From assembly GCF_030418315.1 (NCBI RefSeq), contig NZ_JAUHPV010000008.1, positions 1 to 64,000 on the forward strand: 64,000 nucleotides of DNA, given 5' to 3'. Shown piece after piece: positions 1-64,000 of this stretch. Both the position numbers and the translations under genes were made by a program. How positions within the stretch are numbered: the stretch's first letter is position 1; the number at the start of each line of letters is the position of its first letter. Below the pieces are notes generated by a model. The model saw only the letters and a list, made by a program, of their open reading frames with translations. It was not told the origin of the DNA and ran no database searches. This stretch comes from Demequina zhanjiangensis. Its GTDB lineage: Bacteria; Actinomycetota; Actinomycetes; Actinomycetales; Demequinaceae.

Positions 1-70
1 GCCCGGCCCCCGGGGGGCCCCCCGCCACCCACCCTCCGCCTCCTCCCCACTCCCCACCTCGAGGACACCC

Positions 71-817
71 ATGCCTGACACCGAGACCCTCACCGGTCGC
101 CGCGCCATCGTCACCGGTGCCGCCCGCGGCATCGGCCGCGCGATCGCCCAGGCGTTCGTGGATGCAGGGGCCTCGGTCGTCATCCTCGATCGCGAAGCCG
201 ACTCCGGCGCCGCCACAGCGGACGCCCTCGGCGCCCGCTTCCTCCCCGCCGACCTGAGCGACGACTCGTCCGCGCGCGCCTCCGTGGCCGCCGCCGCGGA
301 CCTGCTCGGCGGCGTCGATGTGCTCGTCAACAACGCCGGGATCTTCCGGCTGCGCCCCCTCATGGAGATCACCGCCGACGAGTGGGACACCGTGATGAGC
401 ATCAACGCGCGCTCCATGCTGTCCACCACGCAGGCCGCCGCCCAGCTCATGCTCGACTCGGGCCACGGCGGCACGATCATCAACCTCGCCTCCATGGCCG
501 CCAAGACCGGCGGCGCGATGGAGGCCCACTACGCCGCCTCGAAGGCGGCCGTCATCGCCCTCACCCGCGCGACCGCCCAGGAGCTGGGCCCGCATGGGAT
601 CCGAGCCAACGCCCTCTGCCCCGGCTACATCCTCACCGAGATGGGCGCCGACACCCGCACCGACGACGACGTGGCCGCCTGGAGCGGTCGCTCGCCGCTG
701 GGCCGGTGCGGCACCCCTGAGGACGTCGCCGAGGTCGCCCTGTTCCTCGCAGGGCAGTCCTCGTCCTACCTGACCGGCCAGGCGTTCAACGTCACCGGCG
801 GGATGATCATGCACTAG
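71..817 (+). CDS. SDR-family oxidoreductase
   Basis: A classical short-chain dehydrogenase/reductase of 248 residues, the normal family length. The Rossmann motif TGAARGIG is at residues 15-22, Asp40 at the end of strand 2 favours NAD(H), NNAG is at 87-90, and the catalytic set Asn112, Ser141, Tyr154, Lys158 is complete. It should oxidise a secondary alcohol or reduce a ketone; the substrate cannot be read from sequence. It is the first gene of an operon: the FAD-linked oxidase starts 15 bp after its stop. A weak Shine-Dalgarno (GAGGA) precedes the ATG. The 70 bp before it are extremely C-rich and contain GGGGGGCCCCCC (12-23), possibly what is left of an upstream gene's terminator. The operon may begin left of the window. 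Confidence 0.93.
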   Translation: MPDTETLTGRRAIVTGAARGIGRAIAQAFVDAGASVVILDREADSGAATADALGARFLPADLSDDSSARASVAAAADLLGGVDVLVNNAGIFRLRPLMEITADEWDTVMSINARSMLSTTQAAAQLMLDSGHGGTIINLASMAAKTGGAMEAHYAASKAAVIALTRATAQELGPHGIRANALCPGYILTEMGADTRTDDDVAAWSGRSPLGRCGTPEDVAEVALFLAGQSSSYLTGQAFNVTGGMIMH

Positions 818-832
818 CGAACGGGAGCCACC

Positions 833-2182
833 GTGACCACCACCCCCGACCTCGACGGCCTCGTCGCCACGCTGACCGACCTCCTCGGCGAGCGCGGCGT
901 ATCCGTGGACCTGCCCACCCGCGAGCGCCAGTCGGTCGACGGCTGCAAGCTGTCGCCCATCCTCTCCGCCAAGCTGCCGCTCGGCCTGGCCGACGTCGTG
1001 GCCTACCCGTCGTCCGCCGACCAGATCGTCGCCGTGGTCGACGCCGCCGTCGCCCATGGCGTCCCGGTCACGCCCCGAGGCAAGGGCACGGGCAACTACG
1101 GCCAGGGCATCCCCATGTCGGGCGGCCTCGTCCTCGACACCTCGCGGGCGCGCGCCGTCGTCGAGATCGGTGAGGGCTTCGTCACCGCCGAAGCTGGCGC
1201 CGTGATGGCCATCCTGGAGAACCAGGCGTGGGCGTCCGGCCAGCAGCTGCTCATGTACCCCTCGACCGCACAGTCGACGCTGGGAGGCTTCCTCTCCGGC
1301 GGCTCCGGCGGCACGGGCTCGATCGTGCACGGCGTCATCGCCGGCGGCGAGTTCGTGAAGTCTCTCGACGTGGTCCACGCCGACGGCAGCGGCCTCGTGC
1401 ACATCGAAGGCGCTGAGGCACAGGAGTACCTCCACAACTACGGCACCGCCGGGATCATCGTGCGCGCGACCGTCGCACTCGAGCCCCTGCAGCCGTGGCG
1501 CGCGTTCTACGCGTCGTTCGACGACTTCCACGACGCCTTCGCCGCCCTTTCCGAGATCACGCCGACCGTCAACCCCGCGCCGCGCCTCGTGTCCGCCGAC
1601 CTGCCGACGCTCGCCGAAGCCCTCCCGTCGAACCCCGGGATCCTGCCGGGCAAGGCGAGCCTGCGCGCCATCCTCGACGAGGCGGCCGTCGCCCAGGCGA
1701 CGGAGATCGTCGAGCGGCTCGGAGGCACGGTCGTGGACGTCCGCGAGGGTGCGCAGGAGATCATGAAGCTGTCGATGATCTCGTACAACCACCCCATCGA
1801 GTGGCTGCAGCGCGCACACCCGGACACGTACTTCCACGTGGAGGTGGGCGGCGCTCCGCTGCTCGAGCGCATCGACGAGGTGCACCAGGTCTACCCCGGC
1901 GCGATGCTTCACGCCGAGGGCCAGAAGGGCCGTCCGATCGGCATGCTCGCCGCCGAGTACGTGAGCGAGGAGGAGATGCTCGCGGGCCTGGAGCGGCTCG
2001 AGGCGCTCGGAGTCACCACGCACAACCCGCACCAGTGGTACGTGGACGTGCGCGTCGCAGAGACCCGCGCACGCAAGGCCGTCACCGACCCGTCCGGCCT
2101 TCTCAACCCAGGCAAGATGCCCGAGCTCGAGGTGGCCGTCGACGGCTCGAACGGGCTGATGGCGTCGGGCAAGGCGTCGTGA
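833..2182 (+). CDS. FAD-binding oxidase/dehydrogenase (GlcD/VAO type)
   Basis: A 449-residue flavoprotein of the glycolate oxidase/D-lactate dehydrogenase group. The N-terminal PP-type FAD-binding fold has a Tyr-Pro-Ser start followed by the conserved PRGKGTGNYGQG loop (about residues 82-93) and a second glycine-rich segment GGSGGTGSIVHG (about 156-167). The C-terminal substrate cap ends in the family signature LLNPGK. It should oxidise a 2-hydroxyacid or similar alcohol, passing electrons to oxygen or a carrier. The GTG start lies 15 bp after the SDR stop. Its TGA overlaps the GTG of the next gene (GTGA), so the two are translationally coupled. The substrate is unknown; the neighbours suggest stepwise oxidation of one compound. 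Confidence 0.92.
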   Translation: MTTTPDLDGLVATLTDLLGERGVSVDLPTRERQSVDGCKLSPILSAKLPLGLADVVAYPSSADQIVAVVDAAVAHGVPVTPRGKGTGNYGQGIPMSGGLVLDTSRARAVVEIGEGFVTAEAGAVMAILENQAWASGQQLLMYPSTAQSTLGGFLSGGSGGTGSIVHGVIAGGEFVKSLDVVHADGSGLVHIEGAEAQEYLHNYGTAGIIVRATVALEPLQPWRAFYASFDDFHDAFAALSEITPTVNPAPRLVSADLPTLAEALPSNPGILPGKASLRAILDEAAVAQATEIVERLGGTVVDVREGAQEIMKLSMISYNHPIEWLQRAHPDTYFHVEVGGAPLLERIDEVHQVYPGAMLHAEGQKGRPIGMLAAEYVSEEEMLAGLERLEALGVTTHNPHQWYVDVRVAETRARKAVTDPSGLLNPGKMPELEVAVDGSNGLMASGKAS

Positions 2183-2961
2183 GCCGGCGGCTCGATCACC
2201 TGTCGGGTCCGGCGGCCGCCGCCGCCGTGGGACCCGAGTCGATCATCGTCATCCCCACCGGCGCGGTCGAGCACCACGGCGCGCACCTTCCGCTCGCGAC
2301 CGACGCGATCACCGCCGAGGCCGTGGCCGACGCCGCCGTCGGCCGCGCCGTGGAGGCGGGCGTGGACGTGTGGCTGCTCCCGACCCTCGCGTACACGAAG
2401 TCGGATGAGCACCACTGGGCGCCGGGCACCATGTGGCTCACCGCCGAGACGCTCCTCGCCACGCTGGTGGACCTGGGGCGATCCGTGCAGACGCTGGGTG
2501 CCACCCGCCTGCTTTTCCTCAACGGCCACGGCGGCAACGTCGCGCCGCTCGGCATCGCCCTCAGGGAGCTGCGACGTCGCTTCGGGCTGCAGACCTTCGC
2601 GACCTCCGTGGCCGTCCCCGCCGGTGACGGGGCAGACGGCGGCGACGAGCACGGCATGCCGATCCATGCCGGACACGGCGAGACCTCGCTGCTGCTGCAC
2701 CTGCGTCCCGAGCTCGTCCACATGGACCTCGCGATCCGCGCCGTGCCCGCGCACCTGACGGACACGCCCCGCATCGGCTTCCACTCGACTCCCGTGCAGT
2801 TCGGCTGGCTCTCCGACGACTTCCACGACTCCGGCGTCATCGGCGACGCGACCGGCGCGACCGCCGACGCCGGCGCGCAGATCTTCGAGGACAACGTCAC
2901 GGGCGCCGTCGAGTCCCTGCTCCAGATCTCCCGCTTCTCCCCCCGCCCCCAGGAGGCATGA
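2179..2961 (+). CDS. Creatininase-family amidohydrolase
   Basis: A 260-residue creatininase-family protein. Metal-binding motifs are visible: GAVEHHGAHLPLATD near residues 32-46, NGHGGN near 114-119 and HAGHGETS near 163-170. The family hydrolyses cyclic or formyl amides (creatinine, F420 and riboflavin precursor formamides, MftE-type peptides), so the exact reaction is open. The open frame continues far upstream inside the previous gene. I place the start at the GTG at 2179 because it overlaps the previous TGA (GTGA) and gives the normal family length. Its own stop overlaps the next ATG. Creatinine itself seems unlikely because no creatinase or sarcosine oxidase gene is nearby. Confidence 0.88.
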   Translation: MSRRLDHLSGPAAAAAVGPESIIVIPTGAVEHHGAHLPLATDAITAEAVADAAVGRAVEAGVDVWLLPTLAYTKSDEHHWAPGTMWLTAETLLATLVDLGRSVQTLGATRLLFLNGHGGNVAPLGIALRELRRRFGLQTFATSVAVPAGDGADGGDEHGMPIHAGHGETSLLLHLRPELVHMDLAIRAVPAHLTDTPRIGFHSTPVQFGWLSDDFHDSGVIGDATGATADAGAQIFEDNVTGAVESLLQISRFSPRPQEA

Positions 2962-3611
2962 TGTCCGGCACCACGGACGAGACCCCGATCATCATCACCA
3001 GCGCCAACCGCTTCGGCGCCGACGTCGCAGACCCCGACTTCCCCGTCGACGACCCGATGGCGCTTCTCGGACTGTGGCTGCCCGAGAACGAGGACGAGCT
3101 CCGCCCCCTCATGACGCTCAGCACCCTCGGGCTCGACGGCTATCCGGACTCGCGGCACCTGCTGCTCAGCGCCTTCGACGGCGAGGCGCTCTACTTCCAC
3201 ACCTCCACCAAGAGCCGCAAGGTCGCCGAGATCGACGCGGACCCTCGGGTGGGCCTCGCTCTCGTGTGGGTCGAGATCGGCCGCCAGCTCACGGTCGCCG
3301 GCGATGCCGTGCTGCTCACGGGCGAGGAGGCCGCCATCGCGTACCGCGCCCGCTCCCGCTACCTGCAGCTGCTCGCCTGGGTGAGCTCGGACGAGGTCGC
3401 CGCGTTGCCACGCGAGGAGCGCCTGGCCCGGTGGAACGACTTCGCCACCGCGCATCCGGAGGTGCCCCTCGAGGCGCCCGAGACCTGGACCGGATACAAG
3501 GTGATCCCCCGCCGGCTCACCTTCTGGCGCGGCGACGCCGAAGGACCCAGCACGCGCGTCGAGTACACGCGGACCGGAGACGGCTGGACGGTCGAGCGGA
3601 TCGCCGGCTGA
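2961..3611 (+). CDS. Pyridoxamine 5'-phosphate oxidase-like FMN protein
   Basis: A 216-residue split-barrel flavoprotein resembling PdxH. It shows the FMN-binding pattern SRHLLLSAFDG, then FHTSTKSRKVAEI (phosphate contacts), GRQLTVAGDA, and a C-terminal Trp-Arg-Gly segment preceding an Arg-containing strand, as in PdxH. True PdxH uses FMN and oxygen to make pyridoxal phosphate. This copy diverges at the C-terminus, ending WTVERIAG, and sits in a catabolic operon, so it may act on another amine or serve as an FMN reductase. The first ATG at 2958 overlaps the creatininase TGA and a second ATG follows at 2961. Either could start the protein. It is the last gene of the operon and ends just before a strong hairpin. 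Confidence 0.85.
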   Translation: MSGTTDETPIIITSANRFGADVADPDFPVDDPMALLGLWLPENEDELRPLMTLSTLGLDGYPDSRHLLLSAFDGEALYFHTSTKSRKVAEIDADPRVGLALVWVEIGRQLTVAGDAVLLTGEEAAIAYRARSRYLQLLAWVSSDEVAALPREERLARWNDFATAHPEVPLEAPETWTGYKVIPRRLTFWRGDAEGPSTRVEYTRTGDGWTVERIAG

Positions 3612-3613
3612 CC

Positions 3614-3661
3614 ACGGTCGCGGCACCGTGCGCACCCCCGGGTGCACGGCGCCGCGACCGT
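3614..3661. terminator. Bidirectional terminator hairpin between convergent genes
   Basis: The arms ACGGTCGCGGC (3614-3624) and GCCGCGACCGT (3651-3661) are perfectly complementary. Inside them CCGTGC/GCACGG and CACCC/GGGTG lengthen the stem. It lies between the end of the plus-strand operon (3611) and the end of the minus-strand reductase gene (3709). Confidence 0.75.
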
Positions 3662-3708
3662 CGGATCCCGCTGAGCGAGGCGGGCGATGCCCTCGCCCAG
3701 TCACACAG

Positions 3709-4734
3709 TCAGCGCAGCGAGGAACCTACCTCCGCAAGCGCCTCCGCGAACTCGAGCTCGCGTCCGGCGGTCGGCCCGCCGGAGAGATCCACCCCTGCCA
3801 CTCCGTCGATCTCCAGCATCGCCGCGCTCATCGCGCGGGACGCCTCGATGCCGGCCGCTCGCGGATCCGCCGCTCGCGCGATCGACGCCAGATAGCCGTC
3901 CGGGAGCGTGATCCCGGGGAACGAGGCGAGCAGCTCGGCGCTGCCCGCGTCGAAGACTGCCGGCACGCACGCGATGAACCGCATGAGGCTGCCCGCCGCC
4001 CTCGCGCGCGCCACGAAGTCCGCCACCACGGCGGGCCCGCCGCAGTGGTCGACGAAGCACACGTCGGCTCCGGCGCGCTCCTTCTCAAGCACGAGCGGCA
4101 GGCGGTGCGCAACGGGCGGCACGGCAGGCGAGGCTGCGACCGACGTGAGATGTCCCGCTGCTCGGGCGAGCGCGGCGATCTGGGGCGCGTCCAGGTCGAA
4201 CACTGGCATCGCGTCGGCCCTGTGCCCGGTGGCCGTGTGGTCGCCGGTGACGCAGTGGACCCCGTCGACACCCACCTCCGCGAGCGCCGCCAGCTCGGCC
4301 TCGATCGCCACCCGATTGCGGTCACGCGCGTTCACACCCGTCCACACACGCATCCCCTCTGCCTTGAGCATCGCAGCGCGAAGCGACGGCGGGAACTGCA
4401 CCCTCGCGTCGGGGGCGTCGCCCGCGAGCGTGATGTCGACAGACCCGACGAGGGCCCGCGCGCAAGCGCGGAGGGAATCCCCGTCGAGGGCCCGCGCGGG
4501 CAGATCGGCGATCACCACACCACCTGACTCCAGCAGGTCGTAGGTGGCGAGCGCCTCCGGGGTGCGGGGACCCGGCGGCGGCGTCGGCGCACCGATGATC
4601 CCCTCCCAGCGTCGGACCGGGGCCTCAAGGAAGGTGCAGGGGAGGGGACCCACCTCGCAGGTGCCGTCAGCGGCCACCCCGGCGCACGGGCCGTAGGCCA
4701 TGTGCTTGGGGCATGGGACTGCGTCGGTCGTCAT
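3709..4734 (-). CDS. Methylenetetrahydrofolate reductase with N-terminal Cys-rich domain
   Basis: A 341-residue fusion. Residues 8-37 form a Cys motif (CPKHMAYGPC, then CEVGPLPC) matching the small zinc/iron-type domain known as the MTHFR C-terminal or MetV domain; here it is N-terminal. The remainder is a MetF-type TIM barrel, with the folate/FAD signature RDRNRVAIEAELAALAEVGV, a Thr-Gly-Asp-His loop and PVFDLDAPQI as in MetF. It should interconvert 5,10-methylene- and 5-methyl-THF. It converges on the SDR/FAD-oxidase/creatininase operon. MetF-like genes beside catabolic enzymes often process methyl groups released by demethylation, so a role in oxidising a methyl group is an inference. The ATG is preceded by GGGAGGAG, a good ribosome-binding site. 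Confidence 0.88.
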   Translation of the reverse strand: MTTDAVPCPKHMAYGPCAGVAADGTCEVGPLPCTFLEAPVRRWEGIIGAPTPPPGPRTPEALATYDLLESGGVVIADLPARALDGDSLRACARALVGSVDITLAGDAPDARVQFPPSLRAAMLKAEGMRVWTGVNARDRNRVAIEAELAALAEVGVDGVHCVTGDHTATGHRADAMPVFDLDAPQIAALARAAGHLTSVAASPAVPPVAHRLPLVLEKERAGADVCFVDHCGGPAVVADFVARARAAGSLMRFIACVPAVFDAGSAELLASFPGITLPDGYLASIARAADPRAAGIEASRAMSAAMLEIDGVAGVDLSGGPTAGRELEFAEALAEVGSSLR

Positions 4735-4896
4735 CGGGGCTCCTCCCGGGACGGTCGGAGCGCCCCGGAGCCGACGCTAGCGACACGACGTTGCGGGGGC
4801 GTGTCCCCTGCTTGTCAGCCAGGTAAGACCTCGGGCGCCAGGCCGCACCAGGTCGCCGTGCCCACGCCGTCGGCCTGCGCTGCGCCGGAGACGACT

Positions 4897-4934
4897 GAGC
4901 CCGGATCCCCCTCGAAGGAGAAGGATCCGGGCTC
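4897..4934 (-). terminator. Terminator of the 2-oxoacid dehydrogenase operon
   Basis: A perfect 12-bp inverted repeat, GAGCCCGGATCC (4897-4908) and GGATCCGGGCTC (4923-4934), with a 14-nt loop. It starts 17 bp beyond the stop codon of the E2 gene in its direction of transcription. Confidence 0.75.
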
Positions 4935-4950
4935 GCTGCGTGTCGGGCGG

Positions 4951-6507
4951 CTACGCCCAGACGAGGCCCTGGCCGGGATCGTTCATCACTCGGCCCACGT
5001 CCGCGAGCACGCGCGCGCCGAGCTCGCCGTCCACCAGACGGTGGTCGACGCTCAGCGCGAGCTGGGTGACCCAGCGGATCTTGATCTCGCCCTCGTGCAC
5101 CCACGGCTGCTCGCGGATCGCGCCGAATGCGAGGATCGCGGCCTCGCCCGGGTTAAGGATAGGCGTGCCGGTGTCGATGCCGAGCGGGCCGACGTTCGTG
5201 ATCGTCAGCGTGCCGTCGCGCAGGGCCGACGGCGGAGTCTTCGACTCGCGCGCCAGCCCGGTGAGCTCCTGGATCTCCTGCGCGAGGGCGTGGAGCGGGA
5301 GTCGGTGCGCGTCCTTGATGTTCGGCACCAGCAGGCCCCGCGGTGTCGACGCGGCGATGCCCAGGTTCACGTAGTGCTTGTAGACGATCTCCTGCGCGGC
5401 CTCGTCCCACGACGCGTTGATCTCCGGGTGACGGCGGACCGCCAGCAGGAACGCCTTGGCGACGATCAGCAGCGGCGTCACGCGCACGTCCGAGAACTCG
5501 CGATCGGCCTTGAGCCGGGACACCAGGTTCATGGTCTCCGTCACGTCCACCGTGAGGAACACGGTGACGTGAGGTGCGGTGAAGGCGGAGGACACCATGG
5601 CCTCGGCGGTGCGCTTGCGCACCGAGCGGACCGGCACGCGGGTCGCGCGGCCGTCCTTCGTCATCGTCCCTGACTCGAGCCACGGCTGGTCGTCACCCGG
5701 GTACGTCGCGAGCACCTGCGGGGCGAACGACTTCGCGGCCGACTCGACATCCTCGCGCGTCACGAGCCCGCCGGGTCCCGACGGCGTGACCGTGGTCAGG
5801 TCGATGCCGAGCTCCTTCGCGAGCTTGCGGACGGGAGGCTTGGCGAGCACCGGGTACTCGCTGTCCGCCGCGCCGCCGATCGGCTCGAGCGCCTCAGCAC
5901 GACGGGGCCGACGCTGCGCGGACCCCGCGCGGACGCCGTAGCCGACGAGCACGGCACCGGACGGCTCGTCCTCGGCGTGCGTCGCGGGTGCGGCAGCAGG
6001 TGCGGCAGCGGGGGCCGCCACGGCGCCCGCGCCGACAGTCTGAACCGTTCCGGACTCCGACGCGCCGGCGCGCCCCGCCGCAGTGGGCGTGTCGGCCGGC
6101 GTGTCGAGCCGAGATTGGTTCGCACTGTCGGCAGGAGCCTCGGCGGACGGTGCAGAGGCGGAAGGTGCGGAGGCCGCCGGCGCGGGCGACGCCGGGGTCG
6201 ACTCCGGTGCGGGAGCCGACTCCGCAGCCGGCGCGGGCGCGTCAGCCGGGGCCTCGCCTCCCGGATCGGTGTCGAACACCGCGATGGGCGCGCCGACGTC
6301 GACGGTCTGGCCGACCTCGGCCAGCAGCTCGGTCACGACTCCGTCGACCGGGCAGGGCAGCTCGACGAGCGACTTCGCGGTCTCGACCTCGAGCAGCGGC
6401 TGGTTGACCTCGACGGTGTCGCCGGGCTTCACGTGCCAGATGACGATGTCGGCCTCGGTGAGGCCCTCGCCGGCGTCGGGCATGCGGAACGTCTCGAACG
6501 TAGGCAT
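4951..6507 (-). CDS. pdhC: Dihydrolipoamide acyltransferase (E2) of a 2-oxoacid dehydrogenase complex
   Basis: A 518-residue E2 core enzyme that moves an acyl group from lipoyl-lysine to CoA. Order of domains: one lipoyl domain (about 1-78) with the lipoylated lysine in VETAKSLVEL (Lys45); a long Ala/Pro/Ser linker (about 80-200); a peripheral E1/E3-binding domain (about 218-255, LAKPPVRKLAKELGI); and the catalytic domain (about 285-518) with the active-site motif SVDHRLVDG near residue 490. It is the third gene of E1alpha-E1beta-E2, starting 9 bp after the E1beta stop. Pyruvate and branched-chain 2-oxoacids are both possible substrates, so the pdh symbol is tentative. No lipoamide dehydrogenase gene is in the window, so E3 must be encoded elsewhere. 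Confidence 0.93.
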   Translation of the reverse strand: MPTFETFRMPDAGEGLTEADIVIWHVKPGDTVEVNQPLLEVETAKSLVELPCPVDGVVTELLAEVGQTVDVGAPIAVFDTDPGGEAPADAPAPAAESAPAPESTPASPAPAASAPSASAPSAEAPADSANQSRLDTPADTPTAAGRAGASESGTVQTVGAGAVAAPAAAPAAAPATHAEDEPSGAVLVGYGVRAGSAQRRPRRAEALEPIGGAADSEYPVLAKPPVRKLAKELGIDLTTVTPSGPGGLVTREDVESAAKSFAPQVLATYPGDDQPWLESGTMTKDGRATRVPVRSVRKRTAEAMVSSAFTAPHVTVFLTVDVTETMNLVSRLKADREFSDVRVTPLLIVAKAFLLAVRRHPEINASWDEAAQEIVYKHYVNLGIAASTPRGLLVPNIKDAHRLPLHALAQEIQELTGLARESKTPPSALRDGTLTITNVGPLGIDTGTPILNPGEAAILAFGAIREQPWVHEGEIKIRWVTQLALSVDHRLVDGELGARVLADVGRVMNDPGQGLVWA

Positions 6508-6516
6508 GACGCTCTC

Positions 6517-7569
6517 CTAGTGGGTCATCACGCGGTCGACGGCGTCGAGGACGCGGTCGAGGCTGGGCAGGTAGTCGTGCTCGAACTTGGCAGCAGGGTA
6601 CGGGGTGTGGAACCCACCCACGCGGAGCACGGGGGCCTTGAGGTGGAAGAACGCCTCCTCGCCGATGCGGGCGGCGAGCTCGGCGCCGACTCCGTGCGCG
6701 GTCGGCGCCTCGTGCACGACGACCACACGGCCTGTGCGCTTCGCGGACCTCACGACCGTCGGGATGTCGAGCGGTGAGACGGAGCGGAGGTCCACGACCT
6801 CGACGCTCGTCCCCTCGCCGGAGGCGACGTCAGCGGCCTGCAGCGCGGTCCGCACGGTGGGCCCGTAGGCGATCACGGTCACGTCGGTGCCAGGCCGGGC
6901 CACGCGGGCGCGGCCGATGTCTGCGGTCGCCGCAGCGGCGTCGAGCCGCGTTCGCACGGCGTCGGTGTCCACGTCACCCTTGTCCCAGTAGCGGGCCTTG
7001 GGCTCGAGGAACATGACCGGGTCGGGCGAGGCGATCGACTGCTGGATCATGTCGAACGCGTCCTGCGGGGTGGCGGGTGAGCAGATGCGCAGTCCGGCGG
7101 TGTGCGCGAACAGCGCCTCGATGCTCTCGCTGTGGTGCTCCACGGCCCCGATGCCTCCGGCGAAGGGCACGCGGATCACGAGCGGAAGGGTGAGCCTGCC
7201 GCCGGACCGGTAGTGCATCTTCGCGAGCTGGGTGGTGATCTGGTTGAAGGCCGGGAAGATGAAGCCGTCGAACTGGATCTCGATCACGGACGTGTACCCG
7301 CGCATGGCCATGCCGATCGCGGTGCCGACGATGCCTGACTCCGCGAGCGGGGTGTCCATGACACGGTCTCCGCCGAAGTCCTTGTGGAGCCCGTCGGTGA
7401 CGCGGAACACGCCGCCGAGCTGTCCGATGTCCTCGCCCATGAGCAGGACCTTGGGGTCGCGCTCCATCGCGGCGCGCAGGCCTGCGTTGATGGCGCCTGC
7501 CATCGTCATCGTCTTCACGGCGGACTCCCTCTCTGTCACGGCGGGTGCGCGGTGGTGGGTGTCGGTCAT
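6517..7569 (-). CDS. pdhB: 2-oxoacid dehydrogenase E1 component, beta subunit
   Basis: A 350-residue transketolase-like beta subunit. MGEDIGQLGGVFRVTDGL near residues 42-59 and the segment FDGFIFPAFNQI are typical of PdhB/BkdB. The C-terminal transketolase domain carries VVVHEAP. It pairs with the alpha subunit to bind thiamine diphosphate across the interface and decarboxylate a 2-oxoacid. The open frame continues upstream inside the alpha gene. I set the start at the ATG (7569-7567) because its ATGA overlaps the alpha stop, giving coupled translation and the normal family length. A later in-frame Met in front of AGAINAGLRAAME is possible but less likely. Confidence 0.93.
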   Translation of the reverse strand: MTDTHHRAPAVTERESAVKTMTMAGAINAGLRAAMERDPKVLLMGEDIGQLGGVFRVTDGLHKDFGGDRVMDTPLAESGIVGTAIGMAMRGYTSVIEIQFDGFIFPAFNQITTQLAKMHYRSGGRLTLPLVIRVPFAGGIGAVEHHSESIEALFAHTAGLRICSPATPQDAFDMIQQSIASPDPVMFLEPKARYWDKGDVDTDAVRTRLDAAAATADIGRARVARPGTDVTVIAYGPTVRTALQAADVASGEGTSVEVVDLRSVSPLDIPTVVRSAKRTGRVVVVHEAPTAHGVGAELAARIGEEAFFHLKAPVLRVGGFHTPYPAAKFEHDYLPSLDRVLDAVDRVMTH

Positions 7570-8705
7570 GCGTGGCTCCCCTCGTCGAGGAAGGACTGCT
7601 GGTAGCGGTCGAACCACGCGCGCTCGCTCTCCACCTGCTGGTGCGGCTCGGCGTAGACGTGGTCGAACATCGTGAGAAGTGCCGGGCGCTCCCACGACTT
7701 CACGGTCTCGCGCGTGCGCTTGCCGAGCGCCTTGGTCTCGGCGGTGACGGCGTCGCGGAACTCCTGCGGGAGCTCGCCGAGCGCGTCGAGGTGCTTCTTG
7801 AGCCGCTCGATCGGGTCGCGCTGACGCCACTTCTCCTCGTCGGCGCGGGTGCGGTAGCGGGTCGCGTCGTCGGACGTGGTGTGCGAGGCCATCCGGTAGG
7901 TGAAGGCCTCGATGAGCACGGGCCCCTGGCCGGCGCGCGCGTGGCGCAGCGCCCACTGGGTGACGGCGTGCACGGCGATGACGTCGTTGCCGTCCACGCG
8001 CACGCGGGGGATGCCGAATCCGTCGGCCCTCTGCGCGAGCGGCACCCGCGACTGGCGGGTGGTGGGCTCGGAGATGGCGAACTGGTTGTTCTGCACGAAG
8101 AAGACGATGGGCGCGTTGTTGACGGACGCGAAGACGAGCGCCTCGTTGACGTCGCCCTGGCTAGTAGCGCCGTCGCCGAAGTAGCAGATGACGGCGCCGT
8201 CCTTGTCGGGGCTGCCGGAGGCGACGAGGCCGTCGCGGTCCATCGCCATCGCGTAGCCGGTGGCGTGCAGCGAGTGGGCGCCGATCACGAGCGTGTAGAG
8301 GTGGAACGAGTGCGCCACCGGGTCCCAGGATCCGTGCTCGAGTCCGCGGAAGAGGGTGAGCATCTGCGGCAGATCAATGTCACGGGTGAGTGCGACGCCG
8401 TGCTCGCGATAGCTGGGGAACACGTAGTCGGGCTCACGCACCGCGGTGCCCGAGCCGATCTGTGCCGCCTCCTGGCCGAGGCACGAGACCCAGAGCCCGA
8501 GCTCGCCCTGACGCTGGAGGCTCGTGGCCTCCGCATCGAAGGCGCGGGTGATGGTCATGAGGCGCCATGCGAGGCGCAGCGCGTCCGGCGTCAGATGGGC
8601 GGCGTACGGCTCCCAGTCGGGGTCGGCCACGCGTGTGCCGTCCACGTCGAGCAGCTGGACGAGGCCCTCGTCGCTCAGCGGTCCCGTTGCTTCCACAGTT
8701 CTCAC
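7566..8705 (-). CDS. pdhA: 2-oxoacid dehydrogenase E1 component, alpha subunit
   Basis: A 379-residue thiamine-diphosphate-binding alpha subunit. The ThDP motif begins GDGATSQGDVNEA and ends about 30 residues later with QNNQFAIS. The phosphorylation-loop region YRMASHTTSDD is also typical. The N-terminus, including LLDVDG and RQGELGLWVSCLGQEAAQIG, resembles the Gram-positive PdhA branch more than BkdA, but a branched-chain 2-oxoacid substrate cannot be excluded. It is the first gene of the operon and its stop overlaps the beta-subunit start. The 70 bp upstream carry two adjacent perfect palindromes over the likely promoter, so a repressor probably controls the operon. Confidence 0.94.
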   Translation of the reverse strand: MRTVEATGPLSDEGLVQLLDVDGTRVADPDWEPYAAHLTPDALRLAWRLMTITRAFDAEATSLQRQGELGLWVSCLGQEAAQIGSGTAVREPDYVFPSYREHGVALTRDIDLPQMLTLFRGLEHGSWDPVAHSFHLYTLVIGAHSLHATGYAMAMDRDGLVASGSPDKDGAVICYFGDGATSQGDVNEALVFASVNNAPIVFFVQNNQFAISEPTTRQSRVPLAQRADGFGIPRVRVDGNDVIAVHAVTQWALRHARAGQGPVLIEAFTYRMASHTTSDDATRYRTRADEEKWRQRDPIERLKKHLDALGELPQEFRDAVTAETKALGKRTRETVKSWERPALLTMFDHVYAEPHQQVESERAWFDRYQQSFLDEGSHA

Positions 8706-8742
8706 TCCCTGCAGATCGAATGCGCACGGGGTGCCGCGCGCT

Positions 8743-8777
8743 AACCTACGCCAGCGTAGGCTACGGTTCCGTAGGTT
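8743..8777 (-). promoter_or_regulatory. Double palindromic operator in the E1alpha promoter
   Basis: Two abutting palindromes lie 40-70 bp upstream of the E1alpha start: CCTACGCCAGCGTAGG (8745-8760, 6-bp arms, 4-nt spacer) and CTACGGTTCCGTAG (8761-8774, 6-bp arms, 2-nt spacer). The outer bases also form AACCTACG/CGTAGGTT (8743-8750 and 8770-8777). Read on the minus strand, TAGGTT (8748-8743) can serve as a -10 element, so bound protein would block the promoter. The size and symmetry fit a TetR-type dimer pair. No regulator gene is adjacent. Confidence 0.7.
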
Positions 8778-8795
8778 GCAACATGAGGGCGCAGA

Positions 8796-8838
8796 AACGC
8801 CCGGGCGAGCACCTCCATGATGCGCCCACCCGGGCGTT
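8796..8838 (-). terminator. Probable terminator of the glycosyltransferase gene
   Basis: The perfect 10-bp arms AACGCCCGGG (8796-8805) and CCCGGGCGTT (8829-8838) enclose a 23-nt loop, 35 bp past the stop of the 8873-11476 gene. There is no clear T-run, and the loop is long. Confidence 0.5.
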
Positions 8839-8872
8839 CGCGCGACCGCGCCGCTACTGCTGAGAAGAGCCG

Positions 8873-11476
8873 TCAGGCCTCGTCGTACGGGTACTTCGCC
8901 GACACCGTGGCGGCCGACGCGAGCACGCGCTCACGGCCTGCAGAGAACAGCTCCTTGTACGGCATGAAGTACTCGCCCCACGCCTTCACCGGGCCCGCCC
9001 AGTGGATGAGCGAAGGCGCCTTGGGACCGCAGAACTCCTGCGCCGGCACGTGGTTCCAGTCGTCGGAGATCGGCAGGATCCGCCCACCCGCGTACAGGTT
9101 GAGCGCGTCCTGATCGTTCATCGCGCACTTCTCCACCACTCCGAGCCCGAAGCGCGCGAAGCCCTCCTCCCGCATGCGGGCCAGGTGGAGCAGGAGCACT
9201 CCGGCGTTGACCGTGGTCGCGCCGAGCGAGGCGGTCGCGTGCATCGTGCGTCGCAGCCTGTACGCCTCGTCAGCCGGCAGCGCCAGGGACGACCGCGTCA
9301 CCGGCTTGGCCATGGACGACCAGCCGAGCATCTTGCTGGGCTTGCCGGCCATCACGGAGTCGCCAAGATCCAGGTCGAACAGCGTCGCCACGTCGCCCGT
9401 CACGAGGATGTCGATGTCGAGGTAGACCACTCGCTCGCGGTCGACCAGGATCTCCGGCAGCAGGATCCGGTCGAGCGTGGACACCGTCGTGTGGCTGAGC
9501 AGCTTGAGCGAGGAGCCGTAGTCGACGTCGTCGCACGCGTACACGACGACCTGAACCTCGGGGAAGAGCGCCGAGAGCATCTCTCCGTAGCCCTCGTCGA
9601 GGCCACGGGTGAGGATGTGGCAGCGCACCGGGCGCTTCGTGTTCGCCATGACCGAGTCGAGCACCACGGGCAGCTCGTTCCGCAGGTTCTCGTCGGTCGC
9701 GAATGCGATGTCGACCGCGTTCTTCGCGAGCTCGGGCCCCCAGGTGCGTGCCGCGCCGCGCAGCTGCTCCGCCACGCCCGGAACGTCGATGCTGGTCTCG
9801 ACAGGTGCCAGATCAGAGGTCGCGTACTTCTCCGCGAAGGCGACGTCCTCGGCCGTGAGCTCGCGCCACAGCGCGTACACCTCGTCGCGGCTCTGACCCG
9901 CGAGGATCGCGCGGTAGACCGCCTCCAGCTTGGCCTCGAGCCCGCCACGGATCGCCTGGAAGTCCTCCTTGTTGAGGTCGAGCAGGCCCTCGAAGCGCAC
10001 GTCGGCCTGGTTGCGCGGCCTGAAGTCCACGTCGAGACCCATGGAGCGCGCAGGCAGGTAGCAGTGCAGGCGCGAGGTCACGACCTTGTCGAACGACGCG
10101 TACTCGTTGAGCATCTGACGTGCGTCCTCGATGCAGTCGACCAGGTCCATCTCGATCAGGTCGTCACGCACCTGCGCGAACTCGACCTTCGTGGAGTGCG
10201 CGTACTGGGGGAGGTCGCCCTTGGGCTCCACCCAGGCCACCTTGTTCTCGCCGGAGGGCGCCGCCGGGTCCAGCACCTGGCCGACGGTCGTGGTGACGCA
10301 GCCGGAGAAGAAGCAGGGGACGCCGTGGTCCCGCAGGCGGTAGACGGTGGTCCAGTCACGGCAGCCGATGGGGCCGTTCTCCTTGAGGTTCGCCACCACC
10401 TCAGGGGTGAGGACGTCCACGTTCTGAATGTGGAAGGAGACGAAGAGGGGGTTGACCGTGCTCGGGTACGGGAAGTCCAGCTCGCCCTTGAAGCTCCGGT
10501 GCATGAACCAGCCGTTGGAAATGAACCAGGTGTTCTCGGGGTAGACGGCGCCGGACGCGAAGTCGCGGTTGATAGCCACCGGAAGCACCTTGGCCGCGGT
10601 GTCCGTGATGACGCGGTCCTCGTGGACCTTGTCCTGAAGCGAGGTGAGGTAGCCGGCGAGCGGCGAGTCGCCCACGAAGTCCACGTCCCGGAACCTGAGC
10701 AGGTGCGAGATGGCGGCGAGCGTCTGGACGTAGTCGCCACGGTTCGACGACGACGCCTTCGCGTCGAGCATCTTGTACTCCATGACACCGATCGACACTG
10801 CGCCGGGCACCGCCTCGGGGGCCGCCGAGCGATGCGCCAGCATCCGGCGGATGACGCGCAGCTGCTGCTTCCCGTCGTCGTCGAGGGAGTCGCCGAAGTC
10901 GGCGGGAAGGGTGGCCACCTCGCGCTCGAGCGCGTCCAGGTCGCGGTGACGGCCCAGCACCTTGAGCGCGTCGAAGCGCTGCTCCGCGGAGAGCTGCTCG
11001 CGGTGCTCCTCCAGGTACTTCTCCATGCCCTTGATGCCCGCCTCACGGTCGGAGCGGCACAGCGCCTCGAAGTACTCGGGAGCGGCATGACGGATCGCGC
11101 GCTCTGCGCCTGCGGCCTCGAAGTACTCGAGCGCCGCGACCGAGAGGTCGTCGCCAAGCAGGAAGATGCCCATGCCGATCTGTCCCGCGGGACGTGACGA
11201 GTCGTCCGAGGCGAGCGCCAGGAGGAACGAGCGGTCCGCGAGGCGGTTGCTGCCGCCCACGGCCTTGCGCGCGAACTGCGCCGCTGCCTCGTCCACGCCG
11301 GCACCGTGCGCGATGAGCTCCCAGAACTCGTTGATCTCAGCAGCGCGCGCCGCCGCCTTGCGGGCCTTGGCCGCCTTGATCTGCTGGTGCCGGGTGGCCT
11401 GCGGCGACACGGGCTGCGGCGCACCGGTGATGCTGTTGAGCGCACGACGCATCGTGCGCGAACCGGGAATCCTCAT
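8873..11476 (-). CDS. Glycosyltransferase: polysaccharide-pyruvyltransferase-like plus GT8 domains
   Basis: A very large (867 residues) multidomain enzyme. The first 220 residues are alpha-helical and TPR-like. About 225-530 resembles the polysaccharide pyruvyltransferase fold (an N-terminal segment with RGDYVQTLAAISHLLR, then NPLFVSFHIQNVDVL, GCRDWTTVYRLRDHGVPCFF and VTSRLHCYLPA). About 585-867 is a GT8 family domain, with the start motif VDIAFATDEN and the metal-binding DxD in YLDIDILVTGD. It probably adds a sugar, and possibly a pyruvyl-type group, to a surface glycan. No signal peptide or membrane segment is visible, so it acts in the cytoplasm before export by the ABC transporter at 14317-15925. 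An upstream in-frame ATG (11506) lacks a ribosome site. The chosen ATG (11476) has AAGGAG 9 nt before it. Confidence 0.85.
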   Translation of the reverse strand: MRIPGSRTMRRALNSITGAPQPVSPQATRHQQIKAAKARKAAARAAEINEFWELIAHGAGVDEAAAQFARKAVGGSNRLADRSFLLALASDDSSRPAGQIGMGIFLLGDDLSVAALEYFEAAGAERAIRHAAPEYFEALCRSDREAGIKGMEKYLEEHREQLSAEQRFDALKVLGRHRDLDALEREVATLPADFGDSLDDDGKQQLRVIRRMLAHRSAAPEAVPGAVSIGVMEYKMLDAKASSSNRGDYVQTLAAISHLLRFRDVDFVGDSPLAGYLTSLQDKVHEDRVITDTAAKVLPVAINRDFASGAVYPENTWFISNGWFMHRSFKGELDFPYPSTVNPLFVSFHIQNVDVLTPEVVANLKENGPIGCRDWTTVYRLRDHGVPCFFSGCVTTTVGQVLDPAAPSGENKVAWVEPKGDLPQYAHSTKVEFAQVRDDLIEMDLVDCIEDARQMLNEYASFDKVVTSRLHCYLPARSMGLDVDFRPRNQADVRFEGLLDLNKEDFQAIRGGLEAKLEAVYRAILAGQSRDEVYALWRELTAEDVAFAEKYATSDLAPVETSIDVPGVAEQLRGAARTWGPELAKNAVDIAFATDENLRNELPVVLDSVMANTKRPVRCHILTRGLDEGYGEMLSALFPEVQVVVYACDDVDYGSSLKLLSHTTVSTLDRILLPEILVDRERVVYLDIDILVTGDVATLFDLDLGDSVMAGKPSKMLGWSSMAKPVTRSSLALPADEAYRLRRTMHATASLGATTVNAGVLLLHLARMREEGFARFGLGVVEKCAMNDQDALNLYAGGRILPISDDWNHVPAQEFCGPKAPSLIHWAGPVKAWGEYFMPYKELFSAGRERVLASAATVSAKYPYDEA

Positions 11477-11561
11477 GCGGGCTGACTCCTTGTCGAGGTG
11501 CCGCATGATTGACGCGCGGTGGCGCTGCGGCGATGTGTAGGTGGGCTGGGGATAATTCAGA

Positions 11562-12386
11562 CTAACGGTTCAGGCCCTTGAGGGCTGGTGGGCGCATGAC
11601 GAATCGCCAGGCAGCGCGCCATGAGCCGAGATCCCGACGGTGTCGCACCGCGAACACCGCGCGGACGGGGTAGCCGAGCGGCCCGAAGACCCTGGCGAAC
11701 ACGGCAGAGCGGGAGGCCGTGTGGGCCTCGTCGGACCAGTTGGATCCTGAGCTGACGTGCGGGTGCACTCCGAAGGCGAGCGGCATGGACTCTCCGGTGA
11801 GCCCTGCACGCAGCGCGTCCGCGATGAAGATGTACTCGTCGCCCAAAGGAAGCTCTGCGCCAGCGCCGAAGCGCTCGTCGAAGCGGACGCCCGCCTTCCT
11901 GCACTGCTCGACGTCGACCACCATCTCGTAGGTCGCGGCGCGGGCGGAGTTCCATACCGTCAGGCGGCCGAACTCGGCCGGGTGGCTCTTGCGTGCTCTG
12001 CCGGTGCCGGCATCGACACCATAGCCGAGCGCGATCGCAGTGCCGTTCTGCTGCATGCGCGTGACGGCCGCGAACACCTCGTCCCACTGGATCTCGACAT
12101 CGTCATCGCCGAACAGCAGGTACTTCGTGCCACAGAGCTCGAGCGCCTTGTTCCGGCTCTTCGCGACCCCGCGCGAGCGCAGCACGGAGACGGGTCCACG
12201 GTCGGCGACCGGTGCGGGAACGTCGTCCGGACTGAACTCCTCGGCGCCGAAGTGCTGCACCACCGCGAGGCTCGCCACGGGTGGGTCCTCCAGCGCGACC
12301 AGCCGCGAGACGCGGTCAGAGGTCGTGGAGAAGCCGACCGTGAGCAGCGTTGCCGCTGAGCCCTCGCGAGGGGCGGTGGGGCTCAC
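11562..12386 (-). CDS. Family 2-type glycosyltransferase
   Basis: A 274-residue glycosyltransferase with a GT-A fold. It has the acceptor-side pattern VAKSRNKALELCGTKYLLF followed by the metal-binding Asp triad in GDDDVEIQWDEV (about residues 97-108), then a conserved LGDEYIFIADALRAGL region. It should transfer one sugar residue to a cell-surface polysaccharide precursor. The GTG start overlaps the stop of the upstream gene (GTGA, 12383-12386), so the two are translationally coupled. The open frame extends further upstream but only as a shadow of that gene. The 85 bp between it and the GT8 gene may contain a promoter for the latter; I could not assign one. Confidence 0.85.
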   Translation of the reverse strand: MSPTAPREGSAATLLTVGFSTTSDRVSRLVALEDPPVASLAVVQHFGAEEFSPDDVPAPVADRGPVSVLRSRGVAKSRNKALELCGTKYLLFGDDDVEIQWDEVFAAVTRMQQNGTAIALGYGVDAGTGRARKSHPAEFGRLTVWNSARAATYEMVVDVEQCRKAGVRFDERFGAGAELPLGDEYIFIADALRAGLTGESMPLAFGVHPHVSSGSNWSDEAHTASRSAVFARVFGPLGYPVRAVFAVRHRRDLGSWRAAWRFVMRPPALKGLNR

Positions 12387-14176
12387 GCGCCACCGACCGC
12401 CTTGTCGAAGCGCGCCACGGCCTCGCGCAGTGCGTCGGCGACCTCGTTGACCTTGGCGTCGCTCACGGTGAAGTCGTGCGTCACGGAGTCGAGATCCACC
12501 TTGCGGAGGTCGATCGACACGTGGGCGGGCACCACAGCGGTGTCGAGTCCCGCGCCGAGCGAGTAGTCGCGGTACTTCATGCCGTCGCCGTGCACCATCT
12601 GCGAGAACTCGGCGAAGTCGACGAGCGCGCAAGGGATGCCGTACGCGTTGCAGGTGATGAAGATGTGCATCGCGGTCGTCACGACCCGGTCGTACTGCTG
12701 CAGCGTGGCGATGAACTGCTCGATGTCCTCCCGGCGGGACAGCAGGACCGAGAGCTCGTCCATGTCCTCGGTGAGCGCGACCGGCAGCGCACGGTGCGTG
12801 AAGTGTCGGATGAACGCGGTGCGACCGTTCGTCGTGGTCCGGTCAGCCTTGGGGAAGATGAGGGGCAGCGCGAGCGCGGGGTCACCGAACGACTCGACGC
12901 TGGGTCCGCCCGCCTCCTTGACCGCAGCCGCGGTGAGAGGGCCGCGCACCGACACGTAGTCGGCGCCCGGAGCGAGCAGCGTGCCCTCGGTCGACATGCC
13001 GGTGCCGACGACGATCGACGACGCGGTGATGAACCTGCCGATGGAGCCCACGCTGAACAGGTGCGGGGCGGCGGTCGGCTGCTGCGGACGGCGGTAGAGG
13101 ACGGGACGGTCGGTGAAGTTCCCGACGACGAGCGGGCTCAGCCAGTCTCCGTAGTTGCCCGGGAACGGCTTCGCCCACCAGGACAGGAGCAGCGGCTGCT
13201 TGTCGCTGTCCCGCAACGAGTAGTGGGCGAAGGCCTCGGCGCTGGTGCGTGCTGCGCTGACGGCGGGCTCGACCTCGCCGAGCTCGTCGAGGCGGGCGAT
13301 CGCAGCGTCGTAGTCCTGACGCTCGCCCCGCTGCGCCTTCATGACGGCGGTGGTGGCGACACGGGCAGCACCCTGGCCCTCGATGGAGGTGGCTGCCACC
13401 TTCTCCGAGTCCGCGGAGCCGAGCAGCTGACCGGTGAGGCCGCTGCGGTCGGACACGGCGCGCAGACGGCGCGCGAGCGCCCGCGGCAGCCGCTTCTCGA
13501 TGGCCTTGGCGTACCGACTGCGCCGACGCGGCTTGGCGACCTTCGGCGGGTCGTGCTGGACGACCTTCTCCTTGAACTCGCCAACGGACCCGGAGGATCC
13601 GAACAGGAAGAACGGCGAGGCGCCCGCGGCGGGCTTGCCGTTGGACCTCTGCATCAGGCGCGACGGCAGCACCTGGAAGGACATCTTCGCGGCGACGGCA
13701 CGCCACGCCTCCTCGAAGAAGTAGTCGTCGGTCGCCTTGACGCCCGACGTCTTCTCGAGCTTCTCCGCAAGGAAGATGAACTCGCGGCCGACGGCGGTCG
13801 CACCGATGCCGAGCAGCGCGGGCTCCCAGAAGCGCGTGCGGTGGGCGTAGCCGATCCGCAGCGGCGAGCTGAAGCCGCGCTGGAAGCCGATGAGGTCCGC
13901 CGTGGTGCGCTCGAGCAGCTCCGGGATGTACAGGAGGCGGCAGTCGACGTCCATCCACACCACGAGCGAGTCGGGGTACTTGCGGCACACGTCCGCAAGG
14001 AAGGGCACCTTGCGTCGGCAGATGTCCGCCCAGTCCTCGCCCGGGTTCTTGGTGATGGCGAGGAGCTCATGCGCTACACCGAGCACGTCCAGCGTCGACT
14101 CCAGCTGGCGGGCGTGGTTGATGTAGTACTCGTCGTCTGAGTAGAACGAGCAGACGACTAGCGCGGGTCCGGACAT
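12383..14176 (-). CDS. Glycosyltransferase/polysaccharide-pyruvyltransferase-like fusion
   Basis: A 597-residue bifunctional-looking protein. The first 215 residues form a nucleotide-sugar transferase-like domain with a DxD in VVWMDVDCRLLYIPEL and the downstream SFYSDDEYY/GFQRG features. After a basic linker (about 215-245), residues 330-597 match the polysaccharide pyruvyltransferase fold: NYGDWLSPLVV, VGSIGRFI, VVGTGM, SVRGPLTAAAVKEAGG, GDPALALPLIF and a final TTAMHIFITCNAYGIPC block. This is the reverse domain order of the 8873-11476 protein. I chose the ATG at 14176, preceded by GGGAG, over a TTG 30 nt upstream. It heads the three-gene glycosyltransferase group that shares a strand with the Wzt/Wzm exporter. 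Confidence 0.85.
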   Translation of the reverse strand: MSGPALVVCSFYSDDEYYINHARQLESTLDVLGVAHELLAITKNPGEDWADICRRKVPFLADVCRKYPDSLVVWMDVDCRLLYIPELLERTTADLIGFQRGFSSPLRIGYAHRTRFWEPALLGIGATAVGREFIFLAEKLEKTSGVKATDDYFFEEAWRAVAAKMSFQVLPSRLMQRSNGKPAAGASPFFLFGSSGSVGEFKEKVVQHDPPKVAKPRRRSRYAKAIEKRLPRALARRLRAVSDRSGLTGQLLGSADSEKVAATSIEGQGAARVATTAVMKAQRGERQDYDAAIARLDELGEVEPAVSAARTSAEAFAHYSLRDSDKQPLLLSWWAKPFPGNYGDWLSPLVVGNFTDRPVLYRRPQQPTAAPHLFSVGSIGRFITASSIVVGTGMSTEGTLLAPGADYVSVRGPLTAAAVKEAGGPSVESFGDPALALPLIFPKADRTTTNGRTAFIRHFTHRALPVALTEDMDELSVLLSRREDIEQFIATLQQYDRVVTTAMHIFITCNAYGIPCALVDFAEFSQMVHGDGMKYRDYSLGAGLDTAVVPAHVSIDLRKVDLDSVTHDFTVSDAKVNEVADALREAVARFDKAVGGA

Positions 14177-14316
14177 GGTGCTCCCATCGAGGGTATCGGC
14201 GGTCAACAGATTCTAGTTCATGCACGCGTCAGGCAGAGGGCCTGGCGTGAAAGGTGTGACCACTGCTGGGTCGTACGGACGGACCGCTGGCGTCCGCGAC
14301 GGTGAAGGGCCTGGTG

Positions 14317-15060
14317 TCAGGCCTTTCCCTCGTAGGCCGCGATGACCTCGTCCGGGTCGCCGTCCATCATGAGCCGGCCGTGGTCGATCCACAGCACGCG
14401 GTCGCAGACGTCGCGGATGGACTTCATCGAGTGCGAGACGAGGAACACGGTTCCGGCGGTGTCCCTGAGCTGGCGGATACGCTCCTGGCTCTTCTGCCTG
14501 AAGTCCTTGTCGCCGACCGCGAGCGCCTCGTCGATCAGGAGGATCTGGTGGGCGCGGGAGATCGCGATCGCGAAGCGAAGTCGTGCGGACATGCCGGATG
14601 AGTACGTCTTCATGGGCATGTCGATGAAGTCGCGGATGCCGGAGAACTCGACGATGTCCTCGTACATCTCCTCGACCTCGGCCTTGCTGTAGCCGAGCGC
14701 GAGCCCACCGAGCATGACGTTGCGTGCGCCAGACAGGTTGGGCAGGAGCGCCGCGTTCACACCGAGCAGCGCCGGACGGGAGGACGCGTAGACGGCGCCC
14801 TTCACCGGGGAGATCAGGCCCGCCACGGAGCGCATGAGCGTGGACTTGCCGGAGCCGTTGTGTCCGATCACGCCGATGCTCTCGCCCTCGTGGGCCACGA
14901 AGGAGATGTCGTGCAGGGCACGGTAGGTGGACACTCCCTTGGGCTTCAGGGAGGCCAGGGACATCTGGTTCCCTGCGGCCTTGCCGGAGGCGAACACCCG
15001 GTACTCGACGTCGATCCCGTCGACGACGACGGTGGGGGTGCGGGTATCAGTCGCGGCCAT
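14317..15060 (-). CDS. Polysaccharide/teichoic-acid export ABC transporter ATPase (Wzt/TagH type)
   Basis: A 247-residue ATPase with Walker A GHNGSGKST (about residues 64-72), the Q-loop region, the signature YSSGMSARLRFAIAIS, Walker B ILLIDEAL and the switch histidine in VSHSM. It powers export of a lipid-linked glycan through the adjacent permease. It stops soon after the nucleotide-binding domain, so it lacks the C-terminal carbohydrate-binding domain seen in O-antigen Wzt proteins, which makes export independent of a chain-end cap more likely. The ATG overlaps the end of the permease gene by 14 bp. A small 9-bp hairpin (14305-14326) overlaps its stop codon and may help termination. Confidence 0.92.
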   Translation of the reverse strand: MAATDTRTPTVVVDGIDVEYRVFASGKAAGNQMSLASLKPKGVSTYRALHDISFVAHEGESIGVIGHNGSGKSTLMRSVAGLISPVKGAVYASSRPALLGVNAALLPNLSGARNVMLGGLALGYSKAEVEEMYEDIVEFSGIRDFIDMPMKTYSSGMSARLRFAIAISRAHQILLIDEALAVGDKDFRQKSQERIRQLRDTAGTVFLVSHSMKSIRDVCDRVLWIDHGRLMMDGDPDEVIAAYEGKA

Positions 15061-15925
15061 AGCGCTCCTCCGCTCGCCAGAAGAAGATCACACCGATGAT
15101 GAAGCACAGCAGCGCGGCGGCGACGGCCACGATCCACATCTCCATCGTCTGCGAGTTGCCGGTGACGATCTGCGCACGGACGAGTGCGATGTAGTCGTAG
15201 ACCGGGTTGAGGCGCGCCAAGGCGAGCAGGTCGGGCCTGTCTGCCAGCACGGCCTCGATCGAGTAGAAGATTCCGGTCGAGTAGAACATGAGGCGCGTCA
15301 GCAGCGGCAGAACCTGCGTGAGATCCCTCAGGTGCACTGTGAGCCGGGCGAAGATCAGCGCGATTCCGAAGTTGAACACGGCCATGATCGCGAGCACGAC
15401 CGGCACGAGCAGCCAGTTCCACGTGATGGGCTCACCCGAGAGCGCGACGATCACCATCATGGTGATGGCCACGGGGATGATCTCGAACACCCGCTGCAGG
15501 ACCGTGGCCATAGGCATCAGGATGCGCGGGAAGTTCAGCGACCGGACGAGACCCTGGTTGTTGATGATCGATCTCGCGCCTTGGCCGAGCGACGCGGAGA
15601 AGAACTCGAAGACGAACACTCCGACCACCAGGAACGGGAGGAAGTTGTCCGGCCTTGAGGAGTTCGGCAGGATGACGAAGAAGATGGTGCCGAACATGAG
15701 CGCGAGCAGCGTGGGCCGGAGCACGATCCACACGAGGCCGAGCCGGTTCTGCCCCATCGCGGCGTGGATCCGGTAGCTCGCGAGGGTGGCCGCGAGCTCG
15801 CGCCTGCGCCACGCCTCCACGATGTAGCGCCGAAGCTTGGGGCGAGCGCCGACGCGCTCAAGCCCCGCCTGCTCGGCGTACGCACTGAGCCCTTCGGTCG
15901 TCAAATGTTCTTCCCTTACGGTCAT
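15047..15925 (-). CDS. Polysaccharide/teichoic-acid export ABC permease (Wzm/TagG type)
   Basis: A 292-residue ABC-2 permease. A cytoplasmic N-terminus with an amphipathic helix (about 25-60) is followed by six hydrophobic segments (roughly 62-86, 90-112, 139-164, 170-195, 202-225 and 255-280). Conserved features are GQNRLGLVWIVLRP and LNFPRILMPM. With the ATPase at 14317 it would flip or export a lipid-linked glycan across the plasma membrane. It is the first gene of the exporter pair. The 226 bp upstream, to the end of the aminotransferase gene, hold no gene; I saw no convincing promoter there. Confidence 0.92.
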   Translation of the reverse strand: MTVREEHLTTEGLSAYAEQAGLERVGARPKLRRYIVEAWRRRELAATLASYRIHAAMGQNRLGLVWIVLRPTLLALMFGTIFFVILPNSSRPDNFLPFLVVGVFVFEFFSASLGQGARSIINNQGLVRSLNFPRILMPMATVLQRVFEIIPVAITMMVIVALSGEPITWNWLLVPVVLAIMAVFNFGIALIFARLTVHLRDLTQVLPLLTRLMFYSTGIFYSIEAVLADRPDLLALARLNPVYDYIALVRAQIVTGNSQTMEMWIVAVAAALLCFIIGVIFFWRAEERYGRD

Positions 15926-16151
15926 TGCACGCGGTGGTGATGATCACGACTCACGTGCATGGGCGTTGCCCTCCCGACGAGGCTACCGAGTCACCGTGAC
16001 TCGCGCCTCGAGGCGTGGACAGCCGCAGTGCTCGCACGCTCGATGAACGAGATCGTGCGGGACCTGGCGGCAATCGAGGGTACACCACGGGCGTGCATCG
16101 GGGTCCGGACCTGTGGCCACGGCCCGAATCGAGACACCTGCCGGCACCCGG

Positions 16152-17231
16152 TCAGATCTTGTCGGGGAACTCGTCGAGCGCCTCGATGAGTGCATCGTTC
16201 TCCTCGACGGAGCCGATGGTGATGCGGACGCCGTGCCCCACGAAGGGTCGCACGAGCAGCGGACGTGCGGCCGCGGCCATCGCCTCGGCGAGGGCCTCGG
16301 TGCCCTCCCTCACTCCGAGCCACACGAAGTTGCCCTGTGCGTCGGGGACGGTCCAGCCCTGCCCGCGGAGCGCCTCGACCACCCGGTAGCGCTCGGCCAC
16401 GACCTCCTCGACGCGCTCGAGGAGCTCGTCCTTCGCCTCGAGCGAGGCGATGCCGGCCGCCTGGGCGACGCCGCTCACGGAGAACGGGGTGACGCAGGTG
16501 CGGATGTTCGCGGCGATCTCGTCGGACGCGATGGCGTAGCCGAGCCGCAGGCCGGCGAGCCCGTAGGCCTTGGAGAAGGTGCGCAGCAGCACGAGGTTCG
16601 GGTGGCGGCTGAGCGCGGCCATGCCGTCGACCGTGTCAGCGTCGCGCACGAACTCGCCGTACGCCTCGTCGAGGACCACGAGGACGGTCTGCGGCACCGC
16701 AGCCATGAACTCCTCGAACTCCTCGGTGTGGATCGTGGGCCCGGTCGGGTTGTTGGGCGAGCACAGCAGGACGACCTTGGTGCGGTCGTTGACCGCGGCG
16801 GCCATCCCGGGCAGGTCGTGCCGCGACTCGGAGTCCAGCGGGACGGTGACCGGGGAGGCGCCGACGAGCTGCGTGAGGATGGGGTACGCCTCGAAGCTGC
16901 GCCAGGCGAACATGACCTCGTCGCCCAGGCCCGTGTAGGCCTGCAGGATGTGGCTGAGCACGGCGACGGAGCCGCCGCCGGTGACCACCTGCGCGGGGCG
17001 CGCGCCCACGTGCTTCGCGATCGCCTCGGTGATGTCCGCGGCCATCATGTCCGGGTAGCGGTGCATCTGGGTGCCCGCCGCCTCGACGACGGAGACGATG
17101 CTCGGGAGGGGGCCGTACGGCATCTCGTTGGAGGAGAGCTTGATGGGCTCCGGACCGTCCTCCGCTCCTCGCGCACCGGGGACGTAGCGGGGCAGGGAGG
17201 CGATGACTGGACGGGGTGCAGGAGTGGTCAT
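16152..17231 (-). CDS. hisC: Histidinol-phosphate/aromatic aminotransferase
   Basis: A 359-residue fold-type I PLP aminotransferase. KLSSNEMPYGPLPS near residue 31, the SPNNPTGP loop, LDEAYGEF and the PLP-lysine motif TFSKAYGLAGLRLGY (about 218-232) are all present, and a C-terminal Arg-containing HGVRITIGS binds the substrate carboxylate. It transaminates histidinol phosphate or aromatic 2-oxoacids. Actinobacteria often carry a second, stand-alone copy that acts as an aromatic aminotransferase (Pat). No other his gene is nearby, so that reading is as likely as histidine synthesis. It diverges from the small membrane protein gene at 17280 with 48 bp between the starts. Confidence 0.9.
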   Translation of the reverse strand: MTTPAPRPVIASLPRYVPGARGAEDGPEPIKLSSNEMPYGPLPSIVSVVEAAGTQMHRYPDMMAADITEAIAKHVGARPAQVVTGGGSVAVLSHILQAYTGLGDEVMFAWRSFEAYPILTQLVGASPVTVPLDSESRHDLPGMAAAVNDRTKVVLLCSPNNPTGPTIHTEEFEEFMAAVPQTVLVVLDEAYGEFVRDADTVDGMAALSRHPNLVLLRTFSKAYGLAGLRLGYAIASDEIAANIRTCVTPFSVSGVAQAAGIASLEAKDELLERVEEVVAERYRVVEALRGQGWTVPDAQGNFVWLGVREGTEALAEAMAAAARPLLVRPFVGHGVRITIGSVEENDALIEALDEFPDKI

Positions 17232-17279
17232 GGGTTCCAGAATGCCAGGCGTTCAGGCGGGCGTGCCAGAATCCTCCCC

Positions 17280-17672
17280 ATGAAGTTCCTCCTCGAAGTC
17301 GCCATCACCGCCGTCGCCGTCTGGGTCGTCACCCTTCTGCCGCTGGACGTGTCAGTGATCGGAGGAGAGGGCGACGAGTGGTGGCATCGGGCCCTGGTGT
17401 TCGCGTTCGTGGGCCTGGTGCTGACGGTCCTCAACCAGTTCGTGAAGCCGATCCTGGACGTGCTCGGACTGCCGATCAAGATCCTGACGCTCGGACTGTT
17501 CGGCCTGGTGATCAGCTGGTTCATCCTGTGGCTGACGTCGTGGATCACCGAGCAGGTGAGCTTCGCGACGCTCGAGATCGGCGACTTCTGGATGAGTCTG
17601 CTGGCGGCGATCGTCATCGCGATCACCACGGCGATCCTGTCCGCCATCCTGCCGGGCGCCGACCGCCGCTGA
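17280..17672 (+). CDS. Phage-holin-family-IV-type small membrane protein
   Basis: A 130-residue membrane protein with four predicted transmembrane segments (about 5-25, 38-58, 63-85, 105-125) and the conserved pattern FVKPILDVLGLPIKILTLGL. This matches the widespread bacterial family named after mycobacteriophage holin IV. In bacterial chromosomes these are housekeeping-type membrane proteins of unknown function, and nothing else here is phage-like. A CAGAAT element (17267-17272) ends 7 nt before the ATG with no Shine-Dalgarno, suggesting a leaderless mRNA. It lies 43 bp before purB on the same strand. Confidence 0.88.
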   Translation: MKFLLEVAITAVAVWVVTLLPLDVSVIGGEGDEWWHRALVFAFVGLVLTVLNQFVKPILDVLGLPIKILTLGLFGLVISWFILWLTSWITEQVSFATLEIGDFWMSLLAAIVIAITTAILSAILPGADRR

Positions 17673-17715
17673 CGCACGCTCGGTGCGCTCGTGCGCACCG
17701 TGGAACAATGTCGGC

Positions 17716-19125
17716 GTGAACGACTGGACTCGCCTCGCCGACATCACGCCCTCGATCGCCCTCGGCCCGCTCGACGGCCGCTACAGAGGTGCGGTCGCCG
17801 ACCTGGTGGACCACCTGTCCGAGCCGGCACTGAACCGCATGCGCCTCCACGTGGAGGTCGAATGGTTCATCCACCTGTGCGCCAAGGATGCGGTGCCGGG
17901 CGTGCGCCCGCTCACGGACGACGAGGTGGCGCTGCTGCGCGCGATCCCCGCCGAGTTCGACGCGGACGGCATCGCGGAGCACGGTGAGATCGAGAAGGTC
18001 ACGATCCACGACGTCAAGGCAGTCGAGTACTACATCAAGCGCCGCATCGAGGGGACGACCCTCGCGCCGCTGAGCGAGCTGGTCCACTTCGCGTGCACCT
18101 CGGAGGACATCAACAACCTCTCCTACGCCCTCATGGTCAAGGGCGCCGTCGAAGAGGTGTGGCTGCCCGCGGCGACCGCTCTCGTGGAGGACGTCGCCTC
18201 GCTCGCCCGCGACGCCAAGGGCACGCCCATGCTGTCGCGCACCCACGGCCAGACGGCCACGCCGACGACGCTCGGCAAGGAGTTCGCAGTCCTCGCCCAC
18301 CGCCTGGGTCGCCAGCTGGACCGCGTCGGCCGTCAGGAGTACCTGGGCAAGATCAACGGCGCGACCGGCACGTTCGGCGCGCACACCGCCGCGGTGCCGG
18401 AGACCGACTGGATCGACGTCTCCAAGACGTTCGTGGAGCACCTGGGCCTCACCTGGAACCCGCTGACCACGCAGATCGAGAGCCACGACTGGCAGGCCGA
18501 GCTGTATGCCGACGTGGCCCGCTTCGGCCGCATCCTGCACAACCTTGCGACCGACGTGTGGACGTACGTCTCGCTCGGCTACTTCGCGCAGGCGGCGGCG
18601 AAGGGCTCGATCGGGTCGTCGGCCATGCCGCACAAGATCAACCCGATCCGCTTCGAGAACGCGGAGGCGAACCTGGAGATCTCGAGCGCGCTGCTCGACA
18701 CGCTCGGCGCCACGCTCGTCACCAGCCGCATGCAGCGCGACCTCACCGACTCGTCGTCGCAGCGCAACATCGGCCCCGCCTTCGGGCATTCGCTGCTCGC
18801 GATCGACAACGTGCGCCGCGGCCTCAAGACGCTCACCGTGAACGAGGCGCAGCTCGCCGCCGACCTGGACGCCTCGTGGGAGGTGCTCGCGGAGCCGATC
18901 CAGTCGGCGATGCGCGCGGCCTCGATCGCGGGCGTCCCCGGCATGGAGAACCCGTATGAGCGCCTCAAGGAGCTCACGCGAGGCCAGCAGATCGACGCGC
19001 AGGCGATCCGCACCTTCGTGGGCGGCCTCGAGCTGCCGGCGGAGACGCAGGAGCGGCTCGCGTCGCTGACGCCCGGCTCGTACGTCGGCCTCGCCGAGAC
19101 GCTGGTGGACCGCTTCCTCCGCTGA
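17716..19125 (+). CDS. purB: Adenylosuccinate lyase
   Basis: A 469-residue purine-biosynthesis lyase that removes fumarate from SAICAR and from adenylosuccinate. The fumarase/aspartase signature GSSAMPHKINPIRFENAE (about residues 296-313) carries the catalytic serine loop. HTGQ-type residues appear as SRTHGQTATPT, and the first conserved block is GPLDGRYR. It belongs to the longer E. coli-like PurB branch rather than the short Bacillus-like form. The frame is open from a GTG at 17683, but family alignment (start just before DWTRLADITP) supports the GTG at 17716. It converges on the anti-sigma gene at 19136 with only 10 bp between stops. Confidence 0.95.
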   Translation: MNDWTRLADITPSIALGPLDGRYRGAVADLVDHLSEPALNRMRLHVEVEWFIHLCAKDAVPGVRPLTDDEVALLRAIPAEFDADGIAEHGEIEKVTIHDVKAVEYYIKRRIEGTTLAPLSELVHFACTSEDINNLSYALMVKGAVEEVWLPAATALVEDVASLARDAKGTPMLSRTHGQTATPTTLGKEFAVLAHRLGRQLDRVGRQEYLGKINGATGTFGAHTAAVPETDWIDVSKTFVEHLGLTWNPLTTQIESHDWQAELYADVARFGRILHNLATDVWTYVSLGYFAQAAAKGSIGSSAMPHKINPIRFENAEANLEISSALLDTLGATLVTSRMQRDLTDSSSQRNIGPAFGHSLLAIDNVRRGLKTLTVNEAQLAADLDASWEVLAEPIQSAMRAASIAGVPGMENPYERLKELTRGQQIDAQAIRTFVGGLELPAETQERLASLTPGSYVGLAETLVDRFLR

Positions 19126-19135
19126 CCCTCGCCAC

Positions 19136-20131
19136 CTAGCCGTCGAACTCGACCGTGTATGTCGCGTCGGGCGACACCTCGGCCGGAGGATCGACTGCGG
19201 TCGTCGTCGGCGCGTCGTCGGGCAGGCAGTACTGAGGGCCGACCATGCGCGCGTCGACGTCGGAGCCCAACTGGCTCAGATCCTCAAGGTCGTGCAGCCG
19301 CACCCACGGCTCCTCTCCCACGGCGACCTCCACGACAGCCACCCCGACCCACTCGAAGGTGGCGAAGCCGTCGTCGCCCGGGTCGAACTCGCGAGAGGAG
19401 CCTCCGGGGAACACCACCTCGACACGCCCATCGGCGTCACGTGTGATCGTGACTGCATCCGTGCGGACGCCCACGTCGTACAGGTGCCACTCCGACCAGT
19501 CCGACTCGCCGAACGGGAAACCGAAGTAGCGGTCGGCGCCCGTCCGGACCATGTCGTATCTGCCATCCCACACACCGGGACCGGTGCTCATCCGCATCTC
19601 GCCGAGGTCGCCGTCCTCGGTGACCGACAGCTCGACGACATCGTCGGCCCATGTGAGCCACACGTCGACGCTTGCTCCTGACTCGAACTCCAGGTGCAGA
19701 GCCTCACCCTGCGAGGTGGTGCCCTCGAGCAGCCGATTCTCGATCGGGATCACCAAGGGCTCGTCCCCTGAGTTGGGCCTGGACACGCGAAGCCGCTCCG
19801 CGCTGAGCTCCACATAAAGGGACTGGCTCTGCCCGGACAGGAAGTCCTCGTCCCCAGTCCCCGTCTCCCACCACTCGAGGGCGCTGTCGAAAGGAACGCA
19901 GGCAGGCATGTCCGCTGGAGTCAACGACTCCTCGTACGTCGGCAGCATGGGGATCGCCACCGCTGCCACCGCCGCGACGCCGAGCGCGGAGTAGCCCGCC
20001 GCCTTGGTGCGCCGACGCCGTCGCACGCGCGACGTCACCGCCTCTGCGTGCTGCTCGATGAAGGTGGTCTCACCGAACCGCGCCGCGTCGTCCTCGAAGG
20101 CGTCGGAGAGCATCGACTCGATCCTGTCCAT
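19136..20131 (-). CDS. Membrane protein paired with a SigE-type sigma factor (putative anti-sigma)
   Basis: A 331-residue protein. It has a cytoplasmic N-terminus of about 45 residues ending in a very basic stretch (VRRRRRTK), one transmembrane helix (about 48-66) and a large acidic extracellular domain with two cysteines (about 78 and 308). This is the layout of an anti-sigma or sensor partner of SigE-family sigma factors. There is no recognisable zinc-binding HxxxCxxC motif. The ATG at 20131 overlaps the sigma stop (ATGA), so the two are coupled; an upstream in-frame start at 20188 lies inside the sigma gene. The outer domain is not recognised. Confidence 0.82.
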   Translation of the reverse strand: MDRIESMLSDAFEDDAARFGETTFIEQHAEAVTSRVRRRRRTKAAGYSALGVAAVAAVAIPMLPTYEESLTPADMPACVPFDSALEWWETGTGDEDFLSGQSQSLYVELSAERLRVSRPNSGDEPLVIPIENRLLEGTTSQGEALHLEFESGASVDVWLTWADDVVELSVTEDGDLGEMRMSTGPGVWDGRYDMVRTGADRYFGFPFGESDWSEWHLYDVGVRTDAVTITRDADGRVEVVFPGGSSREFDPGDDGFATFEWVGVAVVEVAVGEEPWVRLHDLEDLSQLGSDVDARMVGPQYCLPDDAPTTTAVDPPAEVSPDATYTVEFDG

Positions 20132-20679
20132 CAGCGGCCTCCCTTCGTGCGCATCGTGACATGGACGGTGGACGACCCGCCGTCCCACTCGACGACGGTG
20201 CCGAGCGCCTCGGCCAGCCGGCCCGACGCGTCGTGCAGGTAACGCTTGACGCTCCCCTCCGAGAGGTGGAGGGCGTGGGCGATCTGCGGCACCGTCAGGT
20301 CGTCGTAGAACCTCAGGACGGTGCAGGCCCGTTCGCGCGGCGGAAGGTCCGCGAGCGCGGCGCGGACGTCGAGCACAGCGGCGCGGTCGCCCTGGTCCGC
20401 CGCGAAGGACGTGCGGTGGGCGAGCCGTTCGTGAGCGGCGTCGCGGGAGCGCCGGGAGCGGTAGCGGTCGATGAAGACGCTCGGGATGGCCTGCTTGACG
20501 TAGGCCTCGGCGCGGTCGGCGTCGGGGAAGGAGCGGCCACGAGAGAACGCGCGCACCAGGGCATCCTGGAGCACGTCCTCGGCCTCAGCGTCGTCCCTGG
20601 TCAGCAGCCGCGCGTAGGCGAGCAGGCGGGGTGTGCGCTCACGCATCACCTCGTCGAGCAACGGCTCCCACCGTGCCAT
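20131..20679 (-). CDS. SigE-family ECF RNA polymerase sigma factor
   Basis: A 182-residue ECF sigma factor with region 2 (about residues 10-80, ARLLTRDDAEAEDVLQDALV) and region 4 (about 118-170, LPPRERACTVLRFYDDLTV then a helix-turn-helix LSEGSVKRYLHDA). It lacks the C-terminal extension of ECF41/42 types. It directs RNA polymerase to a small regulon and is probably restrained by the co-transcribed membrane protein. The start is at the ATG 20679 with GA-rich AGAGGGGG before it; an in-frame ATG at 20712 is less likely. A promoter-like CAAC-N18-CGTT element upstream (20770-20800) resembles those of the two other sigma genes in the window. Confidence 0.9.
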   Translation of the reverse strand: MARWEPLLDEVMRERTPRLLAYARLLTRDDAEAEDVLQDALVRAFSRGRSFPDADRAEAYVKQAIPSVFIDRYRSRRSRDAAHERLAHRTSFAADQGDRAAVLDVRAALADLPPRERACTVLRFYDDLTVPQIAHALHLSEGSVKRYLHDASGRLAEALGTVVEWDGGSSTVHVTMRTKGGR

Positions 20680-20769
20680 CCCTGCCCCCTCTCTGCCGTG
20701 CGGGGCCATCAAACCGCTGGGACCACCCCGGCCCCGGTAGTCCCGCCTCAGCGAGCCTCGTCACCCCGT

Positions 20770-20800
20770 CAACGGAGCATGGCAGGCGAATCGTTGGGTC
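20770..20800 (-). promoter_or_regulatory. Candidate ECF-type (autoregulatory) promoter
   Basis: On the minus strand the -35-like GACCCAACG (20800-20792) is followed, 18 bp after CAAC, by the -10-like CGTTG (20774-20770). The same arrangement occurs before the sigma genes at 26554 and 61475, which supports recognition by these sigma factors. Here it leaves a leader of about 85 nt. Confidence 0.5.
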
Positions 20801-20839
20801 GCCTCGCCTGCCCGGACACGCGGCGACGCCGACCGCCGG

Positions 20840-21523
20840 TCAGCCCAGCTCCACCGAGTCCCCTACAGCCAGCGTGCCCGGCGTCGCCACGTCGCAGTAG
20901 ACGGCCACGCGCATGTCGCGCTGCGCACCCAGCGCCTTGAGCCAGCGGGTGCGGTCGGCGACGCCGTCCTGGGGAAGGTCGATGGTGCGGCAGCGCTCGA
21001 TCCGCTCGACGGGTGCGAGCACCGCTCCCCCGACCTCGAGCCGCTGCCCGAACCACGTCTCCTCGATGAAGGGCTCGTCGGTCTCGACCACGAGGTTCAC
21101 ACGGAGGCGACGCGGGTCGGCGTCCACCTCGAGCTCGCGAGCGCACCAGTCGAGCGTCGCGGTGCCGATGAGCGACACGGAGCCGTCGTCGAAGTGGGGC
21201 ACGTCCGTCTCGGGCGCGAGCGCGACGTCGGCCTCCATGGCGTCCGCGAGCGCAGCGTCCAGGTAGGGGTCACCGGCCGTCCGCTCGGTCGCGCCGTCGC
21301 TGACGAGCACCGAGCCCTCGGCGGAGATCCGTGCCGAGTAGTCGAACACGGCGTCGCGCCGCACCATTCGCTTGGTGTTCTTGCCCGACGCGAGCCTCGA
21401 GTCGGCGTCGCGGACGGCCCAGGCGCGATCGCCGACGAGGCCACGCGAGTCGAGCTCGACGGACTCGAGCGACTCCCCTGCCATGGACTTCACCGGGTAC
21501 CGGCGGATCGAGACGACACGCAT
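20840..21523 (-). CDS. MOSC-domain protein (YiiM/mARC-like)
   Basis: A 227-residue protein with an N-terminal beta-barrel (residues 1-70, RRYPVKSMAGESL then GLVGDRAWAV) and a MOSC domain (about 85-225) containing the conserved molybdenum-cofactor cysteine in ERCRTIDLPQDG. MOSC proteins bind sulfurated molybdenum cofactor and take part in sulfur carriage or N-oxide/hydroxylamine reduction. It stands alone: the sigma gene lies on the same strand 161 bp downstream, and the CPBP gene diverges. The substrate is unknown. Confidence 0.9.
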   Translation of the reverse strand: MRVVSIRRYPVKSMAGESLESVELDSRGLVGDRAWAVRDADSRLASGKNTKRMVRRDAVFDYSARISAEGSVLVSDGATERTAGDPYLDAALADAMEADVALAPETDVPHFDDGSVSLIGTATLDWCARELEVDADPRRLRVNLVVETDEPFIEETWFGQRLEVGGAVLAPVERIERCRTIDLPQDGVADRTRWLKALGAQRDMRVAVYCDVATPGTLAVGDSVELG

Positions 21524-21617
21524 GCGGCCAACCTAGCCGCTCACTCGCCGGCTGGCACGGGCGCTTCGGCGCGAGACTCTGAGCCAGTTCCTGGGAACGG
21601 CACCTACAGTGGGCGGG

Positions 21618-22508
21618 ATGAACGAGCCAGCACCGGTCGACTCGACAGCCCAGGGTCGCCGCATCGTCGCCACCACGGCGGACGACGCGACCTCGCCTGC
21701 GCCCGCGACGCCGCCCACGGAGCCGCTTGAGACCTCGACGGCTGACGGGCCCTCGCCTCGGCGCCTGAAGTGGGAGATCGCGATCGTCCTGGGCCTTTCG
21801 CTAGGTCAGTCCGCGGCCTTCGCGATCACCCGGTTCGTCGAGTACTACGTGAAGAGCGTGGACCTGAGCACCACCACGTCCACGCTCAACCGCTCCACCT
21901 CGTCGGTCGCGTGGATCGACCTGGTGCAGCAGGTCATGGTGATCGGGTTCCGCCTGATGCCGGTGCTGCTCGTGTTCTACCTGTTCTCGGAGCGTGGGCG
22001 CTCCGCGTGGAGGACGCTGGGCCTCGTGGGCCCGTGGTCCAGGTGGAAGGGCGACATCGGCTGGACCTTCGGCATCGCGGCGATCATCGGCCTGCCCGGG
22101 ATCGCGCTGTACCTGGGCAGCCGGGCGCTCGGGATGACGGTCAACATCAACACGTCCGGCCTGCCCGACGAATGGTGGGCGGCGACCGTCCTGCTGCTCT
22201 CCGCCGCGAGCGTCGGCATCCTTGAGGAGACCATCGCGGTCGGCTACTTCGTGACCCGGCTGCGGCAGCTCCGGTGGGGCGTCCCGGCGGCGATCCTCGC
22301 GTCGGCCCTGCTGCGCGGGGCCTACCACCTGTACCAGGGCTGGCCGATGGCGCTGGGCAACGTGGTGATGGGCGTCGTCTTCGCGTGGGTGTACGTGAAG
22401 CGCGGCCGCTTGGGCCCGCTGATCGCCGCGCACCTGCTCATGGACGCGGTCGCGTTCATCGGGCCGACGGTGGCGCCGGACGCGTGGCTCGAGTGGCTCG
22501 GACTGTAG
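21618..22508 (+). CDS. CPBP-family (CAAX-like) membrane protease
   Basis: A 296-residue membrane protein with about eight hydrophobic segments after a 45-residue soluble N-terminus rich in Ala/Thr/Pro. The CPBP motifs are visible: LEETIAVGYFVTRLRQL (EExxx motif 1), RGAYHLYQG (motif 2 His) and AAHLLMDAVAF (motif 3). The arginine usual after the glutamates is valine here, as in a common actinobacterial variant. Such proteins are predicted intramembrane metalloproteases or non-enzymatic self-immunity proteins. TACAGT (21605-21610) ends 7 nt before the ATG, so the mRNA may be leaderless. The next gene starts 75 bp later on the same strand. Confidence 0.88.
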   Translation: MNEPAPVDSTAQGRRIVATTADDATSPAPATPPTEPLETSTADGPSPRRLKWEIAIVLGLSLGQSAAFAITRFVEYYVKSVDLSTTTSTLNRSTSSVAWIDLVQQVMVIGFRLMPVLLVFYLFSERGRSAWRTLGLVGPWSRWKGDIGWTFGIAAIIGLPGIALYLGSRALGMTVNINTSGLPDEWWAATVLLLSAASVGILEETIAVGYFVTRLRQLRWGVPAAILASALLRGAYHLYQGWPMALGNVVMGVVFAWVYVKRGRLGPLIAAHLLMDAVAFIGPTVAPDAWLEWLGL

Positions 22509-22582
22509 GCCCGCACGACGGGTTCCCACAGGGCCTGTCACCAGGTCCCCTGGTCCGGGGCGTCGACCTCTAGACTCGCCCC

Positions 22583-25060
22583 ATGGCCTCCGATGCGCTC
22601 GTGGACCAGCCGACGCCGTCGGCCGCGCCGTCGCAGGTGCGCATCGTCGACGCGCCGCAGGAACGTGTCCACCGATTCACCGACCTGCTGTCGCTCATCG
22701 CGACCATGCTCGGCATCGTGCTCGTGCTGCTGATCGGCGCCTACGCGACCGGCACCACGCAGGGAATCACCGAGGACGTCAGCGGTTTCGCGCGCATCCT
22801 CCAGCGCCTGCTCGTGGCGCCGGTGAACATCTTCTCGGGCATCGTCACGCTCGTGATCCCCACGGTCGTGATCATCGACATGGCGATCCGCCGTGAGCCG
22901 CGTCGCATCCTGGAGATGATGGGCGCTGCTGTGCTCGCCTTCGTCGCCACGGTCATCGCGGCGCTGACCACCACCTACTTCGGCGCCGACGAGCTCATCA
23001 ACTCGCTCGCGATCCGCAACTCCGAGGGCGACCTCGTGGTGTCCCTCCCGGCGTACATCGCCGCGGTCGCGGCGCTCCTCACGGCCGCCGGCCTGCGCTC
23101 CAGCCACAAGGTGCTGTCCTGGTCGTGGAACCTGGTGTGGGCGTCGATCGCGGTCGCGGTGATCTCGTCGATCGTGACGCTCCCCGCCGCGCTCGTGACA
23201 GTGCTGATCGGCCGCGCGACCGGCCTGGTGCTGCGCTGGTCCATCGGCTCCACGGCCGATCGTGCGTACGGCGAGGCGCTCGTGGCAGGTATCCGCCGGG
23301 CAGGATTCGAGCCGAAGGAGCTCGTCCGCGCCGACGTGCACGACGAGTTCGCTGCCGTCGAGCTCGACGAGGTGTCCGCCGCGATGGGCAGGACCCGTCA
23401 GGGCCGCATCTACTCGCTGACGACGCGCGAGAACCACCACCTGCTCGCAGTCGCCCTGGACGGCGACCAGCACGCAGCCGGCTTCCTCGTGAAGTTCTGG
23501 AACGGCCTGCGGCTGCGAGGCATCAACGCCCGCGCCGACGTGTCGCTGCGCCACAGCGCTGAGGCCACAGCGCTCGTCTCCCACGCAGCGAGGACCGCAG
23601 GCGTCCGCACAGCACGCGTGCTCGGCATGAGCCACGTGCGCGACACGATGCTGATCATCTACCAACGCCCCGCGCACGTCCGCCCGCTGTCGAGCGTGCC
23701 CGCGGAGGACGTCACCGACGGCCTGCTCGACGCGATCTGGCAGCAGGTCGGCCAGGCACACGACGCCGGCATCTCGCACCGCTCCCTCTCCGCCGACACG
23801 ATCCTGGTGGGCGACGACATCGCGGCCGATCCGACGGTGTGGCTCACCAGCTGGGAGCTGGGCGAGGTCGCGACCGCCACGCTCGCCAAGCGCATCGACC
23901 TGGCGCAGGTGCTCGGAATGCTCGCGCCTATCGTCGGCCGCGAGCGCGCCGTCGACTCCGCGCTGCGAGCCATGACCGAGGAGGACCTGGAGCAGGTCGC
24001 CCCGCTGCTGCAGATGATCGTCATGCCTCGCTCCACGCGCCACGAGCTGCGCGCCCACAAGGACAAGGCGCTGCAGACCGTCCGCTCGGAGATCATCGAG
24101 CGGATGCCCGACGCCGACATCGAGTCGGAGAACATCCAGCGCTTCGGCTGGCGCACCATCCTCACCCTCTTCCTCGGCGTGGTCGCGGCAGCGATCATCC
24201 TCGCGTCCTTCAACACGCAGGAGGTGCTCGCTGCGCTCAGCGAGGCGAACCTGTGGTGGCTGCTCGCCTCCTTCGGATGGGCGCTGCTCACCTTCGTGGG
24301 CGCCGGCCTTGCGCTCATCGCCTTCAGCCCCGTCAAGCTGCCGTGGTTCCGGACCATCCTCGTGCAGGTCGCGGCCGCCTACCTGGCGATCGCTGTCCCC
24401 GCGGGTGTGGGGCCTGCCGCGCTGAACATGCGCATGCTGTCCAAGCGCCGCGTCGCGTCGCCCCTCGCGGTGGCGACCGTCGCGCTCGTCCAGGTGTCCG
24501 GCGTCGTCGTCACCGTCGTCGGCCTTGTGGCGCTCTCCCTCATCACCGGCTCCGAGGGCACGCTCGCGCAGCTGCCGAGCACCTCCGTGCTGATCGGCGT
24601 CGGCGCCGTCGCACTCGTCGTCGCCCTGTCGCTCACCGTGCCGAAGGTGCGCAGCTTCGCCGCCGCCCGCGTCATGCCGATGCTGCGTCAGACCTGGCCC
24701 CGCCTCAGCCAGGTGCTCGGCCAGCCATGGCGCCTCGCGCTCGGCCTCGGCGGCAACCTGCTGCTCACCGTCGGCTACGTAGGCGCCTTCTGGTCAGCCC
24801 TCGAGGCGTTCGGGCAGAGCCTGCCCGTGGTCGACGTCGCCGTCCTGTTCTTCCTCGGAAACGCCGTCGGCGCCGTGGTCCCCACGCCCGGCGGCCTCGG
24901 AGCCGTCGAGCTCGCCCTCACCGGTGGTCTCACCGGTGCAGGCATCCCGACCGCCGTCGCCGCATCCGTTGTCGTGATCTACCGCCTCATCACCTACTGG
25001 CTGAGGATCCCGCTCGGCTGGATCGCCATGCGCTACCTGCAGAACAAGGGCGAGGTGTAG
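22583..25060 (+). CDS. LPG-synthase-like membrane protein with degenerate kinase-like domain
   Basis: An 825-residue membrane protein in three parts. Residues 1-215 contain about five transmembrane helices. About 225-500 is a soluble domain resembling an AarF/ABC1 or aminoglycoside-phosphotransferase-like kinase, with a HDAGISHRSLSADTILVGDD segment at the catalytic-loop position. The usual HxD aspartate is replaced by Arg/Ser there, so catalysis is doubtful. About 515-825 is the lysylphosphatidylglycerol-synthetase-type transmembrane domain (UPF0104), including PTPGGLGAVELALTGGL. It may translocate or modify a lipid, with the middle domain acting as a regulator. TAGACT (22571-22576) sits 6 nt before the ATG, suggesting a leaderless mRNA. 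Confidence 0.88.
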   Translation: MASDALVDQPTPSAAPSQVRIVDAPQERVHRFTDLLSLIATMLGIVLVLLIGAYATGTTQGITEDVSGFARILQRLLVAPVNIFSGIVTLVIPTVVIIDMAIRREPRRILEMMGAAVLAFVATVIAALTTTYFGADELINSLAIRNSEGDLVVSLPAYIAAVAALLTAAGLRSSHKVLSWSWNLVWASIAVAVISSIVTLPAALVTVLIGRATGLVLRWSIGSTADRAYGEALVAGIRRAGFEPKELVRADVHDEFAAVELDEVSAAMGRTRQGRIYSLTTRENHHLLAVALDGDQHAAGFLVKFWNGLRLRGINARADVSLRHSAEATALVSHAARTAGVRTARVLGMSHVRDTMLIIYQRPAHVRPLSSVPAEDVTDGLLDAIWQQVGQAHDAGISHRSLSADTILVGDDIAADPTVWLTSWELGEVATATLAKRIDLAQVLGMLAPIVGRERAVDSALRAMTEEDLEQVAPLLQMIVMPRSTRHELRAHKDKALQTVRSEIIERMPDADIESENIQRFGWRTILTLFLGVVAAAIILASFNTQEVLAALSEANLWWLLASFGWALLTFVGAGLALIAFSPVKLPWFRTILVQVAAAYLAIAVPAGVGPAALNMRMLSKRRVASPLAVATVALVQVSGVVVTVVGLVALSLITGSEGTLAQLPSTSVLIGVGAVALVVALSLTVPKVRSFAAARVMPMLRQTWPRLSQVLGQPWRLALGLGGNLLLTVGYVGAFWSALEAFGQSLPVVDVAVLFFLGNAVGAVVPTPGGLGAVELALTGGLTGAGIPTAVAASVVVIYRLITYWLRIPLGWIAMRYLQNKGEV

Positions 25061-25085
25061 CGGCGCTGCAGCCCGCCGGCCGAGC

Positions 25086-25105
25086 GCACCGCACCGCACC
25101 GCACC
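25086..25105 (+). repeat. Tandem pentanucleotide repeat (GCACC)4
   Basis: Four exact GCACC units lie in the 234-bp gap between the LPG-synthase-like gene and the DUF2510 gene. It may vary in copy number between strains. No function is apparent. Confidence 0.8.
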
Positions 25106-25230
25106 GCAAGAATGGTGCTGCAGCATTCGCGGGTCCAGCCCGCAAGTGCACAGGATCAGCGACGCGAGCGTCAGCGCCCCGGTCGTTTCGAGGTGTGGCT
25201 GCCTTCGATGCGGAATACTTCACTTTCCCC

Positions 25231-25259
25231 TGACGAGTGTCAGTGCCCAGCCATACGAT
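25231..25259 (+). promoter_or_regulatory. Promoter of the DUF2510/Ltp gene
   Basis: TGACGA (25231-25236) and TACGAT (25254-25259) are separated by 17 bp. The expected transcription start is near 25266 and the ATG at 25295 follows GAGGGGA, a fair ribosome site. Confidence 0.5.
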
Positions 25260-25294
25260 GCGAAGCGTCAACGAAGACGCTGAGGGGATAGAGA

Positions 25295-26383
25295 ATGACG
25301 CAGATGCACGAGGGTTGGTACCCCGACCCCACGAAGAGGCACGAGCAGCGCTACTGGAACGGCAGCACGTGGACCGAGCATGTGTTCACCAAGGGCGCGC
25401 AGAGCGTGGACCCGTACGTGACCGAGGCTGTCCCGGTCACCTCCACCACTCCCGCTGGCACTGAGACTTCGGCAGCTTCCGCCACGCCGAACCACACCAA
25501 GCGCAACGTGGCGTTGATCGGAGGCGGCGCGATCGCGCTGCTGCTGTTCATCGGCGTCGTCACCGGAGGCGGTGACGATGCGGAGACCGTCGCCGCGCCT
25601 ACGCCCTCGGCAACACCGACCGTCGAGAGCGAACCAGCCGAGGAACCCGAGGCTGAGCCATCGCCAGAGCCAGTGGTGACGGCGACGATGCCCGACATGG
25701 TGGGGATCGCCATGGTCGACCTCGACACGGACTCTCTCCCTGCGGAGGTCCTCGATCCGCTCCTCGCCGTCGGCGCCGGCTTCGAGGTCGGCGAAGGCGG
25801 TGACATCGCGACCATCTTCGGAGTGATCGGATCCACCGTTCCCGCGGCAGGAGAGACGCTTTCCGAGGGCGACGTGGTCATCGTGAACGTCGAGGCGACC
25901 GCATCGCTCGAGGAACAGAACGCGGTCGCGGAGGCCCTCTCGTACCTCGAGTACAGCGCGTTCTCACCGGCTGGCCTCTTCGACCAGATGACGTCCGAGT
26001 ACGGCTCCGGCTACACCGAGGCATCCACCACCTTCGCCATCACCTTCCTCGAGGACAACGGCCTCGTGAGCTGGAAGGACGAAGCGGTCGAGGCGGCGCA
26101 GTCCTATCTCGACTACAGCGCCTTCTCCCGCGCCGGCCTCAAGGGCCAGCTCACGTCGGAGTACGGCGAGCAGTTCATCGCACAGCGAGCCGAGTACGCC
26201 ATCAACTACCTCGAGGAGAATGGCCTCGTCGACTGGAACGCTGAAGCAGTCGAGTCGGCGGAGTCATACCTCGCATACTCGTCGTTCTCGCGCGCTGAGC
26301 TCATCCGACAGCTGACATCGAAGTACGGCGAGGAGTTCACCCAGGCCCAGGCGGAGTACGCCGTCGCGCAAGTCGGGTACTAG
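25295..26383 (+). CDS. DUF2510 - TM - PASTA-like - triple Ltp surface protein
   Basis: A 362-residue protein with a clear modular order. It has a cytoplasmic DUF2510 motif (residues 6-32, WYPDPTKRHEQRYWNGSTWT), one transmembrane helix (about 70-88), an acidic Pro/Glu-rich spacer, and a PASTA-like domain (about 128-204, ending STVPAAGETLSEGDVVIVN). Three Ltp-type repeats of about 50 residues follow (about 215-362), each with a YSxFSxAxL core and YAxxYLEENGL. Ltp domains in some phage lipoproteins block DNA injection by related phages; in actinobacteria their role is not settled. No lipobox is present: the helix would anchor the protein with repeats outside. A hairpin follows the stop. Confidence 0.85.
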   Translation: MTQMHEGWYPDPTKRHEQRYWNGSTWTEHVFTKGAQSVDPYVTEAVPVTSTTPAGTETSAASATPNHTKRNVALIGGGAIALLLFIGVVTGGGDDAETVAAPTPSATPTVESEPAEEPEAEPSPEPVVTATMPDMVGIAMVDLDTDSLPAEVLDPLLAVGAGFEVGEGGDIATIFGVIGSTVPAAGETLSEGDVVIVNVEATASLEEQNAVAEALSYLEYSAFSPAGLFDQMTSEYGSGYTEASTTFAITFLEDNGLVSWKDEAVEAAQSYLDYSAFSRAGLKGQLTSEYGEQFIAQRAEYAINYLEENGLVDWNAEAVESAESYLAYSSFSRAELIRQLTSKYGEEFTQAQAEYAVAQVGY

Positions 26384-26389
26384 GCGCTG

Positions 26390-26431
26390 CCGCAGGTGGG
26401 ACACGTCAATGCTGGCGAGCCCCACCTGCGG
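26390..26431 (+). terminator. Terminator after the DUF2510/Ltp gene
   Basis: The perfect 11-bp arms CCGCAGGTGGG (26390-26400) and CCCACCTGCGG (26421-26431) with a 20-nt loop begin 7 bp after the stop codon. Confidence 0.6.
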
Positions 26432-26505
26432 TCCGGGCGCGCGTTGCGCTCGGGGCCTCGCACCTGACCTTGACCCGTCCGGCTCACGCAGGGCGTGCGC
26501 CGACA

Positions 26506-26530
26506 CAACCCGATCCCATCGGTGTGCGTT
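26506..26530 (+). promoter_or_regulatory. Candidate ECF-type (autoregulatory) promoter
   Basis: CAAC (26506-26509, within GACACAACC) and CGTT (26527-26530) are separated by 17 bp, matching elements upstream of the other two sigma genes. A transcript from here would begin near 26537-26540 and so excludes the upstream GTG (26524) as the start of this sigma factor. Confidence 0.5.
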
Positions 26531-26553
26531 TACCCTGCGATTGGGGGCCAGTC

Positions 26554-27084
26554 TTGAGGGATCGCGAACTGCTCGACGAGATCTACGAGCTTTCTCTGCC
26601 GCGCCTTGGCGCCTACGGGTTCGCGCTGACGGGCTCTTACTCAGCGGCAGAGGAGCTGGTGCAGGCGGCGATCGTGAAGACGTTCTCGAAGCGCCGCAGG
26701 TACCGCGATCTTGCAGCGGCAGAGGCGTACGTGAGGTCCGCGATCCGCACTCTCCACATCGACGGCACCCGGCGTCAGGCGCGCTGGACGGCGGCCGCTT
26801 CGTCGTTGGTCGCCGATGACCAGGTGTCCGACCATGCCCCGCGAGTCGACAGTGACGACGCGGTCAACCGGGCGCTCGCCACGCTGCCTCCCCGGGTCAG
26901 AACGGCCGTCGCGCTGCGCTACGTCGACGACATGACCGTGGCCGACATCGCCCACACGATGGGCACCGCCGAAGGCACCATCAAGCGCTACCTCTCTGAA
27001 GGACGAGAGAGCCTCGCGACGACGCTGGGAGTCCCCGTCGCAGAGGAACCCGAGACCGTGCAGATCAAGGAGGCGCGACGATGA
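26554..27084 (+). CDS. SigE-family ECF RNA polymerase sigma factor
   Basis: A sigma factor of about 176 residues with region 2 (SYSAAEELVQAAIVKTF, about residues 25-41) and region 4 (LPPRVRTAVALRYVDDMTV and the helix TAEGTIKRYLSEG). It is the second of three similar sigma genes in the window. The start is uncertain: the frame is open from a TTG at 26470 with a GTG at 26524. I chose the TTG at 26554 because homology begins right after it and the likely promoter lies at 26506-26530. Its stop overlaps the ATG of the partner membrane protein, a sign of coupled expression. Confidence 0.85.
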   Translation: MRDRELLDEIYELSLPRLGAYGFALTGSYSAAEELVQAAIVKTFSKRRRYRDLAAAEAYVRSAIRTLHIDGTRRQARWTAAASSLVADDQVSDHAPRVDSDDAVNRALATLPPRVRTAVALRYVDDMTVADIAHTMGTAEGTIKRYLSEGRESLATTLGVPVAEEPETVQIKEARR

Positions 27085-28583
27085 GCGAGCTTCGAGACAC
27101 GCTTCGCCACAGTACGGCGAGCGCCGGAGTGGACGTCGCACGTTCACTCACGGCCTCCGTCGATCGCGACGCCACCTGGGCGCAGGTCACTCAGGCACGC
27201 CGTCGGCGCACCGCCTGGCAGGCGTCAGGAGCGGTCGCCGCAGTCGCTGTCGGCGCGGTCGCCCTGGGAGCCATCGCCTCCGTCGGGCCGTTCAGGAGCG
27301 ACCCCGCAGCGCCCCTGGTCGACGGAGTCCACGGTCAGTGCGACCTCGACTCCTCTCCCCTTCCGAACGTCCGGGCCATGCCCGGCGCCGGGTTCGAAGG
27401 CCGGGTCTACGCGGACTACACCACCGACACGTTCATGTTCCGTGCCCTCAACGGCGATCTCAGGAAGCTCGTGCAGGACGAGCAAGGAACGTGGCGCGAC
27501 CCCGACACGGGCGACAGCTTCGCCGAGATCGGCTTCTACAGTCCCCTCTACCTTGAGGCCGACCAGGAGGCCGACCGCGCGGTGTTCGACCGGTACGACG
27601 GTTCGCTTCACTACGTCGACGACCCGACCGACCTCTACTACGAGTGGACGACGGACGTGCCGACGGACACCGGAGTCGACGTCAACCTGGAGGCGCTCAT
27701 CGCCGTGCACCAGACAGCGGTGCTCGGGTGGGGCGAGCCGGTCACAACCGACCTCGCAGTTGGTGATCCGCAGGTGCAGCATGCAGTGACCTCACGCGAG
27801 GCGGACGCCACGACCGTGACGACGACCGAGGTGTTGATCGGCGACACCGCACCTCAGGTCGACGCAACGTCGGGCCTGGTCAGCGTCGCCACCACGGCGA
27901 CGGCACACGATGGTCAGACGATCACGGTCACATCCAGCTACGACGCCTCGCGTAGCTACGCGGCGACATGCGGCCCGAACGAGAGCGCGTGGCAGGCCAA
28001 CGGCAAGGACCCTCAGGACCCCCAGCCCAACCCGAACGTCATGCCGGTGCTCTCCGGCCCGGAGTCCGGCGTGTTCGCGTGCGACGCGACCCTCGACCCC
28101 GCGCTGCAGCGGGAGCCGAGGATGACCCTGCGGCGAGACGGAGTCGTCTTCGAGGAGACCACACAGACCCAGATCAACTATGGAGATGGCGGAGTGATGA
28201 TCGTCCTCGACGACATCGACCCCCTCGAGGACTACACGCCACCGACCGTCAGCCTCAGCCCGGGCTGGAGCATTCGTTTCGACGGCTCCGACAACCCAGC
28301 GCAGCCGTCGCAGGGGTATTACCTCTTCACGCTGCCGGTCTGGGTGGACGCGGAGGGCCGGATCATCGGCACAAGCGATCCCGAGACCCTCGACGACACT
28401 TTTCGCGTGATCCTGGGAGACGCGGAACGGCCTACCGCCGCGGTTCTTCTCGACGCGTCCGTACGGGCCGGTTGCGGCAGCGCCGATGGCGACGCCCTCG
28501 CTGCGGCGTCCAGCATCCTCCTGACCGGCTACGGCCCGAGCGTCGACCAGATCGACTGGGCCTGGTACAACACGAGCGACTGA
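27081..28583 (+). CDS. Membrane protein paired with a SigE-type sigma factor (putative anti-sigma)
   Basis: A 500-residue single-pass protein. A basic cytoplasmic tail of about 45 residues (ending ARRRRTAW) precedes one transmembrane helix (about 48-68) and a 430-residue outer domain with several cysteines, rich in Asp and Thr. The layout parallels the partners at 19136 and 59860, though the outer domains share little visible sequence. The ATG overlaps the sigma TGA. It probably holds the sigma factor inactive until the outer domain senses a signal; this is inferred from gene pairing and topology. No domain was recognised in the outer part. The 283 bp after it contain no gene. Confidence 0.82.
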   Translation: MSELRDTLRHSTASAGVDVARSLTASVDRDATWAQVTQARRRRTAWQASGAVAAVAVGAVALGAIASVGPFRSDPAAPLVDGVHGQCDLDSSPLPNVRAMPGAGFEGRVYADYTTDTFMFRALNGDLRKLVQDEQGTWRDPDTGDSFAEIGFYSPLYLEADQEADRAVFDRYDGSLHYVDDPTDLYYEWTTDVPTDTGVDVNLEALIAVHQTAVLGWGEPVTTDLAVGDPQVQHAVTSREADATTVTTTEVLIGDTAPQVDATSGLVSVATTATAHDGQTITVTSSYDASRSYAATCGPNESAWQANGKDPQDPQPNPNVMPVLSGPESGVFACDATLDPALQREPRMTLRRDGVVFEETTQTQINYGDGGVMIVLDDIDPLEDYTPPTVSLSPGWSIRFDGSDNPAQPSQGYYLFTLPVWVDAEGRIIGTSDPETLDDTFRVILGDAERPTAAVLLDASVRAGCGSADGDALAAASSILLTGYGPSVDQIDWAWYNTSD

Positions 28584-28866
28584 CGGGCGCCTCACCTCGG
28601 CAGGTCGCTGACCTGACGCGGGACATGACGAGTCGAACATCCTCGGGAGGGTCCTGGGAGACGCCGTTGGCCCAGGTACTCGCAGAGACTCCCTCGGGTG
28701 GTGAACGCCGCTTAGCGTCCGAGACCAGGCCGTTCGCACCCGTGGATCAGGTGTGCATGGTCGTCGGCCCGACGAGACGAGCGGGCGATCTGACTGGTGG
28801 CGCACGCATCCGCTCGGTCGGGTGACGCCACCCACGACCGCGCGTGCAAGGAGAAGGAGACCCCGC

Positions 28867-29307
28867 ATGACCTCCACGAATGCAGACGTTCCGGTGCCGC
28901 CCGTCGGCCAGGCAGATCATGGGTCCTCCGCGGCCTCGGGCCGCTCGGCGCGGAGCCGCTCACGAGGACTGGCGTGGCTGCTGCTCATCGTCAGCGCGCT
29001 CCTCGAGCTCGTGTGGGCGACAGGTCTCGCCGCCTCGGAGGGCTTCTCCCAGCCGATCCCCGCCGTCGTGTTCGTCATCGCCTTGATCGCGAGCGCCGCC
29101 GCTCTCGCCTACGCCATCCGGACGGTCCGCGTCGTCGCGGGCTTCGTGTGGTGGGGCGTCATCAGCGCGCTGATGACCGGGATCTGGGCGCTCCTCACCG
29201 GCGTCAACATCGCCAGCGTGGTCAGTGTGGCCGTGCTCGCCGTGGTGCTCGGCCTCGCCTTGGGGCTGCACCTCCTCTTCCAGCGCCGCACGCAGGCCAC
29301 GTCCTAG
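28867..29307 (+). CDS. Small multidrug resistance (SMR)-like membrane protein
   Basis: A 146-residue protein: about 33 soluble residues followed by four transmembrane helices (about 35-55, 62-82, 88-108, 113-135). LLLIVSALLELVWATGLAAS carries the glutamate that in EmrE/SugE-type SMR proteins couples proton and drug binding. The SMR core is usually 105-110 residues, so the N-terminal extension is unusual. The third helix departs from canonical SMR sequence (GFVWWGVISALMTGIWAL), so the substrate may differ. The start has AAGGAG about 10 nt upstream. It is followed after 62 bp by the exported aldo/keto reductase on the same strand. Confidence 0.8.
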   Translation: MTSTNADVPVPPVGQADHGSSAASGRSARSRSRGLAWLLLIVSALLELVWATGLAASEGFSQPIPAVVFVIALIASAAALAYAIRTVRVVAGFVWWGVISALMTGIWALLTGVNIASVVSVAVLAVVLGLALGLHLLFQRRTQATS

Positions 29308-29369
29308 CTGCGCGCCGAGAGCCACCCCACCCCCAAGCCACGATCTTCGCCCCGAGAAGGAGACCACTC

Positions 29370-30401
29370 ATGACGCGAGAGCACACCCCCACCCCGGCAG
29401 CGAGCCTCGATCGAGACGCCCGGGCCGGGCAGTCCCCGCAGCTCTCCCGCCGCGCGCTCCTCGGCTTTGCGGGCGTCGCGGCAGCGACCGGCCTGGCCGC
29501 CTGCTCGTCTACCAGCTCCGGCGGATCGAGCAGTCCCGCCGCCACCCCGGGCGCCGCGAACTCCGTCGCGCCGTTCGACCTCGCCAGCGGCACCAACGGC
29601 AACGCCCCGACCGTGATGCTGAACACCGGATTTGCGATGCCCGTCGCGGGACTCGGCACCTTCCAGCTCTCTCAGCAGCAGGCCTATGACTCGGTCACCG
29701 CCGCCCTGGCGGCGGGCGTGAGGCTGATCGACACCGCGTACGCGTACCAGAACGAGGCACAGGTGACGCAGGCCATCCGCGACTCCGCGGTCCCACGCGA
29801 GGAGGTCTTCGTCTCCTCCAAGCTCTTCCCGACGCAGTTCGCCACCGCCGGCGCGGCTATCGACGGGGCGCTGGAGCGGATGGGCGTGGACTACCTGGAC
29901 ATGATGCTGCTCCACCGCACAGGGCCGTTCGACATCACGGCGTACCACGCGATGGAGAGGGCGATGGAGGACGGCAAGCTCCGGTCGATCGGCGTCTCCA
30001 ACTGGTATGCCGAGGACTGGGAGCCCCTGCTCGCCGACGTCTCGATCCCTCCCGCGATCGTGCAGAACGAGAACCACCCCCTCTATCAGGAGCCGGATCT
30101 CGTGCCCTACGTGCACGACCTGGGCATCGTGTTCGAGTCCTGGTATCCGCTCGGCGGTCGCAACAACGTGACGCGGATGCTGGCGGAGCCGACGATCGGC
30201 GAGATCGCTCAGTCGGTGGGAAGGACGCCCGCACAGACGATCATCCGCTGGCACCTGCAGCGAGGCATCATCGCGATCCCCGGCTCGCGCAACGCCGACC
30301 ACATCCTCGAGAACATCTCGGTCTTCGACTTCGAGCTGTCCGACGAACAGATGCAGACGATGAACGCCCTCAACCGCGACGAGAAGCTCGGGACCTTCTA
30401 G
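29370..30401 (+). CDS. Exported Tat-lipoprotein aldo/keto reductase
   Basis: A 343-residue protein. Residues 1-45 contain a twin-arginine signal (SRRALLGFA) followed by a hydrophobic run and a lipobox LAAC, with the modified cysteine near residue 45, then a Ser/Gly/Pro-rich spacer. The rest is an AKR5-like barrel with the catalytic set: Asp and Tyr in DTAYAYQNE, Lys in VSSKLF and His in MLLHRTG. AKRs use NADPH and are nearly always cytoplasmic. A folded, Tat-exported, lipid-anchored copy would need cofactor bound before export. AGAAGGAGA precedes the ATG. Start and signal are well supported; the physiological substrate is unknown. Confidence 0.88.
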   Translation: MTREHTPTPAASLDRDARAGQSPQLSRRALLGFAGVAAATGLAACSSTSSGGSSSPAATPGAANSVAPFDLASGTNGNAPTVMLNTGFAMPVAGLGTFQLSQQQAYDSVTAALAAGVRLIDTAYAYQNEAQVTQAIRDSAVPREEVFVSSKLFPTQFATAGAAIDGALERMGVDYLDMMLLHRTGPFDITAYHAMERAMEDGKLRSIGVSNWYAEDWEPLLADVSIPPAIVQNENHPLYQEPDLVPYVHDLGIVFESWYPLGGRNNVTRMLAEPTIGEIAQSVGRTPAQTIIRWHLQRGIIAIPGSRNADHILENISVFDFELSDEQMQTMNALNRDEKLGTF

Positions 30402-30534
30402 CAATCTTCGGGGCGTGCGACACGGCGCGATAGTTCGTCAGAGCACGATCACTCCCATGTCCACCCGGATGTGGAAAGTGCCACATTCGCCCGAATTGCG
30501 TCGCCTTTCCGGTCCCCCGAGCGGTGACGTGGAC

Positions 30535-31299
30535 ATGAAGACCTCACGCGCACAGCAGTCCACGTCCACCGAGGCCGGCACCACGTTCGGCCGCCTCTCC
30601 CCCATGCGTCGCCGCGCAGCCGCTGCCGCTGGCCTCGCCGGCCTGGCCGCGATCGTCGTCGGCGGTGCCGCCGCCGCCGACGAGGCGAAGCCCGGCGACT
30701 ACCTGTACGAGGTCGACCGCGCCCTTGAGGATCTCGGCATCAACGACGGCGGCGCCGAGGAGCGCCTCGAGGAGACCGAGGAGCTCATCGAGGAGGGCGA
30801 CGTCGAGGGCGCGCTCGAGTCGGCCGACGAGGCCGTCGAGGAGATGGACGAGGACGCCGAGCTCGACGAGGAGGACCTGGAGGAGCTCACCGGCCTGCTC
30901 CACGCCGCCGAGTCGGTCCTGAAGAACGGCTCCGAGCAGTCGCTCGAGCGCCGCACCCAGGTGGCCGAGATGCTCACCTTCATGGCCACCACCGACCTCA
31001 AGGGCAAGGAGTTCGGCCAGGCCGTCTCCCAGCACGCACGTGGCATCTGGGTTGACCCGGAGGCCGAGGAGGACGTGGTCGACGAGGACGCTTCCGAGGA
31101 GGAGCTCGTTGAAGGCGCCGAGGCCGCCGAGGGCGACGACCTGACCGAGGTCTCGGACAAGGCTGAGCTGAAGGAGCTCAAGAAGGCCGCCAAGGACGCC
31201 GCGAAGGACGCCAAGGCTGAGGCCAAGGAGCTCAAGAAGGCCGCCAAGGGCGCCGTCAAGGACGCCAAGGCGAACGCGAAGGGCAACAAGAACAAGTAG
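30535..31299 (+). CDS. DUF5667-like secreted protein with acidic and Lys/Ala-rich halves
   Basis: A 254-residue protein. A basic N-terminus and hydrophobic segment (residues 24-48, MRRRAAAAAGLAGLAAIVVG) form a signal or anchor, then a DUF5667-type motif PGDYLYEVDRALEDLGI. Residues 65-190 are dominated by Glu/Asp (repeated EELTGLL, EEDLEE, DEDASEEEL). The last 45 residues are nearly all Lys/Ala/Asp (KDAAKDAKAEAKELKKAAKG), histone-H1-like in composition. The protein therefore has strongly separated charges and probably helical, extended structure. The start is uncertain; earlier in-frame ATGs exist at 30457 and 30469, and the signal-like segment fits the ATG at 30535. ATGTGG-N6-CCACAT (30468-30485) lies upstream. 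Confidence 0.72.
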   Translation: MKTSRAQQSTSTEAGTTFGRLSPMRRRAAAAAGLAGLAAIVVGGAAAADEAKPGDYLYEVDRALEDLGINDGGAEERLEETEELIEEGDVEGALESADEAVEEMDEDAELDEEDLEELTGLLHAAESVLKNGSEQSLERRTQVAEMLTFMATTDLKGKEFGQAVSQHARGIWVDPEAEEDVVDEDASEEELVEGAEAAEGDDLTEVSDKAELKELKKAAKDAAKDAKAEAKELKKAAKGAVKDAKANAKGNKNK

Positions 31300-31313
31300 C
31301 CCCCGCGCCTGCA

Positions 31314-31355
31314 CGAAGCGCTCGCGACCGCCCGGACTCGGTCGCGAGCGCTTCG
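31314..31355. terminator. Strong bidirectional terminator
   Basis: Perfect 17-bp arms (31314-31330 and 31339-31355, beginning CGAAGCGCTC and ending GAGCGCTTCG) with an 8-nt loop, lying between the convergent ends of the DUF5667-like gene (31299) and the MFS gene (31435). Confidence 0.85.
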
Positions 31356-31434
31356 TCGTTCAGGGGGTCGTGCGGACTGAGCGGACGGTCGACGACCTCG
31401 CGGGCCGTACCCGGCCGGGATGACGTACTACGTG

Positions 31435-33744
<2,310 letters not shown>

Positions 33745-33797
33745 GCGGCGCAGCCGCCCCTAGCCGGCCGGCGCGTCACACGCACGCCGGACACGCA

Positions 33798-33833
33798 GAA
33801 GGGCCCCGACTCCCTGCGGAGCCGGGGCCCTTC
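33798..33833. terminator. Bidirectional terminator between convergent AKR genes
   Basis: The perfect 11-bp arms GAAGGGCCCCG (33798-33808) and CGGGGCCCTTC (33823-33833) are extended inward by CTCC/GGAG around a CTGC loop, giving about 15 pairs with one mismatch. Confidence 0.85.
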
Positions 33834-33876
33834 GTGTCACCTGCGTTCGGTTCTCACCGATCGCTCATGAGGGTGC

Positions 33877-34731
33877 TTACTTGCCCGAGTACACCGGGAA
33901 GAACGCGACGTCGCCGTAGTCCTTGGCCTCGAGGTTCATGAGGGTGTTCATGTCCTCGGCGGAGATCTCGAAGTTCACGTCGGCGTTGGCCTTCATGTGC
34001 TCCTTGTTCGCCGTCTTCGGCAGCGCGACGGTGCCGAGCTGGATGACGTAGCGGATGGCAAGCTGCGGGACCGAGACGCCGTACTTCTCAGCAAGGGCGC
34101 CGATGGTCTCGTTGTCGAGGATCTGGCCGTGGCCCATGGGCGAGTAGCCCTGGATCTGGATGTTCTTCTCGGCCGAGTAGGTGAGGATGTCCTGCGGCGT
34201 GTTGCCCGCGTGGACCAGCACCTGGTTGACGTGGGGGACGACCTTGGCGCCGGCGACGAGCGCGTCGACGTCCTCGTTCTTGAAGTTCGAGACGCCGATG
34301 GCGCGGACCTTGCCGGCCTCGAGCGCCTCCTCCATGGCTCGCCATGCCTCACGGTTGCCGTCGGTGTAGTCGCCACCGCGGAAGTCGGCCCACGGCTGCG
34401 GCGCGTGGATGAGGAACAGGTCGATGTAGTCCAGGCCCATCGTCTCGAGCGAGCCGTTGATCGCGGCCACAGCCTCGTCGTAGGACTTGATCTCGGCGTG
34501 GAGCTTGGTGGAGACGAAGATCTCCTCGCGCGGCACGCTGGCGGTGCGAACGCCCTCGCCGACACCGCGCTCGTTGCCGTAGGCCTGAGCGGTGTCGATG
34601 TTGCGGTAGCCCACCTCGATGGCGTCGCGCACGGCCTGGGCCGCGTCGGCGTCCTCGATGAACCAGGTGCCGAGTCCCAGCTTGGGGATCTCCACGCCGT
34701 TGGACAGGGTGTAGGTCTCGTCGAGAATCAT
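33877..34731 (-). CDS. Aldo/keto reductase (2,5-diketo-gluconate reductase-like)
   Basis: A 284-residue reductase of the AKR5 group. It shows GLGTWFIED, Asp/Tyr in RNIDTAQAYGNE, Lys in FVSTKLHAE, His in LIHAPQPW, and the NADPH-binding ALPKTANKEHMKANAD. It should reduce carbonyl compounds with NADPH in the cytoplasm. Third AKR in the window; unlike the 29370 copy it has no signal peptide. The start follows AAGGAGA. The open frame continues upstream without homology. It diverges from the sugar-importer operon across a 480-bp gap. Confidence 0.92.
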   Translation of the reverse strand: MILDETYTLSNGVEIPKLGLGTWFIEDADAAQAVRDAIEVGYRNIDTAQAYGNERGVGEGVRTASVPREEIFVSTKLHAEIKSYDEAVAAINGSLETMGLDYIDLFLIHAPQPWADFRGGDYTDGNREAWRAMEEALEAGKVRAIGVSNFKNEDVDALVAGAKVVPHVNQVLVHAGNTPQDILTYSAEKNIQIQGYSPMGHGQILDNETIGALAEKYGVSVPQLAIRYVIQLGTVALPKTANKEHMKANADVNFEISAEDMNTLMNLEAKDYGDVAFFPVYSGK

Positions 34732-35117
34732 GAGGTCTCTCCTTCTCTCTCGTGGTCTGTGTGTCGGCGGACGGCCACCCTCGCCGGGGCCGGCTGGTCC
34801 GCGTCGCCTTGTGGTGGTCAACGCGATCCGTCCGCGATGAATGCCCGTCGTTGAAGGGTTTCGCGTGACGCTCGGCGGTGACGTCTCGTCTCGGCCCTGC
34901 GCTTCGCACTCCCTTCCACGTGGGCTTGCAACATCAACTCTGGTCCTCGCATTCGCTCAGCGGAAGGGGTTCCTGGTGGGGGTTGCGCCAGTACCCCTCT
35001 CGTCCGGAGCCGATCGTTTCGGGGTCCGAGAAGTGGCACTCGGCGGCGAGAGCGCGTTCACGCAACATGACATGTGTCCAGGTACTTCGGTCCCAGATCA
35101 CGGTTCCGTCACAGACG
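34732..35117. other. Long intergenic region without recognised features
   Basis: These 386 bp between the AKR start and the sugar-importer promoter show lower, uneven GC and no gene with typical codon bias. An open frame at 34841-35209 has no resemblance to any family. I see no RNA gene or strong hairpin. The part from 35118 on holds the importer promoter. Confidence 0.5.
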
Positions 35118-35146
35118 TTGACGACCCCGCAGAACGGCGGTACTTT
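35118..35146 (+). promoter_or_regulatory. Promoter of the sugar-importer operon
   Basis: TTGACG (35118-35123) and TACTTT (35141-35146) are separated by exactly 17 bp, an unusually clear sigma-70-type promoter for this window. Predicted start is near 35153, with a 59-nt leader containing the operator and AAGGAGG. Confidence 0.7.
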
Positions 35147-35158
35147 GGCGAAAGCCAG

Positions 35159-35178
35159 TCATTGAATTGTTTCAATGA
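35159..35178 (+). promoter_or_regulatory. Operator in the sugar-importer leader
   Basis: The 8-bp arms TCATTGAA (35159-35166) and TTCAATGA (35171-35178) flank a TTGT spacer. The site would lie at about +6 to +25, where a bound repressor blocks elongation. No regulator gene is adjacent. It differs from the CCRTTCANTGAAYGG box of the glycoside locus, though both contain TCATTGAA. Confidence 0.6.
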
Positions 35179-35211
35179 TCGGCGGTTCGTGGCTCTTACA
35201 AGGAGGTAAGA

Positions 35212-36561
35212 ATGACCATCGCACGCTTGCACCGTCCAGCGGCCGTCGGTGCCGCTGTCATCGCCGGTGCCCTGATCCTCACCAGCTGCTCCAGCGGCAC
35301 GAGCGAACCCGAGGGTTCGTCGAGCGGTGATGGCGGCGAGATGACCGATCCGGTAGAGCTCACGCTCCTCACCGGCACGGTCGAGCTCAACGTCCAGATC
35401 GCCGAAGCCGTCGCCGCAGGGTTCAACGAGGCCAACCCCGACATCGTTGTCACCGTGGACGCCTCGATGCCCAGCGGCTCGGAGGGTGACAACCTGCTCA
35501 AGACCCGCCTCGCGACCGGCGACGCACCGGACATGTTCTGGTACAACTCCGGCTCGCTCCTCCAGGCGCTCAACCCGGACTCGCAGCTGCTGAACATCGC
35601 AGACCAGTCCTTCCTGAGCAATGTCCAGGAGAGCTTCATCCCGACCGTCTCGACTGCGAACGGCACCTACGGCGTGCCGATCGACGTCGCCGGCGGCGGC
35701 GGCATCTTCTACTCGATCCCGATCTACGAGGAGCTGGGCCTTGAGGTCCCGACCACGTGGGACGAGTTCGTCGCCAACACTCAGGCGATCAAGGACGCGG
35801 GCTACGACAACGCCCTCATCCAGTCGTTCGGCGACACCTGGACCTCCCAGATCATCATGCTCGCCGACTACTACAACATCTACAACGAGGACCCGGACTG
35901 GGCGGACAAGTACACGGCCAACGAGGCCCACTACGCCGACACGCCCATCGCGCTGCGTTCGTTCGAGAAGATGCAGGACCTCGCGGACGAGGGTCTGCTC
36001 AACAAGGACTTCGCGTCGCTCACGTTCGACCAGGCGCTCGAGCGCATGGCGAACGGCGAGGGTGCCCAGTACCCGATGCTGATGTTCGCGATCGACACCA
36101 TGGTGGACCTCTACCCGGAGTCCGCCGACAACATCGGCTACTTCGCGATCCCGGGCGACTCGGCCTCCGCCAACGGTCTGACCGTCTGGATGCCGCCCGC
36201 CATCTACGCTCCCGCGGACACCGAGCACCAGGCTGAGGTGCTTCGCTTCATGGAGTACGTGGCAAGCCCCGACGCCTGTGCCGCACGTCTGGACGCCGGC
36301 GTGGCCGCCGGTGGCCCGTTCGTGGTGAACGGCTGCACGCTGCCCGACGATGTGCCCCAGGCCATCAAGGACATGCTGCCGTACTTCGACAACGGCAACA
36401 CCGCACCTGCACTCGAGTTCCTGTCGCCCATCAAGGGCCCGTCGCTCGAGCAGATCCTCGTGGAGGTCGGTTCCGGCATCCGCGACGCCGGCGACGCGGC
36501 GGCCCTCTACGACGAGGACGTCAAGAAGCAGGCGCAGCAGCTCGGTCTCGACGGCTGGTGA
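35212..36561 (+). CDS. Sugar ABC transporter substrate-binding lipoprotein (CUT1 type)
   Basis: A 449-residue cluster-B solute-binding lipoprotein. The signal peptide ends in the lipobox ILTSC (Cys near residue 26), followed by an acidic Ser/Gly linker. The mature part shows the typical family features: an initial LTLLTG strand, TRLATGDAPDMFWYN, TYGVPIDVAGGGGIFYS and VPTTWDEFVANTQAIKDAG. It captures an oligosaccharide or sugar outside the cell for the two permeases downstream. A strong AAGGAGGT lies just before the ATG. Sugar identity cannot be told from sequence. A perfect 16-bp hairpin separates it from the permease genes and probably keeps its mRNA more abundant. Confidence 0.94.
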   Translation: MTIARLHRPAAVGAAVIAGALILTSCSSGTSEPEGSSSGDGGEMTDPVELTLLTGTVELNVQIAEAVAAGFNEANPDIVVTVDASMPSGSEGDNLLKTRLATGDAPDMFWYNSGSLLQALNPDSQLLNIADQSFLSNVQESFIPTVSTANGTYGVPIDVAGGGGIFYSIPIYEELGLEVPTTWDEFVANTQAIKDAGYDNALIQSFGDTWTSQIIMLADYYNIYNEDPDWADKYTANEAHYADTPIALRSFEKMQDLADEGLLNKDFASLTFDQALERMANGEGAQYPMLMFAIDTMVDLYPESADNIGYFAIPGDSASANGLTVWMPPAIYAPADTEHQAEVLRFMEYVASPDACAARLDAGVAAGGPFVVNGCTLPDDVPQAIKDMLPYFDNGNTAPALEFLSPIKGPSLEQILVEVGSGIRDAGDAAALYDEDVKKQAQQLGLDGW

Positions 36562-36588
36562 TCCGCACCACCGTCCACTGAAGGCAAC

Positions 36589-36625
36589 CTTCCGGGCCCC
36601 GGCCTCACCGGCCGGGGCCCGGAAG
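36589..36625 (+). terminator. Intra-operon hairpin (attenuator/mRNA stabiliser)
   Basis: Perfect 16-bp arms CTTCCGGGCCCCGGCC (36589-36604) and the complement (36610-36625) with a 5-nt loop, without a T-run, 28 bp after the binding-protein gene and 20 bp before the first permease. Such structures let only part of transcription continue and protect the upstream message. Confidence 0.75.
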
Positions 36626-36644
36626 CCTCACAGGAGCAGAGACC

Positions 36645-37577
36645 ATGACAGACACCCTCACCCGATCCGGCTCGGACGCCAAGCCGGAGACGCCCACTCA
36701 GGCGAACCCCAAGAAGAAGAAGCGCAGCCCGTACCCGATCTGGTTCTACGCACCGGCGGGGATCATCTACACCACGCTCTTCGTGGTGCCGACGTTCGCG
36801 TCCTTCTACTTCGCGCTCACTCGATGGACCATCTTCGAGTCCGAGTTCATCGGCCTGGAGAACTTCCAGACGTTCTTCTCGGAGCCGTTCCTGTTCGAGA
36901 GCCTCATCAACACCATGATCTTCGCCGTGCTGACCTCCGGCGCGAAGGTGGTGCTCGGACTTCTCATCGCGGTCTTCCTGACGAGCCAGATCATCGCTCG
37001 CGGATGGCTGCGCTCCGTCGTCTTCTTCCCCGTCCTCATCTCCGCGGTCGGCATCGGCGCCACGTTCGCCGTGCTGCTCGACCCGTGGGAGGGGCTCGTC
37101 AACCAAGTCATCATGGCCTTCGGCGCCGAGCAGGGCCCCGGCTGGCTGACCGATCCGAACCTGGCCCTGATCTCCGTGGCCATGGTGGACATCTGGCGCG
37201 GCGTCGGACTCGCGGTGCTCATCTACATCGCCGGCATCGTCGCGATCCCGCAGGAGTACTTCGAGGCGGCGAAGGTCGATGGCGCCAACGCGTTCAAGCG
37301 CTTCTGGCACGTGACGCTGCCGCTCATGCGGCCGGCCACCACGACCGTCATCATCCTGTCCCTCATCGGCGGGCTCCGATCCTTCGACCTGATCTGGACG
37401 ATGACCGGCGGAGGCCCCGGCTTCAGCTCTGACGTTCTCGCGTCGGTGGTCTACAAGCAGTACCAGGCAGGCTTCTACGGACTCTCGACCGCAGGAAACG
37501 TCGTGCTGTTCGTGGTGGTGGCGATCATCGTCGTGCCGCTCTTCTGGTGGCTCAACCGTAGGGAGGTCGAGCAGTGA
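36645..37577 (+). CDS. Sugar ABC transporter permease (MalF-like)
   Basis: A 310-residue integral membrane protein with six transmembrane helices after a Lys-rich N-terminus. The EAA loop that contacts the ATPase reads EYFEAAKVDGANAFKRFW (about residues 206-223). CAGGAG sits upstream of the ATG. Its stop overlaps the GTG of the second permease (GTGA). No ATPase gene is present in the operon, as is usual in actinobacteria where a shared MsiK-type ATPase serves several CUT1 importers; that ATPase would be encoded elsewhere. Confidence 0.93.
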   Translation: MTDTLTRSGSDAKPETPTQANPKKKKRSPYPIWFYAPAGIIYTTLFVVPTFASFYFALTRWTIFESEFIGLENFQTFFSEPFLFESLINTMIFAVLTSGAKVVLGLLIAVFLTSQIIARGWLRSVVFFPVLISAVGIGATFAVLLDPWEGLVNQVIMAFGAEQGPGWLTDPNLALISVAMVDIWRGVGLAVLIYIAGIVAIPQEYFEAAKVDGANAFKRFWHVTLPLMRPATTTVIILSLIGGLRSFDLIWTMTGGGPGFSSDVLASVVYKQYQAGFYGLSTAGNVVLFVVVAIIVVPLFWWLNRREVEQ

Positions 37578-38431
37578 GCGCCTCGACGGACACCAAGTCC
37601 CGCCTCAACCGCACCTACTCGTGGGTCGCGGGCCTCATCGGCATCGTCGTCACGGCGATCATCTTCATCGTGCCGTTCATCTTCATCTTCTTCACCGCGT
37701 CGAAGACACAGGTCGAGGCCGCACGGCTCGAGTTCTCGCCGCCCACCGAGTGGGCCTTCGTCGAGAACTTCGTCGAGGTCATCCAGGCACGCGACTACAT
37801 CCTCGTCACGGCATTCATCAACTCGACGATCGTGACGGTCGGTGCGGTGTCGCTCATGGTGATCGTCTCGGCCATGGTCGGCTACGTGCTCCAGCGTCGA
37901 TACACGCGCTGGAACGGGTTCATCAACTTCCTGGTGCTCGCGGGCCTCATCGTCCCGCCCGCCGTGGTCCCGACGATCTGGGTCATGCAGGGCCTGGGGC
38001 TCTTCAAGACGATGCACGGACTGATCCTCGTGATGGTCGCCTTCGGCATGGCGTTCTGCGTGCTCATGTTCAGGGCATTCGTCGCCACGATCCCCAGAGA
38101 GCTGGATGAGGCAGCGATCATGGATGGAGCGGGTCCGATCCGGCTCTTCTTCCAGGTGGTCTTCCCGCTGTTGCGCTCCGTCATCGTGACGGTGATCGTG
38201 GTCCAATCCGTGTTCGTGTTCAACGACTTCCAGGCACCTCTGTACTTCTTCCCCGGAGCGGAGAACGCCACCGTGCAGGTGACCCTGTACAACTTCCAGG
38301 GTCAGTACGCCACAGCGTGGAACCTGCTGTTCATGGACATCCTGCTCATCACGATCCCCATGCTCGTGATGTACATCTTCTTCAACCGTCAGATCGTCGC
38401 CGGAATGACGTCCGGAGCGGTCAAGGGCTGA
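37574..38431 (+). CDS. Sugar ABC transporter permease (MalG-like)
   Basis: A 285-residue permease with six transmembrane helices and the EAA motif ELDEAAIMDGAGPIRLFF (about residues 176-193). It forms a heterodimeric channel with the MalF-like protein. The GTG start overlaps the previous stop, ensuring equal expression. It is the last gene of the importer operon; a strong terminator follows 20 bp later. No glycosidase is in this operon, so the substrate is probably a mono- or disaccharide processed elsewhere. Confidence 0.93.
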   Translation: MSASTDTKSRLNRTYSWVAGLIGIVVTAIIFIVPFIFIFFTASKTQVEAARLEFSPPTEWAFVENFVEVIQARDYILVTAFINSTIVTVGAVSLMVIVSAMVGYVLQRRYTRWNGFINFLVLAGLIVPPAVVPTIWVMQGLGLFKTMHGLILVMVAFGMAFCVLMFRAFVATIPRELDEAAIMDGAGPIRLFFQVVFPLLRSVIVTVIVVQSVFVFNDFQAPLYFFPGAENATVQVTLYNFQGQYATAWNLLFMDILLITIPMLVMYIFFNRQIVAGMTSGAVKG

Positions 38432-38451
38432 CGCAGGCGCAGACCCGGGAG

Positions 38452-38490
38452 AGGGCCCGGCTTCCACGGTGGTGGGAAGCCGGGCCCTCT
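38452..38490 (+). terminator. Terminator of the sugar-importer operon
   Basis: The perfect 15-bp arms GAGGGCCCGGCTTCC (38452-38466) and GGAAGCCGGGCCCTC (38476-38490) with a 9-nt loop are followed by TTG. Confidence 0.85.
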
Positions 38491-38564
38491 TGTCTGTACG
38501 AGGCTCTTTGCGCAGAGAAGTGGCGCGCCGAGTAGGGGCCTAGGTCCGGCATGGACACCTGCCC

Positions 38565-38596
38565 TACAGTCGAGAATGGTTGATACAGAAACCATT
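38565..38596 (+). promoter_or_regulatory. azoR promoter with possible operator
   Basis: TACAGT (38565-38570) is a plausible -10 with a start near 38577. Immediately downstream AATGGTT (38575-38581) and AACCATT (38590-38596) form a 7-bp inverted repeat with an 8-nt spacer, placed where a repressor could block initiation. No -35 match is obvious. Confidence 0.45.
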
Positions 38597-38626
38597 TCTG
38601 CCGACACCCGAAGAAGGGGGCCCGCT

Positions 38627-39250
38627 ATGGCCAAGCTGCTCGTGATCCGTGCCCACCCGCTCACCTCGGAGAACTCCCGCTCGATGCGGCTCACCGACGA
38701 GTTCGTCAAGACCTACAAGGAGACGCACCCGGACGACGACGTCCTGGAGCAGAGCCTGTACAACATCGCGATCCCCGAGATCGACCTGGACCTGTTCAGC
38801 GCCTGGAACAAGCTGCGCGAGGGCGTCCCCTTCGTCCGCCTCCACGAGGCCGAGCAGACCAAGAGCACGCTGTTCGAGGGCTACACGACGCAGTTCCTCA
38901 ACATGGACAAGATCGTCATCGCGAACCCGCTGTGGAACCTGCAGGTGCCCACGCGCCTCAAGGCCTGGATCGACTGCATCTGCGTCGCCGGCAAGACCTT
39001 CAAGTACAGCGAGACCGGCGAGGCCGTCGGCCTGGTGGCCGGCAAGAAGGCCCTGCACATCCAGACCAACGGTGGCGTCTACAACGGCCAGGACCCGGCC
39101 AGCCAGTACGTCCGCACCATGCTCGGCTTCATCGGCGTGACGGACTTCCAGGCGATCGCCGCTGAGGGCATGGACCACGACCCGGCCCGCGCCGGCGAGA
39201 TCATGGACGCCGCCTTCGCCGAGGTGCGCGCCGCCGCCGAGAGCTTCTGA
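38627..39250 (+). CDS. azoR: FMN-dependent NADH-azoreductase/flavodoxin-fold quinone reductase
   Basis: A 207-residue flavodoxin-like oxidoreductase. VIRAHPLTSENSRSMRL binds FMN phosphate, NPLWNLQVPTRLKAWID is the second FMN loop and TNGGVYNG the third, all as in AzoR. Family members reduce quinones or azo compounds by two electrons, protecting against electrophile stress. The ATG at 38627 follows AAGAAGGGGG; a start at 38576 would add 17 residues upstream of the fold and overlap the operator. It lies directly before the SoxR-type regulator and so probably belongs to the same redox-stress group. Confidence 0.92.
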   Translation: MAKLLVIRAHPLTSENSRSMRLTDEFVKTYKETHPDDDVLEQSLYNIAIPEIDLDLFSAWNKLREGVPFVRLHEAEQTKSTLFEGYTTQFLNMDKIVIANPLWNLQVPTRLKAWIDCICVAGKTFKYSETGEAVGLVAGKKALHIQTNGGVYNGQDPASQYVRTMLGFIGVTDFQAIAAEGMDHDPARAGEIMDAAFAEVRAAAESF

Positions 39251-39261
39251 TCTCTCTCCCC

Positions 39262-39305
39262 CTCCGGCCTAGAATCTCACCTAAGGTTGAGGTTCTAGGC
39301 CGGAG
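39262..39305 (+). promoter_or_regulatory. Inverted repeat and promoter region upstream of soxR
   Basis: A perfect 13-bp inverted repeat CTCCGGCCTAGAA (39262-39274) / TTCTAGGCCGGAG (39293-39305) surrounds an 18-nt centre containing the small palindrome ACCTAAGGT and the half-site TTGAGG. TAGAAT (39270-39275) can be a -10. It may be an autoregulatory site, or a terminator for azoR; both readings are possible. Confidence 0.45.
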
Positions 39306-39314
39306 GTGTATCTG

Positions 39315-39779
39315 ATGGGCATGGCTCACGAGCCCGACGAGCTGCTCACGATCGGCGACGTGTCCCGTCGTACTGGGGCCGCCGTCTCCGCGCTGAGGTA
39401 CTACGAGGATCTGGGCCTGATCGCCTCGGTGAGGACGGCGGGGAATCAGCGGCGATACCCCCGTCACATGCTCCGGCGCATCTCGCTGATCCTCGTGGCG
39501 AAGCGACTCGGCATCCCGCTCGACGACGTGCATGAGGCCTTCGCCTCCGTCCCCCTCGACTCCACTCCCAGCCATGACGACTGGCAGCGCGCCTCCCGCG
39601 CGTGGAAGCGCCAGCTCGAGGAGCGACGCCGCGCGTTGGAACGCCTGGAGTACGAGCTGACGGGCTGCATCGGCTGCGGATGCCTGTCGATGAAGGCGTG
39701 CGCGTTGCTGAATCCCGACGACGCGCTCGGCCGAACCGGGGCGGGCGCTCGGCGCCTGGACGACGCCGCCGACTCCTGA
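39315..39779 (+). CDS. soxR: SoxR-type redox-sensing MerR-family regulator
   Basis: A 154-residue MerR-family activator. The DNA-binding wing (about residues 11-80) has LTIGDVSRRTGAAVSALRYYEDLGLI and RRYPRHMLRRI. A dimerisation helix follows, then the [2Fe-2S] ligand motif of SoxR, four cysteines in the order CIGCGCLSMKAC (about 119-130) followed by LLNPDD. Oxidation of the cluster by redox-cycling agents or nitric oxide switches the protein on. GGAGG lies 8 nt before the ATG. Its likely target is the promoter of the neighbouring sod gene, which has a perfect SoxR-like palindrome and the 19-bp spacer expected for MerR activators. Confidence 0.9.
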   Translation: MGMAHEPDELLTIGDVSRRTGAAVSALRYYEDLGLIASVRTAGNQRRYPRHMLRRISLILVAKRLGIPLDDVHEAFASVPLDSTPSHDDWQRASRAWKRQLEERRRALERLEYELTGCIGCGCLSMKACALLNPDDALGRTGAGARRLDDAADS

Positions 39780-39836
39780 CGCGCAGGGCCGCCCGTTCGC
39801 GGCAGCGCCGGTGCCGGAGCCCCACAAGCACTCGGT

Positions 39837-39867
39837 TTGACCTCAAGTGCACTTGAGTTTCTAGCGT
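39837..39867 (+). promoter_or_regulatory. SoxR-controlled promoter of sod-fprA
   Basis: TTGACC (39837-39842) and TAGCGT (39862-39867) are separated by 19 bp, the over-long spacer typical of MerR-family targets. Between them lies the perfect palindrome CTCAAGTGCACTTGAG (39842-39857), close to the known SoxR box CCTCAAG-N4-CTTGAGG. This is strong sequence evidence for SoxR activation of sod. Confidence 0.8.
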
Positions 39868-39897
39868 GGTCTCGACGGACCGACGAAAGGACCCCCG

Positions 39898-40500
39898 TTG
39901 AGCACCTACACGCTTCCCGAGCTGCCCTACGACTACGCGGCGCTCGAGCCCCACATCTCCGGCCGCATCATGGAGCTCCACCACTCGAAGCACCACCAGG
40001 CGTACGTCACCGGCGCCAACAACGCGCTCGAGCAGATGGAGGCGGCGCGAGCCGCGGGCGACTTCGCGAACATCAACCGGCTCGAGAAGGACCTCGCGTT
40101 CAACCTGGGCGGTCACCTCAACCACAGCACGTTCTGGCAGAACCTCTCCCCTGAGGGCGGAGGCGAGCCGGACGGTGAGCTGGCCGCAGCGCTGGACGAC
40201 GCGTTCGGCTCCTTCGATGCCTTCAAGGCGCACTTCACCGCCGCAGCGCTCGGCGTCCAGGGCTCCGGATGGGCCATCCTGGGCTGGGACACGCTCGGCG
40301 CGCGCCCGCTCGTCTTCCAACTGTACGACCAGCAGGGCAACGTCCCTGTGGGCATCACGCCGCTGCTCCAGCTGGACGTGTGGGAGCACGCCTACTACCT
40401 GGACTACGCGAACGTCCGCGCGGACTACGTGAAGGCGTTCTGGGAGATCGCGAACTGGCAGGACGTCACCGCGCGCTTCGCTGCCGTCAACGCGAGGTGA
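39898..40500 (+). CDS. sodA: Superoxide dismutase (Fe/Mn)
   Basis: A 200-residue Fe/Mn superoxide dismutase converting superoxide to oxygen and peroxide. Metal ligands fall in [12 protein letters not shown] (His), HLNHSTFW (His), and DVWEHAYY (Asp, His). The residues around [10 protein letters not shown] suggest the Mn/Fe family but do not settle the metal. It starts with TTG; AAAGGA lies 9 nt upstream, and the family N-terminus [12 protein letters not shown] fits that start exactly. SoxR control is indicated by the promoter at 39837-39867. The FprA-like reductase starts 10 bp after its stop and is probably co-transcribed. Confidence 0.95.
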
Positions 40501-40510
40501 GCAGGCCTTC

Positions 40511-41884
40511 ATGACCACCCGACCCCTCACGGTGGCCGTGGTGGGCTCCGGCCCCGCCGGCGTCTACACGGCCGACATCCTGGCCAGCCATGAGACACCC
40601 ACCCACGTGGACGTCTTCGAGCGCCTGCCCGTGCCCTTCGGGCTCGTCCGTTACGGCGTCGCGCCCGACCATCCGCGCATCAAGGCGATCGTCGATGCGC
40701 TCCACTCGGTGCTGGACCGTGGAGACATCCGTCTGGTCGCCGGCATCGACGTGGGCGTGGACGTCTCCCTCGAGGCACTTCGTCGCGAGTACGACGCCGT
40801 GGTCCTCGCCACCGGCGCGGACGACGACGCGCCGCTCCCCCTCCCCGGCTTCGACCTGCCCGGATCGTTCGGCGCGGCCTCGTTCGTCTCCTGGTACGAC
40901 GCGCATCCCGACGCACCGACGGACTGGTCGCTCGATGCGGCACAGGTCGCCGTCATCGGCGCGGGGAACGTCGCGCTCGACGTGGCGCGGATGCTCGCGA
41001 AGCATGCCGAGGACCTGTCCCCGACGGAGATCCCGGACCACGTCCACGAGGCTCTCGCCTCCAGCAGCGTGACCGACGTGCACCTGTTCGCGCGACGCGG
41101 GCCCGCCGAGGCCCAGTTCTCGCCGCTTGAGCTGCGCGAGCTGGGGGACGTGCCGGACGTCGACATCGTCGTGGACCCCGCCGACATGGTGTTCGACCGG
41201 TCGAGCGAGGCGCTCATCGCGAGCTCCCGCCAGCGCAAGATCGTCGCCCAGACCCTGGTGGGCTGGTCGGAACGCGACCCGTCCACCTTCACCGCCTCCC
41301 GCCGCATCCACCTGCACTTCATGCAGGCTCCCGTGCGGCTCGACGGAGAGGGCGCGGTGCAGAGCCTCACGGTCGAGAGGACCCGCCACCTGGGCAACGG
41401 CACCGTCGAGGGCACCGGAGAGACTCTCACGTACCCCGTCGGTCAGGTCTACCGGGCTGTCGGCTACGCGTCACGGCCCGTGCCCGGTGCCCCCTACGAC
41501 GGGACGACGCATCGGATCCCCCACGACAGGGGCCGCGTGCTCGACGCCGAGGGGACGCCGATCCCTGGGCTCTACGCGAGCGGCTGGGCCAAGCGCGGCC
41601 CCGTCGGCCTCATCGGCTCGACCAAGTCGGACTCGCTCCAGACCGTCACTCACCTGCTCGAGGACCTCGCGGAGGCCCCGCGCACGGGTCGTGAAGGCGA
41701 CCCTCTCGCACGACTGCTCGCCGAGACGGGGCTTGAGCCCGTCGATTGGGAGGGCTGGTTGCGAGTCGACCGCCGCGAGCGCGAGCTGGGCGAGGCCCGC
41801 GGCCGCGAGCGCATCAAGATTCCTGACCGCCCTACTCTCACCTCGGTGGCCAGGGCTGCGGCGGAGGCGACGACGACAGTCTGA
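40511..41884 (+). CDS. fprA: Ferredoxin-NADP+ reductase (FprA/adrenodoxin reductase type)
   Basis: A 457-residue FAD/NADPH reductase. The FAD motif VAVVGSGPAGVYTADIL is at residues 9-25, the NADPH motif VAVIGAGNVALDVARML near 147-163, and GLYASGWAKRGPVGLIGS near the C-terminus matches bacterial FprA and mammalian adrenodoxin reductase. It passes electrons from NADPH to ferredoxins and could re-reduce iron-sulfur proteins such as SoxR. It sits directly behind sod, which mirrors the sodA/fpr pairing of the E. coli SoxRS regulon, though there the genes are separate. A terminator follows. Confidence 0.92.
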   Translation: MTTRPLTVAVVGSGPAGVYTADILASHETPTHVDVFERLPVPFGLVRYGVAPDHPRIKAIVDALHSVLDRGDIRLVAGIDVGVDVSLEALRREYDAVVLATGADDDAPLPLPGFDLPGSFGAASFVSWYDAHPDAPTDWSLDAAQVAVIGAGNVALDVARMLAKHAEDLSPTEIPDHVHEALASSSVTDVHLFARRGPAEAQFSPLELRELGDVPDVDIVVDPADMVFDRSSEALIASSRQRKIVAQTLVGWSERDPSTFTASRRIHLHFMQAPVRLDGEGAVQSLTVERTRHLGNGTVEGTGETLTYPVGQVYRAVGYASRPVPGAPYDGTTHRIPHDRGRVLDAEGTPIPGLYASGWAKRGPVGLIGSTKSDSLQTVTHLLEDLAEAPRTGREGDPLARLLAETGLEPVDWEGWLRVDRRERELGEARGRERIKIPDRPTLTSVARAAAEATTTV

Positions 41885-41928
41885 CCGCCGTCCCGGTCCG
41901 GTTCCGGGACGCCGCCGCAGCGAAAGGC

Positions 41929-41964
41929 GAAGGCCCGGTCTCCCTCAGGAGGCCGGGCCTTCGT
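41929..41964. terminator. Bidirectional terminator between fprA and the GH3 gene
   Basis: Arms CGAAGGCCCGG (41929-41939) and CCGGGCCTTCG (41954-41964), with CTCC/GGAG extending the stem inward around CTCA. It serves two convergent genes. Confidence 0.8.
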
Positions 41965-41975
41965 CATGAGTGTCG

Positions 41976-44420
41976 TCAGCTGAGCGCTGGCTCGCCTGCC
42001 GCGCTGCTGACGTGCAGGTCGTCGCTGCTGAGGCCGACGCTCACGACAGGTCGTCCGGTGAGCGGCACCCAGCCCTCGTCGCTCCACCGCATGAGGCTGC
42101 GCTCAGGGATGGAGAGCGTGACCTCTGTCGACTCTCCGGCCTCAAGGCGCACCGGAGCGAAGGAGGCGAGCCACCTGGCGGGAACGTCGTCCGAGGACCC
42201 CTCAAGGGACACGTACGCCTGGACGACGGTCTTGCCCGCGCGCTCGCCGGTGTTGCGCACCGTGACGGACGCGTCGAACCCGCCGTCGGCGCCGGCGGCG
42301 ACCTCAAGGTCCTCGACCGCCCACTCGGTGTAGCCGAGGCCGTGACCGAACGGGAAGGCAGGCGCGACGCCCTTCTTGAGCCAGGCGCGGTAGCCGACGT
42401 GGATGCCCTCGGTGTACTCCAGGTGCCCGTCGGTGGGGACCACCTTGCTGACGGGCACGGACTCCTCGTCGGCAGGCCACGACACGGGCAGACGCCCGCC
42501 GGGCTCGGCGTCGCCGCTGAGCACGTCCGCGAGCGCGTTCCCGAACTCCTGCCCGGGGAACCAGGTGGCGAGCACTGCCGCCGCATCCTTCTCCCAGGGC
42601 AGCGTGACGGGCGAACCCGAGTTCACGATGACGACGGTCCGCGGGTTCGCGGCGAGCACGCGCGCCACGAGCTCGTCCTGGCGACCGGGGAGCTTCAGCG
42701 AGGTCCTGTCGAAGCCCTCGGACTCCACCTCCGCGGAGGTCGAGACCACGACGATCGCGACCTCGGCCGCCTTCGCCGCGGCCTCTGCCTCGGCGAGGAG
42801 GGTCTCGGCGTCGTCCCGGGCGGGCGGCAGGCCCACGCCGAGCGCGATGGCATCTCCCATGCCGCCCTTGATCGGGCTGAGCTCCACGACCACCTCGGCC
42901 TTGCCGTCGACGAGCGGGATGTCCATCTCCGCGTAGGGCGGGTTGAGGACCACAGCCGACGGGTCGTCGCCCTCGTTGAGCCGGAGCTCGCCTGAGTCGA
43001 TGACCTGGCCGCCGACCTTCACCACGTAGTCGGAGAGTCCCTCGACACCGAACGGCGCGGTGTCCCCCGCCTCATCCGACGTGTACGTGAAGGAGAACTC
43101 CACCGTCGCGGCCTTGAGCGCCTTGGCCTCGGAGTCGAAGGAGACGATCCGCGAGGCGGCGCGGAACTCCTGATCGGTGACCGCACCGCGCCCATCGAGG
43201 TAGCGCACCCGCATGCCGGGCTCGCCCTTGGTGTCCTGGAGACGGTCGAGCGGGACCTCTGCCAGGCCGGACTGGACGACGGCGCCTCGGTTCCAGCTGA
43301 TGTCCGCGGCCCCGAACCGGCTGCGGATGCCGTCGAGCGGACTGACGACGGATGCGGGGATGACGGTGGCGCTGCCGCCACCCTGCGAGCGTGCGTGCAC
43401 CGCGCCCTCGCCGATGACCGCGATGCTCGCCGGGGCGCTGAGCGGGAGGATGCCGTCGTTCGCGAGCAGCACGGAGCCCTCGACCGCGGCCTTGCGGGCG
43501 GTGGCGATCGCGGTCTCGACCGGAGCGAGCTCGATGCGCTCGGGCTGCGGCTGACCCTCGATGGCTCCCACGCGGAGTGCGAGGAGCAGCAGGCGACGCA
43601 CCTTCTCGTCGACTGCGGACTCCGGCACCCGGCCGTCACGGACGGCGTCGAGCAGACCGTGGGCCCAGGGGCTCTCCGGGCCGGGCATCGCGAGATCCTG
43701 CGCGGCCAAGGCGCTGGCCTCGACCGAGCGGACCGCGGTCCAGTCGGAGATCACGACGCCGTCGAAGCCCCACTCGTCCTTCAGAGGGTCCTGAAGCAGG
43801 TGGTGCTCGCTCGCGGTGACGCCGTTGATGCTGTTGTACGCGCTCATGACGAGCCAGGCAGGGCCCTCCTTGACGGGACCCTCGAAGGCGGCCAGGTAGA
43901 TCTCGCGAAGCGTGCGCTCATCGACGTCAGAGGAGACGGTGAAGCGGTCCGTCTCGGCGTCGTTCGCCACGTAGTGCTTGAGGGTGGCGCCCACGCCGTT
44001 GTCCTGGATGCCCTTGACGTACGCGGTCGCGATGCGAGCCGTCAGCACCGCGTCCTCGCTGAAGGTCTCGAAGTGGCGGCCTCCGTAGGGCGAGCGCTGG
44101 ATGTTGATGGTGGGGGCGAGGACCACGTCCACCTTCTTGCGCCGCGCCTCAGCGCCGAGGCCCTGGCCGATCTCGCGCACGAGCTCGGGGTTCCACGAGG
44201 CCGCGATGGCCGTGGGCGACGGGAAGTTCACCGAGGGGCTGCGCTCGTCCCAGACGTCGCCGCGGACTCCTGCGGGCCCGTCGGAGACGACCATCGACCG
44301 CAGGCCGATGCTGTCGAGGCCGTAGAGAGACCAGCTGTCCTGGCCGGTGAGGAATCGGACCTTCTCCTCGAGCGAGAGCTGCTCGAGCATCGTCTCGATC
44401 GCGCGTGCGTGCGCCGTCAT
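41976..44420 (-). CDS. Glycoside hydrolase family 3 beta-glycosidase
   Basis: An 814-residue GH3 enzyme. The N-terminal barrel carries the Lys-His and nucleophile signatures (LKHYVANDAETDR near 160-172; VISDWTAV near 233, whose Asp is the nucleophile). The second alpha/beta domain follows (SIAVIGEGAVHARSQGGGSA). It is interrupted by a PA14-like beta insertion (about 395-530) and followed by a fibronectin-III-like C-terminus. The fold fits a beta-glucosidase or beta-xylosidase. There is no signal peptide, so the substrate must be imported. AGGAGG is 6 nt before the ATG. It diverges from the TetR gene; the operator at 44464 overlaps its likely -35 region. Confidence 0.93.
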   Translation of the reverse strand: MTAHARAIETMLEQLSLEEKVRFLTGQDSWSLYGLDSIGLRSMVVSDGPAGVRGDVWDERSPSVNFPSPTAIAASWNPELVREIGQGLGAEARRKKVDVVLAPTINIQRSPYGGRHFETFSEDAVLTARIATAYVKGIQDNGVGATLKHYVANDAETDRFTVSSDVDERTLREIYLAAFEGPVKEGPAWLVMSAYNSINGVTASEHHLLQDPLKDEWGFDGVVISDWTAVRSVEASALAAQDLAMPGPESPWAHGLLDAVRDGRVPESAVDEKVRRLLLLALRVGAIEGQPQPERIELAPVETAIATARKAAVEGSVLLANDGILPLSAPASIAVIGEGAVHARSQGGGSATVIPASVVSPLDGIRSRFGAADISWNRGAVVQSGLAEVPLDRLQDTKGEPGMRVRYLDGRGAVTDQEFRAASRIVSFDSEAKALKAATVEFSFTYTSDEAGDTAPFGVEGLSDYVVKVGGQVIDSGELRLNEGDDPSAVVLNPPYAEMDIPLVDGKAEVVVELSPIKGGMGDAIALGVGLPPARDDAETLLAEAEAAAKAAEVAIVVVSTSAEVESEGFDRTSLKLPGRQDELVARVLAANPRTVVIVNSGSPVTLPWEKDAAAVLATWFPGQEFGNALADVLSGDAEPGGRLPVSWPADEESVPVSKVVPTDGHLEYTEGIHVGYRAWLKKGVAPAFPFGHGLGYTEWAVEDLEVAAGADGGFDASVTVRNTGERAGKTVVQAYVSLEGSSDDVPARWLASFAPVRLEAGESTEVTLSIPERSLMRWSDEGWVPLTGRPVVSVGLSSDDLHVSSAAGEPALS

Positions 44421-44463
44421 CGGAACCTCCTTGTTCGACTGATACCAAGACGATACACGAAAA

Positions 44464-44478
44464 CCATTCACTGAACGG
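44464..44478. promoter_or_regulatory. TetR operator between GH3 and TetR genes
   Basis: CCATTCACTGAACGG (44464-44478), an almost perfect 7-1-7 palindrome with one mismatch. For the GH3 gene (minus) it overlaps the -35 position of the -10-like TATCGT (44455-44450). For the TetR gene it lies just upstream of TAGTAT. The same element is found at 45124 and 54083. Confidence 0.75.
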
Positions 44479-44503
44479 CAATGAGGTGAGTAGTATCCGA
44501 TTC

Positions 44504-45079
44504 ATGCGACAACGAGGTTCCTACGCGAAGGGGCTTGCCAAGCGCGACGAGATCCTTGACGCCGCCCTGCAGTCCTTCATCGAGAAGGGCTACGACCGCA
44601 CCTCTGTCCGCGAGATCGCACGCATGGTCGAGCTGAGCCAGGCGGGCCTGCTGCACCACTTCTCCAACAAGGAGCAGCTCTTCCTCGAGGTGCTGCGGCG
44701 TCGCGACGAGCAGTCGATCTCCGGCGCGGCGGACCGCGGCGTCCACTCGGTGCAGGGCCTGATCGACGCGATCGCACGCAACGTCGACCAGGAAGGCCTC
44801 GTCGGCCTCTACGTGGTCATGTCCGCCGAGAGCGCCCACACGGAGGGCCTCGCCCGCGAGTTCCTTGAAGGCCGCTACGAATGGGTGATCGACGACATCT
44901 CCCAGGACGTCGCGCGCATGCAGGAGGAAGGCGAGATGACGCTCACGGTCGGCGCCCATGAGATCGCCTCGCTGCTGGTCGCCGCGGCCGATGGTCTGCA
45001 GATCCAGTGGCTCCTCAACCGGCGCAGCGTCGACATGGTCGAGCAGATGCATACGCTCGTGAACGCCTTTCGCCTCTAG
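44504..45079 (+). CDS. TetR-family repressor of the glycoside locus
   Basis: A 191-residue TetR repressor. The N-terminal helix-turn-helix (residues 11-56) contains ILDAALQSFIEKGYDRTSV and VELSQAGLLHHFSNKEQLF. The C-terminal ligand domain (about 75-190) is helical and has no recognised ligand signature. TAGTAT (44491-44496) ends 7 nt before the ATG without a Shine-Dalgarno, suggesting a leaderless message. The matching palindromes at its own promoter, at the first rhamnosidase gene and at the MFS gene make it the most likely local regulator. A glycoside or released aglycone is the probable inducer. Confidence 0.9.
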   Translation: MRQRGSYAKGLAKRDEILDAALQSFIEKGYDRTSVREIARMVELSQAGLLHHFSNKEQLFLEVLRRRDEQSISGAADRGVHSVQGLIDAIARNVDQEGLVGLYVVMSAESAHTEGLAREFLEGRYEWVIDDISQDVARMQEEGEMTLTVGAHEIASLLVAAADGLQIQWLLNRRSVDMVEQMHTLVNAFRL

Positions 45080-45122
45080 ACCCACCCCGGTCGCACGCTT
45101 GCGACCATTCATGCCATGGAAT

Positions 45123-45139
45123 ACCGTTCATTGAACGGT
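45123..45139 (+). promoter_or_regulatory. TetR operator upstream of the first rhamnosidase
   Basis: The 17-bp perfect palindrome ACCGTTCATTGAACGGT (45123-45139), centred on a single T, lies 35 bp before the ATG at 45175. A further half-site-like CCATTCATG occurs just upstream (45105-45113). Confidence 0.8.
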
Positions 45140-45174
45140 TGAACGCTGACCCGACGATTCAAAGGAGAATCCTG

Positions 45175-47775
45175 ATGACGACTGTCACCCACGTCCGCCT
45201 CGAGCACCACGAGCCCGGTCGGCTGGGGATCGGCGAGGCTCGCCCCCGGATCAGCTGGCACATCGTCGACGCACCCGCAGACTTCGCGCCGCACGGCGCC
45301 GAGATCCGCGTCTCCCGCACGCTTCGCGGCACCACCACCGAGTCCACGCATGCCCTCGACGGCTCCGACCAGGTGCTCGTGGACTGGCCCGCCGCTCCCC
45401 TCGCCTCGCGCGAGGCCGTCGCGGTCTCCGTCCGCGTGTCCGACGGCGAGAAGTGGTCCGACTGGAGCGACGCGGTGACCGCCGAGGCGGGCCTGCTCCA
45501 GGCCGACGACTGGAAGGCCGTCCCCGTCGGCTCGGCCGACGACCCCGGCGAGGGCCCCCACCGCCGCCCTGAGCGCGTCCGCCGCGAGTTCACCCTCGAC
45601 GGTCCTGTGACGCGCGCCCGCGCGTACGTCACCGCGCACGGTGTGATCGAGCTCGAGCTCAACGGACAGCGCGTCGGCGATGAGGAGCTCACGCCAGGCT
45701 GGACCAGCTACACGCACAGGCTCCGCTACGCGACCTTCGACGTGACCGACCAGCTCCGGGCCGGCGCGAACTGCGCCGGCGCGTGGCTCGGCGACGGATG
45801 GTGGCGCGGCCGGCTCGGCTTCGCCGGTGGCCTGCGGGACATCTACGGCGACGCGCTCGGCGCGATCGTCCAGCTCGAGGTCGAGCTCGAGGACGGCACC
45901 GTCCAGACGATCGTCACCGACTCCGAGTGGCAGGCCGGCTCCGGCCCGATCCTCATGAGCGACCTCTACGACGGCGAGCGCTACGACGCACGCGAGGAGG
46001 ACGCGGGCTGGTCCACCGCCGGCTTCGACGCCTCGGAGTGGTCACCCGTCGCGGTGCGCGACGCGGGCACTCCCGAGATGGTCGCGCCCTCGGGCCCGCC
46101 GCTGCGCGTGGTCGAGACCCTCTCCCCTGTGGAGGTCATGGATCGTGGCGACGGCCGCTTCCTCCTCGACTTCGGCCAGAACCACTCCGGCCGGCTCCGC
46201 ATCAAGGCCTCCGGCCCCGAGGGCCACACGATCCGCCTGCGTCACGCCGAGGTGCTCGTGGACGGCGAGCTCTGCACCGAGCCGCTGCGCACCGCCGAGG
46301 TCACCGACGAGATCACGCTCGCGGGCGAGGACGTCGACTGGAGCCCGCGCTTCACCATCCACGGCTACCGCTTCGCCGAGGTCTCGGGCTGGGTGGGCGA
46401 CCTCACGCCCGGAGACGTCGTCTCCGAGGTCATCCACTCCGACATGGAGCGGCTCGGATGGTTCGCGACGTCCGACGAGCGGATCGCACGCCTGCACGAG
46501 AACGTCGTGTGGAGCCTGCGCGGCAACTTCGTGGACATCCCGACCGACTGCCCGCAGCGCGACGAGCGTCTGGGCTGGACGGGCGACATCCAGGTCTTCG
46601 CGCCCACGGCGACGTTCCTCTACGGAGTGACCGGCCTGCTGTCCTCGTGGCTCCAGGACCTCGCGGCCGAGCAGGATGAGCTGGACTGGGTGCCGCCCTA
46701 CGTGCCGTACATCGAGATCCCGCCCTTCGACGCGATGACCCACGACCCGCTCGCGGTCTGGGGCGACGTCGCGTCGCTCACCCCGCTCGTGCTGTTCGAG
46801 CGCACCGGCGACCTCGCGCTCCTGCGCCGCCAGTACGAGAGCGCGAAGGCGTGGCTCGCATCCGTGGAGGCGAACGCGGGCGACGACCGCATCTGCGCCG
46901 ACACCGAGCAGCTGGGCGACTGGCTGGACCCGAACGCACCGGCGGAGGACCCGACGAAGGCGATGACCGATCGATACCTGGTCGCCACCGCCTACTTCGC
47001 GTGGGCCGCGCGCCGTCTGTCGCAGACGGCAGCCCACCTGGGAGAGGAGGCCGACGCCGAGCGCTACGCCGCGCTGGCCGACGAGGTGGCAGCGGCCTAC
47101 GCCGACCGGTACATCTCCGCCGACGGCACCGTCGACGGGGACAGCCAGACCGGATACGCGCTCACCGAGGCCTTCGACCTGTGGCCGAGCCCTGAGATCC
47201 GCGAGAAGGGCACGACGCGCCTCGCCGCTCTCGTGGACGAGGCCGACGGCCGCGTCTCGACAGGATTCGCCGGCACCCCCGTCGTCACCGACGCCCTCTC
47301 CCGCACCGGCCACCTCGCGGAGGCGTACCGCATGCTCGAGTGCGAGGAGGCGCCCTCCTGGCTCTACGCGGTCAAGAACGGCGGCACGACCATCTGGGAG
47401 CGGTGGGACAGCCTCAAGCCGGACGGCACCGTGAACGCCGGTGACATGACGTCGTTCAACCACTATGCGCTGGGCTCGATCGCCGACTGGATGCACCGCG
47501 TGGTCGCCGGGATCGAGGCCGTGGAGCCTGGCTGGAAGAGGATCCGCTTCGCACCGCGGCCCGGTGGGGACCTGACGAGCGCCTCGGCGACCCACGTCAC
47601 CCCCTACGGCACGGCGTCGATCTCCTGGACCCTCTCTGACGGCGAGGTGCACGTGAGCGCCACGGTGCCGGTCGGGGCCACGGCGGTCATGGACCTGCCC
47701 GACGGGACGGTCACGGAGCTGGGCCACGGCACCCACGAGGCCACCTTCGCGCTGACAGCCGACGGAGCGCTCTGA
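45175..47775 (+). CDS. Alpha-L-rhamnosidase (GH78), copy A
   Basis: An 866-residue GH78 enzyme that releases terminal alpha-L-rhamnose. Domain order: an Ig-like N-domain (about 1-115), the Bac_rhamnosid_N beta-domain (about 120-300, ELNGQRVGDEELTPGWTSY, GDGWWRGRLGF), a concanavalin-like domain, the catalytic (alpha/alpha)6 barrel (about 430-770) with DCPQRDERLGWTGDIQVF supplying the acidic residues, TTIWERWDS, and a C-terminal beta-sandwich. No signal peptide, so it is intracellular. AAAGGAGA precedes the ATG. Its TGA overlaps the start of the serine hydrolase gene. The operator 35 bp upstream indicates TetR control. Confidence 0.93.
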   Translation: MTTVTHVRLEHHEPGRLGIGEARPRISWHIVDAPADFAPHGAEIRVSRTLRGTTTESTHALDGSDQVLVDWPAAPLASREAVAVSVRVSDGEKWSDWSDAVTAEAGLLQADDWKAVPVGSADDPGEGPHRRPERVRREFTLDGPVTRARAYVTAHGVIELELNGQRVGDEELTPGWTSYTHRLRYATFDVTDQLRAGANCAGAWLGDGWWRGRLGFAGGLRDIYGDALGAIVQLEVELEDGTVQTIVTDSEWQAGSGPILMSDLYDGERYDAREEDAGWSTAGFDASEWSPVAVRDAGTPEMVAPSGPPLRVVETLSPVEVMDRGDGRFLLDFGQNHSGRLRIKASGPEGHTIRLRHAEVLVDGELCTEPLRTAEVTDEITLAGEDVDWSPRFTIHGYRFAEVSGWVGDLTPGDVVSEVIHSDMERLGWFATSDERIARLHENVVWSLRGNFVDIPTDCPQRDERLGWTGDIQVFAPTATFLYGVTGLLSSWLQDLAAEQDELDWVPPYVPYIEIPPFDAMTHDPLAVWGDVASLTPLVLFERTGDLALLRRQYESAKAWLASVEANAGDDRICADTEQLGDWLDPNAPAEDPTKAMTDRYLVATAYFAWAARRLSQTAAHLGEEADAERYAALADEVAAAYADRYISADGTVDGDSQTGYALTEAFDLWPSPEIREKGTTRLAALVDEADGRVSTGFAGTPVVTDALSRTGHLAEAYRMLECEEAPSWLYAVKNGGTTIWERWDSLKPDGTVNAGDMTSFNHYALGSIADWMHRVVAGIEAVEPGWKRIRFAPRPGGDLTSASATHVTPYGTASISWTLSDGEVHVSATVPVGATAVMDLPDGTVTELGHGTHEATFALTADGAL

Positions 47776-48914
47776 TGGCGGCGTCCGCGTCGGGCGTCGT
47801 GGACGCCAGGTTCGCCCCGGCGGTCGCGCACCTCGAGGAGGCCGCGGAGAGCAGGCAGGGCTTCGGCGCCCAGCTGTGCGTCTACGTGGATGGCGAACGT
47901 GCCGTCGACGTCGTGGTCGGGTCCGGGCTCGAGCACGACTCGGTGACCGGCGTCTACTCGGCGACCAAGGGCATGGCGGCGCTCAGCATCGCCCGGATGA
48001 TCGACGACGGGCTGCTCGCGCTCGACATGCCCGTGACCGAGGTGTGGCCCGAGTTCGGCGCCCACGGCAAGGGCGCGGTCACGGTGGGCGACCTGCTCGC
48101 GCACCGCGCGGGACTCCCCGTGCTCCGTGAGGTCGTGCCGATCGAGGAGCTGCTGGACTCGGTCGCGGGTGCCGCACGGCTCGCAGCCCAGCGACCGCTG
48201 TGGACCCCGGGTCGGGCCTTCGGCTATCACGGCATCACGATCGGCATCCTCATCGAGGAGCTGGTGCGCCGCGTCTGGGGTGGCGAGCTGCGCGACCACC
48301 ACGAGACGGTCGTGCGTGCGCCTCGCGATGCCGACTTCTTCATCGGGATGCCCGAGTCGGAGGACGGCCGGTATGTGGACGTCCGTCCGGTGGAGCCGAC
48401 GCCCGAGCAGGCGGAGGAGCTCGCCTCCCGTCCCCTCCACGAGCCGCTGCTCACCCGGATGTTCGCGAACTTCCAGGCCGGCGACGAATGGTCCACCGAG
48501 GGCGTGAGCACGAACAACCCGCGCGTCAGGCGTGCGGGGCCCGCGGGCATCGGCGGCGTCGCCTCCGCCCGGGGCATCGCGCGGCTCTACCTGGATGCGC
48601 TGCCCGGCTCGGACGATCCGATCGCGAGCGCGGCGACGTTCGAGAGCATGCGTGAGATCCGTTCGTGGGGGATCGACCGCACCCTCAACGTGGCCAACGC
48701 GTTCGGCTCTGTGTTCATGGTGTCGCAGCCGCGCCTGCCCTTCGGAAGCATCGAGGCGTTCGGGCACGACGGCGGCGGCGGGGCGCTCGGATTCGCGGAT
48801 CCGGCCACGGGCGTCGCCTTCGGCTACATCCCGACGCCGATGCAGTACCCGGGTGGCGCGGACCCGGTGGCGGTGAAGGTCGCGCACGCGATCCACGCGA
48901 CGCTGTCCTCCTGA
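47775..48914 (+). CDS. Beta-lactamase-fold serine hydrolase (family VIII esterase-like)
   Basis: A 379-residue protein of the class C beta-lactamase/EstB group. The nucleophile motif SxxK is SATK (about residues 63-66), the second motif Tyr is in GYHGITIG, and the third motif is GHDGGGGALGF. No signal peptide: a cytoplasmic esterase rather than a beta-lactamase or peptidase. It overlaps the stop of the rhamnosidase gene by one base, so the two are one transcript. It may remove acyl groups that decorate plant glycosides and would block the glycosidases; that link is inferred from position. A terminator follows the stop. Confidence 0.9.
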   Translation: MAASASGVVDARFAPAVAHLEEAAESRQGFGAQLCVYVDGERAVDVVVGSGLEHDSVTGVYSATKGMAALSIARMIDDGLLALDMPVTEVWPEFGAHGKGAVTVGDLLAHRAGLPVLREVVPIEELLDSVAGAARLAAQRPLWTPGRAFGYHGITIGILIEELVRRVWGGELRDHHETVVRAPRDADFFIGMPESEDGRYVDVRPVEPTPEQAEELASRPLHEPLLTRMFANFQAGDEWSTEGVSTNNPRVRRAGPAGIGGVASARGIARLYLDALPGSDDPIASAATFESMREIRSWGIDRTLNVANAFGSVFMVSQPRLPFGSIEAFGHDGGGGALGFADPATGVAFGYIPTPMQYPGGADPVAVKVAHAIHATLSS

Positions 48915-48923
48915 CAGAGAGCG

Positions 48924-48968
48924 CGAAGCCCCGGCGGCTGCTCCAGTGGAGCGGCTGCCGGGGCTTCG
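48924..48968. terminator. Bidirectional terminator in the glycoside locus
   Basis: The 12-bp arms CGAAGCCCCGGC (48924-48935) and GCCGGGGCTTCG (48957-48968) with an inner GCTCC/GGAGC stem lie between convergent hydrolase genes. Confidence 0.8.
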
Positions 48969-48998
48969 TGGCGTTCAGGGGCGCGCGGGCCGCGCGAG

Positions 48999-49895
48999 TC
49001 AGGCCGTGGCGGCCTGGAGGTCCAGGTCGGGCTCGTACACCGCGGGCTCGGGCGCCTCGGTGGGCGCATCCGCCGGGTGGGCCGCTGATCCCAGCGCGCC
49101 GCGCCGCATCCACTCGGTCATGCGCGCGACCGTACGGGCCGCCTCAGGCTGGTCCCAGAAGTTCAGGTGGCCGTGCATCGTCCCGACCTCGCGGACGATC
49201 GCGACGTCGACTCCGGCGACCGCGAGCTGAGCCGCGTACGCCTCGCCCGAGGGACGGAGGTCGTCCACGTCGGACGTGACGATGAGGTGTGGTCCGAGCC
49301 CGGCGACGTCGCCATGGGCGGGGAACGCGTACGGGTGGTGGAGGTAGTCCTCACGGCCCACGTAGTTGAGGTTCAGCTCGACGCAGCGGTCCACGGGGAA
49401 GCGCATGTCGTCGGGCAGTGCCTCAAGGCGTCGTGCCAGGTCAGCCGAGGGCAGCGGGAGCACGTCGTGCAGCACGGGGTAGATCAACAGCGAGGTCGCC
49501 GGCTCCTGGATGCCCGTGTCGCGTGCGCGCTGGGCCGCGGCGGCGGCCAGGTTGCCGCCCGCGCTCGCGCCGCCGACGTGCCAGTGGTCGGCCGCGACGC
49601 CCAGGTCGTCCTGGGTGACGGCCCAGCGCCAGGCGGCGTCGACGTCGTCCCCGGGCACGGGGAAGCGGATGCCGTCCACGGCAAGCCGGTATCCCACGGA
49701 GACCACGGTCACTCCGGTCGCGGCGATCTCACGGCTGACGCGGTCGGCCTCGGGGATGTCCAGGTCACCCATGACGAATCCGCCACCGTGGATCCACACG
49801 AGTCCCTCTCCGGACGGGCTCTCGGGGCGGTAGACGCGCAGCGGCACCTCGCCGTGCGGTCCCGGCACCGTGGTCTCAGAGATGGCGATGGTCAT
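48999..49895 (-). CDS. Alpha/beta-hydrolase esterase (hormone-sensitive lipase family)
   Basis: A 298-residue esterase. HGGGF (about residues 36-40) forms the oxyanion hole, GGASAGGN (about 109-116) holds the nucleophile serine, Asp lies in TSDVDDLRPSG and His in TMHGHLNFWD. The C-terminal 25 residues form a Pro/Glu tail. It would hydrolyse short acyl esters in the cytoplasm. The start has AAGGAG and lies 8 bp after the second rhamnosidase, same strand; the ribosome site overlaps the end of that gene. The open frame extends upstream only as a shadow. It is the mirror image of the first rhamnosidase-hydrolase pair. Confidence 0.9.
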   Translation of the reverse strand: MTIAISETTVPGPHGEVPLRVYRPESPSGEGLVWIHGGGFVMGDLDIPEADRVSREIAATGVTVVSVGYRLAVDGIRFPVPGDDVDAAWRWAVTQDDLGVAADHWHVGGASAGGNLAAAAAQRARDTGIQEPATSLLIYPVLHDVLPLPSADLARRLEALPDDMRFPVDRCVELNLNYVGREDYLHHPYAFPAHGDVAGLGPHLIVTSDVDDLRPSGEAYAAQLAVAGVDVAIVREVGTMHGHLNFWDQPEAARTVARMTEWMRRGALGSAAHPADAPTEAPEPAVYEPDLDLQAATA

Positions 49896-49903
49896 GTCGC
49901 TCC

Positions 49904-52690
49904 TTAGATGCGGGTCGCGGCGAGTGCATGCGTGCCCTGGCCGAGGGGAAGATCCGACGGGGCGCTCCAGCCGGCAGGAAGGTCGACGGTGACCTCCGAG
50001 CCGACGGGCACGTCGACGTGGATCTGTGCGGTGTCGCCGTCGCGTGACCAGGTCACGGCGAGGCGTCCGTAGGGGGTGTCGAGGTGAGCGGCGCTGTGCG
50101 AGAGCGGGCCCTCGAGGTCGGGCGCGACCCTCACGGTGCGGTAGCCCGGCGAGGTGGGCTCGATGCCCGCCTGGCGGCGCATGATCCAGTCGATGACGCA
50201 GCCGAACGCGTAGTGGTTGAGAGACATCTCCTCCACGGCCCCGTCGGGGTGCACCGCGTACCAGGACTCCCACACGGTGGTGGCGCCCTGCTCGACCTCG
50301 TAGAGCCACGACGGCTGCTGGTTCTGCGTGAGGAGCGTGCGCGCGAGGTCCTGGTGACCGTTGTCCCACAGGACGTCGAGCAGGAAGGGAACCGAGAGGA
50401 AGCCGGTGTCGAGCCTGTCGCCTGCGGCGTGCACCAGGTCGACGAGCCGCTCGACGAGTCGCGGCCGCACCGCCTGGGGCGCGAGGTCGAACGCGAGCGC
50501 GATCACGTACATGCCCTGGAGGTCGGGCCTCATCTCGCCGTCGGCGCCGATGTACTCGGCAGCGAAGGCGGCGCGGACCGCAGCGGCCCGCTCGCGCAGG
50601 GCCTCCGCCTCCTCACGGTTGCCGAGCTCCTGCTCGACGTTCGCGAGGATGTCCATCGAGTGCACCTGGAAGGCGGGCGCGACGATCTCCGAGGTCCACT
50701 GGGGCGCGCGGAGGATCGCGTCGCCCGGCATCTCATCGAACCCGACCATCGTGGAGGGGGCGAGCCAGTCGCCGAAGTGCAGGCTGCCGTTCCACAGCAG
50801 CGCGTGGCGGGCGGCCTGCTCCGGCGAGAGCTCCCCGGCCTCAAGGCGCGCGGGGTTGATCTCCGCGGCCTGGCGCGTCTGGAAGGCGACCCACGTGCGC
50901 ATGGCGTCGAGGTTGTCCTCGAGGATCTGCCGGTCTCCGTAGTGCTGGTAGAGCGACCACGGCGCGATGGTGACAGCGTCCGCCCAGCCTGCCGGCGTGC
51001 GGATCTCGCCGAAGATGGTGCCCGCACCGAAGTCGCCGCCCATGGCCGGAGGCTCAGGGACGATCGCTGACACGCCTCCGTCGCGGTTCGCCTGGTCGCG
51101 ACGCAGGTCTGCGAGCCAACGGTCGAGGAAGGCCTGGACGTCCATGAGGGTCGACGCGGTGTCGGCGAAGATCTGCAGGTCGCCCGTGTAGCCGGCGCGC
51201 TCCCGCTGAGGGCAGTCGGTCGGCACCGCCAGGAAGTTGGAGCGCTGCGACCACAGGGTGTTGAGGAACAGGCGGTCCAGGCGCGGGTCCGAGGTGTGGA
51301 GATCGGCGGTGACGGGCAGGTCCGAGCCGATCACGACGGCCGTCATGTCCTGCGGCCGGAGCTCGCCGGGCCATCCGGTCACGCGGACGTAGCGGAACCC
51401 GTGGAACGTGAAGTCGGGCTCCCAGGTCTCGCCGCCTTCGCGGCCTGCGAGGACGTACTCGTCCGCCTGATCCTTGGCGAAGCCGGTGACGTTGAGGAAG
51501 AAGTTGCCGTCCGGGTCGAGCGCCTCAGAGTGCTCAAGCCTGATCTCAGCGCCGCGCGGGCCGGTGACCGTCAGGCGCACACGGCCGGCGAGCACCTGGC
51601 CGAAGTCGACGAGCAGGTCACCGTTGGGAGCGTTCCAGACGCGCTCGGCGGGCACCTCCAACGTGCGACGGACGGGCTGACCCTGGAAGGGGTGGAGCGC
51701 GATGTCCATGGGGACGGCGGCGCACGGGGTCCACGCCTCAGAGTCGGAGGGAGTGAAGCCGACGGCGCACCAGTCGGCCTCCTCGAGGCGCGCATCGCGG
51801 CGCTCGCCGATGAAGATGTCGGACCAGTCGATCGGGCCGCGCGACGACAGCACATCGGAAGGCTCAGGAACGAGGGTCTCCGTGGTGCCGTCCTCGTGCT
51901 CGATCTCGATCTGCCAGCTGGCGCGCAGGATGTCGCCGTACTGGGCGCTACGGCCCAGGAAGGAGATGCGGCCGGCCCACCAGCCGTCGGCGAGCTCGAC
52001 CCCGAGCACGTTGTCGCCCTCCGCGAGCAGCGCGGTGACGTCGGTGCTGACCACGGGCATGGACAGCTCATAGCTCTCGTAGCCGGGCGCGAAGAGCGCG
52101 TCGTCCACCCGCTGGCCGTTGAGGCTGGCCTGGTGGACGCCCTGGCTGGTGAGGCGAAGGGTGGCGTGGCGCGGCGCGGCAGCGAGGGTGAACTCGTGGC
52201 GCAGCCTGCGCGGGGGGTGCAGACGGTCGGAGAGGGGGACGCCCTCCACCGTCTTGACCGCGTCGACCACCAGGTCGGGGCGCGGGTTCGTGGGGCCTTC
52301 CGCGACGACCGGCTGCTGCTGCGGCTCGATCCACGGCGCGGACCAGTCACGATGCGCGACGCCGAAGCGCGCGGTCGCGGTGAGGGGCGCGAGGCCCTGG
52401 TTGAGCTGGACGTCGAGCGTCCACTCGTAGCGTCCGCCAGGGCGAGCCTCGAAGCCGTCGAGCGCCACTCCGACGCTCTGGCTCGACTCGACCTGCCCCG
52501 TGTCGTGGACCTCGAGGCCCTCGACGAGGTCCACGACACGGATGCGGAACGAAGCTTGCGCGACGCCCGCTCCCCCGTCGGCCCTCACCTGCCACGCGAA
52601 CCGTGGTGCGGTCCGGGTGACAGCGTGGGGGGCCTCCAGGTGGTCCACCGTGAGACGGTGCAACCGAGGAGCGGGCGTCGTGTCAGTCAT
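49904..52690 (-). CDS. Alpha-L-rhamnosidase (GH78), copy B
   Basis: A 928-residue GH78 enzyme with the same domain series as copy A, but clearly divergent (N-terminus LHRLTVDHLEAPHAVTRTAP). The N-domain motif is SLNGQRVDDALFAPGYESY, GWWAGRISFLG follows, and the catalytic barrel contains PTDCPQRERAGYTGDLQIF and TTVWESWYAVHPDGA. It has no signal peptide. It starts 6 bp after the MFS stop and ends 8 bp before the esterase start, forming the operon MFS-GH78-esterase. Two divergent GH78 copies suggest different linkages or aglycones. Confidence 0.93.
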   Translation of the reverse strand: MTDTTPAPRLHRLTVDHLEAPHAVTRTAPRFAWQVRADGGAGVAQASFRIRVVDLVEGLEVHDTGQVESSQSVGVALDGFEARPGGRYEWTLDVQLNQGLAPLTATARFGVAHRDWSAPWIEPQQQPVVAEGPTNPRPDLVVDAVKTVEGVPLSDRLHPPRRLRHEFTLAAAPRHATLRLTSQGVHQASLNGQRVDDALFAPGYESYELSMPVVSTDVTALLAEGDNVLGVELADGWWAGRISFLGRSAQYGDILRASWQIEIEHEDGTTETLVPEPSDVLSSRGPIDWSDIFIGERRDARLEEADWCAVGFTPSDSEAWTPCAAVPMDIALHPFQGQPVRRTLEVPAERVWNAPNGDLLVDFGQVLAGRVRLTVTGPRGAEIRLEHSEALDPDGNFFLNVTGFAKDQADEYVLAGREGGETWEPDFTFHGFRYVRVTGWPGELRPQDMTAVVIGSDLPVTADLHTSDPRLDRLFLNTLWSQRSNFLAVPTDCPQRERAGYTGDLQIFADTASTLMDVQAFLDRWLADLRRDQANRDGGVSAIVPEPPAMGGDFGAGTIFGEIRTPAGWADAVTIAPWSLYQHYGDRQILEDNLDAMRTWVAFQTRQAAEINPARLEAGELSPEQAARHALLWNGSLHFGDWLAPSTMVGFDEMPGDAILRAPQWTSEIVAPAFQVHSMDILANVEQELGNREEAEALRERAAAVRAAFAAEYIGADGEMRPDLQGMYVIALAFDLAPQAVRPRLVERLVDLVHAAGDRLDTGFLSVPFLLDVLWDNGHQDLARTLLTQNQQPSWLYEVEQGATTVWESWYAVHPDGAVEEMSLNHYAFGCVIDWIMRRQAGIEPTSPGYRTVRVAPDLEGPLSHSAAHLDTPYGRLAVTWSRDGDTAQIHVDVPVGSEVTVDLPAGWSAPSDLPLGQGTHALAATRI

Positions 52691-52696
52691 GCGGGA

Positions 52697-54001
52697 TCAG
52701 GCCTCCGTGGCGGCTGCGGGGATGCGGGGCTCAGCGGCCTCGGTGAGCTCACCTTCGCTGGCGAAGGTGGTGACCGTGTGCTTCGAGAAGAAGACGTAGG
52801 CGACGATGAGTCCGGTGGCGACGGCGAGCGCGAGCACGCCGTAGAACGCCTGGCCGCTGTTGATCAGCAGCGCAGGGGTGAAGGCCGCGAGCGCCGAGGC
52901 GGCGAGGCGGGCGAAGGCGACGATGCTGCCCTGCGCGGTGGAGCGCAGCATGGTCGGGAAGGACTCCTGGGTCCACACCTTCATGATGCCCTCGAATGCG
53001 AAGGCGCCACCGACGGTCGAGACGAACAGCGAGGCCACGAGGGTGGTGAGCGTGATGCCGCCGACGACCATGATCAGCGGAGCGCCGACCAGGAAGACGC
53101 CGCCCAGGATGTAGAAGGGCATGCGGTACTTGGTGTCGATCACGCGCATCGCGAGCAGACCGATGACACCGCCGACCACCATCGAGATGAGGGCCCAACG
53201 GTTGAACTCCTCGACGGTCGAACCGGCGATGTTCGTGGCGATGAAGGTGTTGAACTGGCCGTTCGTGTTCATGTACAGGTTCGTGAGGCCGTAGAAGGCG
53301 AGCAGCACGATGAACGGCTTGGCGTAGGGACCGGTCAGCAGGTCCTTCACGCTGGCGTTCTCCGCGCGGGCCGTCTTGATGCCGGCGCGACGCTCGTCGC
53401 GGGCGGCGGTCCACGTGGTCGACTCGGGGATGGTGAGGCGCCCGATGAGGACGAGCGCGGCCATGACGCCGACGAGGCCGAACATGATCTGACCGCTGAT
53501 GCGGCCGTAGTGGCCGGCGAACGAGGCGAGCATCACGACCGAGACGATGCCGCCGAGCCACAGAAGGTTGGACAGCAGGATGATCTTGCCGCGGTTCTTG
53601 TCGGAAGCCGCCTCGGCGATCGTCGCGAGCGACACGGGAAGGTCGGCGCCCACGCCGAGGCCCATGACGATGATGCCGGCGAGCAGCACCGGGAAGGAGA
53701 CGCCGAAGGTCATGAGGGTCGTGCCGATGACGATCATCGTCATCGTGGTGAGGAACACCCTGCGGCGGCCGAAGGTGTCACCCAGACGTCCGCCGACGAC
53801 CGCGCCGATCGCGACCGAGAAGCCGAGCGCGCTCTGCAGGTATCCGTAGTGATCGGGCGAGAGCCCGATGGTTCCCATGTAGATGGCGAGGGCGATACCG
53901 GTGGCGACGAGCGCCGCCGCATCGATGTATGAGGCCATTCCGGCCACGGCTCCGACCCACCACTCGTTGGGGGCCTTGCGAGCCTGCGTGGGCTCTGACA
54001 T
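52697..54001 (-). CDS. MFS transporter, probably glycoside importer
   Basis: A 434-residue major-facilitator protein of the sugar-porter type, with 12 transmembrane helices. GGRLGDTFGRRRVFL lies after helix 2. Its middle loop (about 210-235) is polar, and helix 7 holds TNLYMNTNGQFNTF. It is the first gene of the operon with the second rhamnosidase and the esterase, so it most likely brings in a rhamnose-containing compound. ATG at 54001, preceded by GGAGCAAGG; a frame-extended start at 54103 overlaps the operator. The TetR box lies at 54083-54097. Confidence 0.92.
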   Translation of the reverse strand: MSEPTQARKAPNEWWVGAVAGMASYIDAAALVATGIALAIYMGTIGLSPDHYGYLQSALGFSVAIGAVVGGRLGDTFGRRRVFLTTMTMIVIGTTLMTFGVSFPVLLAGIIVMGLGVGADLPVSLATIAEAASDKNRGKIILLSNLLWLGGIVSVVMLASFAGHYGRISGQIMFGLVGVMAALVLIGRLTIPESTTWTAARDERRAGIKTARAENASVKDLLTGPYAKPFIVLLAFYGLTNLYMNTNGQFNTFIATNIAGSTVEEFNRWALISMVVGGVIGLLAMRVIDTKYRMPFYILGGVFLVGAPLIMVVGGITLTTLVASLFVSTVGGAFAFEGIMKVWTQESFPTMLRSTAQGSIVAFARLAASALAAFTPALLINSGQAFYGVLALAVATGLIVAYVFFSKHTVTTFASEGELTEAAEPRIPAAATEA

Positions 54002-54082
54002 GCCTTGCTCCGTTCGTCGTTGAACTGACTCTTCGTTGAGACTATGGTCACACGTGTGAATTGACCACACCGGGAACGTAAA

Positions 54083-54097
54083 CCAATCATTGAATGG
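54083..54097 (-). promoter_or_regulatory. TetR operator upstream of the MFS-GH78 operon
   Basis: CCAATCATTGAATGG (54083-54097) matches the 7-1-7 palindrome at 44464 and 45124 with one mismatch in the left arm. It lies 82 bp before the MFS start and 43 bp before the divergent LacI gene. GGTGTCA/TGACACC (54096-54102, 54117-54123) overlaps its edge and could belong to the LacI protein. Confidence 0.65.
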
Positions 54098-54140
54098 TGT
54101 CAAGCGCTACGCTGGGTGACACCACTGAGGGAGGCACTGC

Positions 54141-55142
54141 ATGGGCGCAGTCAGAGTGACCGCGGCCGACGTCGCGCGCGTCGCGGGCGTCTCCCGCTCC
54201 ACCGTGAGCTACATCCTCAACGGGTCCAACAAGGCGAGCTTCCCTGAGGCGACCGTCGCCAAGGTCAAGGACGCGGCCCGCATGCTCCGGTACACGCCCC
54301 ATGCCGCCGCCCGCACGCTTCGCCGCGGGGAGTCGAGCGTGGTCCTCGCCGCCCTTCAGAGCACGCCCGAGAGCACGTCGATCGCAAGCCTGCTCGACGA
54401 GCTCGCCGCCGCCATGGCCACTCGGGGCATGTCGCTCGTCACCTGGACCGCAGCCCCCGACACCGACCTGCGCACGGTGCTCCGCGACGTCACGCCACAC
54501 GTGATCGTCGAGCTCATGCCGCTCGATGAGGACGACCAGTCGGTCGCGCAGGGCTCAGGGGTCGAGCTCGTCTCCGCCCTTCCCACGATCCGCTCGGGCG
54601 AGGAGGCGATCGGCGAGGGCCAGGTGGCGCACCTCGCCGCCCACGGGCACCGCCGGATCGGGCTCGTGACCGTGGACGAGCCGCGGCTGAACTACTTCGC
54701 ACCTCTCCGACGCGCGGCGGTCGAGGCGTCGGCCGCTCGACACGGACTGGCTCCGCTCGAGACGGTCGTGCTCGGCTTCCCCGACGAGACGACGCGGGAC
54801 CAGCTCGCGGAGGTGCTGCGCGAGTGGACCTCGGGCCCCGATCCCGTGACCGCGATCGCCGCCTACAACGACCAGTTCGCCGCGCTCACCCTCTCGGCCG
54901 CGCGACATGCAGGCCTCTCCGTACCCGGAGATCTGTCGGTGATCGGAGTCGACGACGAACCTCTCAGCGCCTGGCTCGAGCCTCCCCTCAGCACCGTCAA
55001 GCTCGACATGAGGTCGCTCTCCACCCAGCTCGCCGCCCTCGTCGACGACGCGCTGAACGACGTCGAGTCACGTCACGAGATCGCCTTGGACGCCGCACTG
55101 GTCGTGCGACAGAGCACAGGTGCCGCGCGCGAAGGGAGTTGA
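54141..55142 (+). CDS. LacI-family transcriptional regulator
   Basis: A 333-residue repressor. The DNA-binding head (residues 5-55) has VTAADVARVAGVSRSTVSYIL followed by the hinge helix TPHAAARTLRRGES. The periplasmic-binding-like effector domain (about 60-330) includes HGHRRIGLVT, AAYNDQFAALTL and SVIGVDDEPLSAWLEPPLST, the usual ligand-contact segments. AGGGAGG precedes the ATG. It diverges from the MFS-rhamnosidase-esterase operon and so probably regulates it in addition to the TetR protein. The sugar it senses cannot be told from sequence. Confidence 0.92.
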   Translation: MGAVRVTAADVARVAGVSRSTVSYILNGSNKASFPEATVAKVKDAARMLRYTPHAAARTLRRGESSVVLAALQSTPESTSIASLLDELAAAMATRGMSLVTWTAAPDTDLRTVLRDVTPHVIVELMPLDEDDQSVAQGSGVELVSALPTIRSGEEAIGEGQVAHLAAHGHRRIGLVTVDEPRLNYFAPLRRAAVEASAARHGLAPLETVVLGFPDETTRDQLAEVLREWTSGPDPVTAIAAYNDQFAALTLSAARHAGLSVPGDLSVIGVDDEPLSAWLEPPLSTVKLDMRSLSTQLAALVDDALNDVESRHEIALDAALVVRQSTGAAREGS

Positions 55143-55218
55143 GCGCACGTTCAGCGCGTGCCCGACCGTCACCTCGCGTCGTGGCAACGAAGGCCCGCAA
55201 GGGACTGAAAGCGCCGGC

Positions 55219-55263
55219 GTGCCACTGTGTCCCAATCAGCCCCAACACGCTCCACTGTGGCAC
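55219..55263 (+). promoter_or_regulatory. Repeats upstream of the PucR-type gene
   Basis: CCACTGTG occurs twice (55222-55229, 55252-55259), spaced 30 bp, about three helical turns. The ends form GTGCCAC (55219-55225) / GTGGCAC (55257-55263). This can be an autoregulatory site. Confidence 0.45.
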
Positions 55264-55272
55264 GATTCAAGG

Positions 55273-56778
55273 GTGACACTCACACTGCGAGCACTTCTCG
55301 AGCACAGCGACCTGCACCTGCGCGTGGTTGTCGAAGGCTCGCCGGGACGGCTCGACTCCCCGATCGCTGTGAGCCACACGACCGACCTGGTCGACCCGAG
55401 CCCCTACCTGGAGGGCGGCGAGGTCGTGCTCACCACGGGATCCGCGCTCGCCGGGCCCCAGGCTGAGGAGCGGTGCCGGGAGCTTGTCGACGCACTGGAC
55501 CGGGCAGGCGCATCGGCGCTAGGCGTCGCCATCGGAGAGACGCTTCCGGCCGTCCCCTCCGCACTCGCCGACGCCGCGAAGTCCGCGGGGATCGCGCTGT
55601 TCGAGGTGCCCGACGCCACGCCCCTGCTCGCAGTGAGTCACGCCGTGGCCTCCGAGAGCCGCTGGGCCGCACGGGAGCGGCTCCGTACCGAGCACCGCCA
55701 GCAGCGCCAGCTGATCGCAGGAGCCGCCACCACGGCGCCCACGCGCGCCCTCGTGGATCTCACCGCAGAGATGCTCGGCGGCTGGGCCGCTCTGACGGAC
55801 GAGAACGGCAGGCTCCTCCAGTCGTCCCGCCCGGGCACCGAGCAGTTCGTGCGGAAGGCGCTGGGGAGCCGGGCGATCCGGATGGGCGAGCCCGACGCGC
55901 AGAGCGATGGCGAGAATGCCGTGCTGTGCTACCCGCTCCCCTCGCCGACAGGTCGCCCGCTCGGGCACCTGACGGCCGGGGTCGAAGGCCCCGCGGCCTC
56001 CGTGGATCCCGCGCTCGTCTCCACGGCGTCTACGCTGCTTGCGCTCGCCGTCTCGCGCACCGCCCGCGCGGACCAGCTCATGGGCCGCCTTCGCGGCACC
56101 GTGATGCGACGCCTCCTGGACGACCACGCGACCGCCGACGGCGCGACAGCGAAGGATGTCTGGGGCGGGCTCCCCAACGCTCCGATCCTCGTCGCCAAGG
56201 TCAGCGGCTCGACTGACGACCTGATGCGCGCACAGGACGCCCTGGACCCGTGGCTCACCGAGGGCACCCAGAGCCCCGACCCGATCGCCTTCGGCGAGGT
56301 GGGCGAGGCGCTGTGGATCGTCATGTCCGCGCTGCGAGCCCCCGCCGTGTGGCAGCAGCTCGAGTCGGTGGGTGGCCTCATCGTCGGAGCCTCCCGGCCG
56401 GGAGGCTGGGACGAGATCGGCTTGGCCCGCGCCGCCGCCGGTACCGCGTGGAGGCTGGCCTCGGACGCGGGCTCGACCTTCACCGAGGAGGGCGAGCGAT
56501 CACCCGGCCTCGTGGGGTCGCTCGACGCTGACGCCCTCCTGACGCTCGCTCGCGAGCAGCTCACCCCGCTCCTCGAGCGGCACGGCGACGACGTCGCCGT
56601 GCTCCGCGCCTGGCTCCGTCGACACGGGCAGTACGACCCGGCCGCGAAGGACCTCGGGATCCATCGCCACACGCTTCGCCGCCGCATCGACGAGATCGCG
56701 GACGCGCTCGGCATGGACCTCGACAGCCCCACCGTGAGAGCGGAGCTGTGGCTCGCGTGCGCGGCACTTGAGGAGTGA
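55273..56778 (+). CDS. PucR-family transcriptional regulator
   Basis: A 501-residue regulator. The N-terminal PucR sensor (about residues 1-125, LLEHSDLHLRVVVEG, PSPYLEGGEVVLTTGSAL) binds an unknown effector. A GAF-like middle (about 150-280) and a C-terminal helix-turn-helix (about 440-495, AKDLGIHRHTLRRRIDEI) complete the architecture of the PucR/CdaR group, whose members control purine, GABA or amino-sugar use. The GTG start at 55273 has only CACGAT (55261-55266) before it, consistent with a leaderless mRNA. No catabolic operon is adjacent, so its targets lie elsewhere or include itself. Confidence 0.9.
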   Translation: MTLTLRALLEHSDLHLRVVVEGSPGRLDSPIAVSHTTDLVDPSPYLEGGEVVLTTGSALAGPQAEERCRELVDALDRAGASALGVAIGETLPAVPSALADAAKSAGIALFEVPDATPLLAVSHAVASESRWAARERLRTEHRQQRQLIAGAATTAPTRALVDLTAEMLGGWAALTDENGRLLQSSRPGTEQFVRKALGSRAIRMGEPDAQSDGENAVLCYPLPSPTGRPLGHLTAGVEGPAASVDPALVSTASTLLALAVSRTARADQLMGRLRGTVMRRLLDDHATADGATAKDVWGGLPNAPILVAKVSGSTDDLMRAQDALDPWLTEGTQSPDPIAFGEVGEALWIVMSALRAPAVWQQLESVGGLIVGASRPGGWDEIGLARAAAGTAWRLASDAGSTFTEEGERSPGLVGSLDADALLTLAREQLTPLLERHGDDVAVLRAWLRRHGQYDPAAKDLGIHRHTLRRRIDEIADALGMDLDSPTVRAELWLACAALEE

Positions 56779-56855
56779 CCCGCGGATCCACTCCTCGCCC
56801 GAGCCCCGCCCGGCCACGTGCTCCTCGCCGGGCGGTCGCGCGGTAGAACTGGGGG

Positions 56856-57521
56856 GTGAGTTCCACGAGCGCTGCACCCTCCCCACCGCACATCGACGAG
56901 ATGAGACTCGATCACCTTGTCGAGGGCTACGCCGGCGACCCGGGACCGCACGAGTCGTGCGACGGGCTGCGGTTCGTGGACGTCGATCTGACAGGCCGCG
57001 ACCTCACCGGTGCGATGTTCACCGAATGCGAGCTCGTCGGCGTCGGCGCGAACGAGGCGCAGCTGCGCGCCTCGCGGCTGGTGGAGACGCGGCTCGAACG
57101 TCTCGACGCGCCCGTCCTGCACTCCTCCCGCACCACCTGGCACGAGGTACGGCTCGAGTCGTCCCGCCTGGGGGCGGTTGAGATGTACGAGTCGGAGCTG
57201 AGGAACGTCGCGATCACCGGCTGCAAGCTCTCGTACCTCAACCTGCGAGGCGCCAACCTGAGGGACGTCCTCGTCACGGACTGCGTGATAGACGAGCTGG
57301 ATCTGGATCAGGCGACAGCCGAACGCGTCGCGTTCCACGACTGCCGCATCGACACCCTCCAGGTGCACGGCGCCCGGCTGACGGACGTCGATCTACGTGG
57401 CGCGGACCTCAGCGTGGTGGGCGGGCTTGACTCGCTTCGCGGCGCTGTGATCGATGCGGAGCAGCTCCTGATGCTCGCTTCCGCGTTCGCCCAGCATCTG
57501 GGCGTCCGGGTGGTCGACTGA
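56856..57521 (+). CDS. Pentapeptide-repeat protein
   Basis: A 221-residue protein with A(D/N)LxX-type pentapeptide repeats in three blocks (about 40-70 TGRDLTGAMF, 125-150 NLRGANLRDVL, 175-195 DVDLRGADLS). These fold into a right-handed beta-helix. Some relatives mimic DNA and shield gyrase from quinolones (Qnr), but most have unknown roles; nothing here supports a Qnr role specifically. GTG start; TAGAAC (56844-56849) lies 6 nt before it, suggesting a leaderless message. Confidence 0.85.
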   Translation: MSSTSAAPSPPHIDEMRLDHLVEGYAGDPGPHESCDGLRFVDVDLTGRDLTGAMFTECELVGVGANEAQLRASRLVETRLERLDAPVLHSSRTTWHEVRLESSRLGAVEMYESELRNVAITGCKLSYLNLRGANLRDVLVTDCVIDELDLDQATAERVAFHDCRIDTLQVHGARLTDVDLRGADLSVVGGLDSLRGAVIDAEQLLMLASAFAQHLGVRVVD

Positions 57522-57612
57522 GGCAGCGACCCAGGTCCCTGGCTGTCGAGTCTCGCGGGTCTAGAGTCACAAGTGGGCGTGCAGGGGGCACGCTCGCACC
57601 AGGGGGAACACC

Positions 57613-58107
57613 ATGATCCGCACGCGCCTCACGCGCACTGCCGGCGCCATATCCACGACCGCTTTCGCCGCACTCGCGCTCACCGCGTGCACGCCCGCCG
57701 ATTCGGCCGGCTGCACGCCAGGCGCCGACTCACCTGAGCAGGCGATGGCCGACTTCCTCGCCGCGGTGGACACCCAGGACACCGACGCCGTCACCGCGGT
57801 GCTGCACCCGCGCCTCACGTTCTCCGAGAATGACCTCGCAGCGCTGTCGGAGACCCTGGGTCCCGCCTCCGAATCAACGGTGATCGTGCGCGACGGCGAG
57901 GGCTACGGCACCTTCAAGGCGACAGTGGAGGATGCCGACGGAGCTGAGCTCCACGTGTTCGACGTGTTCGAACTGGAGGATGCGGATGACGATCCGAACA
58001 CGTACAGCGGGTGTTACGGCGTGGTCTGGGGAGACGTGGAGCCGCTCGGGCCGAATGCGTCGGTGACCCCCTCTACCGCCGTCACGCGCCCGTCGCCCTC
58101 GTCGTGA
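57613..58107 (+). CDS. Small lipoprotein of unknown function
   Basis: A 164-residue exported lipoprotein: signal peptide (about 1-25), lipobox LTAC (Cys near 26), then a domain (about 37-150) with a SnoaL/NTF2-like beginning (SPEQAMADFLAAVDTQDTDAV) and two further cysteines. The tail is Pro/Ser/Thr-rich. TAGAGT (57562-57567) is a plausible -10 and AGGGGGA lies 8 nt before the ATG. The function is not recognised; an accessory or ligand-binding role at the membrane is possible. Confidence 0.82.
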   Translation: MIRTRLTRTAGAISTTAFAALALTACTPADSAGCTPGADSPEQAMADFLAAVDTQDTDAVTAVLHPRLTFSENDLAALSETLGPASESTVIVRDGEGYGTFKATVEDADGAELHVFDVFELEDADDDPNTYSGCYGVVWGDVEPLGPNASVTPSTAVTRPSPSS

Positions 58108-58191
58108 GGGCGCCTCTCCCACGCCGACGGCATCGAGCCCTGTTGCCCGCCGACGTGCCATCGGAGCATCTCCCGCAGTAGGTTCGGCGGC

Positions 58192-58542
58192 ATGGACCTC
58201 TCCGTGGACCCTTCGAGCGCCGTCCCTCCGTTCCAGCAGGTGCGCGATCAGATCGCTGCGCAGATCCTGGACGGGCGGCTGGCCGATCAGGCGAAGCTCC
58301 CCGCGATCCGTCAGCTCGCGACCGACCTGGGCCTTGCCGCGAACACGGTGGCCAAGACGTATGCCGCACTTGAGGACGACGGGCTGGTGGTGACGGCGGG
58401 CCGCAATGGCACCCGCGTCGTCGGGCAGGCCATGGCCGACGCCGAGGTCACCGCGGCCGCCGACGCCTACATCGCGGCGGCGAGGGCCAAGGGCCTGGAT
58501 GCGGCGGCTCTGGTGACGCTGGTGCGCCTGCGCGCCACCTGA
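58192..58542 (+). CDS. GntR-family regulator (YtrA type)
   Basis: A 116-residue repressor with a winged helix (about 12-75: PPFQQVRDQIAAQILDGRL, LPAIRQLATDLGLAANTVAKTY) and a short C-terminal dimer helix, the size of the YtrA subfamily. YtrA genes usually precede ABC exporters; here none is next to it, so its target is unknown. TAGGTT (58179-58184) ends 7 nt before the ATG, as expected for a leaderless gene. It converges on the isochorismatase-family gene with 7 bp between. Confidence 0.9.
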   Translation: MDLSVDPSSAVPPFQQVRDQIAAQILDGRLADQAKLPAIRQLATDLGLAANTVAKTYAALEDDGLVVTAGRNGTRVVGQAMADAEVTAAADAYIAAARAKGLDAAALVTLVRLRAT

Positions 58543-58549
58543 CCGGCGG

Positions 58550-59167
58550 TCAGGATCCTGCGGCGGAGGCCACGAGGTTGCTCTTCGGCAGCGGCTCACC
58601 CGCGCGCGCCGCGCTCACCCACGCCTCGGTCGAGGCGACCGCGGCCCAGTTCGAGTGCAGCAGCGCGAGCAAGGTCTCGTGGACCTGCCTGCCGTCGGCC
58701 TGCCCCGCGTCGTTGCGCAGGTCGATCGCGCCCGTCGCGTCGGCCAGGACTTCGATCCGGAGTCCGCGGGTCGCGCCGTCCACCGACGTGCCCAGCACGC
58801 AGTTGTTCGTCATGTAGCCGGCGAGGGTGAGGGTGTCGATCCCCTGCTCCGCGACCCACGCGTCGAGCCCGGTCTCCACGAGCACCGAGGCGTGATGCTT
58901 CACCACGCGCTTCCACTCGGGAGCGATACGGTCCGCGAGCGCGGGATGCAGCTCGTAGCCGTCGGTGCCGGGGGCGAACACGGGAGCGCTCGCTCCGCTG
59001 TCGTGCTGGACCACCACGACCGGGATCCCGGCAGCATCGGCAGCCTCGGCCGCCTCAAGGATCCTGGCGAGCGACTCGTCCCGCGGCGGGTACTGGATCG
59101 GTAGCCGTCCGGTGAAGTACTCGTTCTGCGCATCGATGATCACGAGTGCGCGGCGGGGTGCGGTCAT
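58550..59167 (-). CDS. Isochorismatase-family cysteine hydrolase
   Basis: A 205-residue hydrolase with the catalytic triad in place: Asp in LVIIDAQNEYF (residues 8-18), Lys in KRVVKHHAS and the nucleophile Cys in GYMTNNCVLGTS (about 117-128), where the cis peptide bond precedes the Cys. The family includes nicotinamidases, N-carbamoylsarcosine hydrolases and isochorismatases; the sequence does not choose between them. GGGAGGA lies before the ATG. A longer start four codons upstream is possible. Confidence 0.9.
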   Translation of the reverse strand: MTAPRRALVIIDAQNEYFTGRLPIQYPPRDESLARILEAAEAADAAGIPVVVVQHDSGASAPVFAPGTDGYELHPALADRIAPEWKRVVKHHASVLVETGLDAWVAEQGIDTLTLAGYMTNNCVLGTSVDGATRGLRIEVLADATGAIDLRNDAGQADGRQVHETLLALLHSNWAAVASTEAWVSAARAGEPLPKSNLVASAAGS

Positions 59168-59218
59168 GCTTCCTCCCAAGATGGTCCGACGACCACGCTA
59201 GCCGCATGACGGATGCGC

Positions 59219-59857
59219 TCACTCCCCGGCGAGCCCATATCCTTCGTCGGCACGGCTGCCATAGACCAGCGCGACCACGTCCGCGTCGCATTCGATCCGC
59301 TCGCGCCGACCGATCTCACCCGAGTCCAGAGCGACCTTCGCCTCCCAGCACTGCGCAAGGGTCACATTGGCGGTCGCGCCGAAGAGGACTTCCGGCGAGG
59401 ATCCGCTGCCCACGTCGAGCCCCTGGATCGCACCCTCGCCGGCGTCGGCCCGCGCGCCGATGATGTACGAGCCGTAGCGCAGCGAGTGCGACAGCACCTG
59501 CATCACCGTGTCATGCCGGCTGACGAGCGCGGTGAGCGTGAAGTCGCCGCGATGCGCCTCGGGCCTGTCGAAGCACGTCGCGGTGACGCGCGTCAGGTCG
59601 CGCGCCTCCGTAGCCCCCGACAGCTCTCCGGCACGGCCCTCCAGGCACGTGACCACTTCTCGATGCGACTGCGCCATCGAGGCCTCAGCCGCGTCGTGGG
59701 CCTCGGGGTAGCCGGCGCGCGACCAGCCGTGGACGAACCACAGCGCGAGCGCCACGATGATCGCGAGCGCACCCAGGGCGACGACTCCGCACCCCTGGGC
59801 GACTGCGACTGCGCCGCGACGGGCGGGGCCGGCATGGCGGTGATCCTCTGATCCCAC
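59219..59857 (-). CDS. Single-pass membrane protein in a sigma/anti-sigma operon
   Basis: A 212-residue protein with a short basic N-terminus, one hydrophobic helix (about 24-46, VVALGALAIIVALALWF) and an outer domain with four cysteines (about 71, 95, 169, 189). It starts with GTG 2 bp after the stop of the putative anti-sigma gene and is the third gene of that module; the two other sigma modules in the window have no such gene. The function is not recognised. It might sense a ligand or accompany the anti-sigma protein. Confidence 0.75.
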   Translation of the reverse strand: MGSEDHRHAGPARRGAVAVAQGCGVVALGALAIIVALALWFVHGWSRAGYPEAHDAAEASMAQSHREVVTCLEGRAGELSGATEARDLTRVTATCFDRPEAHRGDFTLTALVSRHDTVMQVLSHSLRYGSYIIGARADAGEGAIQGLDVGSGSSPEVLFGATANVTLAQCWEAKVALDSGEIGRRERIECDADVVALVYGSRADEGYGLAGE

Positions 59858-59859
59858 GC

Positions 59860-60924
59860 TCAGCAGCTCCTTGAGACGAACGACGTGATCTCGCTCGTGT
59901 CGCCGGTGCGGAGCGGCTCAAGCAGAACCTCATCCAACTGCTCGCCAAGTTCCGGCTGGTAGTTCGCGATAGCGTCGAGCTGGCTGAACCGCTCCAGCTC
60001 GCCAAGGGCCGCGGAGACCCGTTTGGCATCCGCCGCCCCGGCGCCCCACAAATACTCGCGTAGCCACGCGCACTGCCAGTCCCTGGCCGCGTAGACGGAC
60101 GCGTCGGCCTTCACGACGCTGAACTCTCCCGGCTGCGCCTCGCCGGAGAGGAAGCGGACGACCTTGTCGTCCTCCCAGAGGACCTCGGCGCCTGCGGCCC
60201 GAGGCCACAGGTCCTCGAGCGTCGGCTCGACGGCACCGGCCGGGTACGGACGTTCGACCTTGTAGAACCCGGGATCGTCAAGCTGGATTTCAGCGGCGGA
60301 GTAGATCTGACCGTGGAGCTCCGAGATCCGGGAGGATGACAGGACCTCGCCGGTCGCTGCGTCGATCACGATGATGCTGGCGGCGGGCCACTCCGGGTCG
60401 GGGTCCGGCACCCGGAAGTCAGGCCCCAGGTCTGCGTAGACGCCGAGCGCGGCGAGGCTCGTGCGGTAGGACGCCTCGAGCATCGTGCCGTCGGAGGTGT
60501 TGATCGTCACCGTGTCAGGGTGGGCGAGGATCGCAGGATTCCACTCGTCGCACGGAGCGATCGGCGTGGCGTTCCACCATCCCTCGAGGCCCCCCACGTC
60601 ACCGGCGGGGGCACCCGGGACCACGGTGGCGTCGGCGCAGGCAGGATCGCGCGCGTCGGTGACGATATCCGTCGGCTGGGGAATCGGCGGCGGAGTCGGC
60701 GAGGTGGCAGGACTCACCTCGGCGGCACCGGGTGCCTGCAGAGCGCCGGCGACGACCACCCCTGCCACTCCGATTCCAGCGAAGGACGCGAGCACCGCGC
60801 GTCCGGCCCGGTACCGCGATACCCTCTCCTCGACCCGCGCGGGGTCGGCGCGCAGCTCGGTGGTGTCGAAGACCTGGCCGGCGACCTCGTGGAGGTCACG
60901 GAACGCCTGTCGTGCATCGCTCAT
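59860..60924 (-). CDS. Membrane protein paired with a SigE-type sigma factor (putative anti-sigma)
   Basis: A 354-residue protein: a charged N-terminus of about 43 residues, a transmembrane helix (about 44-65, VLASFAGIGVAGVVVAGAL), a Pro/Thr linker (PPPIPQPTD) and an outer domain of about 270 residues with several cysteines. It overlaps the end of the sigma gene by 4 bp (ATGA). The topology matches the partners at 19136 and 27081; the role as an anti-sigma factor is inferred from pairing. The outer domain is not recognised. Confidence 0.82.
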   Translation of the reverse strand: MSDARQAFRDLHEVAGQVFDTTELRADPARVEERVSRYRAGRAVLASFAGIGVAGVVVAGALQAPGAAEVSPATSPTPPPIPQPTDIVTDARDPACADATVVPGAPAGDVGGLEGWWNATPIAPCDEWNPAILAHPDTVTINTSDGTMLEASYRTSLAALGVYADLGPDFRVPDPDPEWPAASIIVIDAATGEVLSSSRISELHGQIYSAAEIQLDDPGFYKVERPYPAGAVEPTLEDLWPRAAGAEVLWEDDKVVRFLSGEAQPGEFSVVKADASVYAARDWQCAWLREYLWGAGAADAKRVSAALGELERFSQLDAIANYQPELGEQLDEVLLEPLRTGDTSEITSFVSRSC

Positions 60925-61475
60925 CGGGCACCTCCCTCTCGAACGTCGACGGGGACGGATTCGGACTCTGCGAAGACCACCTCCGGCATCGCCTCCTTGA
61001 GCCGGCCGACGGCGTCGGACAGGTAGCGCTTGACCGTTCCTTGCGCGAGACCGAGCGTGTCCGCGACCGCCGCGACCGTCATGTCGTCCATGTAGCGCAG
61101 CACCACGCAGGCGCGCTCCCGTGGCGGAAGCGTGAGCAGGGCCGACTGTAGGTCGAGCGCCGCCTCGACGCGAGGCGCATGGTCAGGGGTCTTCGGCGTG
61201 TACGCGACCCAGTCCTGCAGGTCGCCTCCGGCGACTGGACGGGCTGCCGCCCGTCTGGCCCGATCGATGAACGCGGTGGCGATCGCACGCTTCACGTACG
61301 CCTGAGCCGCTTCGACCGACGAAGCCCGCCTGCCGCTCCGAAAGGCGCGCACGAGCGCGTCCTGCAGCAGGTCCTCCGCCTGGTCGCGGTCGCCCGTCAG
61401 CACATAGGCGTAGCCGAAAAGGGCGCGCCCGCGTTCGCGCACCACGGCGTCGAGCATCCCCCGCCAGTCGCTCAC
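60921..61475 (-). CDS. SigE-family ECF RNA polymerase sigma factor
   Basis: A 184-residue sigma factor closely related to the one at 20131: region 2 with YVLTGDRDQAEDLLQDALVR and region 4 with LPPRERACVVLRYMDDMTV and LAQGTVKRYLSDA. The GTG at 61475 (VSDWRGMLDAVVRERG) was preferred because it aligns with the ATG start of that homologue; GGGGGA lies upstream. The open frame continues upstream inside the SulP gene as a shadow. Its promoter-like element (61507-61536) overlaps the end of the SulP gene. Confidence 0.88.
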   Translation of the reverse strand: MSDWRGMLDAVVRERGRALFGYAYVLTGDRDQAEDLLQDALVRAFRSGRRASSVEAAQAYVKRAIATAFIDRARRAAARPVAGGDLQDWVAYTPKTPDHAPRVEAALDLQSALLTLPPRERACVVLRYMDDMTVAAVADTLGLAQGTVKRYLSDAVGRLKEAMPEVVFAESESVPVDVREGGAR

Positions 61476-61506
61476 CGGCCCAGTCCCCCGTCGGTCATGC
61501 CAGCAA

Positions 61507-61536
61507 CAACGCAACCCTAGGCGGAAACGTTGGGTC
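61507..61536 (-). promoter_or_regulatory. Candidate ECF-type (autoregulatory) promoter
   Basis: On the minus strand GACCCAACG (61536-61528) is followed 17 bp after CAAC by CGTTG (61511-61507). The -35 part is identical to that at 20800-20792 and overlaps the SulP stop codon (61535-61537). Confidence 0.5.
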
Positions 61537-63253
61537 AGCCAGCAGCACCGTCCTCGAGGTCGTCGCGTCGAGTGCCGGTGACCTCGTCGACCGCCGCGCC
61601 GACCGTCGGATAGAAGCGGTCCGGCGTGAAGCGGTCTTCCGAGCCGTAGCGGCGCAGCACGTCCTTCACGGGCCCCTTCATCTCGGCGAACACGAGCCGG
61701 ATGCCGTTCGCGGAGAGGTAGTCGTCCAGCTCGACCAGCTCGTCGAAGGCGGTCGTGTCGATGCCCGTCACCGGCTCGGCGGCCAGGATCACGGTGTGGA
61801 TCTCGGAGCCCGCGTCGTCCACCATCTCGCGCACCCAGTCGTCGAAGATCGACCCGTTCGCGAAGAACAGCGGCGCATCGAAACGGAGCAGCACGACGCC
61901 GTCCACGAAGGCCGCATGCTCGGGATGGCGGGACACGTCGTGATAGCCGCGTCGGCCGGGAATGCGACCCAGCTTGGTGCGGTAGGGCCGCCATGACCTG
62001 TTGACGAAGGTGAGCAGCGACAGCGCGATCGCCACGACGATCCCCTCGAGGACGCCGAACACGAGCACGCCGACGAGGGCGAGCATCGACAGTCCCGCGT
62101 CCACACGGTTCCGGCGCCACAGCGTCATCAGGCCCGGCGCGTCGATGAGGGTCAGCGCGGCACCGATGACCACGGCCGCGAGCGCGGCCTGCGGGAGGTA
62201 GCGCGTGAGGTCGGGCACGAGCAGCATGAACAGCGCTACGAGGATCGCGCTGACCACGCCCGTCAGCTGGGTGCGGGCCCCCGCGTCCTGCGCCACCGGC
62301 GTGCGAGACGACGACGCTGACACGGGGAAGCCGCCGAGCAGCCCCGTCGCCACGTTGGCGGCGCCGATCCCCCTCAGCTCGGCGCTGCCGCTCACCGTCT
62401 CACCCCGGCGCGCGGCGAGAGTTCGGGACAGCACGGCGCTGTCGGTGAAGGACACGAGGGCGATGGCGGCGGCTGCGGCGAGCAGCTCTCCGGCGTCGGC
62501 CCAGGTCACGCCCCCGAGCGCAGGTGCTGGCAGTCCCTGGGGCAGGGATCCGACGACGGGCAGGCGGTCCTGCAGGCCGGCCAGCCAGACCGTCACCACC
62601 GCGACGACGACCGCCACGAGCACTCCAGGTACACGCGACCGCAGGCGCCGCAGCACGACAATCACCGCGAGCGACCCGAGCCCGATCACGGCAGCAGTAG
62701 GAAGGACGCGCCCTTCGACTATCCCCGACCACGCACCCACGAAGCCCTGCCACGGTCCGTCCGACTCCACGGAGAAGCCCAGCAGCTTCGGCACCTGCGA
62801 GACGATCACGATCACCGCGATCGCGTTGAGATAGCCGATCCTGACCGGCTTGGACAGCAGGTCCGTCACGAACCCGAGCCTCAGCACACCGCCGAGCAGC
62901 ATGAGCGCCCCGACCATGATCGCGAGCAGGCCCGCGAGCGCCACGGCCCGGCTCTCGGAGCCGACGGCGAGGGGCAGGATCGCGGCCGCGATGATCGGCG
63001 CGAGCGCGGAGTCGGGTGCGAGCACCAGGATGCGTGACGGTCCGAAGACCGCGTAGGCGAGCAGCGGCACGATCGACGCGTAGAGCCCGGTGACGGGAGG
63101 AAGGCCTGCCACCTGCGCGTAGCCCATGCCGGCCGGGATCATCAACGCGGTGACCACGATGCCGGCACGCACGTCAGGCCAGAGCCAGGCGCGGCGGTAC
63201 TCGCGCACGACTCGCACGCCGGGCACCCATCGCGCCACGCCAGTCACCGCCAT
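61535..63253 (-). CDS. SulP-family anion transporter with STAS domain
   Basis: A 572-residue transporter: about 12-14 transmembrane segments (residues 25-420) with PVTGLYASIVPLLAYAVFGPS and the conserved GFPVSASSSRTPVAQDAG, then a STAS domain (about 435-545, VVLLRFDAPLFFANG, TGIDTTAFDELVELDDYL). SulP proteins move sulfate, bicarbonate or dicarboxylates, often with sodium or protons; the ion is not clear. AGGAGG lies 6 nt before the ATG at 63253. It diverges from the MDR-family gene with 69 bp between and ends 60 bp before the sigma gene on the same strand. Confidence 0.93.
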   Translation of the reverse strand: MAVTGVARWVPGVRVVREYRRAWLWPDVRAGIVVTALMIPAGMGYAQVAGLPPVTGLYASIVPLLAYAVFGPSRILVLAPDSALAPIIAAAILPLAVGSESRAVALAGLLAIMVGALMLLGGVLRLGFVTDLLSKPVRIGYLNAIAVIVIVSQVPKLLGFSVESDGPWQGFVGAWSGIVEGRVLPTAAVIGLGSLAVIVVLRRLRSRVPGVLVAVVVAVVTVWLAGLQDRLPVVGSLPQGLPAPALGGVTWADAGELLAAAAAIALVSFTDSAVLSRTLAARRGETVSGSAELRGIGAANVATGLLGGFPVSASSSRTPVAQDAGARTQLTGVVSAILVALFMLLVPDLTRYLPQAALAAVVIGAALTLIDAPGLMTLWRRNRVDAGLSMLALVGVLVFGVLEGIVVAIALSLLTFVNRSWRPYRTKLGRIPGRRGYHDVSRHPEHAAFVDGVVLLRFDAPLFFANGSIFDDWVREMVDDAGSEIHTVILAAEPVTGIDTTAFDELVELDDYLSANGIRLVFAEMKGPVKDVLRRYGSEDRFTPDRFYPTVGAAVDEVTGTRRDDLEDGAAG

Positions 63254-63322
63254 CGGCAACCTCCTACCTCCATCTTCTCGTGATCAGGAATGACCCGCGC
63301 GCCGCGGCCGTTGGTTCATGAC

Positions 63323-64000
63323 ATGAGAAGCATCGTGCATCACGAGTTCGGCGACCCAACCTCCGTCCTGTCCGTCGAGGAGGCCCCGCTGCCCGAGCCT
63401 GGCCCCGGCGAAGCGCGCGTCCGACTCCTGCTGTCGCCCATCCACAACCACGACCTCTGGACGGTGCGAGGCACCTACGGCTACAAGCCCGAGCTGCCCG
63501 CCCGCGCAGGCACCGAGGCCGTGGGCGTCGTCGACGCTCTGGGCGAGGGAGTCGAGGGTCTCGAGGTCGGCCAACGAGTCGCGACGGGAGGCACGTTCGG
63601 AGTCTGGTCCGAGCAGTTCCTCGCGAAGGCGGCCGCGCTCATCCCCGTGCCCGACGGCATTCCAGACGAGGCGGCAGCCCAGCTCGTCGCGATGCCCTTC
63701 TCCGCGATCAGCCTGCTCGACTCCCTGGGGCTCGAGGAGGGCGACTGGATGATCCAGAACGCCGCCAACGGCGCCGTGGGCCGCCTCGTCGCGCAGCTCG
63801 CACCCTCGCGCGGCATCCACGTGATCGGGCTCGTGCGCCGCGCCGACGGCGTGGCCGAACTGGCGGCCGCGGGCATCGACCAGGTCGTCGCTACCGACAG
63901 CGAAGGCTGGCAGGACGAGGTGCGCCGCCTCGCGGGCGACTCCCCGCTCAAGGTCGGCATCGACTCCCTCGGCGGCGACGCGTCGGGCGATGTCCTCAGC
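63323..64000 (+). CDS. MDR-family zinc-independent oxidoreductase (partial, 3' end missing)
   Basis: The first 226 residues of a medium-chain dehydrogenase/reductase; the gene runs off the right edge. The GroES-like domain shows LSPIHNHDLWTVRGTYGY and GTEAVGVVDALGEGVEG, without the structural-zinc cysteines, as in quinone reductases and 2-enoyl thioester reductases. The NADPH-binding segment begins NAANGAVGRLVAQLA near residue 155, similar to the mitochondrial enoyl reductase group. It probably reduces a conjugated double bond or quinone. The ATG at 63323 gives the full domain start. Confidence 0.88.
   Translation, partial: MRSIVHHEFGDPTSVLSVEEAPLPEPGPGEARVRLLLSPIHNHDLWTVRGTYGYKPELPARAGTEAVGVVDALGEGVEGLEVGQRVATGGTFGVWSEQFLAKAAALIPVPDGIPDEAAAQLVAMPFSAISLLDSLGLEEGDWMIQNAANGAVGRLVAQLAPSRGIHVIGLVRRADGVAELAAAGIDQVVATDSEGWQDEVRRLAGDSPLKVGIDSLGGDASGDVLS

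Follow-up and report, generated by a model that had tools for sequence, protein, structure and literature searches.

A putative one-step SoxR switch at a soxR-sod-fprA unit of Demequina zhanjiangensis

Among actinobacteria SoxR is known mainly from Streptomyces, where a small regulon answers redox-active antibiotics. In Agrobacterium tumefaciens, a member of another phylum with another gene set, SoxR reportedly acts directly on sodBII without SoxS. The sodA and fpr genes are members of the E. coli SoxRS regulon (available part of PMC8859910), and that system resembles the locus described here in pairing a superoxide dismutase (SOD) with a ferredoxin-NADP reductase, whereas control in E. coli passes through SoxS in two steps. 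Streptomyces coelicolor SoxR belongs to the same regulator family and likewise to an actinobacterium; its regulon comprises six genes by the title of the paper, and in the available part of that text its soxR is not autoregulated and the term 'superoxide dismutase' occurs 0 times (PMC4146615). Reports have shown SoxR to take part in the regulation of sod (available part of PMC4411124).

The present locus lies in a window (the whole stretch of DNA that was analysed) of 64,000 nucleotides. Actinobacterial soxR-sod loci (Brachybacterium, Microbacterium, Agromyces, Leucobacter, Aeromicrobium, Gulosibacter and Corynebacterium) have, like the window, a sox box at the promoter that faces sod, but the window possesses fprA, which only one of the named loci has, and lacks both fdxA and an intact box before soxR. 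Microbacterium resistens NBRC 103078 (locus L090) shares the order soxR-sod-fprA; its locus, unlike the window, retains fdxA and two perfect boxes (fdxA-box-soxR-box-sod-fprA) and has a flavin reductase gene after fprA.

The sod promoter and the soxR gene

As read from the sequence, the sod promoter consists of TTGACC (39837-39842) and TAGCGT (39862-39867) separated by 19 bp, and between −35 and −10 lies CTCAAGTGCACTTGAG, a perfect 16-bp inverted repeat that starts on the final C of the −35 hexamer (Table 1). The first-pass annotation had described this layout, which is that of SoxR-activated promoters, and its description is exact base for base. The palindrome fits the E. coli sox-box consensus CCTCAAGTTAACTTGAGG (available part of PMC4411124). 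The TAGCGT −10 is weak relative to the usual consensus, and a sigma-70 promoter scan of the region, which covers spacers of 16-18 bp only, found none. Searched with the 18-bp pattern CCTCAAGTNNACTTGAGG at up to 3 mismatches, the window yields one site, that of the sod promoter with 1 mismatch, while dinucleotide shuffles of the window gave a mean of 0.06 sites (at least one in 6 of 100 shuffles). Across the whole genome (3,125,792 bases, 3.13 Mb) the 16-bp pattern has a single perfect match, again the sod-promoter box. The next-best match has 2 mismatches (contig C13, position 12223) and stands at a gene start beside a gene that, by our own reading of the sequence, is dapE-like; it was rejected as a second sox box because TTG and TA are not at the correct promoter positions. 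At up to 3 mismatches the pattern occurs at 17 genomic sites per strand compared with 31 for a reversed control, and weaker genomic sites therefore carry no meaning.

The regulator had been called SoxR-type, and this holds: its product scores 191 bits (8.2e-57) against the SoxR profile TIGR01950, for which the curated cut-off is 116.9, and residues 12-154 of the longer open reading frame align with the E. coli protein (2zhg). Near its C-terminus the [2Fe-2S] cysteine motif CIGCGCLSMKAC (CX2CXCX5C) aligns with CIGCGCLSRSDC of E. coli SoxR, and the same pattern is present in all 176 collected SoxR rows. With a score above the family cut-off and the cluster cysteines in place, the product is, by its sequence, a true SoxR; five more MerR-like matches elsewhere in the genome all fall under the cut-off. 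The ATG at 39315, 8 bases past a GGAGG, is better placed as the start than the GTG at 39306.

The TAGAAT at 39270-39275 is likely the soxR −10, and CTCACCTAAGGTTGAG follows it directly. At this position boxes with at most 2 mismatches occur in 38 of 44 related loci, against mismatches at 3 of 12 defined bases in the window; the box, which in relatives is common to soxR and a divergent fdxA, has to all appearance decayed here. Given that Stenotrophomonas SoxR binds a box with CTCAAC-type half-sites (available part of PMC4411124), weak binding at the window's pre-soxR box, which bears on autoregulation of soxR, is conceivable. An inverted repeat spans the same place, its 3' arm containing the ribosome-binding GGAGG of soxR (39302-39306), and the folding energy of 39251-39326 is −40.3 kcal/mol (z −5.0), with 0 of 200 shuffles equally low.

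Table 1. Features of the soxR-sod-fprA region, in window coordinates
Feature	Position	Strand	Basis
Inverted repeat, 19-nt arms, 8 nt apart	39261..39306	+	inverted-repeat search
Decayed counterpart of relatives' pre-soxR box (putative), CTCACCTAAGGTTGAG	39276..39291		3/12 defined bases off
soxR, 154 aa from ATG 39315 (ORF open from GTG 39306)	39315..39779	+	TIGR01950
sod promoter (putative), MerR/SoxR layout TTGACC - 19 bp - TAGCGT	39837..39867	+	sequence; spacing kept in relatives
sox box CTCAAGTGCACTTGAG, perfect palindrome	39842..39857		inverted-repeat and pattern searches; same place in relatives
sod, Fe/Mn superoxide dismutase, TTG start, second genomic copy	39898..40500	+	PF00081/PF02777
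fprA, NADPH-ferredoxin/adrenodoxin-reductase type, second genomic copy	40511..41884	+	solved-chain matches
16-nt inverted repeat after fprA	41928..41963	+	inverted-repeat search; without T run

Linkage of SoxR and sod in relatives

Gene neighbourhoods in relatives were tested by tblastn. The named-locus set holds 44 of the 80 loci gathered (SoxR at least 63% identical); in the other 36 SoxR identity did not exceed about 54%, or the matches were only partial or belonged to other MerR proteins, and a search of these 36 for sod returned 0 matches. Loci cut by a contig end were scored as having no sod, and four (L062, L064, L075 and L088) stop just past the downstream box. Within the named set sod is present in 24 loci: downstream of soxR in 15, with the sox box kept between them, at the same promoter, in all 15. 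In the remaining 9 it lies upstream on the opposite strand, and each of these has a box ahead of soxR. Downstream boxes occur in 20 of the 44 loci; all 20 carry TTG at the −35 position and 19 of them TA at the −10 position, with 19-bp spacing, while boxes of equal quality elsewhere in the 44 loci number 7 in about 361 kb. Direct control of sod by SoxR, an earlier suggestion made for sod and fprA alike, is for sod supported by this comparison of loci as well as by the motif. A divergent fdxA ferredoxin gene accompanies soxR in 27 of the 44, with a box between them in all 27; in 3 more fdxA stands ahead of soxR in the same orientation, and in 1 it lies about 2.5 kb off.

In an evenly drawn sample of 126 SoxR loci from the order, 9 of which coincide with named loci, sod lies within 3 kb in 19, across 5 families and in five gene orders. 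Boxes with no more than 2 mismatches flank soxR on one or both sides in 16 of these 19, and none was found near soxR in the other 3. That many non-enteric SoxR genes do not sit at sod had been stated beforehand and is confirmed for this order: with 107 of the 126 loci lacking sod within 3 kb, and all 36 left-out loci lacking it, SoxR-sod linkage is a minority state.

A probable one-promoter switch and its alternatives

We think it very probable that a one-step SoxR switch at one promoter drives both sod and fprA. With its 19-bp spacer the sod promoter would stay weak as long as the [2Fe-2S] cluster of SoxR had not been oxidised by a redox-cycling compound; oxidised SoxR, for which DNA untwisting is established, would then untwist the promoter, and RNA polymerase would transcribe sod and fprA jointly. 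Superoxide would be removed by SOD, FprA would hand electrons from NADPH to ferredoxin for repair or for restoration of reductant, and a SoxS-like relay would be unnecessary. We infer induction, sod-fprA co-transcription and a role for FprA of this kind.

The solved chain nearest the sod product is 8bhx, followed by 1gn3/1ids and 1ar4. For the fprA product the best are adrenodoxin reductase (1cjc, 1.5e-79) and FprA (1lqt, 2.1e-79), and at 1e-30 only adrenodoxin reductase and FprA chains match it, rather than plant-type Fpr. The parallel drawn earlier with E. coli fpr consequently fails at the level of family and is one of function only. The window FprA is 54% identical to the genome's other FprA.

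It might be that the box drives sod only and that fprA, transcribed from a promoter of its own or from a constitutive one, is a passenger of an acquired cluster, a reading to which we assign a small chance. It would suit the rarity of fprA, which adjoins the unit in 1 of the 44 named loci (L090) and 1 of the 126 order loci, compared with 24 and 19 for sod; behind sod, other loci have a flavin reductase gene or nothing recognised as a partner. Against it, the sod-fprA gap is only 10 bases and neither a terminator-like site nor an inverted repeat was found within it, M. resistens also has fprA after sod on the same strand (matches 145 bases apart), and the window and M. resistens FprA pair in a tree (SH-aLRT 95, with a warning of long branches), for which reason sod and fprA probably travelled together. 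For fprA, the other part of the earlier suggestion, it is the short gap, free of terminator-like site or repeat, that points to the sod promoter. The repeat at 41928-41963 is the probable transcript end; a scan of the region for T-run terminators found none. The range that the first-pass annotation set for the unit, 38565-41884, also takes in azoR, which does not belong there: azoR gave 0 matches in 58 loci (L062-L119) and in the 126 order loci, and in two genomes (G030 and G006) it is on the far side of the same sugar-transport operon. This comparison makes azoR a local gene outside the unit.

The soxR-sod-fprA cluster looks acquired. Its sod and fprA are second copies alongside housekeeping ones, and SoxR over the cut-off came up in none of the 36 other genus genomes searched. 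In one relative the genes that flank it in the window adjoin each other and the SoxR unit is absent; G006 was rejected as a second empty site, its two flanking genes being at the ends of two contigs. Identity to M. resistens NBRC 103078 is 84% for SoxR, 81-82% for Sod and 73-74% for FprA, and the window SOD groups with soxR-linked Microbacteriaceae SODs rather than with the other copy in its own genome. Neither GC content nor GC3 sets the cluster apart, and the case for transfer therefore consists of the empty site, the trees and patchy presence. A plasmid origin was rejected, with no near donor among plasmid records (SoxR at 1e-20 occurs in 129, of which 126 have less than 60% identity; the closest reaches 77%).

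Such a history would also accommodate a SoxR that is a leftover, which may bind its box while sod is constitutive or otherwise regulated, the switch being non-functional after transfer. The decayed pre-soxR box, the finding of SoxR over the cut-off in 0 of 36 other genus genomes searched, and the fprA-sod pair of a sister species, which is without SoxR and next to an HxlR regulator, lean this way; yet decay would be expected in a dead switch, and the sod box is perfect and the reading frame of soxR, whose product is 84% identical to that of M. resistens, intact, so that we consider a leftover very unlikely. That the palindrome is a chance occurrence, or the site of another MerR-type regulator such as one of the five sub-threshold matches, can scarcely be credited against the shuffle expectation, which is low even at 3 mismatches, the recurrence of this type of site at that position in 20 of 44 SoxR loci, and the fit to the E. 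coli consensus.

A possible reset of SoxR, and wider meaning

A further idea, which we hold to be doubtful, is that the one-promoter switch resets itself, with SoxR-induced FprA, together with the FdxA ferredoxin of the cell, re-reducing SoxR and turning the promoter off, as Rsx/RseC does in E. coli. A search for RsxC/RnfC in the organism's own genome gave no match while the E. coli control was positive, and at 1e-25 only 3 of 396 order genomes matched, all under the cut-off and all of one family (f20). None of the 3 is among the 127 SoxR-bearing order genomes sampled (a same-sized draw, taken as the same genomes, in which most genomes without a match are not listed individually), and this hints at self-resetting, as do the fdxA genes that lie divergently across a sox box or on the same strand before soxR, and the presence of fprA in the clusters of M. 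resistens, of G251 (locus L271; fdxA-sod-fprA-soxR, all in one direction) and of the window. The idea is weakened by the fdxA of the window organism, the only copy of which was found elsewhere, at C13:5772-6086, with no box of up to 3 mismatches near it (the nearest listed on that contig, at 12223, is about 6 kb off); control of FdxA by SoxR in this organism was rejected on that ground. It is weakened also by the rarity of fprA linkage and by M. tuberculosis FprA, for which FdxA brings a gain of only 2- to 4-fold and which favours Fdx (available part of PMC6208970).

Several actinobacterial families, then, have SoxR beside sod, with the activating box kept in place through several gene orders, and a direct one-step superoxide circuit thereby becomes testable in easy laboratory organisms. 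The same loci also raise the question of what resets SoxR in organisms that, as far as searched, show no Rsx system like that of E. coli. The window itself may serve as a natural experiment: its SoxR unit has a single strong box, and SoxR is missing from the other members of the genus that were searched.

The soxR–sod–fprA unit and its promoter

The first-pass annotation had placed before sod a promoter of TTGACC and TAGCGT, 19 bases apart, together with the perfect palindrome CTCAAGTGCACTTGAG; the promoter is borne out by the sequence and the palindrome by an inverted-repeat search. Allowing up to three mismatches, the 18-bp sox-box pattern has a single site in the window where chance would give 0.06, and a search of the whole genome (GCF_030418315.1) returned exactly one perfect match to the 16-bp pattern. 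The observation is real and was correctly read, and the case for it is stronger than was apparent at first reading.

An NCBIfam equivalog match identifies the regulator as SoxR, which keeps 4/4 cluster cysteines when aligned to E. coli SoxR (2zhg). The superoxide dismutase (SOD) is of the Fe/Mn type. Among solved chains the fprA product matches adrenodoxin reductase and FprA, outside the E. coli Fpr family. The same genome encodes a second SOD (64% to the window SOD), a second FprA (54% to the window FprA) and one detected copy of the ferredoxin FdxA.

Coordinates of features in and around the unit
Feature	Position	Description
Inverted repeat after transport operon	38450-38490	perfect, 16 nt; likely terminator, no T run
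Inverted repeat before azoR	38575-38596	AATGGTT-N8-AACCATT; possible operator for a separate regulator
Folded segment before soxR	39251-39326	-40.3 kcal/mol, z -5.0; soxR ribosome-binding site within stem
Hairpin over soxR ribosome-binding site	39261-39306	strong; built partly from decayed upstream box
soxR	39315-39779 (+)	
sod -35	39837-39842	TTGACC
sod palindrome	39842-39857	
sod -10	39862-39867	TAGCGT
sod	39898-40500 (+)	
fprA	40511-41884 (+)	

Neighbors of soxR in other genomes

A genome-contig scan with the window SoxR protein kept 80 loci, and the counts that follow use the 44 named loci with SoxR at least 63% identical; sod was not found in the remaining 36 of the 80. Downstream of soxR and on the same strand, sod is present in 15/44 named loci, and in nine it lies upstream on the other strand; fprA occurs at one. 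All 15 loci with sod downstream carry a sox box (mismatches counted over 12 defined bases) between soxR and sod, four further loci show the downstream box where the sequence ends before sod could appear, and in L071 a flavin reductase takes the place of sod after that box. All 20 downstream boxes of relatives have TTG at the -35 position and 19 of them have TA at the -10 position, at the window's spacing. Boxes of equal quality elsewhere in the named loci number seven in about 361 kb.

The ferredoxin gene fdxA is divergent from soxR in 27/44 named loci, with a box of at most two mismatches between them in every case (27/27); it lies 5' of soxR on the same strand in three, about 2.5 kb away in one, and was not seen in 13. 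The three same-strand cases are the Cellulomonas-type loci L098, L099 and L119, where fdxA stands behind a MarR gene. Ferredoxin genes of the fdxA type occur upstream of soxR among named loci L062-L103, L110 and L119, and also in L271.

A separate even draw from the order comprised 396 genomes, 127 with SoxR over the cut-off (the window's own included), and the best SoxR locus was taken from each of the other 126 with 3 kb per side where the contig allowed. The two samples overlap, since 9/126 order loci are identical to named ones. Within the fetched stretch sod was present in 19/126 loci, distributed over families f11 (Brachybacterium, Dermabacteraceae; 11), f6 (3), f19 (Microbacteriaceae; 2), f8 (2) and f9 (1), f11 and f19 being assigned by loci common to both samples. 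No sod was found in the other 107 stretches (up to 3 kb each side of soxR), and families f5, f7, f13, f14, f15 and f17 had none. Gene order varies: sod may follow soxR with or without a flavin reductase gene between them, be transcribed divergently from it, or stand behind fdxA and a flavin reductase on the divergent side, and a further order is fdxA-sod-fprA-soxR. That sod stays with SoxR despite such rearrangement is the strongest comparative indication that the two are functionally linked.

A second half-site type of box, CTCAAC-N4-GTTGAG, is common in the order, and Stenotrophomonas SoxR binds a box of this type (PMC4411124). The two half-site types (CTCAAG and CTCAAC) are unevenly distributed across families in order loci L179-L304.

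Decay of the box before soxR

A box lies directly before soxR in 38/44 named loci. On the reverse strand, TTG and TA stand at promoter spacing in 29/41 of these soxR-upstream boxes, and this promoter faces fdxA where fdxA is divergent; on the forward side the box is preceded in relatives by a -10-like TAGGAT, TAAGAC or similar. An autorepressed soxR has a box placed over its start region, as mapping in Stenotrophomonas showed (PMC4411124). The same place in the window reads TAGAAT-CTCACCTAAGGTTGAG, with three of 12 box bases off, the -10 retained and the divergent -35 lost, and fdxA is absent from the soxR-upstream position. The former box now lies inside an inverted repeat with 19-nt arms. 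Judging from the fold, read-through RNA from azoR would be halted or left untranslated at the soxR hairpin, and RNA initiated at soxR's own promoter would be free of this block. Autoregulation of soxR in the window is probably weak or lacking.

Origin of the unit and relation to known circuits

Acquisition from a donor whose genes resembled those of Microbacteriaceae is the most likely origin of the soxR-sod-fprA part, because SoxR over the cut-off is missing from the other genus genomes searched, a relative shows the empty site, and the SOD and FprA trees agree with a gain. SoxR over the cut-off was found in 0/36 other genus genomes searched (seven further members lay outside the search). In the genus genome G030, the sugar-transport permease and beta-glucosidase genes that flank the cluster in the window are adjacent on one contig (ends 25252 and 25461), and collinearity with the window extends on both sides of this junction. 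In quick trees (support as SH-aLRT only), the window SOD falls within a 13-row set (support 98) together with 11 SODs linked to soxR, most of them from Microbacteriaceae, and with the second SOD of congener G026. The housekeeping SODs of the genus, including the other SOD of the window's genome, stand apart (support 96). The window FprA pairs with that of Microbacterium resistens (support 95, subject to a long-branch caution), and the neighbors of the window SoxR inside its group are Corynebacterium, weakly supported. Such a gain is more likely than loss of the unit from the rest of the genus. For its part, azoR occurs in 4/44 genus genomes, the window's included, and two of these carry it on the opposite side of the sugar-transport operon; it reads as a local gene in these comparisons.

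An additional fprA-sod pair (56 and 81%) is present in G026, in a cluster (L305, 2261-5530) of short-chain dehydrogenase, fprA and sod with a divergent HxlR-family regulator. This genome has no SoxR over the cut-off, and the cluster has no box with two or fewer mismatches, its three 3-mismatch sites lying inside or beyond genes. One operon with a changed sensor is ruled out, as the G026 and window FprAs are not close in the tree, and the association of fprA with sod is therefore a parallel one.

The idea of SoxR acting on sod is known in kind; in Agrobacterium, sodBII is reportedly under direct SoxR control. A search of titles and the beginnings of abstracts (SoxR/actinobacteria, fdxA, Microbacterium, Brachybacterium), with most subscription journals outside its coverage, returned none that describes SoxR control of sod or fdxA in such actinobacteria. 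In an Antarctic Arthrobacter genome paper, a direct action of SoxR on superoxide defence is no more than a supposition (PMC4326396). Streptomyces coelicolor has a SoxR regulon of six genes and a soxR without autoregulation (PMC4146615), and PMC11729352 describes the E. coli SoxR reset system. Three aspects seem less well known: how widely SoxR-sod has spread in actinobacteria, its connection with ferredoxin and FprA, and the fact that the Rsx reset system is apparently absent.
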